From Paenibacillus sp. E222 (GTDB lineage Bacteria; Bacillota; Bacilli; Paenibacillales; Paenibacillaceae), in contig NZ_CP058552.1 in the NCBI RefSeq assembly GCF_013401555.1, positions 2,666,001-2,730,000 on the forward strand: a stretch of 64,000 nucleotides of DNA. The letters are read 5' to 3'. Below the pieces are notes generated by a model, which saw only the letters and a program-made list of their open reading frames with translations, was not told the origin of the DNA and made no database searches. Below, one piece after another: positions 1 through 64,000 of this stretch. A program made the position numbers and the translations under genes. How positions within the stretch are numbered: the stretch's first letter is position 1; every line of letters begins with the position of its first letter.

Positions 1-107
1 GTCTTTGGATTTTGATGTATAATCAATGCGAAACAAACCTATTTGAACTTAAATGAACGTTATCGGTAGATGGACGACCACTCTTGCACATACAGGGAGG
101 AAGCGAC

Positions 108-3100
108 ATGTGGAACGGGGATGCATTTGAAAATCCCGAGGCGCAGTACCGGGTTCATCCCTTTTGGTTTTGGAATGGGGATATGGAAGAAGAGCAAATC
201 AAACGGCAAATAGCCGAAATGTCCGCACAGGGCGTAGGTGGTTTTTTCATCTGTCCACGTCAGGGGCTGGAGATTCCCTATCTGTCCGAAGCATGGTTTG
301 ACAAAGTACGGATTGCAGTGGAAGCGGCGGCCGCCTGCGGCATGCAGGTATGGTTATATGACGAGTATCCCTATCCAAGCGGGATGGCTGGCGGTGAGGT
401 GACACTTGATTTTCCTGAGGCGAAGCAGCGCCAGCTTGTACATCAGCACATTTGTGTTCATGGCCGAGAAACAGTGGATCATGAGTTGCCGTGGGGTCGA
501 ATTTTAGTGGCGAAGGCAATACCCAAGGATGCGCAGGGCCAAAGATTGTGGCATGAATCCATTGATTTGCGCAGTAACATCGGCAATATCCAGACTGATC
601 AGGTGTATCAGGAGACAGGACTCACGTCGTATAATCGCAAGCGGTTTTTTACATACCGAACGGCTTTTCGCCTGTTGTGGAAAGCTCCCGCTGGGGAATG
701 GGACGTGATTATATTTCAGGAAGAAGAGGTGCATGATTTCAAATATTACGGCAACTTTGTAGACCCGTGTCACAAAGAAGCGATGAGCCGTTTTATTGAA
801 CTGACCCACGAACGGTATAAGGAAGCCGTTGGAGAACAGTTTGAAAGCGTAATTAAAGGTATGTTCTCCGATGAAATTGCGCCGCTTGGGCGTATCCCCT
901 GGTCTCCACAGCTTCCTCACTATTTCAGTGAACGCTGCGGTTACAGTCTGATCGAGTCGCTACCCGGTCTGCTGCATGGCGATGTCCCAGATGCAGAACG
1001 AATTCGGTATGACTTCTACCAGTCGTTACATCTGCTGCTCAGGGAGTCGTATCACAAACAGGTACATGACTGGTGCGAAAAAGCAGGGATTCAGTATGCG
1101 GCAGAAGTGCCCGGGGTAAGGATGACCACGCAGTTGTTTAGCCATATGCCAGGTGGAGATTCCGCGCACGAGAAAATCGGACGCCCCTTATCCTGGATTC
1201 TGGAACGGTATGGCAAAAAAATGCGCGACAATCCGAAGATGGTCAGCTCACTTGCCAGACAGTTGGGACGAAGCCGTAATCTGATTGAGTGTTTCCACAG
1301 TGTAGGCTGGTCGATGACCTTACAGGATGCCAAATGGATGATTGACCGGATGGCAGCCATGGGTACCAACTTTTTTAATTTTCACGCCTTCTTCTATACC
1401 ATCGACGGACTTGCCAAGCATGATGCACCGCCATCCCAGTTTATACAGAACCCGTATTGGCGTCATTTCCGGCAGTTGGGAGATTACGCGGGGCGTTTAA
1501 GCTATCTGATGAGCACCGGGACAGCGGACATTCGAATTGCCGTGCTTGATCCAACGACCACGTTCTGGAGCCTGATGGGAAATCCGTTACAAGGGTTCGA
1601 ATATGGCGGAGAAGACGAAGCAGAACGGACGCAGCTGGATCGTCTCACGAACGATTGGATGCGGATCACCTCGCATCTGCTCGAAAACAGACGTGACTAT
1701 GATCATCTGGACCCCGAGCTGTTAGCGGAAGCTGTGCTGGCAGAGGGCACGATTCAGATTGGCGCTGCACGTTATGAAGTGCTGATTCTTCCACCGATGC
1801 TGAACCTGGAGGCAGCAGCCTGGCAGCAGGTGAAGCAGTTCGTGGAACAGGGAGGAACGGTTATATCTGTAGGCATGCCGCCGTATGTAGCCATCCAGCC
1901 AGGAAGCCCTGTAGGAAATGAGGCCGCCCAATTCTTTGGTGCAGGCAACCAGCCGCATGAGGCATATTGGGGCAATGCGGACGAAACAGGTCATGACAGC
2001 AGCGAATTGATGTGGCAGCAGGGACAGGGAAATGCCTATTTTCTACCTGCGGGAACAGGTCGCGGGGATGACTTCTCCTTGGAACTGATCTCCCTGCTGC
2101 TGGATCAGGTACTGCCCGAACCGATCTGTTGGATCATGGAAGAAGAAAGTGCGTCGCTGCTTATGCAGACCCGTCAATTATCGGACGGAGAGTTTATGAT
2201 CTTTTTGTCCAACCAGGAAGGACAACAACTTGAAGGGCAATTGAAAATGGTAGCCAAGCGCTTATGGACGGATGTGGATCTTTCAGCGGGTACAACTCTG
2301 CTGGCGGAACGGCTCAATCTGGAGAACGGACAGCATGAACCATTGCCGTTTACCAGCAGTGGTGGTGAATGGTGCATTTCGTTAAAGCTTGCTCCCTATG
2401 AAGCACATGCGGTAAGGCTTACTTTACAACATGCCCAAGAGGCATTAGAGGAGAATTCTTTTGCTCTGAATCAAACAGGGACGAAGTCTGGCGCGGGTCG
2501 TTTAGTTACTGAGACTGAGAACGCACCCTATACCATTCAGCTTCCTTCGGAAGGGCCATGGCGACTGGAAAGCGTACAGTCCAACACACTTCGCATGGGG
2601 CAGTTCAACGTAACAGCTTCCAATGACAACGGTGTAATTTTTGAACGTAATCATGTTGCAGTCAAACCGTTTATTGACCAGGCGGCGGAATTATCGGAGA
2701 ACCATCATCTGCCGCTCCAGTTTAATCAGGTATTTGGCACACCGAAGAAAGCATCCGTTGCCTACCCAATCCAGTGCAAGTATACGACTACATTTGAGCT
2801 GAGAACGGCATTGGCAGAATGTCTGTTATTCATGGACAGGGCGGCGATATCAGGTGACTGGACCATGGAAATCAACGGAGAACCGATTGGACCCGATCAA
2901 TTTGAGCCAATTGAAATTACCGATCACCATAATATTGGCTGCAATATAACTGCGTTGTTGCGCAACGGCCTGAATGAAATGACCGTTACCATACAGGTTA
3001 CGAGGGATGAAGAAGGTATCGTTGATCCGCTGTATCTGCAAGGGAGGTTTGGCGTGGAATTCCATCATGAAGGCATGGTCTCTCTCGTTCGTGAGCCGGA

Positions 3101-3458
3101 TACGGCGACTCGAATTGGACCTGAGCCACAGCCGTTTTATCCCCATTTTGCAGGAGAGATGAGTTACAAACGCAGCTTCTGGGTGAATCAGCCTACTGAA
3201 GAAGTCGCCTCCTTTGAACTGGAATTCAGCGACTGGCAGGTGCAGGATGTGGTAGAAGTACGGGTGAATGGTTACAGTCTGGGCGTTCGATGCTGGTCTC
3301 CATATCGCTGGAGGGGAGAAGTCTCCTGGCTGCGAGCAGGGGATAACGATATTGAAGTACGCGTTACCAATACATTAATCGGACTGCTGGAAGGTACGTA
3401 TTTTGACTCGGGTAGCCACCGTTTGCTGGAAGCTGGTCATGTATCAGCTGAAGAATAA
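108..3458 (+). CDS. GH106-like alpha-L-rhamnosidase / large glycosyl hydrolase
   Basis: About 1,116 aa. The N-terminal third has the pattern of the GH106 and GHL glycoside hydrolases: HPFWFWNGDM near the start, a Gly-rich GVGGFFICPRQG segment, then LYDEYPYPSG, typical of a TIM barrel with acidic residues at strand ends. The C-terminal ~350 aa look like beta-sandwich domains of the GH2 jelly-roll kind (MEINGEPIG, NGLNEMTVTI, WLRAGDNDIEVRV). There is no signal peptide, so it should act in the cytoplasm on imported oligosaccharides. ATG 108 is chosen because AGGGAGG lies 7 nt upstream; a TTG at 84 is possible but has no such site. The next two genes on the same strand (deacetylase, GH105) fit rhamnogalacturonan use. 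The exact substrate is inferred; beta-galactosidase-like activity is an alternative. Confidence 0.65.
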   Translation: MWNGDAFENPEAQYRVHPFWFWNGDMEEEQIKRQIAEMSAQGVGGFFICPRQGLEIPYLSEAWFDKVRIAVEAAAACGMQVWLYDEYPYPSGMAGGEVTLDFPEAKQRQLVHQHICVHGRETVDHELPWGRILVAKAIPKDAQGQRLWHESIDLRSNIGNIQTDQVYQETGLTSYNRKRFFTYRTAFRLLWKAPAGEWDVIIFQEEEVHDFKYYGNFVDPCHKEAMSRFIELTHERYKEAVGEQFESVIKGMFSDEIAPLGRIPWSPQLPHYFSERCGYSLIESLPGLLHGDVPDAERIRYDFYQSLHLLLRESYHKQVHDWCEKAGIQYAAEVPGVRMTTQLFSHMPGGDSAHEKIGRPLSWILERYGKKMRDNPKMVSSLARQLGRSRNLIECFHSVGWSMTLQDAKWMIDRMAAMGTNFFNFHAFFYTIDGLAKHDAPPSQFIQNPYWRHFRQLGDYAGRLSYLMSTGTADIRIAVLDPTTTFWSLMGNPLQGFEYGGEDEAERTQLDRLTNDWMRITSHLLENRRDYDHLDPELLAEAVLAEGTIQIGAARYEVLILPPMLNLEAAAWQQVKQFVEQGGTVISVGMPPYVAIQPGSPVGNEAAQFFGAGNQPHEAYWGNADETGHDSSELMWQQGQGNAYFLPAGTGRGDDFSLELISLLLDQVLPEPICWIMEEESASLLMQTRQLSDGEFMIFLSNQEGQQLEGQLKMVAKRLWTDVDLSAGTTLLAERLNLENGQHEPLPFTSSGGEWCISLKLAPYEAHAVRLTLQHAQEALEENSFALNQTGTKSGAGRLVTETENAPYTIQLPSEGPWRLESVQSNTLRMGQFNVTASNDNGVIFERNHVAVKPFIDQAAELSENHHLPLQFNQVFGTPKKASVAYPIQCKYTTTFELRTALAECLLFMDRAAISGDWTMEINGEPIGPDQFEPIEITDHHNIGCNITALLRNGLNEMTVTIQVTRDEEGIVDPLYLQGRFGVEFHHEGMVSLVREPDTATRIGPEPQPFYPHFAGEMSYKRSFWVNQPTEEVASFELEFSDWQVQDVVEVRVNGYSLGVRCWSPYRWRGEVSWLRAGDNDIEVRVTNTLIGLLEGTYFDSGSHRLLEAGHVSAEE

Positions 3459-3631
3459 ACCTCACAAGATAAACGGATTTATTCCTTAAGGAGTTAGAAG
3501 GATCGTTGATCTGCTGTTCTACAGCAAGGATAATGAAAAGCCGGAAAAAAGCAATTGAACGTACATTTACACGATAACGAAGAAACAGTGTGATTCATTC
3601 GCTATTGAAGAAGCAAGTGGGAGGAAAAATG

Positions 3632-4453
3632 ATGGGACATCGTATCCAGTTTGACCGCTACCCGGGTGGCGTGATGAAGGCTTTGACGTTCAGTTATGAC
3701 GATGGTGTGGTACATGATCGCAGACTGGTGGAAATTTTCAATCAACATGGACTGCGGGGCACATTCAATCTGAATTCCGGTACGCTGAGCAAGCCTGGCC
3801 GAATTGAGACGACAGAAGTTGCGGATTTATATGCTGGGCATGAAGTGGCTGTACATACGGTCACCCATCCCACATTGCCCTATGTCCCGGATGAGCTGCT
3901 GACCGAAGAGATCATGGAAGATCGGAGAGTGCTGGAACAGCTGGTCGGTTATCCGGTGCGAGGTATGGCCTACCCGAATGGGAGTTATGACCGTTCACTC
4001 AGCACCAAGCTCGAATGGCTTGGCATCGATTATGCACGCACGGTTGAATCCTACGGCAGGTACACACTGCCTGAGCGGCCGCTCGAATGGCATCCAACCT
4101 GCCACCACAACCATGATTTGACAACCCATGCCGAACGATTTATCCAGCATACGAAGACAGGTACGCCACTCCTGTTATATGTATGGGGTCACAGCTATGA
4201 ATTCAATGATAACGACAATTGGCAGATTATTGAACAGTTTGCTGAGCAGATTGGCGGTCGGGATGACATCTGGTACGCCACAAACATCGAAGTGATTGCT
4301 TACTGGAAAGCGGTCAAACGCCTGGAATGTTCAGCAGACCGGTCGATTATCCACAATCCATCGGCTATCTCTGTCTGGTTTACGGCGGATCAGCAGGTGG
4401 TTGAAGTGAAGGCTGGCGAGACATTGCGACTAACCGAACGAATTAAGGTATAG
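3632..4453 (+). CDS. Polysaccharide deacetylase family protein (NodB-like)
   Basis: About 273 aa. The NodB fold is marked by FSYDDGVVHDRR (metal-binding and catalytic Asp pair), HTVTHP (the H-x3-H metal ligands) and RGMAYPNGSYD. The family removes N- or O-acetyl groups from polysaccharides in a metal-dependent reaction. There is no signal peptide or membrane anchor, unlike wall-acting deacetylases, so an intracellular de-esterification of imported acetylated pectic fragments is inferred from the flanking glycosidases. Two adjacent ATGs (3629 and 3632) follow GTGGGAGG at 3617-3624; the second has the better spacing. The C-terminal ~50 aa form a short beta-rich tail outside the NodB core. Confidence 0.75.
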   Translation: MGHRIQFDRYPGGVMKALTFSYDDGVVHDRRLVEIFNQHGLRGTFNLNSGTLSKPGRIETTEVADLYAGHEVAVHTVTHPTLPYVPDELLTEEIMEDRRVLEQLVGYPVRGMAYPNGSYDRSLSTKLEWLGIDYARTVESYGRYTLPERPLEWHPTCHHNHDLTTHAERFIQHTKTGTPLLLYVWGHSYEFNDNDNWQIIEQFAEQIGGRDDIWYATNIEVIAYWKAVKRLECSADRSIIHNPSAISVWFTADQQVVEVKAGETLRLTERIKV

Positions 4454-4467
4454 GAAGGGAGCTGAAG

Positions 4468-6687
4468 ATCATTCGTTATTTTCATGAGAACGAGGCGATT
4501 GCAGGCAAGGTGTATGATTCAATTCCGGATATGTTGACTACCGTGGCACAGCGTTATATTGGGGACCATCCGAAACACTCCTTTTTGTTCCGAGCGTACC
4601 ACCGTGGAGGCTTCCGTAGACTGGGGGATTATCGTTATGATCTGAATTTGGATGCCAAATGGAAAGAGGCTCGTGCAGGACAGTACGTGTACGTATGGGG
4701 CAAGTTGTGGAGCCAGCAGGAGGCTACGTTAAATACGGGACTGAACTGTTACAGTCCGGTGACGGTCTATGTGAACGGAGAAGAGATTTTCAAATCGGAG
4801 CTGTTGCAGGAGTTATTTCCCGAGCGCATAACCCAGATTCCGATTTCCGTGAAATATGGCTGGAACGATGTGCTGCTTTGTTTTGTAAAAACTGAGGTGG
4901 GATTCGGCGGGATCTACGGAACGGCCTCATTTAAAAACTTTCCGCTTCACTTCCTCACACCTGGTTTGGACCGCCAAGGACAGGAGGGCTGGCTGTACTC
5001 GGAACCAGTCGATGAACCTTTATCATCACTCCCTCGTGATGGCATGACTGAAGAAGAAACGGGCCTCTCCTGGTATCCGCGCAGGGACTGGACAGAAGGG
5101 GAACAGAACGCTGGAGCTTTCGCCAGAATCTTTGGGACAGAGCAGCCTGCTGTTGCGTACGCATGGTCCAAACTGGATGTCATCCAACCGGGATCGACAC
5201 CTGTTCTTCTGCAAGGAAAACATGAAGGTGCCCTCACCCTGTACGTTGATGGCAAGGAGATATATTCCGCTGGGCAAAGCGGTAATTTCCGCGTTGAACT
5301 GCCTCGCCGATACGGTGGTTCTGATCTGGTAGCGAAAGGTGAAACCAAGGCTGGGAGCGAGTTGTGGGGATTTACACTGGAAGATGCGAAGACCTCAGGG
5401 ACGAAAGGCTGGAGATTAAGACCACCTCATCCGGTTGCAGGATGCCACGATGCGTGGCTGTTTACGGGTGTATTTTCCCCAGGCTCTGAACCATCTCCCC
5501 AAGATATTGTGGTAACAGATACTGTATTTGATGATGGAACCCAAGGCGTATACTGGCATGTGGATCTTCCTGAAACGAGTGTCCGTCCCTATTTGGAAAA
5601 TACCCACTATGGCAAATGGAATTATCCACTCGGGGTCACCCTGCTTGGACTTCTTCAGATTGGCCAGGAGTTGGGACGTGACGACTATGTTCAGTATGTG
5701 CGTGACCATATCGGCCTGAGTACGTCGTTTGACCGTTATGGTCTATGGGATCGGGAAGGGTACGGCGCCGCGGGAATCAATAATCAGTTGTCTGCGATCG
5801 ACAGTCTGGATGACTGTGGTTCGTTTGGATCTACTTTGCTGGCAGCGATGGAACTCGGCGACATTCGTGGGGGGAGAGATACCGCAGATCGTATTGCGGG
5901 CTATATTACGGATGAACAGGAACGTCTGGACGACGGAGCCTTTTACCGTGTTCGTGGCAGCGGAGAGATGCGCCAGGAAACGATGTGGTGTGATGATCTG
6001 TATATGAGCACACCTTTCCTGATGCGGTACGGTCAGTTGACGGGAGATACTTCTTATTGGGATGATGCGATCAACCAGTTCCTCATGTTCCGCAAATATC
6101 TGTATATTCCTGAACAACAGATCATGTCCCACGTGTATGATTTTGTGCGTGGACGGGCGACAGGCATACCATGGGGGCGCGGGAACGGATGGGTTCTGTT
6201 TTCGCTAACCGAACTACTGTCGATTCTGCCAAGCGATCACGTCAAACGGCCGGAACTGCTGGGCTTCTACCGGGATCTATGTCAGGGGTATCTGGCGCTG
6301 CAAGGTGAAAATGGTCTCTGGCATCAGGTGCTGAACCGCCCGGATTCGTATGAGGAAACCTCCTGCACGTCCATGTTCATCTACGCCTATGCCCGCGGTA
6401 TTCGTGAAGGCTGGCTGGAGCAGCCAGCGGCCTACTTGGATGCGGTACGCAAAGGATGGGAGGGTATGACCCATCTGTCCATTGATTACAAAGGCAATGT
6501 GTACGGTGTATGCCGGGGTTCCGGTTACTCCTTTACCGCACTTTATTACCGGGATGATCTGGGATGGATTCTGAACGATACGCACGGTATTGGCATTGTG
6601 CTTCTGGCCGGGATTGAGGTGCATAAAATGAACCAGCAGCTGAGCCGGATTTCGTTCGACTCTTCGGTTACAGCTGCACAACGCTAG
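4468..6687 (+). CDS. GH88/GH105 unsaturated rhamnogalacturonyl hydrolase with N-terminal beta-domain
   Basis: About 739 aa. The C-terminal half (from about residue 365) is an alpha/alpha-barrel GH105 domain: DDCGSFGSTLL, MWCDDLYMSTPFL and GIPWGRGNGWVL are the family's catalytic and binding motifs. These enzymes hydrate and release the 4,5-unsaturated galacturonyl residue left by lyases. The N-terminal ~330 aa carry beta-sandwich-like segments and have no signal peptide, so the protein is probably cytoplasmic. The start is unusual. The strong site GGAAGGGAG (4453-4461) is followed in frame by ATC (4468) and ATT (4471), with CTG at 4462, but no ATG, GTG or TTG. The first conventional start, GTG 4510, has no spaced binding site and would remove 14 aa that read like genuine N-terminus (IIRYFHENEAIAGK). 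The same reading frame is open throughout. Confidence 0.8.
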   Translation: MIRYFHENEAIAGKVYDSIPDMLTTVAQRYIGDHPKHSFLFRAYHRGGFRRLGDYRYDLNLDAKWKEARAGQYVYVWGKLWSQQEATLNTGLNCYSPVTVYVNGEEIFKSELLQELFPERITQIPISVKYGWNDVLLCFVKTEVGFGGIYGTASFKNFPLHFLTPGLDRQGQEGWLYSEPVDEPLSSLPRDGMTEEETGLSWYPRRDWTEGEQNAGAFARIFGTEQPAVAYAWSKLDVIQPGSTPVLLQGKHEGALTLYVDGKEIYSAGQSGNFRVELPRRYGGSDLVAKGETKAGSELWGFTLEDAKTSGTKGWRLRPPHPVAGCHDAWLFTGVFSPGSEPSPQDIVVTDTVFDDGTQGVYWHVDLPETSVRPYLENTHYGKWNYPLGVTLLGLLQIGQELGRDDYVQYVRDHIGLSTSFDRYGLWDREGYGAAGINNQLSAIDSLDDCGSFGSTLLAAMELGDIRGGRDTADRIAGYITDEQERLDDGAFYRVRGSGEMRQETMWCDDLYMSTPFLMRYGQLTGDTSYWDDAINQFLMFRKYLYIPEQQIMSHVYDFVRGRATGIPWGRGNGWVLFSLTELLSILPSDHVKRPELLGFYRDLCQGYLALQGENGLWHQVLNRPDSYEETSCTSMFIYAYARGIREGWLEQPAAYLDAVRKGWEGMTHLSIDYKGNVYGVCRGSGYSFTALYYRDDLGWILNDTHGIGIVLLAGIEVHKMNQQLSRISFDSSVTAAQR

Positions 6688-6730
6688 TACAGCAATCATG
6701 AGTTCATCTGCATATAACCTAACGACAAAT

Positions 6731-6766
6731 AAAGCGGCACAGCCTTAATGGCTTACCGCTTTTTTC
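6731..6766 (+). terminator. Rho-independent terminator of the glycosidase cluster
   Basis: A stem AAGCGG..AGCC / GGCT..CCGCTT with loop TTAAT is followed by six T. The convergent DUF72 gene ends just beyond it and may share it on the other strand. Confidence 0.75.
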
Positions 6767-6812
6767 GTTATGAATGGAAATATTCAATTAAGATTCCAAA
6801 TTAAACGTGTTG

Positions 6813-7688
6813 TTAAAACAGTTCCAATTGCTCCGGACCCTCTTCCTCTTCCGGCTCCGTACGATCAGGGAAGGGCTTCACGGGCTGCTCCAGCAGCTCC
6901 ATCATCATCTGAGCATTTGCAGCCGCATCGCCGCCCGAGTTGTTGTTGAAAATCACATAGACATCTTTGCTCTGCTCCTGCAATTGCTCCAGATAACCTT
7001 TCCACTCCAGCAGCTCTTCCTGGTTGTAGCGATACAGATAACGGGTTTCGCGCCAATTAGGTGCACCATTCTGATGCCAGCCTGATACATTGCGCCCATG
7101 CATACGCACCAGTGTCATTTCGGCATCGGTAGCCTCAGGTACAATAGGGATAGATCCTGGCCCCGCTTGAGGTTCATCACAGACGCTGTGAATCCAGCCT
7201 TGTTCCTTCAGAAATGCCAGCGTCCGTTCGCGCATGCCCTCTTCATACCAGCTGCGATGACGAAATTCGAGGGCACAAGGGATGCCTTCCATTCTCAGTT
7301 TTACTTCACGAAGTTCATTAACGTTGTCCCGATTGCATTCAAACCAGGGCGGGTACTGGAATAAGGCCGCTTGCATCTTGCCTGCTTCCATGACAGGCTC
7401 CAGGGATTCGCGAAAGGCCTTATACATCTCTGAGGTGCTTGTGAAATAGGGTTTTCCTCGCAGGTGTCCGGTCATCCCTTGATAGGCTTTGACGATAAAA
7501 GCAAAGGATTCCGGCGTTTCCGCTGCCCAGCGTGCCATCCGGTCCCGAGGCTGAACGGCGTAGAAGGAACTGTCTACCTCCACGGTCGTAAAATATTGTC
7601 CATACAGACGGAGCTTGTCTTTCGCTTTGGTACGGTTGGGGTACAAATCCTCCTGATCTCCCCAGCCCGTAAGTCCAATCCGAATCAT
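6813..7688 (-). CDS. DUF72 family protein (YecE-like)
   Basis: About 291 aa. The start MIRIGLTGWGDQ and the following DSSFYAVQPRDRMARWA, FNNNSGGDAAANA and EFRHRSWY match the DUF72 family, a TIM-barrel-like fold of unknown biochemical role. The chosen ATG at 7688 has GGAGGTG 7 nt upstream; earlier starts at up to 7754 have none and are not conserved family sequence. The gene is convergent with the glycosidase cluster and divergent from the methyltransferase. Its C-terminus (EPEEEEGPEQLELF) is acidic. Confidence 0.85.
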   Translation of the reverse strand: MIRIGLTGWGDQEDLYPNRTKAKDKLRLYGQYFTTVEVDSSFYAVQPRDRMARWAAETPESFAFIVKAYQGMTGHLRGKPYFTSTSEMYKAFRESLEPVMEAGKMQAALFQYPPWFECNRDNVNELREVKLRMEGIPCALEFRHRSWYEEGMRERTLAFLKEQGWIHSVCDEPQAGPGSIPIVPEATDAEMTLVRMHGRNVSGWHQNGAPNWRETRYLYRYNQEELLEWKGYLEQLQEQSKDVYVIFNNNSGGDAAANAQMMMELLEQPVKPFPDRTEPEEEEGPEQLELF

Positions 7689-7825
7689 AAATAACACCTC
7701 CTGCTGCTTTCCTCTTATGTTAGCGTTATGTTTCAGTTGTCTCATGTTGTTCATGAAGTGAAAATGCCATAGTGGTTCTGTATCAATCTTCTATGTATAG
7801 TTAACCGATTTACGTGGGCCTGACT

Positions 7826-8002
7826 ATGTTTAACATTATATCGTGTGGTTTCCGGCCGTTCAATGTGGACGATCCTTGGAAATTTTTGAGTTTGAAGGAT
7901 AAAGACGATACAATGGCTAAAAGCTATAGAGATATGATCCGGCTGATAGAACAGCTTATTACGGATAGTTGGGCCAGTGACCATGTGGAGGGCGATACGT
8001 AA
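7826..8002 (+). CDS. Possible small protein, unknown
   Basis: A reading frame of 58 aa fills most of the 313-bp gap between the DUF72 gene and the methyltransferase. Its TAA overlaps the methyltransferase ATG by one base (8000-8002/8002), as in coupled genes. The C-terminal part (MAKSYRDMIRLIEQL) looks like a helix. There is no clear ribosome binding site at ATG 7826, GTG 7814 or ATG 7913, so this may be a decayed gene or chance. No family is recognised. Confidence 0.25.
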   Translation: MFNIISCGFRPFNVDDPWKFLSLKDKDDTMAKSYRDMIRLIEQLITDSWASDHVEGDT

Positions 8003-8745
8003 TGACGGAATGGTATGAAAAGAGTTTTGGAGAAGACTACCTTCTTGTGTACAAACATCGGGATGTGCAAGGCGCATATCAGGAAGTACATAAAATGATC
8101 AATTGGTTAAAGCTTGAGCCAAAGTCCAAGGTGCTTGACCTGTGCTGTGGTATGGGTCGACATTCTCTGGCCCTGGCTGACGCTGGTTTCCAGGTGACCG
8201 GAATCGACCTGTCTGATGTGCTTCTGCGTGAAGCACGCAATATGGACACCGAACATCGTGTAGAGTGGTATCACGCCGATATGCGTGAGCTTCCGTTGAA
8301 AGGCGGATTTGACGCCGTGGTCAATCTGTTTACATCATTTGGTTATTTCCGAGAGGATGGAGAGCAACTAAGAGTGTTACGCGCCATTCATCGGATGCTG
8401 AAGCCAGGTGGCAGCTATATTATTGATTTTATGAACACGGCTTATGTGACTCGTCATCTGGTGCAGCATTCAACACGTGAAAGCGAAGGACAGAATATAG
8501 AGGAGTTTCGCAAGATCGAGAATGGATTTGTGCAAAAAGAAATTCACATCACCGATACCGTATCGGGCCAAAAACCGCGGATCTATCAGGAACGCGTCAA
8601 GCTGTACACTCGCGAACAACTACGTGATCTGCTTCACGAGGCAGGACTCGTGGTGGATCAGGTACATGGCGGTTATGATGAAGAAAAGTACGATGAGCAG
8701 GCATCGCCGCGGATGATTTTTGTCGGTCATCGGCCTGAGCAGTAG
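8002..8745 (+). CDS. Class I SAM-dependent methyltransferase
   Basis: 247 aa. Motif I is VLDLCCGMGRHSLALA with the acidic ligand at the end of strand 2 (VTGIDLS). A later segment, FDAVVNLFTSFGYF, is typical of small-molecule methyltransferases of the Methyltransf_25/11 type. The ATG follows GGAGGG (7988-7993). The MBL-fold gene starts 18 bp downstream on the same strand, so the two are probably co-transcribed. The substrate cannot be told from sequence. Confidence 0.85.
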   Translation: MTEWYEKSFGEDYLLVYKHRDVQGAYQEVHKMINWLKLEPKSKVLDLCCGMGRHSLALADAGFQVTGIDLSDVLLREARNMDTEHRVEWYHADMRELPLKGGFDAVVNLFTSFGYFREDGEQLRVLRAIHRMLKPGGSYIIDFMNTAYVTRHLVQHSTRESEGQNIEEFRKIENGFVQKEIHITDTVSGQKPRIYQERVKLYTREQLRDLLHEAGLVVDQVHGGYDEEKYDEQASPRMIFVGHRPEQ

Positions 8746-8763
8746 AGTTGGAGGAGAATATTA

Positions 8764-9753
8764 ATGAAGCAAACGGAATCCATTTCCATGCCAGCAGGCA
8801 TGCATCGGGTCAAGATTACTATGGCTTTTCCACTGCGTTGGGTGAACAGCTATGTGCTTCATGAACCGGATGGAACAATAACGATTGTTGACCCGGGACC
8901 ACGCAGTACTGAGACGGAACAGGAGTGGCACGAAGCACTTGCAGATTTCAATTTAACTTTTCAGGATATTAGTCAGATTGTACTGACCCACCATCACCCC
9001 GATCATCTGGGGTTGTCCGGCTGGATACAGCAGCAAACGGGTGTGCCTGTTCGAATGTCCACACGATCCCGCCAGGAAGCGGATTACATGTGGGGAACAG
9101 AGGCAACCATCAATACCGTTTTACCTGAATATTATAGTCGCCATGGCATGCCGGAAGACAAGACGCAGCAGATCCGCGAACATATGGGGGGATTCATCTC
9201 ACAGATTACGCCACTTCCGGTAGTGACACCGATTGAAGATGGTGAATGGCTGGTTATGGGCGGGAAAAAGTGGCTTGCTGTAGAAACCCGTGGTCACGCC
9301 CCAGGGCATCTATCCTTCTATGCGCCGGACTCCAGAGAGATCTTGTGTGGAGATGCCGTATTGCCGCAGATTTCACCGAATATCAGCTTGCAACCGGGAA
9401 GTGACGATCAACCTTTATTATCTTACATGGAAGGGCTGCATCGACTGGGGGCTTTGGATGTAGAAGTGGCATATCCAGGGCATCGGAATCCGTTTGGTCA
9501 TTTTGCCGATCGAACGGTTCATCTGCTCACTCATCATGAAGAGCGCCTACAGAAGATGATGGAGCAAATCCGCGAAGCACCGACGAATGCGTATGATATC
9601 TGTGTGTTTATGTTTGGTGACCGATTGGGAACACATCAGCTTCGTTTTGCGATGAGCGAAACTTTGGCGCATCTGCAAGAATTGATCCGGCGAGAGCATA
9701 TTGTACAGGAGCAGCAGCCCGACGGAGTGTTCTTTTTTATCGAAAATACTTAG
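8764..9753 (+). CDS. MBL-fold metallo-hydrolase
   Basis: 329 aa. The metal site HHHPDH (in LTHHHPDHLGLSG) is the beta-lactamase-fold HxHxDH motif; further ligands are in TRGHAPGHLS, LCGDAVLP and AYPGHRNP. The C-terminal ~90 aa (from IREAPTNAYD) resemble the winged-helix-like tail found in glyoxalase II or LACTB2-like members. It has a good binding site, TTGGAGGAG. It probably hydrolyses a thioester or phosphoester; there is no signal peptide. It ends an operon at the terminator that follows. Confidence 0.85.
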   Translation: MKQTESISMPAGMHRVKITMAFPLRWVNSYVLHEPDGTITIVDPGPRSTETEQEWHEALADFNLTFQDISQIVLTHHHPDHLGLSGWIQQQTGVPVRMSTRSRQEADYMWGTEATINTVLPEYYSRHGMPEDKTQQIREHMGGFISQITPLPVVTPIEDGEWLVMGGKKWLAVETRGHAPGHLSFYAPDSREILCGDAVLPQISPNISLQPGSDDQPLLSYMEGLHRLGALDVEVAYPGHRNPFGHFADRTVHLLTHHEERLQKMMEQIREAPTNAYDICVFMFGDRLGTHQLRFAMSETLAHLQELIRREHIVQEQQPDGVFFFIENT

Positions 9754-9761
9754 AGGATGAC

Positions 9762-9804
9762 AAGACTTTGACCAGGAGAACTGCCTGTTCAGAGTCTTTT
9801 TTTT
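9762..9804 (+). terminator. Rho-independent terminator after MBL hydrolase
   Basis: AAGACTTTGA pairs with TCAGAGTCTT and is followed by a run of eight T. Confidence 0.75.
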
Positions 9805-9924
9805 GCGTGTAACGACTCAAATAAATGAAAGCTTTAGTCTCTCTTAACCGTTCATTCATCTTCTTTTAAGGCAGCACTTCTATGATAAATGCATGAACTT
9901 CGCCAGAGAAAGCAGGGAAGAGCG

Positions 9925-10320
9925 ATGACCAGGAAAAAACGAAATCAATGGAGAAAATGGCAAGCCTCAGCGGCAGCAACGTTGACCGTGGCTGCACTCT
10001 TTCAATATGTAAGAACTTCTGATGCCTTTGATGTCGCTTATGCGGCGGCTAATGGTACCGATATAAGCAGTACAGCTTCTACCCAGATAGATGCTCAGGA
10101 TGATGTCATGGACGAATGGACGAACAACACAGATAACAATTCCGATGCATCGTCCAATGAGGGTGACATCCTGGATGAGGGAACGACGGATGGAAGCACT
10201 GCCATCGGTTCGAATCAAGGCAGGTCGTCGGGTGGCTGGATAACAGATCAGAACAGCAATCAGGATACTGACTCCGGATATAGTCGTGGCAATTATCAGT
10301 CACGCACAGGTGCGTCATGA
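9925..10320 (+). CDS. Small secreted/anchored Asp-Asn-Ser-rich protein, partner of ApbE
   Basis: 131 aa. A basic N-terminus (MTRKKRNQWRKW) precedes a short hydrophobic stretch (ASAAATLTVAALFQY), consistent with a signal peptide or anchor. The rest is low complexity, rich in D, N, S, G and T, and probably disordered. It ends in TGAS, which resembles the (S/T)GA(S/T) core at which ApbE attaches FMN, although the usual upstream Asp is absent and the acceptor would be the last residue. ATG 9925 follows GGGAAGAGCG; an earlier ATG at 9889 is weaker. The stop overlaps the apbE start (ATGA at 10317), so the two are translationally coupled. I do not recognise a family. Confidence 0.6.
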   Translation: MTRKKRNQWRKWQASAAATLTVAALFQYVRTSDAFDVAYAAANGTDISSTASTQIDAQDDVMDEWTNNTDNNSDASSNEGDILDEGTTDGSTAIGSNQGRSSGGWITDQNSNQDTDSGYSRGNYQSRTGAS

Positions 10321-11363
10321 GCCGCACGGAGCAAGTCTCCCGTCTTCTCAAGTTCCGCTTCCGGGCGATGAACACGAACGTGGAAGTTCAGTTAGCCGCA
10401 GGACGGGAAGAGGCTGAGCATGCGGCAGCCATGGTGAAGAATTGGTTCGAAGCGCAGGAACAGCGTTTCAGCCGATTTGTGGCAGACAGTGAATTGAATC
10501 GTCTGAATCGTTGCACAGGGTGGATGCCCATCTCCGCAGCAATGGACGAAGTGTTAAGTTTGGCATACGGTTATATTGGTCAGACGGAAGGGATTTTTCA
10601 GCCGGGTATTTCTCAGGCTCTGCGGGCTTCTGGTTATGATGTCAGCTTCGAACAGCTGCAACAAAGAAGAGGACTTCCTCAATCAGGAACCGAACGCAGA
10701 TTGGACATTAAAAAATTGAAAATAGCAGATATGCTGAGAGACGAATATGACTATAGCCGCCCACGATGGATTCAAAGGGAAGGCAGCCGAATGGTTCATA
10801 AGGACCCTGGGACTGAGCTGGACCTTGGAGGCATTGTTAAGGGTTGGGCCGTTGAGCGTATCGCCGATTGGCTGCAACGTACACTTCATATTTCGGCCGG
10901 ATTAATCAATGCAGGTGGAGATATTCAGGCATGGGGAACAACATCTCATCCGATGTGGTCCGTGCAAGTCACTGACCCGTATGAGGAGAAGCGTGATCTG
11001 ATAGGGAGAATTCAATTGAGGAAAGGTGCGGTGGCCACTTCAGGAGTGATACGAAGACAGTGGCAGAATACGGACGGAAGCCTCTCACATCACTTAATTG
11101 ATCCCCGGAAGATGGAGCCAGCAGATACGGATGTGCTACAGTGTACCGTTCTGGGCCAGCATACATCGCAATGTGAGATTATTGCCAAGACCGTCTGCAT
11201 TTTGGGAAGTGCCGATGCAGTAGGTTGGTTAAACCGTCATTACGATCGTCATGACGTCCTGTGGATGACCCGGGATGGGAGCACTTATTTTAGAGGAAAT
11301 ACCGGTACGCTCGCTGAACGCTGGCCTGGTTTCGATCCGGATCACCGCTTCAGTCTTATATAA
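10317..11363 (+). CDS. apbE: FAD:protein FMN transferase (ApbE family)
   Basis: 348 aa, normal family length. ApbE uses FAD and Mg2+ to attach FMN covalently to Ser/Thr of target proteins. Seen motifs: FRAMNTNVEVQL near the start, LDLGGIVKGWAVER (FAD/Mg site), INAGGDIQAWG, HHLIDPRK and SQCEIIAKTVCILGS, corresponding to the usual S-x-DA-A-T region. No signal peptide or lipobox is seen, although many ApbE proteins are exported lipoproteins, so flavinylation would occur inside the cell before export. It sits between a small secreted-type protein and a ferric-reductase-like membrane protein, which suggests an extracytoplasmic electron-transfer module. Confidence 0.9.
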   Translation: MSRTEQVSRLLKFRFRAMNTNVEVQLAAGREEAEHAAAMVKNWFEAQEQRFSRFVADSELNRLNRCTGWMPISAAMDEVLSLAYGYIGQTEGIFQPGISQALRASGYDVSFEQLQQRRGLPQSGTERRLDIKKLKIADMLRDEYDYSRPRWIQREGSRMVHKDPGTELDLGGIVKGWAVERIADWLQRTLHISAGLINAGGDIQAWGTTSHPMWSVQVTDPYEEKRDLIGRIQLRKGAVATSGVIRRQWQNTDGSLSHHLIDPRKMEPADTDVLQCTVLGQHTSQCEIIAKTVCILGSADAVGWLNRHYDRHDVLWMTRDGSTYFRGNTGTLAERWPGFDPDHRFSLI

Positions 11364-11396
11364 ACGACAAGTCTATCAGATATGGGGGAGCCGGTT

Positions 11397-12050
11397 ATGG
11401 CGCAATGGATTGTAGATTACCTGCCGACGTGGAATATCATTCGAATTAGTGGGATCGCCGCTTATTTGCTGCTCTTTGCGGGGGTATTTCTGGGAATTGC
11501 CCAAGGGATGCCCATGGCTAAAGGCAAACCTAAAGCGGCCATGTTTAAATGGCATACCCGAACGACCTGGCTCGCCTTTGGACTTGGACTTGTGCATGCG
11601 TTAACCCTATATATTGATCACTATAGTCCATTTACATGGAGTGAACTGCTCATTCCGTTTACGGCTTCAGTACATCCGATCGGCAGCGGACTGGGCACAT
11701 TATCCTTTTATGGTTTGGTGATTGTACTGCTATCCAGTGATTTGCGTAACAAGCTTGGCCGTAAATGGTGGTTTATGTTCCATATGTTGTCTTATCCCGT
11801 ATTCATCGGTTTACTGTTCCATGGTATGGTTACCGGCTCTGATTCAGGCAATGTGCTTATGCGTCTGATGTACGTGTTTACTGGCTTGAGTGTTCTTGGT
11901 ATTACGGTACTTCGAGGCATGCTGCGAGAACGCAAAGGCCCGGAAATTACGATTGGACCCAGCCGTGTACAGCCTAAGCCGGCAGCGGAACAGAAATGGG
12001 CTGAGGTGTATCGTTTGGCGGGAGCGGGAAGACAGGAGCATCTGAAATAG
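11397..12050 (+). CDS. Ferric reductase-like transmembrane protein
   Basis: About 217 aa with five or six hydrophobic segments: ISGIAAYLLLFAGVFLG, TTWLAFGLGLVHALTL, SFYGLVIVLLSS, WWFMFHMLSYPVFIGLLF and VFTGLSVLGITVL. His residues lie on helices (GLVHAL, MFHML, LLFHGM), as expected for heme ligation in the ferric reductase/YedZ-like superfamily. ATG 11397 is preferred over ATG 11382 because GGGGGAG lies at 11385-11390. It is the last gene of the apbE operon, 33 bp after apbE. The family moves electrons across the membrane; the acceptor here may be the flavinylated small protein (inference). Confidence 0.75.
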   Translation: MAQWIVDYLPTWNIIRISGIAAYLLLFAGVFLGIAQGMPMAKGKPKAAMFKWHTRTTWLAFGLGLVHALTLYIDHYSPFTWSELLIPFTASVHPIGSGLGTLSFYGLVIVLLSSDLRNKLGRKWWFMFHMLSYPVFIGLLFHGMVTGSDSGNVLMRLMYVFTGLSVLGITVLRGMLRERKGPEITIGPSRVQPKPAAEQKWAEVYRLAGAGRQEHLK

Positions 12051-12082
12051 TTTAGTACAAAAGAAATGAATCCATACAAAAG

Positions 12083-12108
12083 AAGCGGCCTTTATGGCCG
12101 CCTTTTTG
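12083..12108 (+). terminator. Rho-independent terminator of apbE operon
   Basis: AGCGGCC, loop TTTAT, GGCCGCT/C and five T. It may also serve the convergent pgpA-like gene, as the other strand continues into a T-rich stretch. Confidence 0.8.
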
Positions 12109-12179
12109 TCATGATCAGTATAAATCGGAGAGTGGAACATGCGTGGTTCGTTATTTCCAACTCCTGTTACACATGCCAA

Positions 12180-12746
12180 TTATACGATATCATCGCTGAC
12201 AGGTTTTTCTCCCAAAGCCTCTTCAAGCTCCGATTGTTTGCGATGCGCAATCCGGCTGCTGGCCGCTGAGGCAATGGCCCCCACAATATCATCCAGAAAC
12301 GTATGCACAGGCCCAAGGCTCTTGTCGTTCAAACGTTCAAGCACACCGGGTTTGAGCTTGTCTACATAGCCGTAGTTCGTAAATCCGATACTTCCGTATA
12401 CGTTGACGATGGAGAATGCGAGAATCTCATCCACGCCATATAACCCTTCATCATTTTCAATCATCTCCTGCAAAGGAGAAATGAGTTTGCCTTGCTCTGC
12501 CAGCAAGTCCAGTTGAATGCCTGTCAGGACTGCGTTCTGCACCTCACGTTTGCGTAATACTTTCTCCACATTGTCAATACATTCTTCCATCGTAAGACCC
12601 GGGTAATACTTTTTCTGCAGCATCATGACCAGTTCTGCGATCTCAGGGATCGTAACGCCCCGCTTGTGCAGCCATTCCCTCGTTGCCTCTGCCACTTTGC
12701 GGCTATTCAGGCTGTAAGGGATTTTTTCTTGCTCCGGATGTTCCAT
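12180..12746 (-). CDS. pgpA: Phosphatidylglycerophosphatase A family protein
   Basis: 188 aa. It matches the soluble PgpA-like family of Firmicutes (B. subtilis YutG type), with VDEILAFSIVNVYGSIGFTNYG and a conserved C-terminal FLDDIVGAIAS that carries the acidic metal ligands. The reaction would be dephosphorylation of phosphatidylglycerophosphate to phosphatidylglycerol; this is family knowledge and not provable here. ATG 12746 has GAGGAGG upstream, better than ATG 12773. Monocistronic and convergent to the apbE operon. Confidence 0.75.
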   Translation of the reverse strand: MEHPEQEKIPYSLNSRKVAEATREWLHKRGVTIPEIAELVMMLQKKYYPGLTMEECIDNVEKVLRKREVQNAVLTGIQLDLLAEQGKLISPLQEMIENDEGLYGVDEILAFSIVNVYGSIGFTNYGYVDKLKPGVLERLNDKSLGPVHTFLDDIVGAIASAASSRIAHRKQSELEEALGEKPVSDDIV

Positions 12747-12960
12747 GGGCGATTCCTCCTCTGAAGTTAGCAATGTCCCTACACTTGTATCCTAATACGT
12801 TATTAACCGTTTTGGGTTTCTTTGCTATCCTTCCACGGGGATGGAAAGTCTGTTTTCAGCTTTATGCATGGTGAGCTTGTTTAAAAAGTAGTTATTTTTT
12901 GGGCAAAGGCTCGTATACATGGTAGTACAAACTGTAAAAATGATGAGGGGGAACGTGATC

Positions 12961-14016
12961 ATGAGTAAGATCCGTTATTTGCGTACAGCTTCTGCAGCTG
13001 CGCTGTTGAGTATTCCTGTGGTGTTATCCGGATGTGGCATGTTTGGGGCACAGTCCTCCGAAGCCATTGATCCACCGCCGCCGATTCAGGAAGCGGCCAT
13101 GATTCAGGCGGCTGAAGGCAATGGCTCACTTGCCAAGCTGCCACTTACAACCGTGTATCTGCAGGATCAACAAGGTTTGCTAGCTCCGGTATCCATGACA
13201 CTCCCGTCAGGCACGGACGTTAGCAGTCCCAAAACAGCCCTGGATACACTTGTGACGGGTGGTCCATATGCAGGTATGTTGCCTGAAGGATTTCAGGGCG
13301 TACTCCCGCAGGGGACCGTTGTTCAGAACGTAACGATTCATTCGGATGACAAGCTGGCAGTCGTGGAGTTCTCCGGCAATTTTGCCAAGTATGATGCCAA
13401 GAACGAGCGAAAAATGCTGGAGGCAGTCACCTGGACACTCACGGGTACACCGGATGTGCAGAACGTACAGATATGGGTAGACGGCAAAAAGTTAACGCAA
13501 ATGCCAGTAAACAGCACACCCCTGCCGGAACCGTTGAATCGGGCGGTGGGCATTAATCTCGATTTGGGTGATACATTCACGACCAACAGCAGCCCAGTAA
13601 CCGTTTATTTCTCAGCCGCTTCGCCAGCAGGCATTCAATATTATGTCCCGGTTACGCGTCTAGTGACACCAGGTGGAGACCGGGTGCAGGCGGCGTTGAA
13701 TGAACTGATCAAGGGGCCAGCCAAAGGTGGCGAGCTGGAAGAGGTCATGACAGGTGGAACGCAGCTGCAATCGGTCAAAACATCCGAGGATGGAACCGTA
13801 ACGGTTGCACTCAAAGACGACATGTTCACCGAGGGGGACGTCGTGCCAAGTGAACTGCTGCAATCCGTCGTATTGACTACGGCCGAGAACACAGCTGGCA
13901 AGGAAGCTAAAGTCCAGATCGAATGGAATGGGCAAAAGACGGTCATGAGTGATGATAACCGGGATTACAGTGCCCCAGTATCGAAGCCTGAATATATCAA
14001 TGAGATTCCAATTTAA
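12961..14016 (+). CDS. gerM: GerM-type lipoprotein with two GerMN domains
   Basis: 351 aa. The N-terminus has a lipoprotein signal (RTASAAALLSIPVVLSGC, lipobox LSGC, Cys about 28). Two GerMN repeats follow: residues ~70-185 (TVYLQDQQGLLAPVS ... VQIWVDGKKL) and ~210-330 (TVYFSAASPAGIQYYVPVTR ... IEWNGQK). GerM is needed in B. subtilis for sporulation and germination. The neighbours rph and the nucleotide pyrophosphatase gene are in the same order as B. subtilis gerM-rph-ysnA. ATG 12961 is preceded by GAGGGGGAAC; the upstream in-frame ATG 12919 lacks a site. Confidence 0.88.
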   Translation: MSKIRYLRTASAAALLSIPVVLSGCGMFGAQSSEAIDPPPPIQEAAMIQAAEGNGSLAKLPLTTVYLQDQQGLLAPVSMTLPSGTDVSSPKTALDTLVTGGPYAGMLPEGFQGVLPQGTVVQNVTIHSDDKLAVVEFSGNFAKYDAKNERKMLEAVTWTLTGTPDVQNVQIWVDGKKLTQMPVNSTPLPEPLNRAVGINLDLGDTFTTNSSPVTVYFSAASPAGIQYYVPVTRLVTPGGDRVQAALNELIKGPAKGGELEEVMTGGTQLQSVKTSEDGTVTVALKDDMFTEGDVVPSELLQSVVLTTAENTAGKEAKVQIEWNGQKTVMSDDNRDYSAPVSKPEYINEIPI

Positions 14017-14047
14017 TCCACAAAGGCGGTTTAGCCTACTGTCGATA

Positions 14048-14176
14048 GAACTCTTTGGGGGACAGGATGCTTTTAAGTGAACTCTTTGGGGACAGGTGCT
14101 TTTAAGTGAACTCTTTGGTAATATAGAAGGGATTAGTAAAAGTGTGAACAAGCTCGACATTACAGGATGCTTAAGT
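14048..14176 (+). repeat. Short imperfect tandem repeat between gerM and rph
   Basis: A 31-bp unit beginning GAACTCTTTGGGGGACAGG (14048-14078) is followed by a 29-bp near copy (14079-14107) and the first 11 bp of a third (14108-14118). The tail of the unit, ACAGGATGCTT(TT)AAGT, recurs at 14162-14176 just before the rph binding site. The 175-bp gap holds nothing else recognisable. The units do not form an obvious terminator. Confidence 0.75.
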
Positions 14177-14190
14177 CGTAGGAGGCAGAA

Positions 14191-14949
14191 ATGATGAGAT
14201 CTAACGGACGAACCAGCGACCAGCTGCGCCCGATGAATTTAACAATTAACACGAATAAATACGCCGAAGGTTCTGTACTGATTGAAGTGGGAGATACCAA
14301 GGTTATTTGTACAGCTACGGTGGAGGAGCGTGTTCCTCCCTTTATGAAAGGGCAGGGTAAAGGCTGGGTAACGGCTGAATACTCCATGCTGCCACGTGCA
14401 ACACATACCCGTAATCAGCGTGAAGCGAACCGCGGCAAATTGACTGGACGCACCATGGAAATACAGCGTCTGATTGGCCGTGCACTGCGCTCAGTTGTTA
14501 ACTTGCAGGCGCTTGGCGAGCGTACGATTACACTGGACTGTGATGTTATTCAAGCCGACGGAGGTACACGCACAACGTCCATTACCGGTTCGTTTGTAGC
14601 TCTGGCGCTCGCGGTGAACAAAATTGCCCAACAGTATAAATTGCAAGTATTCCCGATTACGGATTTCATTGCAGCAGTAAGTGTGGGTGTAGTTGGAGAA
14701 CAGCCTGTGCTGGATCTGAACTATGATGAAGATTCCAAAGCCAAGGTAGATATGAACCTCGTGATGACAGGCGGCGGGAAATATGTGGAGCTTCAGGGAA
14801 CAGGTGAAGAAGCACCCTTTGACCGTCGTGAGCTGAACGCGATGCTGGAGCTGGGTGAGCAGGGCATTCTGGAGATGATTGAGCGCCAAAAAGAAGTTCT
14901 CGGTCCCATTGCGCTCAAGATCGGTGCTCGTGGATTAGGAGAAGCCTAA
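14191..14949 (+). CDS. rph: Ribonuclease PH
   Basis: 252 aa. A phosphorolytic 3'-5' exoribonuclease that trims tRNA 3' ends. Family sequences seen: [65 protein letters not shown] (phosphate site) and [22 protein letters not shown] at 14180-14185 supports ATG 14191 or the adjacent ATG 14194. The rdgB start follows after a single base, so the two genes are co-translated. Confidence 0.95.
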
Positions 14950-14950
14950 C

Positions 14951-15574
14951 ATGAGTCTGGATAGCCCAATTATCATTGTCGCAACCCGTAATGCAGGAAA
15001 AGTACGTGAATTCGCTCATGCATTCGCTCCGCTGGGCAAAGAGGTCAAAAGCATGTTCGACTATCCGGAGCTGCCGGATGTCGTTGAGGATGGCGTAACC
15101 TTTGCGGAGAATGCCTGGAAGAAAGCCAAAACAGTGGGCGATGCTCTGGGTCTGCCTGTTCTGGCTGACGATTCGGGATTGTGTGTGGATCTGTTGGACG
15201 GTGACCCGGGAGTGTACTCTGCGAGATATGCAGGCGAAGGTGCTACCGATGCGAAGAACAATGCCAAACTGCTTGAGGCGCTGGAATCACTCAAATCCGG
15301 TGAGGATACGGAGCAACCGCTTCTGAGTCCAGCAAGTTTCGTCTGTGCACTGGTGCTGTATGACCCGGCAACCGGAGACAAGTATGAATCAGAGGGCACG
15401 GTGGAAGGCTGGATCACAGCTAAAGCTGCCGGTGGTGGCGGTTTTGGATATGACCCACTCTTCTACGTGCCTGAATACGAGATGACAATGGCCGAGCTTA
15501 CGCTGGAGCAAAAGCAGGCAATCAGTCACCGGGGGCATGCCCTGAGAGCGCTCGTATCCAGTCTGAAAGGCTGA
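14951..15574 (+). CDS. rdgB: XTP/dITP diphosphatase (non-canonical purine NTP pyrophosphatase)
   Basis: 207 aa. The enzyme clears dITP, ITP and XTP to monophosphates. Motifs: IIVATRNAGKVREF at the N-terminus, LPVLADDSGLCVDLLDG with catalytic Asp, GVYSARYAGEGATD, GGGFGYDPLFYVP and SHRGHALRAL at the end. B. subtilis counterpart is YsnA, also directly after rph. One base separates it from rph. Confidence 0.95.
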   Translation: MSLDSPIIIVATRNAGKVREFAHAFAPLGKEVKSMFDYPELPDVVEDGVTFAENAWKKAKTVGDALGLPVLADDSGLCVDLLDGDPGVYSARYAGEGATDAKNNAKLLEALESLKSGEDTEQPLLSPASFVCALVLYDPATGDKYESEGTVEGWITAKAAGGGGFGYDPLFYVPEYEMTMAELTLEQKQAISHRGHALRALVSSLKG

Positions 15575-15640
15575 GATTCAAACTTGGCTTATGCGAATAT
15601 GAATGTTATAAGGTGAATTATGGCCTTGCTTAAATATCAA

Positions 15641-15702
15641 AGCGTTAATGGAAGGTAAGTGTCATTCCTGTGGAATGGCCCACCAACCATTAGCGTTTTT
15701 TT
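15641..15702 (+). terminator. Terminator after gerM-rph-rdgB
   Basis: AGCGTTAATGG pairs with CCATTAGCG (one G-T pair), with an inner hairpin CATTCC/GGAATG, followed by seven T. Confidence 0.65.
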
Positions 15703-15778
15703 ATTTTTGCATGACTAAGCAATCTTAATGAAGCCAGTACGTGAGACCTATAATAAAATCCGTTTCTATAGGGGGAAC

Positions 15779-15903
15779 TATAGGAACGTACGTTCTTGTA
15801 CCTATAAAGAAAATACAGGGATTTCACGTTTGAGCAGCACATTAGGACTGGGGTTGGAAGAAGTTGCAAGTCTTGTACCGTATGGGTTAACATTCAAGTT
15901 AAC
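15779..15903. promoter_or_regulatory. Dyads upstream of the STM4015-4011 operon (possible operator)
   Basis: The perfect 12-bp palindrome GAACGTACGTTC (15784-15795) lies between the outer arms TATAGG (15779-15784) and CCTATA (15801-15806). Two GTTAAC hexamers, each self-complementary, lie 12 bp apart at 15886-15891 and 15898-15903, about 40 bp before the first gene. A TATAAT at 15749-15754 could be a -10 box, but its -35 is poor. The rest of the 365-bp gap holds only the terminator above. Confidence 0.35.
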
Positions 15904-15939
15904 GAATCATCAATGAACTCAAACGGAGGGGATTTGCTT

Positions 15940-16782
15940 ATGCAAGAAGTGAAGCTTACGGTGTCTTATGATGATTATGAGGACGGTATTCGCATGGAAA
16001 CACTGATCAGGGAATTGGCTGCCAAACCGGAGGCGGGTTCGCTGGAGAGCCTGATTATTGGAGACTGGGGACAGGCCTATGAAAATTCGCCGGAAGAATT
16101 TATGGGCACACTCATCGAGCTGGCTCCAAGCTTTCCATCTTTGAAGAAACTGTTCATCGGAGATATGGGCTTTGAAGAATGCGAGGTTTCATGGATTATT
16201 CAGACGGATCTCACACCCCTATTGGTTGCTTTCCCTGAATTGAAGTCATTCACAGTGAAGGGCAGCAGCGGACTAAGTCTGGAACCCATCGAACATGCCA
16301 AGCTTGAAGAATTAATCATTATTTGCGGTGGCCTTCCCAAAAGCGTGTTAGCTTCAATTGCCCGGGCAAAGTTGCCTGAATTGCGTAAGCTTGAGCTGTA
16401 TCTGGGCGTGGATGATTATGGATTCGACGGCTCACTGCAAGATGTACTTCCACTTTTGGAACAGGGCTTATTTCCAAAGCTTGTATACCTGGGTCTGAAA
16501 GACAGTGAAATTCAGGATGAGATTGCAAAGGCTGCAGCTGAGGCACCAATTCTGGATCAACTTGAAATCCTGGATCTGTCAGAGGGCACGCTGTCTGATG
16601 AAGGGGCGGAGGCGCTGCTTGCCAGCAACAAGATCAAAAAACTGAAACATCTCAATCTTAGTTACCACTACATGACGGACGAAATGCTTATTCGCTGGAA
16701 ACGTTCCGGTATATCTGTGGATGTTAGTGAGCAACAACAGAGTGATGAAGATGACTGGCGTTATCCGTCGTTAACGGAATAA
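15940..16782 (+). CDS. STM4015 family leucine-rich repeat protein
   Basis: 280 aa. Successive leucine-rich repeats run from about residue 45 to 250 (SLESLIIGDWG, SLKKLFIGDMG, ELKSFTVKGSSG, KLEELIIICGG, KLVYLGLKDSEI, QLEILDLSEGTL, KLKHLNLSYHYM). The acidic C-terminus ends in WRYPSLTE, typical of this family as I remember it. No signal peptide, so it is cytoplasmic, and a scaffold or substrate-binding role is a guess. ATG 15940 is taken because GGAGGGG lies 8 nt upstream; ATG 15913 has no site. First gene of a five-gene operon; the next gene starts at the base after its stop. Confidence 0.8.
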   Translation: MQEVKLTVSYDDYEDGIRMETLIRELAAKPEAGSLESLIIGDWGQAYENSPEEFMGTLIELAPSFPSLKKLFIGDMGFEECEVSWIIQTDLTPLLVAFPELKSFTVKGSSGLSLEPIEHAKLEELIIICGGLPKSVLASIARAKLPELRKLELYLGVDDYGFDGSLQDVLPLLEQGLFPKLVYLGLKDSEIQDEIAKAAAEAPILDQLEILDLSEGTLSDEGAEALLASNKIKKLKHLNLSYHYMTDEMLIRWKRSGISVDVSEQQQSDEDDWRYPSLTE

Positions 16783-18144
16783 ATGATATCAGGCATGACG
16801 GAAATGGAAGGAAATTTGCAAAGCCCAGTTAAGGATTCGGATATGACGCTGGAGCAGCCCTTATTGTTAATTGGAAACCCGAATAATCGCCGTACCCTTG
16901 GACTACAGGAGGCAAGACAGCGCCTTGGTTTACAGCCTGCACTTGTGCTGCCCTATATCCGTTTGCTACAGACCTGGAGAAGGGGTGGAACTATTGCGGA
17001 TGCCGTACAGCAATGTCTGGAAGGGCGAGTGGCTACACACACGCACGGAGCGTCGTGGATATCTTCACCAGCGTCGATCTCATATGCCAATCATGATCCA
17101 GTTGACGGAGTGAATAGTATACCTCTTATTCGACTGGATGCCCCTGGTGAGGAATGGGAAGTAGAGTGTGAGCTGCTCTTTCTTGGAGCTGTGAATGATG
17201 TATCTCCGTTAATCGATGGCCCTTCTGCGGGAATGATTCCGGCAGCGCAGACACTCACTCTTGAACAGGAGTGGGGGCGGATCTACGCGCCCAACCAATG
17301 GTTTCGTGGCTGGAAGGCTTGTTTGGAACGAATTCGCTATGAAGCCTTGGAGTATTGGCCCAATGCCCGGTTTACGAATGATCCCAATGATATTGCGATC
17401 ATGTTTGATAAAAGGAGATGCCAGCAGCAACTAACTGCCCATGGCGTTCACGTTCCCCCAACGCTCCAGTCTTCGGAGCCGATCCGCAATTATGCGGACC
17501 TGCGTACAGCGATGAAAACAGCCGGTATGAATCGGGTTTTCGTGAAACTTGCGTGTGGCTCCGGGGCTTCAGGCGTTGTTGCCTATCAAATTAATCCGCG
17601 AACGGGTGCTGAAATCGCTATAACCACTGTGGGAATGGAGCGGATTCAGGGAAATCTCATTTTTTATAATGAAGGTCGGATGCGCAGGTACACACGTACT
17701 TCGGAAATTTCGGTGCTCATGGATTGGTTGTGCGCTGAAGGTGCCCAGATTGAACGTTGGATGGCAAAAGCATCCCTTGGTTCAAGCGTGTTTGATATTC
17801 GCCAGCTTGTGGCAGGTGGACAAGCAGGTCATGCCATCGTACGGGTTAGTCAGACACCGATCACCAATCTGCATTTGCGCAATGAGCGGTTGCTGCCCGC
17901 AGAAGCGGGGCTGGATGAACAGCAGATGGATGGGGTTCAGACGTCAGCGAAAGCAGCAATGGCTGCCTTTCCCAACTCATGGTCTGCCGGGATTGATGTG
18001 ATGCTCAGTGGTGGAACTGAACCGCGTGCTTATATTCTGGATGTGAATCCGTTCGGAGATTTGTTGTACAGAGTACAGCATAACGGACTTGGAACCTATG
18101 AATGGCAAATGGAACTTTTGCGAAAGGAGCCCTTACAACCATGA
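16783..18144 (+). CDS. STM4014 family ATP-grasp protein
   Basis: 453 aa. Central and C-terminal parts look like an ATP-grasp ligase: RVFVKLACGSGASGVVAYQI near residues 248-267 (ATP-binding strand and Gly-rich loop), IERWMAKASL, FDIRQLVAG, and YILDVNPFGDLLY near 415-427, with the metal-binding D and N of the family. ATP-grasp enzymes join a carboxylate to an amine or thiol through an acyl phosphate; the substrates here are unknown. The ATG touches the previous stop, which suggests coupling, but ATG 16843 with AAGGA 7 nt upstream is an equally good start. Its last four bases overlap the next gene. Confidence 0.8.
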   Translation: MISGMTEMEGNLQSPVKDSDMTLEQPLLLIGNPNNRRTLGLQEARQRLGLQPALVLPYIRLLQTWRRGGTIADAVQQCLEGRVATHTHGASWISSPASISYANHDPVDGVNSIPLIRLDAPGEEWEVECELLFLGAVNDVSPLIDGPSAGMIPAAQTLTLEQEWGRIYAPNQWFRGWKACLERIRYEALEYWPNARFTNDPNDIAIMFDKRRCQQQLTAHGVHVPPTLQSSEPIRNYADLRTAMKTAGMNRVFVKLACGSGASGVVAYQINPRTGAEIAITTVGMERIQGNLIFYNEGRMRRYTRTSEISVLMDWLCAEGAQIERWMAKASLGSSVFDIRQLVAGGQAGHAIVRVSQTPITNLHLRNERLLPAEAGLDEQQMDGVQTSAKAAMAAFPNSWSAGIDVMLSGGTEPRAYILDVNPFGDLLYRVQHNGLGTYEWQMELLRKEPLQP

Positions 18145-18926
18145 CTGATATGAACACCATAGTAGGCTCCCATGATCTATTAATGATTACGCTGGACACG
18201 TTAAGGTATGACGTGGCCAAGCTGGAGGAACAGAATTGCCCCAACCTGTGCGGTACGGGTCCTTGGGAGAAGCGTCATACTCCGGGAAGTTTTACCTATG
18301 CGGCACATCATGCTTTTTTTGGTGGCTTCATGCCTACACCTGCCAATACGGACAAAGCCTCCCACGTACGACTTTTTCATTCCCGGAATACCGGATTAAA
18401 GACACATCCGCATACCTGGCTGTTCGACACTCCGGATATCGTATCCGGGTTAGCAGCGGAAGGATACCGTACGATTTGTATTGGCGGGGTCATTTTCTTC
18501 ACCAAGAAAAATCCACTCGCCAAAGTGCTGCCGGGTTATTTTCAGCAAAGCTACTGGCGGATGAATTTTGGCGTAACCAACCCCAAATCGACCGAGCATC
18601 AGGTTCAGCATGCCTTGAAGCTGCTGGAGCAAATCACACCGGATGAAAAGCTGTTTTTGTTCCTGAATGTGTCTGCCATCCATGGGCCCAATCGCTATTT
18701 TGTGGAGGGTGCAAGAGAAGACTCCGTAGAAACACAGCGAGCAGCCCTTCGGTATGTGGACCAGGCTCTTGGGCCATTGTTTGATGCAATGAGGCAGCGT
18801 TCACGGCCTACGTTTTGTTTAGCTTTTTCCGATCATGGCACGGCGTATGGTGAGGATGGTTATCAGGGGCACAGGCTGGCGCATGATGTTGTCTGGAATG
18901 TGCCTTACCGTGAATTTATTTTATAG
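18141..18926 (+). CDS. STM4013/SEN3800 family hydrolase (sulfatase/alkaline phosphatase-like)
   Basis: 261 aa. It has the metal-site layout of the alkaline phosphatase superfamily: LLMITLDTLRYDVA at the N-terminus (Asp ligand, candidate Thr nucleophile), NVSAIHGPNRYF, and a C-terminal AFSDHGTAYGEDGYQGHR with the Asp-His and His ligands. It is much shorter than true sulfatases and has no signal peptide, so it is a cytoplasmic phospho- or sulfo-hydrolase or transferase of unknown substrate. The start ATG overlaps the ATP-grasp stop (ATGA, 18141-18144) with AAAGGAG upstream. A longer in-frame start at 18102 lies inside the previous gene and is not needed. Confidence 0.8.
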   Translation: MTDMNTIVGSHDLLMITLDTLRYDVAKLEEQNCPNLCGTGPWEKRHTPGSFTYAAHHAFFGGFMPTPANTDKASHVRLFHSRNTGLKTHPHTWLFDTPDIVSGLAAEGYRTICIGGVIFFTKKNPLAKVLPGYFQQSYWRMNFGVTNPKSTEHQVQHALKLLEQITPDEKLFLFLNVSAIHGPNRYFVEGAREDSVETQRAALRYVDQALGPLFDAMRQRSRPTFCLAFSDHGTAYGEDGYQGHRLAHDVVWNVPYREFIL

Positions 18927-18979
18927 AACAATTGATTCATATCATCAACAACTACAAACCGGATACAGGGAGGAAACCG

Positions 18980-20377
18980 ATGGACGATCAATCTCAACAT
19001 ACGACAGTAGGTCATTCCGCAGAGTCCGGACCCAATACAACTACTGGTCTCAGAGAAGTGCTTACTTCCCCCTATCGCTCTTATTTATATTCGTATCCCC
19101 ACAAGACCGCATATCGGGAGTTGAACCCGCCATTACCACTCGGTCCATTGTGGGAACGTGAGAATACAGAAACGTATTTTTTATACATGCACATTCCGTT
19201 TTGTGCCGCTCGTTGCGGATTCTGTAACCTGTTTACGTTGCCGGATCGTCGTGATGACACCCATGTGCGTTATGTGGATGCGCTGGAACGGCAAGCCAAG
19301 CAGTGGGCACCGCTCACATCACGCAGACCCTATTCGAGGTTTGCCATCGGTGGTGGGACCCCCACATTATTAAATGAAATTCAGTTGAACCGCTTGTTCG
19401 ATATCGCGGAACAGGTGATGGGGCTCGATCCGACGCAAGCTTCGATCTCGGTAGAAACGTCACCGGATACTGTGACAGAAGCCAAATTGGCCATCATGAA
19501 AGAACGGAGCGTGGACCGGGTAAGCATGGGCATCCAAAGTTTTATCGAAGCCGAAGCCTCAGCCATCTACCGTCCGCAGAAACCACAGGAAGTGGAACGA
19601 GCGCTTGAGAAGCTTACACAGTATGAATTCCCTTTGTTGAATCTGGATCTGATCTATGGTCTGCCGGGACAAACGGTGGAATCATGGCTGTATTCGCTGG
19701 AACGTGTCCTTTCATATGAACCGGGTGAGATATTCATTTACCCATTGTACACTCGCGAGAATACCATTGTGAAACCCGGTGATATTCAGCGTCAGGGACC
19801 GGATATTCGGATGGAGCTGTATAAGGCTGCGCGTGAAACTTTGAAAAGCCGGGGTTATGTCCAGTATTCCATGCGCAGATTTGCCAAAGAACAATCTTCT
19901 TCGGGAAGCAAAGAGCTTCTACCCTACAGCTGTCAGGAAGAAGGCATGGTTGGTCTGGGTTGCGGTGCACGCTCTTATACCCGTGAAGTACACTATGCTT
20001 CCAAGTATGGTGTTAGTTATAAGGCCACACAGAGCATCATCGCCGATTATGTGGCAACCGAGCGTTATGATGTGGCCGATTACGGCATTGTACTCAGCCG
20101 GGAGGAGCAGAAGCGCCGCTTTATTCTGAAAGCCCTGCTGCATCGGGAAGGATTGGCGCTATCGGATTATGATGAGCGATTCGGAACGGGAGTCCTGTCA
20201 GACTACGGTTGGTTGAGTGAACTGTTGTCTGAGGGCATGGCTGAGCTGAAGCAGGACGATAAAGGAAACCAGGTGCTGCGTCTGACAGAAGAGGGATTGG
20301 GCTACTCGGATGCTATTGGAGATTGGCTCATCTCCGCTGAGGTTCGTGAACAAATGGAAGGGTTTGTGTTCTCATGA
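18980..20377 (+). CDS. STM4012 family radical SAM protein (HemN/HemW-like)
   Basis: 465 aa. The radical SAM cluster motif CAARCGFC (Cys 75, 79, 82) lies in YMHIPFCAARCGFCN, followed by AIGGGTPTLL, SVETSPDT, VSMGIQSF and LDLIYGLPGQT, all in HemN/HemW order. A GLGCGARSY segment and a winged-helix-like HemN C-terminal domain complete it. It is not the canonical hemW or hemN by context; the operon points to modification of an unknown substrate. AGGGAGG supports ATG 18980 over ATT/ATG options at 18932. It overlaps the next gene by ATGA. Confidence 0.85.
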   Translation: MDDQSQHTTVGHSAESGPNTTTGLREVLTSPYRSYLYSYPHKTAYRELNPPLPLGPLWERENTETYFLYMHIPFCAARCGFCNLFTLPDRRDDTHVRYVDALERQAKQWAPLTSRRPYSRFAIGGGTPTLLNEIQLNRLFDIAEQVMGLDPTQASISVETSPDTVTEAKLAIMKERSVDRVSMGIQSFIEAEASAIYRPQKPQEVERALEKLTQYEFPLLNLDLIYGLPGQTVESWLYSLERVLSYEPGEIFIYPLYTRENTIVKPGDIQRQGPDIRMELYKAARETLKSRGYVQYSMRRFAKEQSSSGSKELLPYSCQEEGMVGLGCGARSYTREVHYASKYGVSYKATQSIIADYVATERYDVADYGIVLSREEQKRRFILKALLHREGLALSDYDERFGTGVLSDYGWLSELLSEGMAELKQDDKGNQVLRLTEEGLGYSDAIGDWLISAEVREQMEGFVFS

Positions 20378-21237
20378 GAGCAACCTTGTATTATCGGGGG
20401 AAGCTGTCGTCCTGTAATTACGACTGTCCATATTGTCCGTTTAGCAAAACGGTAGATTCCAAGGAGACGCTCGAAGTGGATGAACTGCAACTGCGTCAAT
20501 TTGTGAATTGGGTGAGGGATCAGGAGAGTGCTGGACATCAATTTTCGATTTTCTTTAACCCGTATGGAGAAGCTCTGGTACGACGCTGGTATCGTGAAGC
20601 GATGATTGAGCTATCTCATATGCCACATGTGGACAAAATTGCAGTTCAAACCAACCTGTCTGTCAAACTGGACTGGGCCCGTGAATTAAATCGGGATAAA
20701 GCGGCATTCTGGGCGACCTATCACCCGCGTGAGACGAAGGAGTCTTCCTTCGTCAAACAATGTTTGACTTTACGAGAGATGGGGCTTGCTTTCAGTGTGG
20801 GGACGGTTGGATTGCGCAGTGCATTTCCTGCTATTGAATCGATGAGGCAGGCTTTACCTGATGACGTGTATATGTGGATCAATGCATTTAAAGATCGACC
20901 CCAATATTACAGTATGGAAGAGGTCGAATTTTTACGATCCGTTGATCCGCTGTTTGAAGGGAACCTGCGGGATTATGAGAGTCTGGGCAAGCGTTGTTCC
21001 GCTGGTTCGGAGGTATTTTATGTTCAAGGGTCAGGGCATGTAAAAAGGTGTTACAAGGATCGTCGAATTATTGGGCATCTCTACCGAGATGGTTTGCAGG
21101 CTTTGGCCGCAGATCGGCCTTGTGGCATGAAGAAGTGCGGCTGTTATATCGGTTATATTCATATGGAGGATTCTCCGTTCAGGGATATCTTTGGCCGTGG
21201 ATTGCTTGAACGTAATCCGGCACTGATCAATCAATAG
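20374..21237 (+). CDS. STM4011 family radical SAM protein
   Basis: 287 aa. Cluster motif CNYDCPYC (Cys 14, 18, 21) very near the N-terminus, then FFNPYGEALVRRWY, in place of the usual GGEP motif, and an activated-Cys-rich tail: KRCSAGS, VKRCYKD, RPCGMKKCGC. The clustered tail cysteines could bind an auxiliary iron-sulfur cluster, as in SPASM or twitch enzymes (inference). The start overlaps the STM4012 stop (ATGA at 20374-20377). It is the last gene of the operon, followed by a terminator. Confidence 0.85.
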   Translation: MRATLYYRGKLSSCNYDCPYCPFSKTVDSKETLEVDELQLRQFVNWVRDQESAGHQFSIFFNPYGEALVRRWYREAMIELSHMPHVDKIAVQTNLSVKLDWARELNRDKAAFWATYHPRETKESSFVKQCLTLREMGLAFSVGTVGLRSAFPAIESMRQALPDDVYMWINAFKDRPQYYSMEEVEFLRSVDPLFEGNLRDYESLGKRCSAGSEVFYVQGSGHVKRCYKDRRIIGHLYRDGLQALAADRPCGMKKCGCYIGYIHMEDSPFRDIFGRGLLERNPALINQ

Positions 21238-21257
21238 ATGTCGGTCATCCAACTGAC

Positions 21258-21299
21258 AGACTTTACACCAGAAAATGTGCTGGTGTAAGGTCTTTTTTT
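21258..21299 (+). terminator. Terminator of STM4015-4011 operon
   Basis: GACTTTACACCAG pairs with CTGGTGTAAGGTC (loop AAAATGTG) and is followed by seven T. Confidence 0.8.
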
Positions 21300-21354
21300 A
21301 TTTTGAACAAAAGATTCATGCTGCTGGCATATAGGTTAATAGGCTTAGGAGAAA

Positions 21355-21384
21355 TTGTCGTTTAGGGGCATTGGGAATCATAAT
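21355..21384 (+). promoter_or_regulatory. Possible promoter of the chemoreceptor gene
   Basis: TTGTCG, 18-bp spacer, CATAAT. A weak sigma-A match; no clear sigma-D motility box was found in this 253-bp gap. Confidence 0.35.
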
Positions 21385-21490
21385 TTCGGGAGAAAAAACG
21401 ACAAAAGTCCTAGTTTAATTTTAGAAGAATGGAGGGCACGGGAGTAAAACTACATAATTGCAAAACATCTGAACATATGGGGGAATTCAC

Positions 21491-23188
21491 ATGAAGAGAG
21501 TATCCATCAGTCGCAAATTACTGTTAGGTTTTGTAGCTGTATTGATTTTATTGGTGGCAGTTGTCGTCATCTCGTATACTCAATTTATCTCCGTAGAGAA
21601 AACATATACAGATCTCATCAAGGAACGTACGTATAAACTGCTTACGATTAAAAACATGATTATTGATGTGAAATCTCAGCAGGTTGCATTGCGAAACTAT
21701 GTGACCGAAGCCAGTGATGCTAATGAGCAGCTGTTTCAATCGTCTTATGAAGATTACCGTAAAATAAGTGAAGAATTAAGATCAGGTCTTAAAACACAAA
21801 CCATGATTGACCTTCTGGACCGTTCCGACCAGCGTGTGAAAGATTACTTAGCCTTTGGGCAGAATGTTATTGCATTAAAGAAACAGGATCGAAATAGTGA
21901 AATTACAACGTTGCTGCTCAACACAGGACCTGCAATCGTATCTGAATTTGAAGAAACCATGGCATCGATGGAGCAGGTTCAGCAAGATTTATTGGACACA
22001 GGGGTCGTGAATGCCAATCAGCTGATTCAAAAGGTAATCCGGTCAATTGTAATCATCGGTATTGTTTCGATCATTGTGGGAGCTGCCATTGCTTTACTTA
22101 TGGGTAGATTGATCTCTAAACCGGTGGCTTCTGTTGCTAGAGCAGCAAGACAAATAGCTGAAGGTGATTTGACTGGCGAGGCGATCATTGTACGAAATAA
22201 GGATGAAATTGGCGAGTTGGCCCAATCCTTTAATACGATGTCGGTTCATTTACGCGAGTTGATTCATCAGGTGGGTAATAACGCGGATCGGGTAGCCGCC
22301 TCATCTGAAGAGCTAACGGCTAGTACGGAACAGACTGTGGCGGCGACAGAACAAGTGGCCATTACAATGGAAGAGATTGCTACCGGTATGGATACACAAG
22401 TGAGCATGGTTAGCGATGGGTTCCATACGATTAATGAACTATCCACAGGTTTTCGGCAAATTACTGAGAATACGCAAACGATGTCTGATGAAGCTACGAA
22501 CGCATCGGCTAAAACCTTAGCTGGCAATGACTCGGTGCAATCGGCTGTGGAACAAATGAATTCCATCCATCAGACCGTACAGGGTCTTGCAACGGTTATT
22601 GAAGAGCTGGGTAACCACTCACAATCTATTGGTTCGATGGTGGAAACCATTTCCGAAATATCGGCGCAAACGAATCTGCTTTCGCTTAACGCAGCCATTG
22701 AAGCGGCAAGAGCTGGAGAACATGGACGCGGGTTTGAGGTGGTTGCTACCGAGGTGCGGAAGCTCTCGGAGCAATCGGCAAGGTCAGCAGAACAAATAGG
22801 CACATTGGTAGCCTCTATTCATAAAGGCATGAGTGATGCCGCCCAATCCATGGGAGAAGTGACTGCCGAGGTTCAGGCAGGGATCAGCCTTGTGCATAGA
22901 GCAGGAGACAGTTTTGAAGAAATTCGTGCAGCTGTCAGCAAGGTAGCAGGACAGACCCAGGAAGTATCCGCTTCTATTGAGCATATGGCGGCCGGGGTGG
23001 AACAGATCAACGTATCCATGAAAACAATCATGGATGTTACACAGAATGCAGCAGCAGGCACAGAAGAGGTCAGCGCGACGTCTGAGGAGCAATTGTCTGC
23101 TATGCAGGAGATATCTTCTGCTGCCAATGAACTTTCGTCCATGGCGGAAGAATTACAGCAGTCTCTGGGTCATTTTAAAGTGGGATGA
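21491..23188 (+). CDS. Methyl-accepting chemotaxis protein
   Basis: 565 aa. TM1 is residues ~9-29 ([18 protein letters not shown]). An extracellular helical domain of ~150 aa follows, of the four-helix-bundle type ([20 protein letters not shown]). TM2 is ~185-206 ([20 protein letters not shown]), HAMP ~207-260, and a long coiled-coil signalling domain runs to the end, with the highly conserved hairpin tip [20 protein letters not shown] and [12 protein letters not shown]. No C-terminal CheR-binding pentapeptide. The ligand is not predictable. GGGGGAA precedes the ATG. It stands alone between two terminators. Confidence 0.93.
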
Positions 23189-23217
23189 TGTGTAGACATA
23201 ATTAAATCGAGTATGAC

Positions 23218-23270
23218 AAAGGGGGGTGCCTGATGAACAGCTGATATGCTGCTCACCGGCACCCCTTTTA
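23218..23270. terminator. Terminator between mcp and asnB (probably bidirectional)
   Basis: AAAGGGGGGTGCC pairs with GGCACCCCTTTT across a 29-nt loop. It separates the 3' ends of two convergent genes. Confidence 0.75.
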
Positions 23271-23291
23271 AGAAAGAAAAGATAGCTTTGT

Positions 23292-25136
23292 TTATCGAAT
23301 GGCCACTTTGTACGTACGCAACCACGAGTTAATCTGTGTCAGATAAGCAAATAGCTGTGGACCCGACATTAACTGTCCAAACCAGGGCAGGTTCGATGAA
23401 GCATCCGGTGAGGAGGCCAATTTGCGAATTTGAGCTTTGTCGATTAATGGCAAGATCGGTGAACTTGCGTCATCCAGAATATCAAGCACCTGCTGTTTAA
23501 CGGAAGCGAGATACTGCGGGTTATGTGTTTTCGGATACGGACTCTTTTTCCGGTACAACACATCGTCAGGCAGCACACCTTCCAGCGCTTTACGCAGAAT
23601 GCCTTTTTCCCGTCCGCCTGTCATTTTCATGTCCCAAGGCACGTTAAACACATATTGAATCAAACGGTGATCACAGTAAGGTACCCGAACCTCAAGCCCG
23701 GCTCCCATACTCATCCGATCTTTCCGATCCAGTAGTGTAGGCATGAACCGGGTGATGTTCAGATAGGACATAACTCTCATCTGGGCAGCCTTACCGGTCT
23801 CCCCATCGAGTAAAGGCACTTCTGCTACAGCATCCGAGTAACGATCTGCGAGATAGTCGAGTGGTCTGATCCATTCCCGAATGTCCGGGGATAACAATCC
23901 TGCTCGCATATCAGGTGCTACAGACCATGGGAATGTACCGGAGTTCAGCATCTCTTCCCGATGGAACCAGGGATAACCGCCAAATACTTCATCTGCTGCT
24001 TCGCCTGAGATGGCAACGGTGGCTCCTTTTTTGATTTCTTTACAGAACAGATAGAGAGAGGAATCTACGTCCGCCATACCCGGTAAATCCCTTACGACCA
24101 TCGCCTGAGTCAACGCATGAACCAGTTCTCCGTTTTCAATCTCAATCCAGTGATGATCTGTCTTCAGTTCATCCACCATTCGCTGAATCCAGGGTCCATC
24201 TGCACCAGGCTGGAAGGAATGCGCCTGAAAATGCTTTGCATTATCCACATAGTCGACAGAATATGTGCTGACCTGGCCTTGACCTGTACGGTTGTAATAA
24301 TCCACGGCTAACGCAGATAGAGCACTTGAATCCAATCCCCCCGACAAAAGGGAGCAGACCGGAACGTCCGAAGCCAATTGGCGTTCTAATGTATCCTGCA
24401 ACAGTCTGCGTACTTCGGCAGCTGTCTCCTCCAAATTATGTTCGTGATTCTGGCTTTCCAGCTTCCAGTAAGCATAGGTTTTAATGCCGTTTCGGTTGTA
24501 GATAAGCGCATGCGCAGGTTTGAGCTCATTAAGGGAGGAGTATACGCCGTGTCCAGGTGTCCGGGCAGGACCGACAATAAATACTTCTGCCAAACCTTCG
24601 GGTCCTACAGCAGCCTCAACATCCGGATGGATGAGCAGTGCTTTGGGTTCTGAGCCAAATACGAGTGCATCCTTTGCATGACTGTAGAAGAGGGGTTTGA
24701 CGCCCAGCCGATCACGGGCGATAAAAACCTGTTCGCGTCCGCCATCCCATATAGCAAAAGCAAAAATGCCGTTAAACCGGTCAACGCAGGCCGGTCCCCA
24801 CTCAATATAAGAGGCGAGCAGCACTTCCGTATCACATTGTGTGCGGAAATGGTGTCCGCGTTGGAGCAATTCCTTTTTCAACTCGGGTGCATTGTATAGT
24901 TCTCCGTTATACACGACGGTATAGGAGGTGTCTCCCTGTAACGCATGCATGGGCTGTGCCCCATTCTCCGGGTCCATAACGCTGAGACGCCGATGTCCGA
25001 ACGCACAAGGATTGGAGATCCATGTACCTGAAGCGTCGGGCCCCCGGTTCGACAAGCTGTCCGTCATCTGGACCAGCAGCTCTGATTCCTGGGTCAAATC
25101 CCGATTCCACTGTATGAAGCCGGTTATACCGCACAT
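23292..25136 (-). CDS. asnB: Asparagine synthase (glutamine-hydrolysing), AsnB/AsnO type
   Basis: 614 aa. The start is fixed by MCGITGF, because Cys2 must become the N-terminal nucleophile of the glutaminase domain; AAAGGATG lies upstream, and the longer start at 25136+30 is rejected. The glutaminase domain has RRLSVMD and VYNGELYN; the synthetase domain has the PP-loop LLSGGLDSSALSA and ISGEAADEVFGGYPWF. It makes asparagine from aspartate with ATP and glutamine. The length equals the sporulation-linked AsnO form of Bacillus as I recall. Convergent with the chemoreceptor gene. Confidence 0.93.
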   Translation of the reverse strand: MCGITGFIQWNRDLTQESELLVQMTDSLSNRGPDASGTWISNPCAFGHRRLSVMDPENGAQPMHALQGDTSYTVVYNGELYNAPELKKELLQRGHHFRTQCDTEVLLASYIEWGPACVDRFNGIFAFAIWDGGREQVFIARDRLGVKPLFYSHAKDALVFGSEPKALLIHPDVEAAVGPEGLAEVFIVGPARTPGHGVYSSLNELKPAHALIYNRNGIKTYAYWKLESQNHEHNLEETAAEVRRLLQDTLERQLASDVPVCSLLSGGLDSSALSALAVDYYNRTGQGQVSTYSVDYVDNAKHFQAHSFQPGADGPWIQRMVDELKTDHHWIEIENGELVHALTQAMVVRDLPGMADVDSSLYLFCKEIKKGATVAISGEAADEVFGGYPWFHREEMLNSGTFPWSVAPDMRAGLLSPDIREWIRPLDYLADRYSDAVAEVPLLDGETGKAAQMRVMSYLNITRFMPTLLDRKDRMSMGAGLEVRVPYCDHRLIQYVFNVPWDMKMTGGREKGILRKALEGVLPDDVLYRKKSPYPKTHNPQYLASVKQQVLDILDDASSPILPLIDKAQIRKLASSPDASSNLPWFGQLMSGPQLFAYLTQINSWLRTYKVAIR

Positions 25137-25331
25137 GGTTTGTTCATCCTTTCTTAGTCGAGTCATTCATCCGTATGGCTGCTTGAGTTGCTAACAGCCA
25201 GCAAATGTTGTCTTTTTCGTCAGAAGTCGTAACAAATATATGCCGAAAGCAGGCATAAAATGTCTGTCCTCTTCGGAAACTATATCTAGGGACAACGGCC
25301 TCAACATGCCTGTGAAGGAGAGAACTTGCAA

Positions 25332-25631
25332 ATGGACAGTATGACCTATTATGTATCTGTCATGGGGCGCTCTGTTATACCTGACCCGCACGTAACGTCG
25401 TATGAATGGGTGATCCAGGCAACGCCTCAGGAGGCGGAACAATTACTGGGATTGCTTAATCTGATGCAGGAAAAAGAGGAAGAGGCCTTTCCAGGAATGG
25501 TATTCCCTTGGCCGGATACGCCGGAGGAGTCTGTAAACCGCGCATATGAAGCTGTATTACAGCAGGTGTATCGGGAAATTTATCGCTTGGGAACACCAGA
25601 GACCCGATACCAGATCGAACAAAGTATATGA
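25332..25631 (+). CDS. Small protein of unknown function
   Basis: 99 aa, no recognised domain. It begins MDSMTYYVSVMGRSVIPDP, then a helical acidic middle (EAEQLLGLLNLMQEKEEEAFPG) and a Pro/Trp patch (FPWPDTPEE). No signal peptide. AAGGAGAG (25315-25322) suits either TTG 25326 or ATG 25332. It is followed 25 bp later by another small gene, and then by a 42-aa gene, forming a run of three unknown genes before a terminator. Confidence 0.65.
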   Translation: MDSMTYYVSVMGRSVIPDPHVTSYEWVIQATPQEAEQLLGLLNLMQEKEEEAFPGMVFPWPDTPEESVNRAYEAVLQQVYREIYRLGTPETRYQIEQSI

Positions 25632-25656
25632 AATGGACAAAGGAGTGCGATAAAAA

Positions 25657-26013
25657 ATGTATGCCATTCAGGATGCCAAAATACGCAGATTAACCGAAGT
25701 GGATGGATTGTCTTGTGCAGAAGTTGAGGTACAGCCAGGAAATACAGGTGATCCGTCTTTGCTTGTATACGTTGCGGCTACCCAGCCTGGGAATTCGCTT
25801 GAAGTCGTTCGAATTGTACGCAATCATTCAGATGCAGTTCTGGATTGGTACAATAACAATATGCACACAGCGTTTGAAGATGCTACGGAAACGGCGTTTG
25901 AGAACAGTGAAGGCATTACAGCCGGAGAAGATAAAGCCCGGTTTCAGAGTGAGCTCCTTGCTTTTGGATTACTGGGGCCGACGCTTCAACGCTATTTGGT
26001 GGGTCAAGGTTAA
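25657..26013 (+). CDS. Small protein of unknown function
   Basis: 118 aa. AAAGGAGTG lies 9 nt before the ATG. Mixed alpha/beta composition with VEVQPGNTG, LLVYVAATQPG and an acidic helix (FEDATETAFENSEG). No signal peptide, membrane segment or family that I recognise. Probably in one transcript with its two small neighbours. Confidence 0.65.
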   Translation: MYAIQDAKIRRLTEVDGLSCAEVEVQPGNTGDPSLLVYVAATQPGNSLEVVRIVRNHSDAVLDWYNNNMHTAFEDATETAFENSEGITAGEDKARFQSELLAFGLLGPTLQRYLVGQG

Positions 26014-26104
26014 GCTAGGCGTTCCAACAAATGCCGATAGCGGCAAAGGATAAGCGGAATTACCCGGAGCCATACTATATGCAAGTTCCGGGGAGGTGAT
26101 AGCA

Positions 26105-26233
26105 ATGGCTTCCAAGTTCAAGAAAAACAAAGGGAACCTTTATGCACATCATACCGAGTTTGCCGAGGAAGTGCTCGCCATTAACAGCAAGCGTCCTGCC
26201 CAGAAAAATCCGTGGCTTAAGGGAAACAAGTAA
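26105..26233 (+). CDS. 42-aa basic protein of unknown function
   Basis: A very strong ribosome binding site, GGGGAGGTGAT (26090-26100), precedes an ATG opening a 42-aa frame: basic ends (MASKFKKNKG and NPWLKGNK) around an acidic middle (EFAEEVLAI). A terminator follows within 12 bp. Size and charge resemble the minor small spore proteins, but no family is recognised. Confidence 0.65.
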   Translation: MASKFKKNKGNLYAHHTEFAEEVLAINSKRPAQKNPWLKGNK

Positions 26234-26244
26234 CCGGAATGCAG

Positions 26245-26276
26245 AAACCCGCCCTTCTTTCGAAAGGCGGGTTTTT
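26245..26276 (+). terminator. Rho-independent terminator after the three small genes
   Basis: AAACCCGCC pairs with GGCGGGTTT, followed by T residues; the loop contains CTTTCGAAAG. Confidence 0.85.
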
Positions 26277-26309
26277 GAATGTTTAATTGAACGTGATTGG
26301 AAGCTTTGC

Positions 26310-26603
26310 TCAGGCATATTCACGCAGTACTTGAATACCTTTGACAATATTGTACACAAAACTTAATGCATAAATGACAAAGAACAAAATTACAAATCCG
26401 ACAGCGGAACCCAGACTGTGTGCGGTAACGAAGAAATACAGCAGCGGGATTGCCGCAAGAAACGGGAATATATGCGAGAATAAGGCTCGTTTCGCATGTC
26501 CCTCAATATAGTTGTCCTTGGCCACAATCCAAATAATGATGGGGAACAGGAACGGGGCAAAGAAAATACTAAAATAGGATAATGCTGATAAAAGTTGTCT
26601 CAT
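26310..26603 (-). CDS. DUF4870-type small membrane protein
   Basis: 97 aa with three hydrophobic segments (SYFSIFFAPFLFPIIIWIV, IFPFLAAIPLLYFFV, AVGFVILFFVIYALSFVY). The pattern of a short helix, a soluble loop with EGHAKRALFSH, then paired helices matches DUF4870. AAAGGAGAG precedes ATG 26603. Function unknown. The 283 bp between it and the tRNA gene holds only the tRNA promoter. Confidence 0.75.
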   Translation of the reverse strand: MRQLLSALSYFSIFFAPFLFPIIIWIVAKDNYIEGHAKRALFSHIFPFLAAIPLLYFFVTAHSLGSAVGFVILFFVIYALSFVYNIVKGIQVLREYA

Positions 26604-26825
26604 ATCGGTTTCTCTCCTTTATTTGGTTCAGTAGAATATATGTATCCAAATGATTACCCAGCAGGTCTCATCCTGAATATATCTGCCCATGTTCTAAACG
26701 CCCTGAGCTTAATATTCTCAATATTGCCTGCTTAAAGCATTCATATTCTGTAGCTGTCCTGAGTATGAAAATAATACGTTCAAGTCATGAGGAACGATGC
26801 AATTATTAATTTTTTTATAAAACTA

Positions 26826-26853
26826 TTGAAAAATATAGAAATGAGAGTATAAT
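26826..26853 (+). promoter_or_regulatory. Promoter of tRNA-Arg(UCU), left copy
   Basis: TTGAAA, 16-bp spacer, TATAAT, 33 bp before the mature 5' end. Confidence 0.7.
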
Positions 26854-26886
26854 AGGAATCGCGCGGTATTTTTATTATACATATTT

Positions 26887-26960
<74 letters not shown>

Positions 26961-27224
26961 TTAGAAAAAGCTTCCTTATGGGAAGCTTTTTTGCGTACAG
27001 GGGAAGAGAACCCCAAAGGTTCGTCGGAGCATAGGCTTCGGTAGGAATACTTCGCAGTCTCGACGGCAAGGAGAGTATCCCTCCTGGGACGTAAGAAAAG
27101 GCTTCCTTCGGGAAGCCTTTTTGCGTACAAGGGAAGAGAACCCCAATGGTTCGTCGGAGCATAAGTTTCGGTAGGAATACTTCGCAGTCTCGACTGGAAG
27201 GAGAGTGGCATTTCCTCCAGGCAT
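26961..27224 (+). repeat. Tandem ~131-bp repeat with tRNA-like minihelix, left array
   Basis: Two units follow the tRNA. Each has a terminator-like hairpin (AGCTTCC/GGAAGCT or GGCTTCC/GGAAGCC plus T-run), a segment GAACCCCAA.GGTTCGTCGGAGC, and a 35-nt element starting GTCTCGACGG and ending in the exact last 14 nt of the tRNA, TCCCTCCTGGGACG. The first element (27057-27091) is intact; the second (27187-27224) is degenerate. The sequence is ~80% identical to the right array at 34.2 kb, in inverse orientation. A further hairpin-like stretch (CTCCCCGAGGGG) lies at 27233-27245. Confidence 0.85.
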
Positions 27225-27404
27225 CAAAAAAAGCTCCCCGAGGGGCAGTAGAGGGAGGCCTTTGAGTTAAATGATTTGTGTTTATGGAAAAGAGACGAGC
27301 ATTTATAGGTATAAACTATCAAGTGAATAGAATTTATATATTTAATTAATAAACCATCTTATGACACAATGAAGATATCAATCATGAAAGCGATGGTGGT
27401 ATCC

Positions 27405-28178
27405 ATGCAATCGATTAATCAATGGCAAGCGGATGAGTATGACAACAAACTGGCTTTTGTATCGGGTTACGGTAAAAGTTTAATCTCATGGCTTCAACCT
27501 CAAAAAGGGGAATACATCCTTGACTTGGGCTGCGGGACGGGGGATTTGACGTACGAAATTTCTATATCACAGGCTGAGGTAGTTGGCATGGATGCATCAC
27601 CGGACATGATTCGTCGTGCAAGAGAGAAGTTTCCCGATATTGAGTTCATGGAGGGGGACGGCCATCAGTTTGCGACGAACAAGCTCTATGATGCCGTCTT
27701 TTCCAATGCAGCTCTGCACTGGATGCGAAGTCCACGACTTGTAGTGGATAGTATATGGAAGTCTTTGAAGCCTGGGGGACGTTTTGTGGCGGAGTTCGGT
27801 GGCAAAGGAAATGTGCAGATCATTGTAAATGCATTAGAAGAAGTGTTTGAACGACACACTGGCATTCCTGGATCGGAACGCAACCCTTGGTATTTCCCGA
27901 CGATCGGACAATATAGCAACATTTTGGAACAATGTGGATTTTTGGTGCGGCAGGCCTACCACTATGACCGTCCTACCAGACTGACGGATGGTGAACAGGG
28001 TATAGAGGGCTGGTTGGCCCATTTCGGAGGGGACTATTTTGATGGTTTGAGTCAGGAGCAAATTCAGGAAATCTGTCGTGAAACTAGCCAAATCGTTGTG
28101 CCGAAACTTTGGGAAGAAGATGCAATCTATGCCGATTATAAGCGTCTTCGAATTGAAGCAGTGAAGCCGGGAAGTTAA
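27405..28178 (+). CDS. Class I SAM-dependent methyltransferase
   Basis: About 257 aa. Motif I is ILDLGCGTGDLTYEIS; then VVGMDASPDMIRRAREKFPD, AVFSNAALHWM and SLKPGGRFVAEFGG, as in the trans-aconitate methyltransferase-like group. Family members usually start just before the WQADEYDNK segment, which favours ATG 27405; ATGs at 27369 and 27384 give longer forms, and no candidate has a strong binding site. It lies inside the segment bounded by the inverted tRNA/repeat arrays. Substrate unknown. Confidence 0.8.
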   Translation: MQSINQWQADEYDNKLAFVSGYGKSLISWLQPQKGEYILDLGCGTGDLTYEISISQAEVVGMDASPDMIRRAREKFPDIEFMEGDGHQFATNKLYDAVFSNAALHWMRSPRLVVDSIWKSLKPGGRFVAEFGGKGNVQIIVNALEEVFERHTGIPGSERNPWYFPTIGQYSNILEQCGFLVRQAYHYDRPTRLTDGEQGIEGWLAHFGGDYFDGLSQEQIQEICRETSQIVVPKLWEEDAIYADYKRLRIEAVKPGS

Positions 28179-28258
28179 ATAATCAAGAGATGTATCTTTG
28201 TTAAATGAATCAATAGCATATTTTTCATGAAATCCATTGATCACATATAGGCTGGGGA

Positions 28259-28294
28259 TCTCTTTCGAAATGAAGAGGTTCTTGGTCTTTTTTC
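28259..28294 (+). terminator. Possible terminator after methyltransferase
   Basis: GATCTCTTTC, loop GAAAT, GAAGAGGTTC, then TTGGTCTTTTTT. The rest of the 382-bp AT-rich gap to the protease gene has a small dyad (GGTTCT..AGAACC, 28350-28369) and no gene that I can support. Confidence 0.5.
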
Positions 28295-28560
28295 CTATGT
28301 TGTATTTAGAAATTGAATTATTCAATCGACAAATAAATACAATTTCACACGGTTCTCTTACTCAAGAACCATATAAGTAACTTTTATATCATAATTGTAA
28401 TTATTTAGAAGGGAAATGTGCTATTTTAGTAGAATAATTTACCAAGGGTCAATCTTCTTGCAGATAGGGCGGTGAGTTGTCACAGGTATTGCAGTACTTG
28501 TCATAGCAGGACCCAAGCGATTGGTGAGGTACTTTCATATTGAGAAGGAGGGGCATAGCC

Positions 28561-31500
28561 TTGAATAAACGATTGATATCCATATTGTTAAGTATCCTTA
28601 TGACTTTTTCTATCATCATGCCAGCGGCCGGAGCCGCTCCTGTAGGTGTTCAGCTTGAGAACTCGTTAAGCAAGGGCGAAGCCACACAATGGAGAGAGAT
28701 TCTTGCCCAGCGGGAAGGAAAGCTTGCAGCAGATCCATTTTTGGACAAGAGCCTGGAAGGTCTTGGGGGAGAGAAAACAAGAGTAATTGTTGAGCTCTCC
28801 AATAAACCAGTTGCAGTTGCTCAAGGCGAATCTACCCTCTCTGGAAAATCTTTTACCTCCTCTATGGAAACAAAGGCTGTGACTCAAGTCGAGCAACAAC
28901 AACAGTCATTTGTACATAGCCTCACTCAGAATAAAATCAAACACGAAGTATTGGAAAATTACACATATGCCCTGAATGGTGTAGCCATCGAACTTAAGGG
29001 CAACCAATTGGGACAGTTGCTTCGCATTCCGGGCGTAGTCAGTGTATACCCTGACCTTGAAATTACCGTAGCCCCGGAAACAGATGAAGTGAACCCTTAT
29101 ATGAAAGATACTGCACCATTTATTGGCGCCCCTGAAGTATGGAATCTGGGTTACAAAGGAAAAGGCGTCAAAGTTGGTGTTATTGATACAGGAATCGATT
29201 ATGAACATCCTAATTTGCAAGACGCCTACAAAGGTGGTTGGGATTTCGTTGCAAATGACAATGATCCTTATGAGACAACACGTGAAGAATGGAAAGTATC
29301 TGGCGCACCTGAATTTAATGCCAATGGAAGCGCCTATTACACATCCCACGGTACTCATGTAGCCGGTACCATTGCTGCTCGTGAAGCAGGGGACTACGGC
29401 ATTGTCGGCGTTGCACCCGAAGCTGACATCTATGCCTATCGTGTGCTTGGGCCCTACGGAAGTGGTCAAACTTCATGGGTGCTTGGTGGAATTGACCGTT
29501 CCGTTGCCGATGGTATGGACGTGATCAATCTCTCGTTGGGTAACGCTGCCAATGATCCAAGTTATATCACTTCAGTTGCACTTAATAATGCCATGCTGTC
29601 TGGCGTGACTGCAGTTGTGGCAAGCGGAAATGATGGTCCAAATCGTTATACATTAGGTTCTCCAGGAGCATCTGCTATGGCCATCACTGTAGGTAACTCC
29701 ACAGGGCCTAGCCAGAGTATAACAGCCAACACTCATTTCTGGATTGGTGAGGAAGGTGAAGGTACGCTACCTGAAGAACAACCTGTCCCTGAGGTTGAGC
29801 CGTCTCCTGAACTGGGTACAGCACCGGGTACGGATACGTCTGAAGTTCCGACTCAAGGCGAACCATCAACCACATCGGAAGACGCGACAAGCGAAGAAGC
29901 TTCATCAACAAACGAAGCTGCATTGTCTGAATCAGCATCTGACGATGCTACAGATTTAGATGTGGAAGCCAGCCAGTCAGAAGAGAGTGTTCAGCCAGCA
30001 TCGCCTTCGGCACCAGTCGAAACCTCTCCAGAGGTTGCACCTGTGAAAGAAGAGCCTGCGATTGCTCCAACTGAAACGGAGCAAAATCCATTGGCTGTTA
30101 CTGAGTCGGTGTACCGACTTGATGTAATGGGCTGGAGTCTTTCAGCTGATCCCGAATCGGTTTTGACGGATCAATATGATCTTTTATTTGCAGGGTTGGG
30201 TAAACCGACCGACTTTGAAGGCAAGGATTTTACAGGAAAAGTGGCTTTTGTGCAGCGCGGTGAGTTGGCATTTGTGGAGAAAGTAGCTAATGCCAAAGCT
30301 GCTGGTGCAGTTGCTATTATCGTATATAACAATATTCCAGGCCCGATCGGCGTAAGTTTGGGAGATAATTTTGAACTTATTCCAACCTTGAGCATGTCGA
30401 AGGAAGATGGAGAAAGTATCAAGGCTGAACTGGATGCCGGTCAACGTGTTGAAGTAAGCTTCAGTGACTTCATTAAAGGTCAAACGGCTGGCGATGAAAT
30501 GAATGCATCCAGCTCCCGCGGACCAGCCAAGGTGACTCTGGATATCAAACCGGATGTAGTTGCACCGGGGACCAGCATTCTGTCTACAGTTCCTGCCTAT
30601 GGCAAGGACGAGCCTGGAGCAGATTATTCACAGGCTTATGATCGTAAATCAGGTACAAGTATGGCTACACCTCATGTTGCCGGGCTGGTTGCCCTGTTGA
30701 TTGAGAAGCACAGTGACTGGACACCATTTGATATTAAAGTTGCACTCATGAACAATAGTAAAGTGCTCGACACAACAAAATATGATGTGTTTGATCAAGG
30801 TGCAGGACGTATTCAAGCAGTAAAAACGATTGATCCTGCTGCATTTGTTAAAGTATTGGACGTAACGAAGTACACAGAGAATGGTGTGGCTGTTGAGAAG
30901 CCTAATGTTATAGGTAGTGTCAATTTCGGCAACTTCCTGAGCACGGACGAAAAAACAGTCAGCAAAACAATCAAAGTGGAGTCGCAGAATGGCAGTGGTG
31001 GAAACTACACTGTAAGCGTGAATCCAACACGTACGGTACCTGGTGTATCCGTTGTGGTAGACAAGAGCTCTTTTACACTGAATGGTGAGGAAGAGTTGCA
31101 GGTTACCATTACAGTTCCAAAAGGTGTTACTGCGGTAACAGAAGCGCAAGGATACCTTCAGTTGTCTAATGGAACGGACACATTTACGGTTCCGTATGTC
31201 GCACATTTCAACCTTACCCTTGCAGGCGTTAAATACATTGAGACTGTCAATGGTACAGAGAAGAACCCATTCCATTATCCATTGAAGTCGGATGGTACCC
31301 TGGATACACTTAATGTAGCTATGGAATTCTACAATCCGATGAATTTTGCCCTTATTGAGATCTTTGATGGCCTTAACCCTGAGGGGGGCTATTATGGTGA
31401 TGGATATATTGGATCTATTTTTGGGAACTACTACAATTTCGCTGCCAACACAAGATATACTCTGGCTTGGGATGGACAGTATGCTGACTACACTACCGAC

Positions 31501-32550
31501 GAGGTAACGACAATTCCAGATGGTCTTTATACGGTTGACATCACTACAATCGGTGTGGATGGCAAAACGTATATCGAAGATACTTCTCCATTCTTGGTGA
31601 AAAAAGCAGCGCCGGTTGTAACAGCACCGGATAAGTTGGAATTCAAGCAAGATGAATCTGTTGTTATTGATGGCAGCGTGGATGATTTGTACTTCCGTGT
31701 TGCTCCTTCACTTAAAGAGAACTGGAACATTGAGTTTGATCCAGCGGCTGCCTTGAAAGCAACGTACGTCCTGAAAAAAGAGGATGGTTCGATTTACAAG
31801 GAGGGTGTATTTGAAGTAAAACCTGATGGTAGCTTCACACTTCCTTTAGAAGGCATCCAAGCAGGTGAATATGCTGTTGAACTTACGGTAAAAGACCAAC
31901 AAGGGCTTTCTGGTAAAGCCACTACGGCCCTGAGTTTGAAATCCAAGGAGACTGAGCCGGAAACTCCAGCTGTCAAAGCGCCTGGAACACCTGTGTTGTC
32001 TCATAATAATTGGGTTGGTAATGGCCTGAGCGAAGGCTCATATATCGTTACCATGAACCTGTGGTGGGGCGAGAACGCCACCAGCTACAAACTTTATGAG
32101 GACGGGGTTTTGATCGATACGCAGAAGTTGACCTACAATGCGCCTCTGGCACAGTTTGCCCAAACGAAGATCACAGGCAAAGCCAACGGCACCTATACGT
32201 ACGTAGCCGAGCTAACGAACGACAAAGGGACCACGCGGAGTCAGACACTGACAGTCAAGGTTACCAACGCATCGCCAGGCAAAGCAGTTCTCTCTCAAGA
32301 TAACTGGGATGGCGACGGCAATTATAAGGTTACTATGAACTTGTGGTGGGGAACCAATGCCACGGAATACCGGCTCTACGAAAATGATAAGTTGATCGAC
32401 ACCCAAGCACTCAAGGCTGTTACGCCTAATGCGCAAAGTGCTGTTACTTCGCTGACTGGGCGCGCTTCGGGTACGTATACGTACCGGGCTGAGTTGCTCA
32501 ACGCAGCTGGTGTCACCAGCACGGACAAGATCACGGTAAAAGTGAAGTAA
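28561..32550 (+). CDS. Secreted S8 subtilisin-like serine protease, Vpr-like, with C-terminal repeat modules
   Basis: About 1,329 aa. TTG start behind AAGGAGGGG. Signal peptide (LLSILMTFSIIMPAAGAAP) then an I9-type propeptide (~60-180). Catalytic triad Asp209 (GVIDTGID), His263 (SHGTHVAG) and Ser700 (SGTSMATPHVAG). The gap between His and Ser is enlarged by an acidic Pro/Ser/Glu/Thr-rich linker (~400-510) and a PA domain (~520-640, VAFVQRGELAFVEKV, AIIVYNN). Fn3-like beta domains follow. The last ~190 aa are two related modules, each with NW..GN, MNLWWG.NAT, LYE, LIDTQ and GTYTY, like modules on Paenibacillus chitinases. No S-layer or sortase anchor, so it should be released. Extracellular protein or peptide degradation. 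Confidence 0.92.
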   Translation: MNKRLISILLSILMTFSIIMPAAGAAPVGVQLENSLSKGEATQWREILAQREGKLAADPFLDKSLEGLGGEKTRVIVELSNKPVAVAQGESTLSGKSFTSSMETKAVTQVEQQQQSFVHSLTQNKIKHEVLENYTYALNGVAIELKGNQLGQLLRIPGVVSVYPDLEITVAPETDEVNPYMKDTAPFIGAPEVWNLGYKGKGVKVGVIDTGIDYEHPNLQDAYKGGWDFVANDNDPYETTREEWKVSGAPEFNANGSAYYTSHGTHVAGTIAAREAGDYGIVGVAPEADIYAYRVLGPYGSGQTSWVLGGIDRSVADGMDVINLSLGNAANDPSYITSVALNNAMLSGVTAVVASGNDGPNRYTLGSPGASAMAITVGNSTGPSQSITANTHFWIGEEGEGTLPEEQPVPEVEPSPELGTAPGTDTSEVPTQGEPSTTSEDATSEEASSTNEAALSESASDDATDLDVEASQSEESVQPASPSAPVETSPEVAPVKEEPAIAPTETEQNPLAVTESVYRLDVMGWSLSADPESVLTDQYDLLFAGLGKPTDFEGKDFTGKVAFVQRGELAFVEKVANAKAAGAVAIIVYNNIPGPIGVSLGDNFELIPTLSMSKEDGESIKAELDAGQRVEVSFSDFIKGQTAGDEMNASSSRGPAKVTLDIKPDVVAPGTSILSTVPAYGKDEPGADYSQAYDRKSGTSMATPHVAGLVALLIEKHSDWTPFDIKVALMNNSKVLDTTKYDVFDQGAGRIQAVKTIDPAAFVKVLDVTKYTENGVAVEKPNVIGSVNFGNFLSTDEKTVSKTIKVESQNGSGGNYTVSVNPTRTVPGVSVVVDKSSFTLNGEEELQVTITVPKGVTAVTEAQGYLQLSNGTDTFTVPYVAHFNLTLAGVKYIETVNGTEKNPFHYPLKSDGTLDTLNVAMEFYNPMNFALIEIFDGLNPEGGYYGDGYIGSIFGNYYNFAANTRYTLAWDGQYADYTTDEVTTIPDGLYTVDITTIGVDGKTYIEDTSPFLVKKAAPVVTAPDKLEFKQDESVVIDGSVDDLYFRVAPSLKENWNIEFDPAAALKATYVLKKEDGSIYKEGVFEVKPDGSFTLPLEGIQAGEYAVELTVKDQQGLSGKATTALSLKSKETEPETPAVKAPGTPVLSHNNWVGNGLSEGSYIVTMNLWWGENATSYKLYEDGVLIDTQKLTYNAPLAQFAQTKITGKANGTYTYVAELTNDKGTTRSQTLTVKVTNASPGKAVLSQDNWDGDGNYKVTMNLWWGTNATEYRLYENDKLIDTQALKAVTPNAQSAVTSLTGRASGTYTYRAELLNAAGVTSTDKITVKVK

Positions 32551-32593
32551 GTTCTTCGGCACTAATTTATTGAAGGAATTGTTTTTCGTATAT

Positions 32594-32640
32594 GCGGTCT
32601 TCATCCTGAACTCACGGGATGGAGGCCGTTTTATTTTGTT
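32594..32640 (+). terminator. Terminator of the protease gene
   Basis: CGGTCTTCATCC pairs with GGATGGAGGCCG (two G-T pairs), followed by TTTTATTTTG. Confidence 0.75.
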
Positions 32641-32716
32641 TTTCTGTCTTGTGATGGATGACTGCTCGTGGTCCTGTTAATTTGTAATTGAACATAGTTC
32701 GTATGAAAGTGCGTCA

Positions 32717-32782
32717 TAAATAAAACGCTCCCCTTAGGAGGAGGACAGGTTTTGTTAGCCTGTCACCACCATAAGGAGAGCG
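32717..32782 (-). terminator. Long hairpin terminator of the MFS gene
   Basis: Arms CGCTCTCCTTATGG..CCTGTC-like (about 24 nt, 32759-32782) and their imperfect complement (32726-32749) enclose a 9-nt loop. On the minus strand the hairpin is followed by TTTTATTT. It is unusually long for a terminator. Confidence 0.65.
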
Positions 32783-32829
32783 TAAGTTAAAAGTCTCGTA
32801 TATGATCAGAAGTTATCCTTTTATTGAAA

Positions 32830-34062
32830 CTAACCGATCACTCGATTCTTGCTGGCCTTGATACCTGCGATCAGCAAAACAACCGCAAGGATAACCTGTA
32901 CCAGCAGGGGAAGGGTCCATCCTTGTGTCCAATCATGAAGCACGCCGAACAGCAAAGGTCCGACCGCCGCCAGCATGTATCCTAAGGATTGAGCCATACC
33001 TGAGAGACCAGCAGCCTGTCTTGCATCGGACGTACGCAGTACAAAAAACATGGTTACAAGCCCGAACGAAGCCCCGGCTCCAACGCCGGCCAAAGCAACA
33101 CCGACGGTTACGAGAGAGGGAATGCCGCTTAAAAGGAATGCATATCCCAGAATCAGACATGAGCCAGTAATTGCTGTCAGCTTACGTTGGTCCTTCATTC
33201 GTCCAGCGAGAATGGGAACGATGAACGTTACCGGAACGCTAACCATTTGCATCAGGGATAACATCCAGCCCGCTGAAGAGGAACTGAAACCCTGATCAGA
33301 TAGAACCTCGGGCAGCCAGGTAATTGTCGTGTAAAAAATTAAAGATTGCAGTCCCATGAACAACGTAACATGCCAGGCTAAGGAAGAGGAAATAAGACGA
33401 ACCGGCTTCGCTTCTGTTCTCGAAGCCACATAAACTTCGCCGCGACGTCCAGAACGGACGTGAGGCAGCCAGAGAATCAGGGCTAGAATGGACAGTATAG
33501 CCCACATGCCCAGTGAAGCGTGCCATCCCATGGAAGTTAAACCTGCAGCAGGAACACTGATTCCTGAAGCGATGGCGCCCCATATATTCATGGATACGGA
33601 ATAGAGACCGGTAACAAGTCCCACTCGCAATGGGAAATCCCGTTTAATTAGACTTGGCAGCAATACATTGCTTAGGGCAATGCCACATCCAAGAATCGCT
33701 GTTCCTGCAAAGAGAACGGGAACAGAGGGCATAAACCTTAGGGATACACCTATGGTCACGAGAATTATGGCGGTTAACAGAGCGGTTTCTAGTCCGAATC
33801 TTCGCGCCAATTGTGGAGCGAACGGAGAAATTGCCGCGAAGGCAAGCAAAGGAAGAGAAGTAAGCAAGCCTGCCATTGTATGACTTATTCCTGTATCTGT
33901 ACGGATCAGTTCCACAATTGGACCTGTTGCCGTAATAGGTGAACGCATTGTTGCTGCGATAACGATAATGCCTGCCAGCAAAAGCCCAAGTTTCATGGAT
34001 GCTGACGATGAATTATCGATTGCAGAGCGGTCAGGTGAGTTTTGATGTAAAGATGATGGCAT
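32830..34062 (-). CDS. MFS transporter, CynX/NimT-like
   Basis: About 410 aa with around twelve hydrophobic segments (LGLLLAGIIVIAATMRSP at the N-terminus, LLVQVILAVVLLIAGIKAS at the end). The motif RSPITATGPIVELIRTDTGIS is typical of the CynX/NimT (cyanate/2-nitroimidazole) branch of the major facilitator superfamily. AGGAGA lies before ATG 34062; the upstream ATG 34110 has no site. An exporter or anion/drug transporter, substrate not predictable. It faces the protease gene convergently and abuts the right repeat array. Confidence 0.85.
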   Translation of the reverse strand: MPSSLHQNSPDRSAIDNSSSASMKLGLLLAGIIVIAATMRSPITATGPIVELIRTDTGISHTMAGLLTSLPLLAFAAISPFAPQLARRFGLETALLTAIILVTIGVSLRFMPSVPVLFAGTAILGCGIALSNVLLPSLIKRDFPLRVGLVTGLYSVSMNIWGAIASGISVPAAGLTSMGWHASLGMWAILSILALILWLPHVRSGRRGEVYVASRTEAKPVRLISSSLAWHVTLFMGLQSLIFYTTITWLPEVLSDQGFSSSSAGWMLSLMQMVSVPVTFIVPILAGRMKDQRKLTAITGSCLILGYAFLLSGIPSLVTVGVALAGVGAGASFGLVTMFFVLRTSDARQAAGLSGMAQSLGYMLAAVGPLLFGVLHDWTQGWTLPLLVQVILAVVLLIAGIKASKNRVIG

Positions 34063-34188
34063 GGTAAATCTCCTATAGTTTATTTGTCTAATATGTATGC
34101 ATTGATACATACCTATACATAAACAAGCATAACATCCCGTGTCAACATCAGGCGATTAACGTATTCAACCATCCCTAGAACGCAAAAA

Positions 34189-34615
34189 AAAGCTTCCCGA
34201 AGGAAGCTTTTTTTCTTACGTCCCAGGAGGGATACTCTCCTTGCCGTCGAGACTGCGAGGTAGTGCTCCGGAAGCTTATGCTCCGACGAACCAATGGGGT
34301 TCTCATCCCCAGAACGCAAAAAAAGCTTCCCGAAGGAAGCTTTTTTTAATACGTCCCAGGAGGGATACTCTCCTTGCCGTCGAGACTGCGAAGTAGTGCT
34401 TCCGAAGCTTATGCTCCGACGAACCATTGGGGTTCTCATCCCTAGAACACAAAAAAGCTTCCCGAAGGAAGCTTTTTTTAATACGTCCCAGGAGGGATAC
34501 TCTCCTTGCCGTCGAGACTGCGAAGTAGTGCTCCCGAAGCTTATGCTCCGACGAACCATTGGGGTTCTCATCCCCAGAACGCAAAAAAGCTTCCCGAAGG
34601 AAGCTTTTTTTAATA
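34189..34615 (-). repeat. Tandem ~132-bp repeat with tRNA-like minihelix, right array (3 units)
   Basis: Read in the tRNA direction, the array starts directly after the right tRNA-Arg and runs leftward. The tRNA 3' end TCCCTCCTGGGACG recurs with its last base at 34484, 34352 and 34219 (steps of 132, 132 and 133). Each unit has the hairpin AGCTTCCTTCGGGAAGCT with a T-run, the GAACCCC.TTGGTTCG segment, and the 35-nt element GTCTC...GGGACG (34219-34253, 34352-34386, 34484-34518). The last unit ends in a further copy of the hairpin at 34189-34214. The three units are nearly identical, so duplication is recent or sequence is homogenised. No protein is credible here. Confidence 0.9.
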
Positions 34616-34689
<74 letters not shown>

Positions 34690-34712
34690 ATGAAATTTTT
34701 CAAGCAAAATTG

Positions 34713-34741
34713 ATTTTATCATAAATAATGATGAATATCAA
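34713..34741 (-). promoter_or_regulatory. Promoter of tRNA-Arg(UCU), right copy
   Basis: On the minus strand TTGATA, 17-bp spacer, TAAAAT, 23 bp before the tRNA. Confidence 0.6.
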
Positions 34742-34921
34742 ACATTTTATTTTAAACTATTTTTCGTATATGATATTTGGCGGCGGTAACGTTTTTTTCA
34801 TTATAATTAAGGTTATGTTAGAATATCAGAAGAACTCAAAAAATAGATCGACTTTCGTTTAATATACATCTATTTATGGTTGATTGCGACTGGAGATTCA
34901 GGATACAGAGGAGGTGCTCCT

Positions 34922-35857
34922 ATTAAGGAATCCACGACCCCGGAAACCGAGCACAGTAACAATATCGTGCTGTTTCCTAAGACGCTGGACTATTACCAGA
35001 TTCAATTGACGGTTATGCTAGAAAATGAACGATATGGTGAAGCGATGGACCTGCTTCGCTTTTTGCTGCAATGCCAAGGGCAGGAAGAACGGCATTACGA
35101 CGAATGGCGAGCCTTGCTCGAATGGCTTGAAGCTGCTTTCCCTCATTATGGGGAAGATTTGCCCGAGATTCGTGAAGAGCGTGAGGAAGAGGACATTAGT
35201 GAAGAGGACATGGCACGCCAACATGCCCGGTCCAAGCTCGAGCAGGATGACGGCTATGCGGATAAACTGCTTCGTACCGTGATGGAGGAACCTTTATCTG
35301 AACAAACGATGCTGGCGCTGGAGCAGCTTGCGTATCTCGAACGACCAGAAATTGATGATTCGCTTACCGGTTGGCTCAAAGACAAGACACTGCATCCATT
35401 GCTTCAGTTCCGTGTGCTTCAAACATTACGTCGCCGAGGTGTCCAAGGCATTATTGCGTTTACTCGAGGGGAAGAGCCGGTTGAAGTGGAAATTGATACC
35501 GTTCCGCTTAGACCTGAGGATTTCCCGATTCAGATCGTTCAGATTCTTGAAAGAGTGGCAGATCAGACGGAGGTTCATGAACCTACGCTCTTTTATTTTG
35601 CACAAGAACTGTGGATTCAATATGTCATGGCCGTGTACGGAACCCGTGATTACATGTCCATGCTGGAAGAAAATGATTCCATGACAGATATCTGGGCAGC
35701 CGCTCTACATATGACCGTAGCAGACAGTCTGGGCGGTTCGCATGACGAGGAAGATACTCGCTCAATGTATGCTGTGACAGGGGCGATGCGCTTTCGTCTG
35801 GAGCAAGCATATCGATCGATGAAGCAGTTTGTTTCTGCCGGTTTGGACGGTCAATAG
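34922..35857 (+). CDS. YsoA-like TPR-type protein upstream of tig
   Basis: About 311 aa. The N-terminus has NNIVLFPKTLDYYQIQ and paired helices (YGEAMDLLRFLLQCQGQ, YDEWRALLEWLEAAF) like tetratricopeptide repeats. B. subtilis has the TPR protein YsoA in the same place before tig; the identity is by position and overall character. Cytoplasmic. The start is odd: GAGGAGGTG (34909-34916) is followed six bases later by ATT (34922) then AAG GAA, with no ATG/GTG/TTG nearby. A TTG at 34880 is in frame but has no binding site. An AUU start, as known for infC, is the simplest reading. Confidence 0.7.
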   Translation: MKESTTPETEHSNNIVLFPKTLDYYQIQLTVMLENERYGEAMDLLRFLLQCQGQEERHYDEWRALLEWLEAAFPHYGEDLPEIREEREEEDISEEDMARQHARSKLEQDDGYADKLLRTVMEEPLSEQTMLALEQLAYLERPEIDDSLTGWLKDKTLHPLLQFRVLQTLRRRGVQGIIAFTRGEEPVEVEIDTVPLRPEDFPIQIVQILERVADQTEVHEPTLFYFAQELWIQYVMAVYGTRDYMSMLEENDSMTDIWAAALHMTVADSLGGSHDEEDTRSMYAVTGAMRFRLEQAYRSMKQFVSAGLDGQ

Positions 35858-35899
35858 GAGCCGGAAACGTTTTCCTCAAACCGTATCAAGGGATTCCCC

Positions 35900-35928
35900 T
35901 TGAAAAAGAATCTAATCTTGTTTATACT
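35900..35928 (+). promoter_or_regulatory. Promoter of tig
   Basis: TTGAAA, 17-bp spacer, TATACT, 65 bp before the trigger factor ATG. A good sigma-A match. Confidence 0.75.
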
Positions 35929-35992
35929 AAAATGGTTATTTTGTACGTGATTGCCTACGTGAACATGTGAATTTTGGAGGGGAAAGTATACA

Positions 35993-37333
35993 ATGAAAGC
36001 AACTTGGGAAAAGATAGAGAAGAACCTTGGGGTTCTTGAGGTTGAAGTGGGTGCAGATCGTGTAACTGCAGCACTCGACAAAGCTTTTAATAAAGTAGTT
36101 AAACAAGCAAACGTACCTGGATTCCGTAAAGGTAAAGTTCCACGTCCAATTTTCGAAGCTCGTTTTGGTGTGGAAAGCTTGTATCAAGAAGCAATCGACA
36201 TTTTGCTTCCTGAAGCTTACACAGAAGCAATCGACCAAACGGACATCTTCCCGGTTGATCGTCCTGATGTAGATATCGAACAATTCGCTAAAGGACAAGT
36301 TTTCAAGTTCAAAGCGAAAGTAACCGTTAAACCTGAAGTTACACTGGGTGACTACAAAGGCGTTGAAGTTGCTGTAGCCAAACATGAAGTAACTGATGTT
36401 GAAGTGACTGAAGAGCTCGAGCGTCTTCAACAACGTCACGCAGAACTCGTTGTTATCGACGAAGGTGCTGCACAAAACGGCGACGTTGCTGTAATCGACT
36501 TTGACGGTTCCGTTGATGGTGTACCGTTCGAAGGCGGACAAGCTGAGCGTTATTCCCTGGAACTTGGTTCCAACACGTTCATCCCAGGATTTGAAGAGCA
36601 GGTTGTGGGTCTGTCCACAGGCGACTTCAAAGACGTTGAAGTGACTTTCCCAGAGAGCTACCATGCAGCTGAACTGGCTGGCAAACAAGCGGTTTTCAAA
36701 GTGAAAGTACATGAAATCAAACGTAAACAGCTTCCTGAGCTGGATGATGAATTTGCTAAAGATGTTAGTGAATTCGATACGCTTGAAGAGTACAAAGCTG
36801 ATCTGAAAAAACAATTGGAATCCCGTAAAGCAGACGAAGCCAAAGCAGCTCAAGAAAATGCTGTTGTAGAAAAAGTGGCTGAAAATGCTGAAGTGGACAT
36901 TCCTTCTGCAATGGTTGAGAGCGAAGTACAAAACATGATGCGTGATTTCGACAACCGTCTGCGCAACCAAGGTATGAACCTGGAAATGTTCCTGAGCTTC
37001 TCTGGTCAAACACAAGCTGACCTGAGAGGACAAATGCAGGAAGATGCTTCCAAACGTGTTCGTAACAACTTGGTTCTTGAAGCAGTTGGTAAAGCGGAGA
37101 ACATTGAAGTGTCTGACGAAGAAGTTAACCAAGAACTCGAAAAAATGGCTGAGTCTTACAAGCGTCCTGCTGAAGAGATTCGTGGCATTCTCGAGGGTAA
37201 TGGTTCCCTGGACAGCCTTCGTGATGAAGTGAAACTGCGTAAAACGATCGATGTTCTCGTTGAGAACAGCAAAGTCGTTGAAGCTGTTGAAGCTCCAGCT
37301 GAAGAAGTTGCTGCAGAAGCTGACGAAAAATAA
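35993..37333 (+). CDS. tig: Trigger factor (ribosome-associated chaperone, prolyl isomerase)
   Basis: 446 aa, typical length. The N-terminal ribosome-binding domain includes the signature PGFRKGKVPRPIFEARFG. The FKBP-type PPIase domain (~165-245) has VAVIDFDGSVDGVPFEGG, and a helical C-terminal substrate-cradle domain ends in an Ala/Glu-rich tail. It folds nascent proteins at the ribosome exit. Binding site GGAGGGG before the ATG. Codon use is strongly biased, as in a highly expressed gene. Own promoter and terminator. Confidence 0.97.
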   Translation: MKATWEKIEKNLGVLEVEVGADRVTAALDKAFNKVVKQANVPGFRKGKVPRPIFEARFGVESLYQEAIDILLPEAYTEAIDQTDIFPVDRPDVDIEQFAKGQVFKFKAKVTVKPEVTLGDYKGVEVAVAKHEVTDVEVTEELERLQQRHAELVVIDEGAAQNGDVAVIDFDGSVDGVPFEGGQAERYSLELGSNTFIPGFEEQVVGLSTGDFKDVEVTFPESYHAAELAGKQAVFKVKVHEIKRKQLPELDDEFAKDVSEFDTLEEYKADLKKQLESRKADEAKAAQENAVVEKVAENAEVDIPSAMVESEVQNMMRDFDNRLRNQGMNLEMFLSFSGQTQADLRGQMQEDASKRVRNNLVLEAVGKAENIEVSDEEVNQELEKMAESYKRPAEEIRGILEGNGSLDSLRDEVKLRKTIDVLVENSKVVEAVEAPAEEVAAEADEK

Positions 37334-37370
37334 GACAAGCTGTTATGTAATGAACAGCTGAATAAACGAT

Positions 37371-37402
37371 AAGGCACGTGAATCATTGCGTGCCTTATTT
37401 TT
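37371..37402 (+). terminator. Terminator of tig
   Basis: AAGGCACG pairs with CGTGCCTT, then ATTTTT. Confidence 0.8.
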
Positions 37403-37441
37403 AAATTATGGCATCCATTTTATAGAGGATTCAGTAATAAT

Positions 37442-37588
37442 ATGGATGGGATTTGTTGCGGAATTGGTTATGCATATCCAACGTGCTATGGTTCTCCTGC
37501 AAATAAAAAAAAGGTGAAACGGCATAGGATTGCTCCGATTTGCACATACATAGAAAACATGGTTAAATATGATCAGGCTAAAAAGTAA
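37442..37588 (+). CDS. Possible 48-aa Cys-containing small protein
   Basis: In the 377-bp gap between tig and clpP, a 48-aa frame starts MDGICCGIGYAYPTCYG and ends with a basic half (KKKVKRHR). The candidate binding site GAGGAT is 13 nt from the ATG, too far to be convincing. The Gly/Cys/Tyr-rich start recalls small sporulation peptides, but there is no family assignment. Confidence 0.3.
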   Translation: MDGICCGIGYAYPTCYGSPANKKKVKRHRIAPICTYIENMVKYDQAKK

Positions 37589-37619
37589 ACTCACCCCGTC
37601 TTGACACCACTTGTGAAAA

Positions 37620-37648
37620 ATGACATTGTCACAGGAACGTGTTAGAAT
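37620..37648 (+). promoter_or_regulatory. Promoter of clpP
   Basis: ATGACA, 17-bp spacer, TAGAAT. No CtsR heptad repeat (GGTCAAA type) is seen near it, unlike B. subtilis clpP. Confidence 0.55.
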
Positions 37649-37710
37649 GAATTTGGGTTTGCTTTACAGGTAGCCTATGTCTAATTACATGTAGAAAAGA
37701 GGTTGGTCTC

Positions 37711-38301
37711 ATGAGTCTGGTGCCAATGGTTGTAGAACAAACCAATCGAGGCGAGCGTTCTTACGATATATATTCGCGTTTGCTGAAGGATCGCATTATT
37801 TTTCTAACCAGTGCGATTGATGACGATGTAGCCAATCTTGTCATAGCTCAGCTTTTGTTTTTGGCAGCCGACGATCCTGAGAAGGATATCAGCTTGTACA
37901 TTAATTCACCTGGTGGTTCTGTCACCGCAGGGATGGGTATATACGATACGATGCAATATATCAAGCCGGATGTATCGACCATTTGCGTAGGTATGGCAGC
38001 AAGCATGGGCTCGTTATTGCTGACAGCAGGTGCTCCTGGCAAACGATATGCGCTGACAAACAGCGAAGTGATGATTCATCAGCCGCTTGGCGGCGTTCAA
38101 GGACAGGCTGCGGATATCAAAATTCACGCAGAATGGATTATTAAAACACGTCAGAAACTGAATCAAATATACGTCGATCGTACAGGTCAACCCCTTGAGA
38201 AAATCGAGCGGGACACAGACCGTGACTTTTTCATGAGTGCTGAAGAAGCCAAAACGTACGGCATTATTGACCAGGTGCTCAGCAGACCGATCAATTCCTA
38301 A
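37711..38301 (+). CDS. clpP: ATP-dependent Clp protease proteolytic subunit
   Basis: 196 aa. Catalytic triad Ser98 (GMAASMGS), His123 (MIHQPLGG) and Asp172 (RDFFMS), all at standard positions. It forms the double-heptamer protease that works with ClpX, ClpC or ClpE. The clpX gene follows after 12 bp, so ClpXP is encoded as one operon; in B. subtilis clpP lies elsewhere, so this arrangement differs. Confidence 0.97.
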
Positions 38302-38313
38302 AGGGGTGGTTTC

Positions 38314-39567
38314 ATGTTTAAATTTAACGATGAGAAAGGGCAATTGAAATGCTCTTTTTGCGGTAAATCTCAGGAACAGGTGCGCAAGCTGGTCGCTGGA
38401 CCGGGCGTTTACATTTGTGATGAATGTATCGAACTGTGCACTGAAATCGTAGAGGAAGAGCTCGGTCATGACGAAGAACTGGACCTCAAAGATATTCCAA
38501 AACCGAAAGAAATCCGCGATATTCTTGACCAGTACGTTATTGGACAGGATCAGGCTAAGAAGTCTTTGTCTGTAGCGGTTTACAATCACTATAAACGGAT
38601 CAACACGCAAAGCAAGATTGAGGACGTTGAATTGCAAAAAAGTAACATTTTGCTGTTAGGGCCTACGGGTTCTGGTAAAACGTTGCTTGCGCAAACGATG
38701 GCTAAAATCCTTAATGTTCCTTTTGCTATTGCTGATGCAACTTCATTGACGGAAGCAGGTTATGTCGGCGAAGATGTAGAGAACATTCTGCTCAAGCTGA
38801 TTCAAGCTGCTGATTATGATGTGGAAAAAGCAGAGCGCGGCATTATTTATATCGATGAAATTGATAAAGTAGCGCGTAAATCCGAGAACCCATCCATTAC
38901 ACGTGATGTATCGGGTGAAGGTGTTCAACAGGCGCTCCTGAAAATTCTGGAAGGAACTGTTGCTTCTGTACCACCACAAGGTGGTCGTAAGCATCCACAT
39001 CAGGAATTCATCCAGATCGATACTACGAACATACTCTTCATTTGCGGCGGTGCCTTCGATGGTCTGGAGCAAATGATCAAACGCCGGATCGGTAAAAAAG
39101 TCATTGGCTTTAACACCGTTGCGGAACAAAAAGATCTTAAACCAGGTGAATATCTGGGTATGGTATTGCCGGAAGACTTGCTGAAATTCGGTCTGATTCC
39201 GGAATTTGTAGGCCGTTTGCCAGTTATCTCCACTTTGGAGCCGCTGGACGAAGACACATTGGTACGGATTCTTTCCGAGCCAAAAAATGCGCTTACGAAA
39301 CAATACCAAAAACTGCTTGAGCTGGATAATGTAAATCTGGTGTTCGAACCAGGAGCATTGCTTGCGATTGCGAAGGAAGCCATTAAACGTAACACGGGTG
39401 CACGTGGACTGCGTGCAATTATCGAGGGCATTATGCTTGAGATTATGTATGAAGTACCTTCCCGTGATGATGTTACGAACTGTGTCATTACCGAAGAGGT
39501 CGTTGAGAAGAGAGTCGTGCCTGAACTGAGCCAATCCAAGGACGACAAGCAGGAAGAAAGTGCCTAA
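38314..39567 (+). CDS. clpX: ATP-dependent Clp protease ATPase subunit ClpX
   Basis: 417 aa. Zinc-binding domain with Cys13, 16, 35 and 38 (CSFC...CDEC), Walker A GPTGSGKT, Walker [10 protein letters not shown], pore loop [10 protein letters not shown], and the ClpP-docking IGF-type loop (KKVIGFNT region). It unfolds substrates and feeds them to ClpP. Binding site AAAGGGGTGG. Ends with an acidic, Lys-rich tail. Confidence 0.97.
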
Positions 39568-39690
39568 CTAAAGGGTAATATTCCGTTTCAACACTGAAAT
39601 ATAGACTTGTCAGTTCTCCACTCCTGGCAGAAGGCGAATTCATGTCTCTGTCAGGGTGGAGCTTTGACGTTGTGGGGAGAGAAATCACTC

Positions 39691-40788
39691 ATGTTTTTAA
39701 GACAAGATACACGACCCGTAAAAGTGGGAAACTTAACGATTGGTGGCAGCAACGAGGTCATCATCCAGAGCATGTGTACAACGAAAACGGCAGACGTTGA
39801 GGCAACCGTGGCAGAGATTTTGCGTTTGGAAGAAGCAGGCTGCCAAGTAGTGCGTGTAACGGTGAATAATGAGGAAGCTGCCGCAGCCATCAAGGAAATC
39901 AAGAAACGGATTCATATTCCGCTCGTAGCGGATATCCATTTTAATTATAAACTGGCGCTCCTTGCGATTGAAAACGGCATCGATAAAGTACGGATTAATC
40001 CCGGCAATATCGGTAAACGATCCAAAGTGGAAGAAGTGGTCAAGGCTTGTAAAGAGAAAGGTATTCCGATTCGCATCGGGGTAAATGCGGGTTCGCTTGA
40101 AAACCATTTGCTTGAGAAATATGGGTATCCAACGGCTGATGCTATGGTAGAAAGTGCATTGTATCACATTGGTATTCTGGAAGAGCTTGACTTCCATGAT
40201 ATCATTGTATCCCTCAAAGCTTCGGATGTACCGATGGCGATTGAAGCGTATACCAAAGCGGCTCAAATCATCAAATATCCTTTGCATCTGGGCATTACTG
40301 AGGCGGGGACGTTGTTCTCTGGTACAATCAAAAGCTCGGCCGGTATGGGTGCTTTGTTATCCATGGGTATTGGCTCAACGATGCGGATATCGCTTAGTGC
40401 GGACCCGGTTGAAGAGATCAAGGTTGCGCGTGACTTGCTCAAAACCTTTGGTCTGATTTCCAATGCAGCTACGCTGATTTCATGCCCTACCTGTGGACGT
40501 TTGGATATCGATCTGTTCTCTATTGCAAATGAAGTGGAAGAGTATATCTCCAAGCTCAAGGTGCCGATCAAAGTATCCGTGCTGGGTTGTGCCGTTAACG
40601 GCCCGGGTGAAGCCAAGGAAGCGGATATCGGTATTGCCGGTGCACGCGGAGAAGGCTTGTTGTTCCGTCATGGTAAAATGATCCGTAAAGTGCCGGAAGA
40701 GATCATGGTTGAGGAATTGAAAAAAGAGATCGACAAAATCGTGGAGTCCTATGAAACGACAGGAGTTATTCCTGGCCGCTCGCACTGA
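39691..40788 (+). CDS. ispG: 4-hydroxy-3-methylbut-2-en-1-yl diphosphate synthase
   Basis: 365 aa. IspG (GcpE) converts MEcPP to HMBPP in the non-mevalonate isoprenoid pathway, with a [4Fe-4S] cluster. The Cys ligands are in SCPTCGR and [10 protein letters not shown]; the TIM-barrel part begins [16 protein letters not shown] ([17 protein letters not shown]). ATG 39691 ([10 protein letters not shown]) has GGGGAGAG upstream; the in-frame extension back to 39607 is not family sequence. Situated between clpX and lonB, where Bacillus has no such gene. Confidence 0.95.
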
Positions 40789-40809
40789 TTGATTTATATA
40801 ACGTTTTGC

Positions 40810-40844
40810 AACAGTCCGTCAGCAATGACGGGCTGTTTTTTTTC
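40810..40844 (+). terminator. Terminator of ispG
   Basis: ACAGTCCGTCA, loop GCAA, TGACGGGCTGT and eight T. Confidence 0.85.
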
Positions 40845-40870
40845 TCAAACATACAATTTCCTGATTACCC

Positions 40871-40899
40871 GTTTACGTCTCGGTGAAAAGGCTATACTA
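40871..40899 (+). promoter_or_regulatory. Candidate sporulation (sigma-F) promoter of lonB
   Basis: GTTTA, 14-bp spacer, GGCTATACTA resembles the sigma-F pattern GyWTA-N15-GGnrAnAnTW with one mismatch and a spacer one base short. B. subtilis lonB is sigma-F dependent (known). Confidence 0.4.
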
Positions 40900-40956
40900 C
40901 CAAGTATTAGCATGATCTCATATGAGAATAGGGATAGAACAGGAGGATGTTGAGAC

Positions 40957-42711
40957 ATGGAATTTGGTATGGTCATAATGATGATTCAGTTATTTTTTGG
41001 TGTGGTGATCGGTTTGTATTTCTGGAATTTGCTTCGTGGCCAGAAAACAAATCGCAGCGCGGTGGAGCGTGAATCCCGCAAGGAACTGGAGAAGCTGCGC
41101 AAGCTGCGCTCCATTTCACTCACCAAGCCTCTGGCAGAGAAGACACGTCCGGCAACCATTAATGATATTGTAGGGCAAAAAGACGGACTCCGCGCCCTTA
41201 AAGCCGCGCTATGCAGTGCTAATCCACAGCATGTCATTATATATGGCCCACCAGGGGTCGGGAAAACAGCTGCGGCAAGGGTGGTATTGGAAGAAGCCAA
41301 AAAGAATCCGTCCTCTCCTTTCAAGGCCGATGCCAAATTCACGGAACTCGATGCCACGACGGCGCGTTTTGATGAACGGGGTATTGCTGACCCTTTGATT
41401 GGTTCAGTGCATGATCCGATCTATCAAGGAGCAGGAGCGATGGGCGTAGCAGGCATTCCACAGCCAAAACCCGGTGCGGTTACAAAAGCGCATGGGGGGA
41501 TGCTTTTTATTGATGAGATCGGAGAACTGCATTCTATTCAGATGAATAAACTGCTGAAAGTATTGGAGGACCGCAAGGTCTTTTTGGAAAGTGCGTACTA
41601 TAACTCGGAAGACACGCATACTCCTGCTTATATCCACGATATTTTTCAAAATGGTCTGCCAGCCGATTTTCGTCTAGTCGGAGCGACAACTCGTTCGCCC
41701 CATGAACTGCCTCCAGCCTTGCGCTCGCGGTGCATGGAGGTCTATTTCCGTCCATTGCTGCCCGAAGAGATTGGGCAAATTGCGGAAGATGCCATTCAGA
41801 AAATCGGATTCAGTCCATGTCCAGAAGCAGTTGATGTGGTTAAGCGCTATGCAACCAATGGCCGTGAAGCGGTCAATATTATTCAGCTCGCTGCTGGGCT
41901 GGCTTTGACTGAAAAACGTGAAACGCTGCAGGCGTCGGATGTGGAATGGGTCGCTGGCAGCAGCCAGATTCAGCCCCGGCCAGATCGCAAGGTGCCTTTG
42001 CGGCCACAGATCGGTTTTGTGAATGGCTTGGCCGTATATGGACCGAACATGGGCACCATTCTGGAGATCGAAGTATCCGCTGTTCCGGCTCTTCGAGATC
42101 AGGGACGGATTAACATCACGGGAGTTGTGGATGAGGAAGAGATTGGAGGCGGTTCGCGCACACTCCGGCGAAAAAGCATGGCTAAAGGCTCGGTTGAAAA
42201 TGTGTTAACCGTATTAAAGGCCATGGGTATTCGTCCTAACGACTATGATTTACACGTCAACTTCCCAGGTGGAACGCCAATTGATGGTCCATCTGCCGGG
42301 ATTGCTATGGCGACAGCCATTACATCAGCTATTCAGGGGCGTCCGATTGACCATGAGACAGCGATGACTGGCGAGATCAGTATTCATGGCCGGGTAAAAC
42401 CGATCGGTGGTGTACTCGCCAAAGTAGAGGCTGCATTCCAGGCCGGTGCTAAGACAGTCATTATTCCGGCAGAGAACTGGCAGTCCATCTTTGAAAATCT
42501 GGATGGCTTACGTGTTATCCCGGTCGATACTGTTGAAGATGTATTCCGAGAAGTATTTGACTGGGTGCCTAATGAGGAGCAAGCGAAACAAATCAACCTT
42601 GCGGAGGAGGCAGGGACACCTGCACCGGAGATTTTCCCACCGGCATCCGCATCCTATTTACGTGCTGACTTGCCCCGTCCAAGACAGGTTACAGATTCGG
42701 GAAGCTGCTAA
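40957..42711 (+). CDS. lonB: ATP-dependent protease LonB
   Basis: 584 aa. An N-terminal membrane-type helix (VIMMIQLFFGVVIGLYFWNLL), AAA domain with Walker [14 protein letters not shown] and Walker B MLFIDEIGEL, and a C-terminal Lon protease domain with the Ser in DGPSAGIAMATA and Lys further on (Ser-Lys dyad). LonB is a forespore-related Lon-like protease in Bacillus. AGGAGGATG precedes the ATG. Same tandem order lonB-lon as in B. subtilis. Confidence 0.93.
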   Translation: MEFGMVIMMIQLFFGVVIGLYFWNLLRGQKTNRSAVERESRKELEKLRKLRSISLTKPLAEKTRPATINDIVGQKDGLRALKAALCSANPQHVIIYGPPGVGKTAAARVVLEEAKKNPSSPFKADAKFTELDATTARFDERGIADPLIGSVHDPIYQGAGAMGVAGIPQPKPGAVTKAHGGMLFIDEIGELHSIQMNKLLKVLEDRKVFLESAYYNSEDTHTPAYIHDIFQNGLPADFRLVGATTRSPHELPPALRSRCMEVYFRPLLPEEIGQIAEDAIQKIGFSPCPEAVDVVKRYATNGREAVNIIQLAAGLALTEKRETLQASDVEWVAGSSQIQPRPDRKVPLRPQIGFVNGLAVYGPNMGTILEIEVSAVPALRDQGRINITGVVDEEEIGGGSRTLRRKSMAKGSVENVLTVLKAMGIRPNDYDLHVNFPGGTPIDGPSAGIAMATAITSAIQGRPIDHETAMTGEISIHGRVKPIGGVLAKVEAAFQAGAKTVIIPAENWQSIFENLDGLRVIPVDTVEDVFREVFDWVPNEEQAKQINLAEEAGTPAPEIFPPASASYLRADLPRPRQVTDSGSC

Positions 42712-42734
42712 GCGCTTCCCTTCATTGGTTTTTT
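42699..42734 (+). terminator. Possible terminator overlapping the lonB stop
   Basis: GGGAAGC and GCTTCCC with an 8-nt loop, and a T-run eight bases later. Weak because of the separated T-run. Confidence 0.35.
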
Positions 42735-42797
42735 ATGTGAACATTTGATAGAATAATGAATGACTACAACCTGAGAGCCATTGGAGGTGCGAAAGCG

Positions 42798-45137
42798 ATG
42801 GGACCGAGCAAAGCGAAAGGTCGTCGTTTTCCTTTACTGCCTTTAAGAGGACTTCTCGTCTACCCGAGTATGGTACTGCATCTCGATGTGGGCCGGGAGA
42901 AATCGGTCAAGGCTTTAGAAAAAGCGATGGTAGAAGAACATTTGATTCTCCTATGTTCCCAAGCCGAGGTAAATATTGAAGAACCAACACAAGAGGACAT
43001 TTTCAGAATCGGAACCGTTGCCAAGGTCAGACAGATGCTGAAGCTTCCAAACGGGACGATTCGTGTACTTGTGGAAGGCTTGGAACGGGCTGAAATCATT
43101 GAATATACGGACAACGAGGAATATTATGAGGTTCTGGCTCAAGAGCTTCCTGAAGAGGAGAACAGTCATCCGGAAACAGATGCGCTGATGCGTACAGTTC
43201 TGAACCAGTTCGAAAATTATATTAATCTGTCCAAAAAGGTTACACCTGAGACACTTGCGGCTGTGTCCGATATTGAAGAACCGGGTCGCTTGGCTGATGT
43301 AATTACCAGTCACCTGTCCTTGAAGATCAAGGACAAACAGGAGATTTTGGAAACCATCGACGTTCGTGAACGGCTGGAGAAGCTGCTGGACATCCTGAAC
43401 AACGAGCGGGAAGTACTGGAGCTTGAACGCAAAATCAGCCAGCGCGTGAAGAAACAGATGGAGAAAACCCAGAAAGAATATTATCTGCGCGAGCAGATGA
43501 AGGCGATTCAGAAAGAACTGGGTGAGAAAGAAGGCCGTGCCGGCGAAGTTGAGGAACTTCGAAATCAGATGGAGGCTCTTGGCTTGCCGGACAAGGTAAA
43601 GGAAAAGGTCGAGAAAGAAATTGATCGACTGGAGAAAATGCCATCAAGTTCTGCCGAAGGCGGCGTTATCCGCAACTATGTAGATTGGCTGCTGGGACTG
43701 CCTTGGACGCAGATGACAGCCGATGATCTGGATATTCAGAAGGCTGAAGATGTGCTAAATGCAGATCACTACGGTTTGGAAAAACCGAAAGAACGTGTGC
43801 TTGAATATCTGGCTGTCCAGAAGCTGGTGAAAAAGCTTAAAGGACCGATCCTCTGTCTGGTTGGACCTCCAGGGGTCGGGAAAACGTCGCTTGCCCGCTC
43901 TATCGCCAGATCGCTTGGACGCGAATTCGTCAGAATATCGCTGGGTGGCGTGAGAGATGAAGCAGAAATTCGCGGTCATCGCCGTACTTATGTTGGTGCA
44001 ATGCCAGGCCGCATCATTCAGGGCATGAAGACGGCGGGGTCACTCAATCCGGTGTTCCTGTTGGACGAGATTGATAAAATGGCTTCGGACTTCCGTGGAG
44101 ACCCTTCCGCAGCGTTGCTTGAAGTACTTGATCCCGAACAGAACAATACGTTTAGTGACCACTTTGTGGAGTTGCCGTTTGACTTATCTAACGTTATGTT
44201 TATTACAACCGCCAACACAGTGCATAACATTCCACGTCCACTTCTGGACCGGATGGAGATGCTCAATATTCCGGGGTATACCGAGCTGGAGAAGCTGCAA
44301 ATCGCCAAAAACTATTTGCTGCCGAAACAGAAACAGGACCATGGCCTGGAAGAAGATCAGCTGAATATCGGGGATGACAGCTTGCTGCGTGTCATTCGTG
44401 AATATACACGAGAGTCTGGCGTGCGGAATTTGGAACAGCAGATGGCATCGTTATGCCGGAAAGCGGCCAAAAACATCGTCTCTGGTGCGGAAGGTCAGAT
44501 TAATATTACACCGGATGAAGTGAAGGATTATCTTGGTCCGGGTAAATTCCGCTACGGTATGGCCGAACTGGAAGATCAGATTGGTACGGTGACGGGACTG
44601 GCGTGGACTGAAGTGGGTGGAGATACCCTCGTGATCGAGGTTACCGTTGTACCTGGAACAGGCAAGCTGACGCTGACAGGTAAACTGGGCGATGTCATGA
44701 AGGAATCGGCTCAGGCGGCATTCAGCTACACCCGCTCCAAAGCTGCACAGCTTGGCATTCCGTCCGACTTCCACGAGAAGAACGACATCCATATCCACGT
44801 TCCGGAAGGAGCCATTCCAAAGGATGGACCATCCGCCGGAATTACAATGGCGACGGCCTTGATCTCTGCTCTAACGAACAAACATGTCTCCAAAGACATT
44901 GCCATGACTGGCGAAATAACGCTGCGTGGTCGTGTGTTGCCAATCGGCGGACTTAAGGAAAAATCACTGGCGGCTCACCGCGCCGGTTACAAAAAAATAT
45001 TATTGCCCAAGGATAACGAACGGGACCTGCGGGATATTCCGGACAGCATCAAGGAAGATGTGGAATTTGTTCCTGTAGCCCATATGGATCAGGTGCTGCA
45101 ACATGCGCTTGTGGAACAGGCAGGAATACACCTGTAG
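42798..45137 (+). CDS. lon: ATP-dependent protease La (LonA)
   Basis: 779 aa, standard length. N-terminal substrate domain ([24 protein letters not shown]), coiled coil, AAA domain with [13 protein letters not shown] and [17 protein letters not shown], and a protease domain with [14 protein letters not shown] (Ser) and GLKEKSLAA (Lys). It degrades misfolded and regulatory proteins. ATG 42798 has GGAGGTG 8 nt upstream; the longer form from 42756 has no site. Confidence 0.96.
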
Positions 45138-45167
45138 CCCGTTAAACGAGGGATCGTATGAAGAGTA

Positions 45168-45211
45168 AACCGTTCTGCGGAAGCTTTGGCGTCCGCTGGA
45201 ACGGTTTTTTT
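45168..45211 (+). terminator. Terminator between lon and engB
   Basis: AACCGTTCTGCGGA pairs with TCCGCTGGAACGGTT and ends in a T-run. Confidence 0.75.
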
Positions 45212-45293
45212 GGTATGATAGAACAATCCATGGCATAATACCAACAGCAGCTCTAAGTAAGAGCACAGGAGTTAAAGAGAGGACAGATACATT

Positions 45294-45947
45294 ATGAAAG
45301 TAAATCAATCCGAATTTATTATCAGTGCCGTTCGGCCTGAACAATACCCCGAGGACGGCCTGCCCGAGATTGCCTTGGCGGGACGATCCAATGTAGGGAA
45401 ATCATCTTTGATCAACCGTTTGATTAATCGCAAAAACTTAGCACGGACGAGTTCTACCCCTGGTAAGACACAGCAACTGAACTATTATAAGATCAATCAG
45501 GATCTCTACTTCGTCGATTTCCCGGGATATGGCTACGCTAAAGTTTCCAAAGAGCAACGCTTTGCCTGGGGCAAAATGATGGAGAAATACTTGCTGGGAC
45601 GCGAGGAATTGAAACTGGTCATGCAGATGGTGGATATGAGACATGAGCCATCCAAGGATGACAAGATGATGAATGAGTGGCTCCGCCATCATGGATTGCC
45701 TCTGGTAGTGGTTGCGACGAAGATGGACAAGATTCCAAAAACGCGTAGAGCCAAACATATTAAAGTCATCAAGGAAGCTTTGGATCTTCGTCCTGGTGAT
45801 CTGTTTGTACCGTTTTCATCGGAAGAAGGTTTAGGTAAAGAAGAATTATGGGAGATCATTACCCGCTTTGCCGGAATCGGTCAAGCTTCAGCGGAAGAAG
45901 AGCCACAGGCTGAGGAAAATCACGAAGACTACGAAATTAAAGGATAA
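45294..45947 (+). CDS. engB: Ribosome biogenesis GTPase EngB (YsxC/YihA)
   Basis: 217 aa. G1 [15 protein letters not shown]3 [11 protein letters not shown]4 TKMD, and G5-like SSEEG. It is an essential GTPase for 50S subunit assembly. The gene order lon-engB-...-hemA matches B. subtilis lonA-ysxC-ysxD-hemA. The C-terminal ~20 aa are acidic, an extension beyond the core. Confidence 0.96.
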
Positions 45948-46086
45948 CCGGGGATTACGCCATTTTGATGCAGGAAAGCGAGCAACTGGGGTGGATCTTT
46001 GATGCGATCAAGGATTAATCCATTTTTTATGGATTTTCGTGGAAATTCATTGTTTTATTTTGGAGCGAAATAGCTATACGGTAGTG

Positions 46087-46212
46087 TATAATGAGTATAG
46101 GTGCATTGTGCCAACGGTACCAAAGTAGCGGCCTTACCGACCTGAAGAATTTTGAGATCACTGCCGCTGTGCAGGAAGACAAAACAATCGGGAAAGAATT
46201 GAGGAGATTTTT
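46087..46212 (+). promoter_or_regulatory. -10 box and structured leader of the unknown 46213 gene
   Basis: TATAAT at 46087-46092 (-35 unclear) is followed by a ~120-nt leader. The leader can fold: GGTGCA..TGTGCC-type and TAGCGGC (46125-46131 region) with GCCGCT (46163-46168 region) complements, before GAGGAG and the ATG. No known riboswitch class is recognised. Confidence 0.35.
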
Positions 46213-46803
46213 ATGGCTCAGCGATTAGCCACAGAGTATGTTAAAGCCACTTTGAAATTGTCAGAACCCCAGATGCATCAGTTTTTGCGCATGACAGAGG
46301 ATGGCCGGATTCATCAACGTGTGAAGGTGATGGAGAATGGCTGCCAGGAAATTGTGCTCGTAGATGTGAGTGGAGAAGAAGTTCATTTCCCTTTTGACCG
46401 TAGGGAAGGGTTTTACATCTGTGAGTTATCTTGCCGCCTGGTAAACCATCATCTGACGAACGTAGTCCGGAAGCTCTTTATGACCTTTAAGGGTGATGGC
46501 GTTGTTCATCGGATTTATGAAGAGTTCACCATGACGTATGTTTATACTCAGGGCGTTGTCCGTAAAATTGTGGAGCAGACGGGTGAGAATATCCGTGTCA
46601 TCTACGAATACAAAAATACGTTGCTTGAATTGCAGCGTGTGTTCCAGGCTCGGGATATTGAGCGCGAGATAAACCGGGTATACGCCGAGGTTGATTCGTT
46701 ACTCGATACAAGAATGGATGCTTCTACTTCTGAACAACTCCAGCAGATTGATCAAAAGCTTGCGCGCCACCAGAAACGGCTGTTTGAGCTTGAAGCCTAT
46801 TGA
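46213..46803 (+). CDS. Conserved-looking protein of unknown function
   Basis: 196 aa, soluble. The N-terminal two thirds have alternating strands (RVKVMENGCQEIVLVDVSGEEVHFPF, RKLFMTFKGDGVVHRIYEEF), and the C-terminal ~70 aa form a charged coiled coil (LELQRVFQARDIEREINRVYAEV, QQIDQKLARHQKRLFELEAY). It stands where Bacillus has ysxD between engB and hemA, but resemblance to YsxD is not evident to me. GAGGAG precedes the ATG. Flanked by its own leader and a terminator, so probably monocistronic. Confidence 0.8.
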   Translation: MAQRLATEYVKATLKLSEPQMHQFLRMTEDGRIHQRVKVMENGCQEIVLVDVSGEEVHFPFDRREGFYICELSCRLVNHHLTNVVRKLFMTFKGDGVVHRIYEEFTMTYVYTQGVVRKIVEQTGENIRVIYEYKNTLLELQRVFQARDIEREINRVYAEVDSLLDTRMDASTSEQLQQIDQKLARHQKRLFELEAY

Positions 46804-46842
46804 CCTAAAAGAGTGAATTATACAAGTATTTAACTGACCATC

Positions 46843-46895
46843 CCCTAATGCTCTGATCTGGCACATTCCAGGCAGAAGCGAAAGGGGATTTCTTG
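46843..46895 (+). terminator. Terminator-like hairpin after the 46213 gene
   Basis: ATCCCCT..AGGGGAT encloses an inner stem (TCTG..CTGG/CCAG..CAGA), followed by TTTCTTGATTTT. The rest of the 328-bp gap to speD is AT-rich with no further clear element. Confidence 0.5.
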
Positions 46896-47131
46896 ATTTT
46901 GAAAGCGGATCGGGACTTAATCTTTTATTTTTTCATCTTCTTAAAAGGGGTTGCATTCCCTTTGATTAGATGTTATTTTTAATCTCGTTGAAATGAAAAG
47001 AATATAGGAACCAGGATTCACTCAGGACATTATATGTTGCGAGAGATTTTTCCCTCGGGAAGTGAATGACGTAGGTCCTAGCGGATGAAATTTGTTTAAA
47101 CATTTTATTCCTAGGAAGGGGGCGCCGAAGG

Positions 47132-47539
47132 ATGGAATATTCAACTTTCGGAAGACACGTTGCTGTGGATGCTTGGGGTGTAGACTTTGATCTACTAAAC
47201 AGTGCGGAGTATTTGCAAGCTCAATTGGTTGAAGCAGCGGAGGCATGTGGCGCGACAGTAATGTCCGTACAATCCAAGCAGTTTGAACCACAAGGAGCAA
47301 CAGTGCTTGTACTGCTGTCTGAGAGTCATCTCTCGATTCATACGTATCCTGAGAGAGGGTTTGCAGCCATTGATTGCTACACTTGTGGGGAGACGGTAGA
47401 CCCGCAAATGGCCATTGATTACCTGGTATCCGTATTAAAACCGGAAAAAACGTACGCAAAGAAACTGTTACGTGGATTGGGCGAATTGCAAGTGGAGACA
47501 CCGGAAATGAATACAAATGAACTGGTATATATGATTTAA
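47132..47539 (+). CDS. speD: S-adenosylmethionine decarboxylase proenzyme (class 1B)
   Basis: 135 aa. It supplies decarboxylated SAM for spermidine synthesis. Self-cleavage occurs in ESHLSIHTYPE; Ser65 should become the pyruvoyl group, with His70 and the Cys in IDCYTCGE assisting. Start GRHVAVDAWGV is typical. AGGAAGGGGG lies upstream. speE is not in the window. Monocistronic between terminators. Confidence 0.95.
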   Translation: MEYSTFGRHVAVDAWGVDFDLLNSAEYLQAQLVEAAEACGATVMSVQSKQFEPQGATVLVLLSESHLSIHTYPERGFAAIDCYTCGETVDPQMAIDYLVSVLKPEKTYAKKLLRGLGELQVETPEMNTNELVYMI

Positions 47540-47598
47540 TAACGACAGCATGAATAATGTTCACATATCGGGGTGGAACGAAGATGATCCCAAACCTG

Positions 47599-47632
47599 AA
47601 TAGTCATGGAGCCTTCCATGGCTATTTGTTTT
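47599..47632 (+). terminator. Terminator of speD
   Basis: AATAGTCATGGA, loop GCCT, TCCATGGCTATT then TGTTTT. Confidence 0.7.
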
Positions 47633-47789
47633 ATATGGGATTTTCCTAAATCTTTATCATTAAAACAAGTATTTAACGCATAACGGTGAAGATTGGTGAG
47701 ACACTACAATAAATGACAATGCATAAGATGATCTACATGGGGATTTCATAAACATTTCATAAAAATGGCCCAGTCATACTATGGATGTG

Positions 47790-47798
47790 TGATATAAT
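47790..47798 (+). promoter_or_regulatory. Extended -10 promoter of the hem operon
   Basis: TGATATAAT is a perfect TGn-extended -10; no good -35. It lies 79 bp before hemA. No PerR-type box is recognised near it. The rest of the 337-bp gap holds only the speD terminator. Confidence 0.5.
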
Positions 47799-47876
47799 TA
47801 ACCATGTCAATCATAAATGGATGAACATATGTAGAAAACACTTTGATTGGAAATTTATTAGGCAGGTGAACTTGCA

Positions 47877-49265
47877 ATGCACATCGTTGTCGTTGGTTTG
47901 AATTATCGCACGGCGCCTGTAGAGGTTAGGGAACGATTCACATTTGCAGAAAAGGACTTGTCTGAAGCGCTGCAGCAGCTCAAGCTGACCAAGAGTGTAT
48001 TGGAAGGTGTAATCGTAGCCACATGTAACCGTACCGAGTTGTATGTTGTGGTAGACCGTCTTCACATGTGTGGTTATTTTATTCGGACGTTCATGGAACA
48101 ATGGTTTAATGTTCCGCGAGAAGAATTTACGCAACACTTATATATATATGAAGATGATCAAGCTATGCGCCATTTGTTCCGTGTGATTTGCGGGCTGGAC
48201 TCGATGGTTATTGGCGAGACTCAGATTCTTGGACAGGTGAAACAGGCTTTTTTCAAAGCACAGGAAGAAAAAGCTACGGGCACCTGGTTTAACATGCTGT
48301 TCAAACAGGCTGTTACATTAGGCAAACGCGCACATTCAGAGACTTCAATCGGTGAGAGTGCGGTATCTGTAAGTTATGCTGCTGTAGAACTAGGCAAGCG
48401 TATCTTTGGTATGTTCACGGATAAGAAGGTGCTGATTCTAGGTGCCGGCAAAATGAGTGAACTTACAGTAAAACATCTGTATAGCAACGGAGCCTCTGAA
48501 GTTATTGTGGCGAATCGAACACTTGCACGAGCTGAGGAATTGGCAGCGAAGTTTCGAGGGACACCATGTACAATGGAACAGGCGCTAGAGCGAATGAACG
48601 AGGTTGATATTGTCATCAGTTCGACGGGGGCCGAAAGATATGTACTGGATGCCACTGTTGTTCGAGAGAGCATGAAGCGTCGTCAATCGCGTCCGCTGTT
48701 CCTGATTGATATTGCTGTTCCACGGGATATTGATCCGGCGATCGGCGAGTTATCCAATGTATTCCTTTATGATATTGATGATTTGGAAGGAATCGTGGAG
48801 AGCAATCTGGAGATGCGTAAGGTGGAAGCTGCCAAGATCGAGAAAATGATTGAGCTTGAGATGGAAGACTATTATCAATGGCTCAAAACGTTGGGCGTTC
48901 GCCCTGTCATTCGGGCATTGCAGGAGAAAGGCGCTTCCATTCATGAAGAAACGATGGATAGTCTGTTTAATAAATTGCCTGAACTGGATGAACATCAGCG
49001 TAAAGTTATCCGTCGTCTGACGAAAAGCATCGTGAATCAAATGACGACAGATCCGATTAACCGGATTAAGGAAATGGCTGGTACCAAGCACGGCGATGAA
49101 GCACTGCGCATGTTTACTCAGATCTTTGCTTTGGAGGATGCTGTAGAGGTGGCCGCTGAGAAAGTAAATCAGAGTGATGCCACGGCTCTGCGCAAACCGG
49201 ATGCCGTTCATCTTAACGATTCCCGGCAAGACCCCGTGCCGGCTTATGCTCCGGCAGGCGTATAA
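47877..49265 (+). CDS. hemA: Glutamyl-tRNA reductase
   Basis: 462 aa. First step of C5 tetrapyrrole synthesis, glutamyl-tRNA to glutamate-1-semialdehyde. Nucleophile Cys50 in VATCNRTELYVV; GLDSMVIGETQILGQVK; NADPH-binding VLILGAGKMSELTVKHL; C-terminal dimerisation helices. AGGCAGGTG upstream. First gene of the heme/siroheme operon. Confidence 0.97.
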   Translation: MHIVVVGLNYRTAPVEVRERFTFAEKDLSEALQQLKLTKSVLEGVIVATCNRTELYVVVDRLHMCGYFIRTFMEQWFNVPREEFTQHLYIYEDDQAMRHLFRVICGLDSMVIGETQILGQVKQAFFKAQEEKATGTWFNMLFKQAVTLGKRAHSETSIGESAVSVSYAAVELGKRIFGMFTDKKVLILGAGKMSELTVKHLYSNGASEVIVANRTLARAEELAAKFRGTPCTMEQALERMNEVDIVISSTGAERYVLDATVVRESMKRRQSRPLFLIDIAVPRDIDPAIGELSNVFLYDIDDLEGIVESNLEMRKVEAAKIEKMIELEMEDYYQWLKTLGVRPVIRALQEKGASIHEETMDSLFNKLPELDEHQRKVIRRLTKSIVNQMTTDPINRIKEMAGTKHGDEALRMFTQIFALEDAVEVAAEKVNQSDATALRKPDAVHLNDSRQDPVPAYAPAGV

Positions 49266-49279
49266 GGCGGGTGGGCAGC

Positions 49280-50107
49280 TTGACCCTAGCTGAACAAATC
49301 TATGAAGCTTTAATTTATATGTATGCCCTGAGCCTACTGTTCTATTTCTCGGACTGCATTCGACGCAATGCGGGGGCGAAGCGGACAGGCACAGGGTTTC
49401 TTGTTGTTGTGTGGGCGCTTCAGGTGTTCCATGTCATTTTGCGTATGTTAACTGAAGGGCATTTTCCAATCTACACCACGTTTGATTTTTTGTTTATCTT
49501 TTCATTTAGTATTGTGCTGATGTCTCTGGTGATGACTCGGATTCAGCGTTCCGAATTTGTCATTTTATTGCTGAATGTGGTTGGTTTCTCCGTTACGGTG
49601 TTGAACCGGTTGTGGTTTACAGCAGGTGAGATATCTCTGCATAACTGGCAGACTGTCCATGGATTGCTTATTATGCATATCACCTTGGCCAATCTAGGTT
49701 TTGCGGCTCTCACAGTAGGTGCTGTATTTGCCATGTTATATCTGTTTTTGCACCGCAAGCTGAAGAACAAGAAATGGAATGATACCGTACGTCGTCTACC
49801 GAGTCTCGAAGTGATCAGCAAATATATGGATGGGGCTACACTGATTGGCACACCTCTTCTTGGTGTTTCTATCATGCTTGCTGTATTATCCATTGTAGCC
49901 GAAACGCGCTGGAGCCTGCTCTTGGATCTCAAGGTTATTGCAACGGGACTTGCCATAGCAATCTATGTGGGGTACTTCGTATTCAAGAGAAGGAAACAGT
50001 TCTCCACAGTGATTATGGCGAGATGGACGTTGATCGGATATGCCTTTGTCATTATCAGTTTTTTATCCAATGCGTATTCAGCGTTTCATCGTTGGACGGG
50101 AGAGTGA
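49280..50107 (+). CDS. hemX: HemX/CcsA-family membrane protein
   Basis: About 275 aa with eight hydrophobic segments and HxxxxHxxxxN-like HNWQTVHGLLIMHITLANLG, as in the cytochrome c assembly protein (CcsA/ResC) family. B. subtilis HemX, in the same place, lowers HemA levels. AAGGCGGGTGG at 49264-49274 fits TTG 49280 better than GTG 49271, which it overlaps. The last bases overlap or abut the next gene. Confidence 0.85.
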   Translation: MTLAEQIYEALIYMYALSLLFYFSDCIRRNAGAKRTGTGFLVVVWALQVFHVILRMLTEGHFPIYTTFDFLFIFSFSIVLMSLVMTRIQRSEFVILLLNVVGFSVTVLNRLWFTAGEISLHNWQTVHGLLIMHITLANLGFAALTVGAVFAMLYLFLHRKLKNKKWNDTVRRLPSLEVISKYMDGATLIGTPLLGVSIMLAVLSIVAETRWSLLLDLKVIATGLAIAIYVGYFVFKRRKQFSTVIMARWTLIGYAFVIISFLSNAYSAFHRWTGE

Positions 50108-50112
50108 AGGGG

Positions 50113-50763
50113 ATGGAACGGTACACGCCAATATTTGTGGATATATCAGGAAAATCCTGCTGCGTGGTTGGAGGCGGACGTGTCGCTGAACGTAAAATAA
50201 AAGGTTTGCTTCATGCAGAAGCGCAGATCAAGGTCATTAGTCCGGAAGTTACGCCAACGTTACAACAATTGCATCATGATTCCCGAATTCAATGGCTGGC
50301 CCGGTCCTACCGCAATGGAGATTTGCGGGGGGCCTTTCTCGTATATGCAGCAACGGACCATAGTGAAGTGAACACAGCGGTTGTCCAAGAAGCTGAAGAT
50401 GCGGGTATACTGGTTAACGACGCCATATCTTCTGAGCGAAGCACTTTTATTACACCAAGTGTGGTCAGGCGCGGAAGGCTAAGCATTGCAATATCGACCG
50501 CTGGAGCAGGGCCTGTAGCCGCAGCAGAAATTCGTGATACCTTGGAACAGCAATTCGGAGATGAGTACGAGACATATATTGAATTTTTGTATCAGATGAG
50601 GATGGAAGTAAAGGCACGTGTATCTTCTTCAGGTGTCAGAGCTAAATTACTCCGTCGTTTAACCGAAATGAATGTGCTGGAAAAGATTCGTACAGGTCAG
50701 TTTCAGTGGTGGACCGAAGAACAAATTGGGGACTGGATATCCCATAATCAGGAGGACGTGTAG
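50113..50763 (+). CDS. Precorrin-2 dehydrogenase / sirohydrochlorin ferrochelatase-type protein
   Basis: About 216 aa. The Rossmann start [25 protein letters not shown] and the segments [32 protein letters not shown] match the Met8p/SirC/YlnF family, which oxidises precorrin-2 in siroheme synthesis. GTG 50104 (GTGA overlap with hemX) and ATG 50113 are both possible; AAGGGG touches the ATG. An extension back to 50023 lies inside hemX and is rejected. With the SUMT domain downstream it links the operon to siroheme. Confidence 0.88.
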
Positions 50764-50765
50764 AC

Positions 50766-51722
50766 ATGCGGACAATTAAAGTGGGAAGCAGACAAAGCGC
50801 ACTTGCTTTGACCCAGACAGGCCATGTAATTCAAGATTTACGTGATATTTGTGAGCGGGAAGGATTAGCTTTTGATTTTGAAGTACATAAAATCGTTACA
50901 AAAGGAGATTTGATTCTGGATGTAACTCTGTCCAAAGTCGGAGGCAAAGGACTGTTTGTCAAAGAGATTGAACAGGCGATGATAGATCGCACGATTGATA
51001 TGGCTGTTCATAGCATGAAGGATATGCCTTCCGAGTTGCCTGAAGGGTTGACGAACGGAGCTGTTCCGCGCCGTGCAGACCCTCGTGACGCACTGATTTC
51101 GAATGGTGGACTCACATTGGATCAATTGCCGGAAGGTGCAAGAGTGGGGACGAGCAGTCTGCGTCGGTCCAGTCAATTGAAATCATACCGTCCGGATTTG
51201 AAACTCGAATCGCTTCGTGGCAATATTGATTCCCGTCTGCGCAAGCTGGAGACAGAAGGTTTGGACGCCATTATTTTGGCTGCTGCTGGTTTGTATCGAA
51301 TGGGCTGGCAGGATCGGATTACGGAATATCTGTCAGAAGAAGCTTGTCTTCCCGCAGTAGGGCAGGGTGCGCTCGGCATTGAATGCCGTGAAGATGATGC
51401 GGAGCTGCTTCATCTGTTGCAATTGTATAATGATCCGGAAACCGCATTTCCTGTGTTGGCTGAACGTCGCTTCCTTAGTGTATTGAATGGGGGCTGTCAG
51501 GTTCCGATTGGAGCTCATGCCGTATGGCTGCCACAGCAAGAAGCAGATTCCCCGAATGGACAAAACACGTTACAATTAACAGGTATGGTCGGTACGCCGG
51601 ACGGCGGATTGATTCTTAAAGAAGCGATGACGGGCAAAGATCCGGTTCGTCTTGGAGAAGAAGTGGCTTGGAGATTGATTGAACGGGGAGCAGAGCAGAT
51701 ACTGGCAGAAGTTAGGGGATGA
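50766..51722 (+). CDS. hemC: Porphobilinogen deaminase (hydroxymethylbilane synthase)
   Basis: 318 aa. Dipyrromethane cofactor attached to Cys244 in [12 protein letters not shown]; other signatures [42 protein letters not shown] and [13 protein letters not shown]. Polymerises four porphobilinogens. Two bases separate it from the previous stop. Confidence 0.97.
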
Positions 51723-51726
51723 AGAC

Positions 51727-53301
51727 ATGGTGGGGAAGGTCTTTTTGGTTGGTGCAGGTCCAGGGGACGCCAAGCTGATTACGGTAAAGGGCTGGGAATC
51801 GATCGGTCGAGCGGATGCTGTCGTTTACGATCGGTTGGCTAGTCCGAGATTACTTAAACAAATGAAGCCCGGCGCGGTTAAGATCTATGTGGGCAAACGG
51901 CCGGATCGACATACGATGAAGCAGGAAGAGATCAACCAGCTGTTGGTTGATCTCGCACTGGAAGGCAAGGTTGTGGTCCGGCTTAAAGGGGGAGACCCGA
52001 CGATATTCGGACGCGTAGGTGAAGAGGCTGATCTGCTGCGCAAAAACAACATTCCTTTTGAAATCGTACCTGGTGTAACCTCAGCAATAAGTGTACCTGC
52101 TTATGCTGGAATACCTGTGACCCACCGCGACTATGCTTCCTCTATTTCCATCATTACGGGGCATGAGAGTCCGGACAAGCTTGACCGCAGTATTCATTGG
52201 GATAAAGTGACGAATGCTACAGGCACACTGGTATTTATGATGGGTGTCTCCAAAATTGGATATATCAGCGAACAGTTGATTCGTCACGGACGCCCGGCGC
52301 AAACACCGGTGGCATTGATTCGCTGGGGCACAAGAGCAGAGCAGGATACGATTACAGGCACGCTTGAAGATATCGAAGCAAAAGTGATCGCTGCGAATTT
52401 TCAACCACCCGCTGTCATTGTTGTTGGTGAGGTGGTGAACCAGCGTGAACAGTTGAAATGGGCAGAAGCACTGCCGTTGTTTGGCAAACGCATTTTGGTG
52501 ACGAGAGCTCGCAGTCAGGCTAGTGAATTGGTGAACCGGATCGAGGAACTTGGCGGCGAACCTTACGAATTTCCGGTAATTGAGACCGTGATGCCATCAG
52601 GGGAGTCGGCACTGGAAAGTGTCAAACAGGCCTTTGGTGCGTTAAGTACATTTGACTGGGTATTTTTTACGAGTGTAAACGGAGTGGAATTCTTTTTCCG
52701 TCATTTGCAGCAGCAAGGTAAAGATATTCGCTCCATTCATCAAGCGAGAGTTGCTGCGGTAGGACCTTCCACTGGGGAAGCTTTGCGTAAGTATGGCATT
52801 GTAGCGGAGGTCATTCAGGGGCCATTTCAGGCTGAAGGTATGCTTGAAGCATTTGAAAATGAATTGAAGCAAGGCCAGAGGGTGCTTTTACCACATGGAG
52901 ATCTTGCACGTTCCTGGTTGCCTGAACAGTTGAGGGAGCGGGGACTTCTGGTCACCGAGGCAATTATCTATGACACCATTCTGGCTGGCGAGGATGACGA
53001 TGAATTGCTGAAGCTGCTTGAAGAGGGCGGCATTCATGCGATGACCTTCACGAGTTCTTCCACCGTCACCAATTTCATGAGTATTTTGAAACGGATGGGA
53101 TTGCAGGACCCTTTGCCTTTATTGAAAAATGTAGAGGTCGCATGTATCGGGCCTGTTACAGCGAAGACGGCAGAAGCAGCAGGCTTGAAGGTCACCATGA
53201 TGGCTGAAGAAGCAACCATTGAGAGTCTGATTTCTGTGTTGTCTGATTGGAAACGAAAGCCTGCTACAGAAGCTGTATTTCCTGCTAACCATATAAATTG
53301 A
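51727..53301 (+). CDS. cobA-hemD: Fused uroporphyrinogen-III C-methyltransferase / uroporphyrinogen-III synthase
   Basis: 524 aa. Residues 1-~245 are the SUMT (CobA) domain: VFLVGAGPGDAKLITVKG, VVRLKGGDPTIFGRVGEE, PVTHRDYASS and LVFMMGVSKI. From ~250 comes HemD: RILVTRARSQASELVNRIEELGGEP, DWVFFTSVNGVEFF and TFTSSSTVTNF. One protein thus closes the ring and methylates it at C2 and C7, the branch to siroheme. B. subtilis carries hemD as a separate gene. ATG 51727 is used because AGGGGATG lies just upstream; the frame extends into hemC. Confidence 0.95.
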   Translation: MVGKVFLVGAGPGDAKLITVKGWESIGRADAVVYDRLASPRLLKQMKPGAVKIYVGKRPDRHTMKQEEINQLLVDLALEGKVVVRLKGGDPTIFGRVGEEADLLRKNNIPFEIVPGVTSAISVPAYAGIPVTHRDYASSISIITGHESPDKLDRSIHWDKVTNATGTLVFMMGVSKIGYISEQLIRHGRPAQTPVALIRWGTRAEQDTITGTLEDIEAKVIAANFQPPAVIVVGEVVNQREQLKWAEALPLFGKRILVTRARSQASELVNRIEELGGEPYEFPVIETVMPSGESALESVKQAFGALSTFDWVFFTSVNGVEFFFRHLQQQGKDIRSIHQARVAAVGPSTGEALRKYGIVAEVIQGPFQAEGMLEAFENELKQGQRVLLPHGDLARSWLPEQLRERGLLVTEAIIYDTILAGEDDDELLKLLEEGGIHAMTFTSSSTVTNFMSILKRMGLQDPLPLLKNVEVACIGPVTAKTAEAAGLKVTMMAEEATIESLISVLSDWKRKPATEAVFPANHIN

Positions 53302-53317
53302 ACCGCAATCGATAGAT

Positions 53318-53361
53318 GAAGCGTGCTGAATTCGTTACGATACCGGCGCGCTTCGCTTTTT
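53318..53361 (+). terminator. Intra-operon hairpin between cobA-hemD and hemB
   Basis: GAAGCGTGC pairs with GCGCGCTTC (one G-T), followed by GCTTTTTG. It could lower expression of hemB-hemL or act as a partial terminator. Confidence 0.5.
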
Positions 53362-53395
53362 GCTCCATATCACTATTCAAGGAGGTTTCACACGT

Positions 53396-54397
53396 ATGAG
53401 TTTTCCAATTGTGCGGCATCGCCGTTTACGTCAATCCACAGGTATTCGCAATATGGTGAGAGAGACCCATTTGACTGTGGATGACTTTATCCAACCCATC
53501 TATGTTACTTATGGTGAAAATGTAAAATCTGAGATCAAATCTATGCCAGGCGTATTCCGCTTCTCGCTGGATCGTCTGCAGGAAGAAGTGAAGGAGATTG
53601 CCGAACTGGGTATTCCGGCTGTGCTCTTATTCGGTATTCCCGAAACCAAAGACAGTGTTGGTTCGTCTGGATTCGCAGAAGATGGTATTGTACAGGAAGC
53701 AACGAAGCTGATTAAGTCCTGGTATCCTGAGCTGCTGGTTGTTGCGGACACCTGTTTGTGCGAATTCACCGATCACGGTCATTGTGGCATGGTGCACACG
53801 GTTGAAGTGGACGGTCACATTTGCGGAGATGTCCTTAATGACGAATCACTGGAGCTGCTCGTGAAAACAGCGGTATCCCAGGCCAAAGCTGGAGCGGACA
53901 TTATTGCACCATCCAACATGATGGATGGATTTGTCCAAGCGATCCGTGCCGGACTGGATGAGAATGGTTTTAGTCATATTCCGATTATGTCCTACTCCGT
54001 AAAATATGCGTCGGCATTCTATGGTCCATTCCGCGAAGCTGCCGATTCCACGCCGCAATTCGGAGATCGCAAGTCATATCAGATGGACCCGGCGAACGCT
54101 CGTGAAGCATTACGTGAAGCCGAAACCGATGTGCTCGAAGGAGCTGACATGCTGATGGTGAAACCTTCCCTGTCCTATCTGGATGTCATGCGTACGATCA
54201 AGGACAATTTTGATCTTCCACTGGTTGCTTACAACGTAAGTGGAGAGTATGCCATGGTGAAGGCAGCAGCAATTCAAGGCTGGATTGATGAGAAGAAAGT
54301 GGCCATGGAAATTCTGCTGAGTATGAAACGTGCGGGGGCAGATATGATTATTACGTACTACGGAAAAGACGCGTCACGCTGGCTGGCCGAGAAATAA
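53396..54397 (+). CDS. hemB: Porphobilinogen synthase (delta-aminolevulinate dehydratase)
   Basis: 333 aa. Cys-rich zinc site [14 protein letters not shown], Schiff-base lysines in [14 protein letters not shown] and [11 protein letters not shown]. Joins two aminolevulinates. AAGGAGG precedes ATG 53396; upstream in-frame codons are not needed. Order hemC-D-B-L as in Bacillus. Confidence 0.97.
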
Positions 54398-54419
54398 ATT
54401 TATATTAAGGAGGATGTTC

Positions 54420-55724
54420 ATGACTGCACAACAAGGAACTCGTCGTAATGATGAGCGCTCACGCAGCGCATTTGAAGAAGCCAAGCAGTACATACCTGGG
54501 GGTGTGAACAGTCCCGTTCGGGCGTTCAAATCGGTGGGGCTTACCCCGATCTATGCAGAGCGCGGAGAAGGCTCCAAAATCTATGATATCGATGGCAATG
54601 TTTTTATTGATTATGTGGGATCCTGGGGTCCGCTTATTATGGGACATGCACATCCTGACGTTGTGGAAGCTTTGCGTGAGACAGCCCTTAAAGGAACAAG
54701 CTTTGGTGCGCCAACACTCCTGGAGACCGAGATGGCTAAACTCGTCTGTGAGCGTGTGCCTTCGATCGATATTGTACGAATGGTGAATTCCGGTACGGAA
54801 GCAACCATGAGTGCAATTCGGCTGGCACGTGGTGTAACCGGACGCAGTAAAATTTTGAAATTTGAAGGATCATATCACGGACATGCCGACAGCTTGCTGA
54901 TCAAAGCAGGATCTGGTGTAGCAACACTGGGTCTGCCTGACAGCCCTGGTGTTCCTGAAGGTGTGGCCATCAATACGATTACGGTTCCATACAATGACCT
55001 GGAGTCAGTGAAGCTTGCTTTTGAACGTTATGGTGAAGAACTGGCAGCCGTCATTGTGGAACCTGTTGCAGGTAATATGGGAGTTGTGCCACCAGTTCCA
55101 GGTTTCCTTGAAGGCTTGCGTAGTTTGACGTCTCAATACGGCAGTTTGCTCATTTTTGATGAAGTTATGACCGGATTCCGTGTAGGGTTGAACTGTGCAC
55201 AGGGACGATATGGCGTAACACCTGACCTGACTTGTCTGGGTAAAGTCATCGGTGGCGGGCTTCCGGTGGGTGCTTATGGCGGCAGACGTGATCTGATGGA
55301 ACAGATTGCTCCGACCGGACCGATCTATCAGGCAGGGACGCTGAGTGGTAATCCGCTGGCTATGGCAGCAGGTTATACGACGCTCAAATTGTTGACACCG
55401 GAGGTCTATGATCGTCTGGAGACACTGTCCGCACGCTTGCAGGCTGGGTTTGAAAAGAATGCAGCAGAGACGGGTGTACCCATAACCATTAACCGTGTGG
55501 GTTCGATGGTATGTCCATTTTTCAGTGCTGTTCCGGTTACGAATTATGATTTCGCCAAAGAAAGCAATCTGGATCAATTCCGTCGTTACTTCGCGGCCAT
55601 GATTGATCAGGGTGTGAGTGTTGCACCTTCCCAATACGAAGGCATGTTTGTCTCTGGCGTGCATACGGAGCAGGATATTGACGATACGATTGAGGCGAAC
55701 CGTAAGGCTCTTCAATCGCTATGA
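54420..55724 (+). CDS. hemL: Glutamate-1-semialdehyde 2,1-aminomutase
   Basis: 434 aa. PLP-dependent class III aminotransferase fold; PLP Lys in [17 protein letters not shown]; also [14 protein letters not shown] and [17 protein letters not shown]. Makes 5-aminolevulinate. AAGGAGG sits directly before ATG 54414 and 6 nt before ATG 54420, so 54420 is preferred. Overlaps the next gene by ATGA. Confidence 0.97.
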
Positions 55725-56629
55725 CCATCAAAAGTTGGAAACGCCGCGGGGAATGGCTTGAGCTAATGCCAGGCAAAGCGGTGACGGGAAGTTCAGACAG
55801 GCAAACGGCTGCAGAGCAATGGCTCTTGTCCGAGCTTCAGTTACCAGAGAAAATGTTGCGTCAGCTAAAGACGAACCAGGGCATACAACTGGCAGGGGAC
55901 CGGCTTCGGCTGGCCCTTTTTGCGTCTCAGCCGATCGATGTTGAACCGCGTTGGACGGATATCGATGTTTTGTATGAGGATGACTTCTGTCTGGTTGTGC
56001 ACAAACCGGCCGGAATGAAGCTTCATCCCGATGGGAGCCGGGCGGATCAAGCGATTACGCTGGATCACGCGGTGGCCTCCTATTACGAAATGAATGGAAT
56101 TCAGGCGAATGTACGCCATGTTCATCGTCTGGACGAGGACACAACTGGGCCTGTTTTATATGCCAAAAATGCTTTTGCTCTCGCCAAACTGGATGAAGCC
56201 ATGCGGCGTAAAGACATTGGGCGGCATTATGTTGCCATTGCAGGCGGTCAGATATCCACGGAGCTGATTACGATTGATGCTCCGATTGGGAAGGACAGGC
56301 ATCACAAGCAACGCAGACGTGTCTCTGAAGGTGGACAGGACGCTGTAACTCATGTGGAGATCGTGGAGGTGTGGGACAGGGCTACCCTTGTCCGGCTGAC
56401 ACTGGATACAGGGCGTACACACCAGATTCGGGTGCATTTAAGTTATGCGGGGCATCCCCTCGTCGGAGATGAGTTATATGGAGGCAGAAGGGATTCTATT
56501 GGTCGGCAGGCGCTTCATGGTGAGACGCTGAGTTTTAGTCATCCGCTCACAGGGGCACGAATTGAAGTGGCTGATCCTTGGCCGCAGGATTTCGAACAAC
56601 TGGCAGGGCGGGAAGACAAGGACCAATAA
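55721..56629 (+). CDS. RluA-family RNA pseudouridine synthase
   Basis: 302 aa. Catalytic Asp in [15 protein letters not shown]; also [43 protein letters not shown]. The N-terminal ~80 aa look like a reduced S4-type region. Converts a specific uridine in rRNA or tRNA. The start overlaps the hemL stop (ATGA 55721-55724), so it is coupled to the heme operon, unlike in B. subtilis where spoVID follows hemL directly. Confidence 0.9.
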
Positions 56630-56765
56630 ACTGGGAAGGTTTGCATAAAAGGTGGCATGCTCATCTCATTCAAGGCATATAGATGGGGTAACGAAGGATT
56701 TGGACCATGGATCAGTCCCATGAGAAGGATCATGGTGAACATATGCCGAAAGGAGGACGCCACCT

Positions 56766-58241
56766 TTGTTGAATCAACCTTATGGTTTGCGGTTCGATAT
56801 TTATGAGCGCGTTCATTTGTCAGAGGGAGTCCCTGCGATTGAGGAACTGGAGGAAATTGAGTTATATCCCCGTATTCAGGTGATCGGTCAGGATGATCAT
56901 GCAACATTACGAGGTCATCTTTTGCTAACAGGTGCGTATCGGGGAGAGAATGAGATCTCGGAGGAACTCAAACATTTTATCCCGGTGGAGATCACGGTAC
57001 CCTTGAACCGGGTAAGATCGCTTGAGGATATTTCCATTGAGATCGAAAATTTTGATGTCGATTTGTTATCCGACCGAAGTCTGAACATTACTGGCGTATT
57101 GTCGCTACGCGGCATCGAGGGCTTTCCGGTGGAGGAACCGCAGGTCTGGTCAGCAGATGAATTTACCGTTATACATTCGCCCGATCCTAGGCAGGGCGAC
57201 CGTTCAGCTGACACAGAGCAGACAGGCAGCTCTCCCAATGTATTTGCTCAGGAGTATTTGCTTCAACGGAGCGAAGAGGAGCTGCAGCGGGAACATCTAT
57301 TTCAAGCTACTCCCGAACCGTTTCAGTCTTGGCAGCAAGGGGATGGGAACGCGGAGCAAAGCAAAATAGGAGCTGAAAACGAAGAGTCCTCATCCTTGAG
57401 GGACAAGGAGGATGAAACGCAAGCGGAAGTGTTGTCCGATACGCCTTCTCCCGTTTCGTCTTTTTTGGCGGAGACAGCCGACAGGTTGGCTTCTTACCCT
57501 GAATCCGAGCCTTTGCTTCCTCTGGCTGAAGAGTCGTCTGTCTGGTCCGAGCCTTCCGTCGAGACCTTACATACGAACTTGAGGAATTCGGAACAGGCCG
57601 ATTCCAAGCGGGACGCGCAGCCTTCCGATGAACCTGCAGCACCGGACGTATGGCATTTTGAATCTGCCCGATCCGAACCAAAGCAAGAGGAGAAGGCGGT
57701 TGCAGATGTCCCGGCAGGTTCGCAGTCAGAGAACTGGCAGGATGTCTTTGCAGCGTCTGAACCGGAAATTTCAGAGGAAGACAGACCTCCTCTTGAAGCG
57801 TTGGACACGAATGAGTCCGTTGAAAAAGAAGCATTTATTCCTGAACCTGTGGCTGAGACGGAAGACAAGCCGGAGCTCAAGGTTGCTTTTGGCAGCAAGA
57901 GAGAGACTGCGCCCAAACAGGAAGAAGGCGTGGGCATCTCCTCCTTGTTATCCTCTGGCAGAGTGACACGTGAAGCGGAAGCAGAACGGGAGCAAGAGGC
58001 ACTCGCTGGAGTCCTGCAGGAAGAAGCATACCAGCCTGATGATGTAGAGTGGAAGAACCTGTTTCTCGGCACCATTGTCGATCAGACTCCGTTCCGTAAG
58101 GTGAAATTATGCATTGTACAGCGTGAAGAGACACTCGATACTATAGCAGACCGATATCAGTTAAGTACCCGAGAGCTCCAGTTGTATAATCGTCTTTCCG
58201 AACAGGTTGTGGAAGAAGGACAGATTCTATATATCCCTTAA
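56766..58241 (+). CDS. SpoVID-like spore coat morphogenetic protein with C-terminal LysM
   Basis: 491 aa. The N-terminal ~135 aa match the SpoVID coat domain (LRFDIYERVHLSEG, ELEEIELYPRIQVIGQDDHATLRGHLLLTGAY). A ~270-aa acidic, low-complexity, probably disordered region follows, and a LysM motif ends the protein (CIVQREETLDTIADRYQLSTRELQLYNRL...ILYIP). The place after hemL and before valS is that of B. subtilis spoVID. In Bacillus it directs coat encasement of the forespore. TTG start at 56766 with AAAGGAGG 9 nt before. Confidence 0.82.
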   Translation: MLNQPYGLRFDIYERVHLSEGVPAIEELEEIELYPRIQVIGQDDHATLRGHLLLTGAYRGENEISEELKHFIPVEITVPLNRVRSLEDISIEIENFDVDLLSDRSLNITGVLSLRGIEGFPVEEPQVWSADEFTVIHSPDPRQGDRSADTEQTGSSPNVFAQEYLLQRSEEELQREHLFQATPEPFQSWQQGDGNAEQSKIGAENEESSSLRDKEDETQAEVLSDTPSPVSSFLAETADRLASYPESEPLLPLAEESSVWSEPSVETLHTNLRNSEQADSKRDAQPSDEPAAPDVWHFESARSEPKQEEKAVADVPAGSQSENWQDVFAASEPEISEEDRPPLEALDTNESVEKEAFIPEPVAETEDKPELKVAFGSKRETAPKQEEGVGISSLLSSGRVTREAEAEREQEALAGVLQEEAYQPDDVEWKNLFLGTIVDQTPFRKVKLCIVQREETLDTIADRYQLSTRELQLYNRLSEQVVEEGQILYIP

Positions 58242-58269
58242 CCTGTAGGCAGGTTTAATGACCATTTCG

Positions 58270-58300
58270 ACCCGTGATCCCTTGAGGATGGCGGGTTTTT
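58270..58300 (+). terminator. Terminator of the spoVID-like gene
   Basis: ACCCGTGATCC, loop CTTGA, GGATGGCGGGT and five T. Confidence 0.75.
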
Positions 58301-58353
58301 GCTTTATCTGCCCTCAACCTGCATTGCAGCACGCTTTTTCCGCTGTTGTCAGG

Positions 58354-58382
58354 TTGACTATCGGGCACGGGCAGGGTATGAT
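58354..58382 (+). promoter_or_regulatory. Promoter of valS
   Basis: TTGACT, 17-bp spacer, TATGAT, just before the T-box leader. Confidence 0.75.
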
Positions 58383-58389
58383 GTGTTTA

Positions 58390-58700
58390 GGTTTTTTGAA
58401 GAACAACGTGGATCGGGAGTAGTAGACAGTATGACCTTTCAGAGAGCGGGATTGTAGCGCTGGGAAATTCCGTAGGAACCAACTGATCGAAGTCGCCCGG
58501 GAGTTGCCTGTTTGAATACAAGGGATGAGTAACTTTAGTATCATTCATTCCTAAGGTAGGATGGGCCGGTCGCAGCCGTTATCTGCTTGAAGTGTCACGT
58601 AAGTATAGAAGGGGTAGTCTATCTTCTATCTGCGTGAAACAAAGGTGGTACCGCGAAAGCTAACCTTTCGTCCTTTGATGGATGAAAGGTTTTTTTTGTT
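58390..58700 (+). promoter_or_regulatory. Val T-box leader (tRNA-sensing riboswitch) of valS
   Basis: The T-box core AAAGGTGGTACCGCG (58641-58655) with variable base T pairs with the A-discriminator of tRNA-Val. Stem I region contains the GGAGTAGTA and AGAGAGCGGG segments, and the likely specifier codon GTC (Val) at 58492-58494 after GATCGAA. A terminator AACCTTTCGTCC/GGATGAAAGGTT with eight T (58661-58698) competes with the antiterminator. Uncharged tRNA-Val should allow read-through into valS. Confidence 0.9.
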
Positions 58701-58737
58701 TTTTGGCGATGATGAATAAGTAACGGAGGAATGACAC

Positions 58738-61404
58738 ATGTCTGAACAAAAAAATTCAGCTGCAACAGAAATGCCAACCACATATGATCCGAAAGCTGCG
58801 GAACAAAAATGGTATTCCACTTGGATGGAAAATGGATATTTCAAGGCAGGCCAGCGCAAAGACGCTGAACCTTATACGATTGTAATTCCACCCCCGAACG
58901 TAACCGGAATGCTCCATATCGGGCATGCGCTCGATTTTACACTGCAGGATATTCTGATTCGTACCAAGCGGATGCAGGGCTATGATGCACTGTGGCTGCC
59001 GGGTTCTGACCATGCAGGTATTGCTACTCAAACCAAAGTAGAGCAGAAATTGCGTGAAGAAGGTCAGACTCGTTATGATCTGGGACGCGAAAAGTTCTTG
59101 GAGAAGGTATGGGACTGGAAGGAGCAATACGCAACAACCATTCGTCAGCAATGGGGCAAAATGGGCTTGTCTCTCGATTACTCGCGTGAACGTTTTACAC
59201 TGGACGAAGGTCTATCCCAGGCTGTACGTAAAGTGTTTGTTCAACTGTATGAAAAAGGCCTCATTTATCGTGGCAAACGAATCATTAACTGGGACCCGGT
59301 GAACCGGACTGCACTGTCCGACATTGAGGTTGAATATAAAGAAGTTCAGGGTCACTTGTACCACCTGCGTTATCCGCTCAAAGACGGAAGTGGTTATGTC
59401 ACAGTAGCGACTACTCGCCCGGAAACGATGCTGGGAGATACGGCAGTTGCTGTTCATCCGAAGGATGAGCGTTACGCAGACATGATTGGCAAGGTGCTCG
59501 TTCTGCCTATTATCGGACGCGAAATTCCGGTTATTGCAGATGAGTATGTAGATAAAGATTTCGGAAGCGGCGCCGTGAAAATTACGCCTGCTCATGATCC
59601 GAATGACTTCGAAGTGGGCCTCCGTCATGATCTGCCGCAGATTACGGTGATGGATGAGACGGGTACGATGAATGCCGAAGCAGGCAAATATCAGGGACTT
59701 GATCGCAGCGACTGCCGTAAGCAGATTGTTGCCGACCTGCAAGAACAGGGCGTATTGATCAACATCGAGGATCATACGCATCAGGTTGGACACAGTGAAC
59801 GTACAGGAGCTGTCGTTGAGCCATATTTGTCGACACAGTGGTTTGTTGAGATGAAGCCACTCGCAGAAAAAGCGATTGAGAAGCAACAAAGCGGTGAAGG
59901 GGTTCATTTTGTTCCGGATCGTTTTGAGAAAACGTATCTGAACTGGATCGAGAATGTTCGTGACTGGTGTATCTCTCGTCAATTGTGGTGGGGTCATCGT
60001 ATTCCTGCCTGGTATGACGAGGAGACTGGAGAAGTTATTGTATCTGCTGAAGATCCGACAACATTGCCAGAATACGCTGGACGCAAGCTGAGACAGGATG
60101 AAGACGTTCTGGATACATGGTTCAGCTCCGCATTATGGCCATTCTCTACATTAGGCTGGCCGGAAGACACGGAAGATCTGAAACGTTATTACCCGACAAG
60201 TGTACTCGTAACAGGGTATGACATTATTTATTTCTGGGTGGCGCGCATGATCTTTACCGCTCTGGAGTTCACGGAAGAAGTTCCGTTCAAGGATGTGCTG
60301 ATGCACGGTCTTGTTCGTGATGCAGACGGACGCAAGATGTCCAAATCGCTCGGCAATGGTGTTGATCCGTTGGATGTGATTGAGAAATATGGTGCGGATG
60401 CAATGCGTTACATGATCTCTACAAGCAGCACTCCGGGTCAGGATCTCCGTTTCCGCTGGGAGCGGGTTGAACAGGCTCGTAACTTTGCCAATAAAATCTG
60501 GAATGCATCGCGCTTCGCTTTGATGAATCTGGAAGGGTTCACCTATGAAGATCGTGATATTAGTGGAGACCTTGGAACAGCGGATTATTGGATTTTGCAC
60601 CGCCTGAACGAAACTTCTCGTGATATTACGCGTCTAATCGAAGCATATGAATTTGGAGAAACAGGCCGTTTGCTGTATAACTTTATTTGGGATGACTTGT
60701 GTGACTGGTATATTGAATTTGCGAAGTTGTCCTTCTATGGTGAAGATCCGGTTGCCAAGAAGAAAACACAATCGGTACTTGCTTATGTGTTGGATCAGAC
60801 TATGCGCCTGATTCATCCGTTCATGCCGTACATTTCGGAAGAGATTTGGCAGCATCTGCCGCATGAAGGCGAGACGATTACGTTGGCTTCCTGGCCGGTG
60901 TATGACCCTGCGTTGGAGAACCCAGAAGCAGTTGCCGAGATGAACCTGCTTATGGATACCATTCGTGCAGTACGAAACATCCGTGCAGAAGTAAACGTAC
61001 CAATGAGCAAGAAAATTGAATTGATGGTGAAAGCGAACAACGCAGAGACATCCAGCATCATTGAACGCAACAGCCATTACATCAAACGTTTCTGTAATAC
61101 GTCCGAGTTCGACAGCGGCCTGGATCTGAGCTCACCGGATAAATCAATGACTGCTGTCATTACTGGGGCTGAGCTGTACTTGCCGCTGGCGGGTCTTATT
61201 GATATTGATCAGGAAGTGGCTCGTCTGGAGAAAGAGTTGCAGAACCTTGAGGGCGAAGTACTCCGTGTGGAGAAAAAGCTGGCGAACGAAGGCTTTGTTG
61301 CCAAGGCTCCTGCCAAGGTTATCGAGGAAGAGCGCGCCAAGCAAGCGGATTATTCCGATAAACGGGATAAGGTGATTGCACGAATCAAGGAACTGAAAGG
61401 TTAA
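58738..61404 (+). CDS. valS: Valyl-tRNA synthetase
   Basis: 888 aa. Class I motifs HIGH ([12 protein letters not shown]) and KMSKS ([11 protein letters not shown]); editing CP1 domain with [21 protein letters not shown]-terminal coiled coil ([25 protein letters not shown]). CGGAGGAA precedes the ATG. Controlled by the T-box above. Confidence 0.98.
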
Positions 61405-61409
61405 TATAT

Positions 61410-61452
61410 TCGGGTCGGATGGAGTGCTTATGCGCCATCCGGCCGCTTTTTT
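61410..61452 (+). terminator. Terminator between valS and folC
   Basis: GGTCGGATGG pairs with CCATCCGGCC, then GCTTTTTT. Confidence 0.75.
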
Positions 61453-61481
61453 CAACCAAACTCAAACCGAAGGTGAATCAT

Positions 61482-62858
61482 ATGACGGAACTTAACGGGA
61501 CAGAAATAGCATCTCCTTTACTTACCTATGACGAGGCCGTGAACTGGATCAATGGCCTTATTCCTTTTGGCATCCGACCTGGATTGGAACGAATCGAGGG
61601 ATTGATGTCATTGCTGGGCAATCCTCACCAGCGTCTCAAATTTATTCATGTCGCGGGAACGAACGGCAAAGGTTCGACTTGCGCTTTTTTGACGTCAGTG
61701 CTTCTTCAGGCGGGATATGATGTTGGAACGTTCACATCCCCGTATATCACCAAATTCACAAACCGTTTTCAGTACAACGGTGAGGACATCCCGGAAGAAA
61801 CGTTGCTCAAACTCTCGAACCGTCTGTATCCGTTGGTTCAAGAGATGGCTTCAACTCCCCTTGGATCACCCACGATGTTTGAGGTATCCACAGCACTCGC
61901 CCTTCTGTATTATGCGGAAGAGTGCTACCCGGACATTGTGGTATGGGAGACAGGGCTCGGGGGAAGGATGGACGTAACGAATATTGTTACACCCGTGGTA
62001 TCGGTCATTACCAATATCGGTATGGACCATACGGATGTACTGGGAGATACGATTGAGGCGATTGCTGGAGAGAAGGCAGGCATTATTAAGGCGGGGGTAC
62101 CCGTTGTTACCTGTGCCACGCAGCCAGAGGCTGTGAAGGTGATTCAGGAAACGGCAGAGCGGCTGCGTTCAACCGTGTATCTGGCGGGAGATCGTTTCTC
62201 CTATCATAGGCTGGACAGTGATGAGAACGGACAATCTTTTCATTTTACAGGACCGTTCCGTGATCTGGACGTTCGTATTCGCATGCAGGGCGTACATCAA
62301 TGCGATAATGCTGCGGGCGCACTTATGGTACTGGAGTTGCTTCGCCAATACATGGCATTTATGCTGGATGATGAAGATATTGCACTTGGACTGGAACATG
62401 CCTTCTGGGCAGGACGGTTCGAGAAAGTGGTTGATCAGCCCCGCATTGTTCTGGATGGAGCACATAATCCGGAGGGTGCCGAATCACTGGCCAAGAGCAT
62501 TATCGACGTATATCCTCACAACAAGTTAATTTTGATGATGGGCATGCTGGCGAATAAGCATCACGAAGCGTATTTGCAGCATATACTGCCACTAGTGGAT
62601 ACGCTGATCCTGACCGAGCCAGATTTCCGACGCAAAATGGATGCAGCCGATTTGCTGCAGATCGTCGAACGGGTACGTCCCGCCATTGCGAAACCGGAGC
62701 TGGAAATCATCGTCGAGCCCGAATGGGCAAAGGCACTTGATCTATTGAAGTCACGGACGGAAGCGGAAGATCTGGGGGTGGTGTCCGGCACATTGTACCT
62801 CATTGCAGATGTGCGGGCAGCCCTTTTGCATCAAACCGATTCTGAAAAAGGTTGGTGA
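61482..62858 (+). CDS. folC: Bifunctional folylpolyglutamate/dihydrofolate synthase
   Basis: 458 aa. Mur-ligase fold: P-loop [53 protein letters not shown], and the C-terminal [10 protein letters not shown]. Adds glutamates to folates. ATG 61482 has AAGGTGAATC upstream; the frame back to 61419 spans the terminator and is rejected. Confidence 0.96.
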
Positions 62859-62863
62859 AAGTT

Positions 62864-64000
62864 TTGTTAAATACATCGGAACACGTTCATTTTATAGGAA
62901 TTGGCGGATATGGCATGAGTGCCATCGCGAGAGTTATGCTTGAGATGGGATACACCGTTACCGGATCGGATGTCGCTTCACAGGAGTTGACCGAGAAGCT
63001 GGCAGCCAAGGGAGCGAAAATATATATCGGACATACAGCAGAGCACGTAAATGGGGCAGACCTCGTTGTCTACTCTACGGCTGCTCCGGCTGATAATGTG
63101 GAGCGGGTAGCAGCTGAAAAGCTGAACATCCCGATTCTGCATCGCGCCCAGATGCTCGCACGTTTGCTGAATGAGCGCAAAGGTGTGGCTGTAGCCGGGG
63201 CTCATGGCAAAACAACCACGTCATCCATGATTGCACTTGTTATGGATAAATGTGATACAGACCCGACATACATTATTGGCGGGGAGATCATGAACGTGGG
63301 GACCAACGCCAAGGCAGGTCAAGGCGACTGGGTCGTTGCCGAGGCGGATGAGAGCGACGGTTCATTTTTGCAGTATCACCCTTGGCTCGGTATTGTGACG
63401 AATATTGAAGCGGATCATCTTGAGAACTACAACAGTGATTTTGAGGAACTCAAAAAGGCTTATGTGCAGTTCCTGAGTCAGATTCGTCCAGAAGGCACGG
63501 CTATTGTGTGTGCTGACGACGAGAATGTTCAGGCCATTTTGCCAGAGCTGAAATCACGGGTAACCACATACGGCATTGATTATGCTGCTGATTATACGGC
63601 AACAGATATCGTGCTTGGCGACCGCCGAATTTCCTTCACGATGAGCCATCAGGGCAATGTGTTGGGTACGGTGGAGCTGTCAGTTCCAGGTAAACATAAC
63701 GTTTATAATGCGATGGCTACGGTCATCACCTGTCTGGAAGCAGGTATTCCATTTGAGAAAATTACGGCTGCCATTATCCAGTTCCATGGAGCAAAACGCA
63801 GATTCCAGGTGCTGGGCGAGGCGCGTGATATGCTGATTATTGATGACTATGCGCATCACCCGACCGAGATTGAGGCTACAATCAGTGCGGCCAAAGCAAC
63901 GGGGAAACGTATCATTGCGGTATTCCAGCCACAGCGTTACACACGTACGTTCTTCCTGCTTGATGCGTTCAGTCGTGCCTTTGCAGAAGCGGATGAGGTT
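62864..64000 (+). CDS. murC: UDP-N-acetylmuramate--L-alanine ligase, 3' truncated by window edge
   Basis: About 379 codons seen, no stop before the edge. Start [19 protein letters not shown] is the MurC N-terminal Rossmann motif; ATP site [38 protein letters not shown] near the edge. Adds L-Ala to UDP-MurNAc. TTG 62864 or GTG 62855 (GTGA overlap with folC stop) may be the start. Confidence 0.93.

Follow-up and report, generated by a model that had tools for sequence, protein, structure and literature searches.

The window analyzed here, a 64,000-nucleotide stretch of Paenibacillus sp. E222 DNA, contains five open reading frames on the + strand between positions 15940 and 21237. They encode, in this order, STM4015, STM4014, STM4013, STM4012, and STM4011 (Table 1). 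An ORF check placed the operon where the original prediction had it, down to the stop/start contact at 16782/16783 and the two ATGA overlaps (18141 and 20374), and the proposed composition of a leucine-rich-repeat (LRR) protein, an ATP-grasp protein, a sulfatase/phosphatase-fold protein, and two radical SAM enzymes holds.

Table 1. Features of the operon and its downstream flank, in window positions
Feature	Description	Position	Strand	Family accession
STM4015	LRR protein of the STM4015 family with 280 aa and pI 4.4; proposed carrier/acceptor	15940..16782	+	NF038076
STM4015 tail	WRYPSLTE, ends in conserved Glu, acidic stretch before; proposed attachment site	16756..16779	+	
STM4014	LysX/RimK-like ATP-grasp protein of the STM4014 family; proposed ligase on the STM4015 C terminus	16783..18144	+	NF038074
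STM4013	STM4013 family hydrolase, sulfatase/alkaline-phosphatase superfamily; proposed phosphoesterase or phosphotransferase	18141..18926	+	NF038075
STM4012	STM4012 family radical SAM protein, HemN/HemW-like	18980..20377	+	NF006067
STM4011	STM4011 family radical SAM protein, five-Cys auxiliary-cluster-like C terminus	20374..21237	+	NF038073
Terminator-like hairpin	Rho-independent type, 14-pair stem, then T-run	21258..21293	+	

STM4015 starts at ATG 15940, preceded by GGAGGGG, and ends with a TAA at 16780-16782. The abutting ATG 16783 is a possible start of STM4014; the true start may instead be ATG 16843, because the first 27 residues lie outside the family match and residues 1 to 16 are modeled with pLDDT below 50. 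A join missing from the original prediction is the 53-nt gap between the STM4013 stop at 18926 and ATG 18980, which has GGGAGG upstream and is probably the start of STM4012. The downstream hairpin is the longest of the six terminator-like sites within 15000-22000, a number at chance level (6.0 expected). No promoter-like site was found upstream of the operon on the + strand. A hydropathy scan gave no sign of a membrane segment in the five proteins, since no 19-residue stretch exceeds a mean hydropathy of 1.53. Further, a family profile search found neither a peptidase nor an exporter among the five operon genes.

Conservation of the five-gene set

All five proteins score above the curated cut-offs of their NCBIfam families: STM4015 at 357 bits (cut-off 275), STM4014 at 398 (175), STM4013 at 404 (250), STM4012 at 589 (380), and STM4011 at 397 (200). 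By the same cut-offs, on which the genome counts rest, the full set is present in 31 of 36 same-genus genomes, with STM4011 broken by stops in one of them (G011), and the remaining five genomes have none of the genes. Matches below the cut-offs also occur in genomes without the operon; among 14 control genomes they were seen for STM4012 in 14, STM4014 in 5, STM4013 in 3, and STM4011 in 2. The complete set is found in at least four phyla.

The order 15-14-13-12-11 is kept in 85 of 91 counted loci, which comprise 80 from one locus search and 11 from a set of 14 plasmid loci. Three loci with a relative of STM4013 but not the other four genes (L115, L116, and L117) were left out, as were further plasmid matches (among them H3, H13, and H15) and 3-4-kb loci from genome searches. 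Among the six that deviate, four have two STM4015 copies, one has an extra reversed copy, and one is incomplete. The genome search also returned a genome (G289) with a different gene upstream of STM4013 and with STM4014 and STM4015 on other contigs. This conservation of gene order is beyond chance. The original prediction of one coherent system turned on whether the genes co-occur elsewhere; they do, and both genome counts and gene order agree with it.

As the original prediction had supposed, the set is known by family name only, as far as the literature searched shows. The openly licensed literature covered by our search mentions STM4011-STM4015 only in table entries for STM4013 and STM4015 and gives no account of function; the same literature yielded nothing on SEN3798-3802, DUF6745, or 2RA8 and no functional account of an LRR, radical SAM, and ATP-grasp combination.

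In 7 of the 11 plasmid-borne loci (L112, L113, L114, and L121-L124), the operon is adjoined by a His-rich protein of about 100 aa beside a DUF6745 protein. These loci account for seven of the eight plasmid records with the small protein; the eighth, from Deinococcus ficus, has the DUF6745 pair, and its flanks show no annotated STM gene over 8 kb. Pfam gave nothing for the His-rich protein, and a search of the window's genome gave no DUF6745, an absence that is tentative because the control genomes gave none either. The small protein is not a universal part, and we rejected it as a precursor peptide. We similarly rejected a defense function: the single padloc match among the five proteins, STM4012 to PDC-M51A (42.6 bits), covers residues 157 to 276, inside the radical SAM domain, and padloc returned nothing for the other four.

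Four enzymes and an acidic LRR protein

LysX and RimK are among the best matches of the STM4014 profile in the PDB, though weak; the LysX match reaches 25.7 bits over two short stretches, and inositol-pyrophosphate kinase scores just above RimK. Foldseek alone does not single out LysX either, placing inositol-pyrophosphate kinase first and LysX fourth, mixed with Ddl, PsnB, and RimK. In a structural second look at the STM4014 model, the top eight matches are all RimK, ArgX, or LysX, with the three tied as closest. Kinship with both LysX/ArgX and RimK ligases is thus seen in sequence and in fold. The GSWGR motif of LysX is absent, and the corresponding loop reads G-[SA]-x-A-x-G in 20 aligned rows. 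STM4014 in the window is acidic (pI 5.7).

In STM4013, D17, T50, D229, and H230 (numbering of the first alignment row) are invariant in 17 of 17 sequences, as are F49-T50 and H54 at the nucleophile motif. Formylglycine sulfatases carry the nucleophile motif Cys/Ser-x-Pro-x-Arg, from which STM4013 departs with Thr in place of Cys/Ser. The protein exceeds the Pfam Sulfatase cut-off (43.7 versus 25 bits), as holds for the whole superfamily, and falls short of that of PF01663 (21.2 versus 23 bits). Aligned with 7n1s, a nucleotide pyrophosphatase/phosphodiesterase (NPP), FTYAAH corresponds to LTFPNH and SDHG to SDHG, so that, judged by sequence, STM4013 has the NPP-type combination of Thr at the nucleophile position and a DHG metal site. 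Although 16 of its 20 PDB profile matches are sulfatases (three are NPPs and one a phosphonate monoester hydrolase), the invariant Thr aligning with the NPP Thr motif makes a phosphoesterase probably the likelier assignment. The sulfatase/phosphatase fold originally proposed therefore stands at the superfamily level and is narrowed by this Thr to a predicted phosphoesterase.

The CX3CX2C motif of STM4012 is invariant (19/19), and the protein stays below the HemW/HemN cut-offs (hemN_rel, 156 bits against 205; hemN, 145 against 325). STM4011 has invariant C14/C18/C21 and C208/C226/C250/C255/C257 (21/21). The SPASM/Twitch auxiliary cluster motif is CX9-15GX4C followed by further Cys; STM4011 reads C208-x12-G221-x4-C226 and then C250-x4-C255-x-C257 in all 21 sequences, the second half departing from the SPASM pattern. 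Its C terminus matches SkfB (6efn), the one PDB entry to come within an E threshold of 0.01.

Glu is the last residue of STM4015 in 236 of 239 homologues and in all 30 cluster representatives at 60% identity. These homologues combine two lists, the top 120 out of 1586 and the top 120 out of 1110, which overlap by one protein; scoring for the second list covered 8000 candidates, and lower-ranked homologues lie outside both. Two of the three exceptions (P0050 and P0119) are short proteins whose ends are unrelated, and the third (P0133) is one residue short on a 1112-bp contig. With these three rows left out (n = 236), the tail follows the pattern acidic-W/x-R-Y/F-x-x-hydrophobic-[TGSA]-E: Arg at -7 and Tyr/Phe at -6 show strong conservation, position -2 holds T, G, S, A, or D, the tail lacks Cys and seldom has Lys, and no reactive residue other than Glu is invariant. 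One further pair in the set (P0078 and P0079; both 69% identity, 279 and 280 residues) was not counted as a duplication, as it suggests one gene with two start calls.

The ribosome-binding site of the downstream gene does not account for the terminal Glu. The Glu codon is GAA or GAG and is followed by any of the three stop codons, which rules such an origin out; annotated STM4015-STM4014 gaps ranging from overlap to 58 nt, as well as reversed and unlinked STM4015 copies, also contradict it. Indeed, Glu is kept in a genome whose operon genes are scattered. A flush ending in a single alignment column is also seen in STM4012 (90/90), but there the last residue varies.

STM4015 is acidic (median pI 4.36) and is modeled as an LRR solenoid with pLDDT 94. 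The tail is modeled as coil at a pLDDT of about 80 to 87 and may, according to the model, pack against the LRR instead of hanging free. PDB 2RA8 is a solved STM4015 homologue. STM4015 sometimes carries a WGR domain.

A proposed carrier model and its alternatives

The original prediction named the LRR protein as a possible carrier of the substrate and saw no precursor candidate. The first suggestion has become the reading with the best support, given the terminal Glu and the LysX/RimK kinship of STM4014; the second no longer applies, with STM4015 itself a candidate acceptor. We think it reasonably probable that STM4014 joins an amine to the terminal Glu of STM4015, which would serve as a carrier or acceptor while the other enzymes make or modify the attached group. 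The computed basis is the five-gene co-occurrence, the terminal Glu, the LysX/RimK-like profile and fold of STM4014, the extra Cys of STM4011, and the Thr of STM4013; the action of STM4014 on STM4015, the identity of the amine, the sequence of steps, the product, and its possible release are inferred. STM4015 is the proposed protein handle, an acidic LRR solenoid ending in a coil with a final glutamate, because that residue is near invariant and the partner ligase resembles LysX/RimK. STM4014 would activate a carboxylate of this Glu as an acyl phosphate and join the amine, which could be a building block for further conversion, as on a LysW-like carrier, or else a completed group that remains in place as a bound cofactor. 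The radical steps, carried out by STM4012 and STM4011, would target the attached group or its precursor, and STM4013 would split or transfer a phosphoester of an intermediate. Some lineages add a HAD phosphatase, an APS-kinase-like protein, or the DUF6745 protein with its small His-rich neighbor.

Several observations stand against this model. LysW pathways use LysK as a releasing peptidase, and the operon has none; EDWGE and the zinc cysteines of LysW are missing, as is the GSWGR of LysX. The Foldseek order, the weak LysX profile match, the possible packing of the tail on the LRR, and the acidity of STM4014 in the window also count against it, and a flush C terminus alone is not special, given STM4012. 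We know of no covalent adduct on STM4015.

The tail may also be a mere docking tag. STM4015 would then be a scaffold that holds the enzymes together, the tail and its Glu forming the docking motif, and STM4014 would ligate two small molecules with nothing attached. LRR proteins often bind proteins, positions -7, -6, and -3 resemble a binding motif, and the ATP-grasp fold fits small-molecule ligases as well; the near-zero variation of the flush last residue is nonetheless stricter than expected for docking, and the closest ATP-grasp relatives act on the terminal Glu of a protein, so we regard a scaffold as unlikely. A RiPP-type system appears quite unlikely. Here the last ~10 residues would be a core peptide modified by the radical SAM pair and the ATP-grasp enzyme, as in graspetides, with the LRR as an outsized recognition domain. 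A 280-aa LRR protein is not a short precursor with a conserved modifiable core, however: Glu is the sole invariant reactive residue of a tail otherwise variable at -2 and poor in Cys and Lys, and the five genes include no peptidase or exporter, even though the STM4011 C terminus matches a RiPP maturase (SkfB), the graspetide ligase PsnB is a Foldseek neighbor of STM4014, and Arg -7 and Tyr/Phe -6 are strongly conserved. Finally, STM4014 might build a regulatory tail on STM4015 from one or more Glu residues or from some other amino acid, with the radical enzymes acting elsewhere. This would suit RimK as a joint closest structure and a profile match; it leaves the co-occurrence of the pair with two radical SAM enzymes and a phosphoesterase-like protein unexplained, and we consider it highly improbable.

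Under the preferred carrier model, STM4015 may, as we tentatively propose, represent a second, structurally unrelated class of C-terminal-Glu carrier on which the ligase, the radical SAM pair, and the phosphoesterase build an amino-linked metabolite. Since the five-gene set includes neither peptidase nor exporter, the attached group may stay on STM4015 as a covalently bound cofactor. A five-gene set with two radical SAM enzymes, present in at least four phyla, has so far been known by locus numbers alone, and the conserved terminal Glu makes it a testable case of an LRR protein as a biosynthetic carrier. If the model is right, the synthesis of small molecules tethered to a protein arose on a fold that the literature found does not yet connect with it, 2RA8 offers the first view of such a carrier, and the product could be identified from what is attached at the STM4015 C terminus.

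Relation to known systems

All five proteins belong to the NCBIfam STM4011-STM4015 families, which carry no function. RimK, the ATP-grasp enzyme that shares first place among the structural matches of STM4014, acts at the C-terminal Glu of ribosomal protein S6, which is not an LRR protein, and to our knowledge has no radical SAM partners. Graspetide (PsnB) and SPASM/Twitch (SkfB) systems, with weak structural or profile kinship, likewise apply ATP-grasp or radical SAM chemistry to a ribosomal peptide, whereas STM4015 has no Thr/Lys-rich core and only the terminal Glu is invariant in its tail. Pearlins (PEARL, TglA/TmoA) undergo amino-acid chemistry that includes a radical SAM step on the C terminus of a carrier peptide (PMC9303977), much as proposed for STM4015; PEARL enzymes append the amino acid from aminoacyl-tRNA onto short peptides, whereas here an ATP-grasp enzyme would act on an LRR protein. 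A close parallel to the proposed chemistry is the amino-group carrier protein, described as acidic, with an obligatory C-terminal Glu, a LysX-kind ATP-grasp ligase, and intermediates built on the protein (PMC10433800, PMC9303977); the LysW motif is given as EDWGE (PMC10433800). STM4015 shares the acidity and the C-terminal Glu, and STM4014 is LysX-like. In the LysW family the linkage is an isopeptide bond through the Glu side chain. Unlike LysW, STM4015 is a 280-aa LRR protein without EDWGE, with no Cys in the invariant or nearly invariant columns of a 45-sequence alignment that could represent zinc-binding cysteines, and STM4014 differs from LysX/ArgX in lacking GSWGR, the motif that recognizes EDWGE. 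In place of LysZ/Y/J/K, the operon supplies a radical SAM pair and a hydrolase of the sulfatase superfamily.

Conservation of the five-gene set

The operon predicted in the window is borne out by position, strand, and NCBIfam scores that exceed each family's cut-off. It lies in a single-contig genome of 7.5 Mb, and hydropathy shows no membrane-like segment in any of its five proteins. The expectation that these genes co-occur elsewhere was likewise confirmed: family profile searches place every one of the five families over cut-off in 31 of 36 same-genus genomes, and in the remaining 5, the same for each family, none exceeds it. One of the 31 (G011) has a broken STM4011 and keeps the other four genes. 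Beyond the genus, the set is patchily distributed. No other genome of the order, among the 23 examined, had STM4013 over its cut-off. Of 398 genomes sampled from the phylum, 8 had STM4011 over cut-off, six belonging to the window's own family, and STM4015 exceeded its cut-off in 2 of 113 genomes from the class to which G208 belongs. Named records of Bacillota, Pseudomonadota, Deinococcota, and Actinomycetota carry the complete set, and Bacteroidota an incomplete one.

The gene order 15-14-13-12-11 is kept in 85 of 91 loci (80 from Paenibacillaceae and 11 from plasmids). The deviating loci comprise four with two STM4015 genes, one with an extra reversed STM4015, and one incomplete Bacteroides plasmid locus. 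All five genes are present in genome G289 on three contigs (4013-4012-4011 as one block, 4014 and 4015 separate), indicating that their link outlasts loss of the operon. The five genes are a system, not a chance neighborhood.

The Bacteroides locus, in which STM4012 was not found and only a short stretch of STM4013 persists, is a decayed operon. A Salmonella record labelled as a plasmid (L111, NZ_CP019203.1) bears glnA-glnL-glnG, typA, the five genes, ompL, and yihS, genes that usually lie on the chromosome.

Features of the operon, its homologues, and adjoining genes
Record	Position	Strand	Feature
Window	15940-21237	+	STM4015, STM4014, STM4013, STM4012, STM4011
Window	21258-21293		Terminator-like hairpin, 14 pairs, downstream of operon
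G011:C1	5635058-5635890		STM4011 broken by stop codons
G145:C19	8140-11552		Three weak STM4011-like matches side by side, distant genome of phylum
L111	11910-12644		HAD phosphatase gene
L115	6860-10309		STM4013 relative and neighbors
L117	6001-7454		STM4013 relative and neighbor
L118	3876-4946		Bacteroides STM4015
L118	5935-6330		Short STM4013 stretch
L118	6355-7890		Bacteroides STM4011 fusion
L159	2348-3796		STM4011 with extra C-terminal domain
L160	7579-9027		STM4011 with extra C-terminal domain
L161	123-1679		STM4011 with extra C-terminal domain
L168	1264-2370		Unlinked STM4015 of G289
L063, L070, L077, L079, L082, L090, L091, L094, L103, L104, L105, L109, L110			APS-kinase-family gene
L112, L113, L114, L121, L122, L123, L124			DUF6745/small-protein pair adjoining operon
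L156			DUF6745/small-protein pair without operon

The C terminus of STM4015

Glutamate is the last residue in 236 of 239 STM4015 homologues, the best matches of two database searches. Of the three exceptions, two are short proteins whose ends are unrelated, and one, on a 1112-bp contig, is missing its last residue. When these homologues were clustered with 97 sequences from the loci (336 in total), the terminal Glu was present in 185 of the 186 representatives at 90% identity and in all 30 at 60%. Within the loci, all 95 STM4015 proteins finish at one alignment column with Glu. STM4012 likewise finishes at one column, yet its last residue varies; the commonest accounts for 26 of 90 STM4012 proteins, 28/90 for STM4014, 59/90 for STM4013, and 33/90 for STM4011. 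Of 97 genes, 71 encode the Glu as GAA and 26 as GAG, and all three stop codons are used, indicating that the constraint acts on the protein. Both copies of tandem pairs have the terminal Glu, as do the lone reversed copy of Embleya and the unlinked copy of G289 (GPMFTE). Other ends read MYTE (Salmonella), MITE (Bacteroides), AVSE (Methylobacterium), and LLSE (G208 and G501). An acidic stretch (mean of 7.4 D+E per last 20 residues) and a tail motif, W/x-R-Y/F-x-x-hydrophobic-[TGSA], lie ahead of the Glu; across the 236 sequences, entropy is zero at the last position only.

The STM4015 model is an LRR solenoid (pLDDT 94.3) whose last ~16 residues are coil (pLDDT about 80-87). The protein is acidic (median pI 4.36, n = 239), and STM4014 is often basic (median pI 8.56, n = 20; 5.7 for the window copy). 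PDB 2RA8, a structural genomics entry for an uncharacterized B. fragilis protein, is homologous to STM4015 (38% identical to the window protein; profile E 1e-80). In its construct, residue 354 of 362 is the Glu that fills the last profile position, and the 8 residues beyond are presumably a purification tag. Bacteroides STM4015 carries an N-terminal WGR domain (PF05406), which the N-terminal region of the unlinked G289 copy resembles by eye.

Enzymes and accessory genes

STM4011 contains the radical SAM motif CX3CX2C and five more cysteines invariant in 21 of 21 aligned sequences; its sole PDB match at E up to 0.01 is SkfB, via the C terminus. STM4012 is HemN/HemW-like, scoring under both family cut-offs. 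In STM4013, D17, T50, D229, and H230 are invariant (17/17). The Thr aligns on LTFPNH of the nucleotide pyrophosphatase/phosphodiesterase (NPP) 7n1s, in which Thr is the nucleophile, and the sulfatase Cys/Ser motif is missing from STM4013. Counting against a phosphodiesterase-like reading, the 20 PDB profile matches are mostly sulfatases (16, with 3 NPPs and 1 phosphonate monoester hydrolase), and in Pfam, Sulfatase scores over cut-off and the phosphodiesterase family slightly under.

Three loci (L115 to L117) carry STM4013 relatives without the other four genes. On a linear plasmid of Streptomyces albidoflavus (L115), the relative is a distant one, and its neighbors encode a radical SAM protein, a protein resembling thymidylate kinase, an orphan of 159 aa, and a NUDIX hydrolase; together they may form a different, nucleotide-like pathway. 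On Ti plasmids (L117), a distant relative (26% identity) adjoins a GTP cyclohydrolase II gene. These neighbors point to phosphoesters.

An APS-kinase-family gene lies directly 3' of STM4011 in at least 13 of 80 Paenibacillaceae loci, some of which stop soon past STM4011, and all four tested have PF01583. This is a sixth, optional operon gene. A HAD phosphatase (Pfam) is fused to the C terminus of STM4011 in Bacteroides and is a separate gene after STM4011 in Salmonella; alignment and lengths indicate a similar extension in G208, G289, and G501. The joint occurrence of kinase, phosphatases, and phosphoesterase suggests that an intermediate may be phosphorylated. A DUF6745 protein and a small His-rich protein stand beside the operon in 7 of 11 plasmid loci; in the plasmid collection, 7 of 8 records of the pair are next to it. 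The small partner (~100 aa) has no Pfam family and shows GHSH and HEEH motifs in Deinococcus.

Proposed role of STM4015

We favor, with moderate confidence, a role for STM4015 as carrier or acceptor. STM4014 would activate a carboxylate at its terminus and link an amine there, and the radical SAM enzymes and STM4013 would work on the attached group or its precursor. STM4015 could be a LysW-like carrier, its product being freed later by an enzyme from outside the operon, or an acceptor on which the group remains, serving as a cofactor bound to the protein. The latter is slightly favored, as the five genes include no peptidase and no exporter.

Other readings are less probable. The C terminus could be a docking tag, which we consider unlikely, or a RiPP-type core, which seems a little less likely still. 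That STM4014 is a RimK-like tailing enzyme is the least probable of these readings, and we doubt it strongly.

In the openly licensed literature covered, we found no functional account of the STM gene names or of this combination of parts. In the passages covered, PMC9303977 treats amino-group carrier proteins alongside the pearlins, which are carrier peptides, and includes a radical SAM step acting on an amino acid bound to the peptide; an LRR carrier does not come up there. The STM4011-STM4015 set is no member of the amino-group carrier systems, since EDWGE and the zinc cysteines are missing from STM4015 and GSWGR from STM4014, yet by analogy it may work in a similar way.
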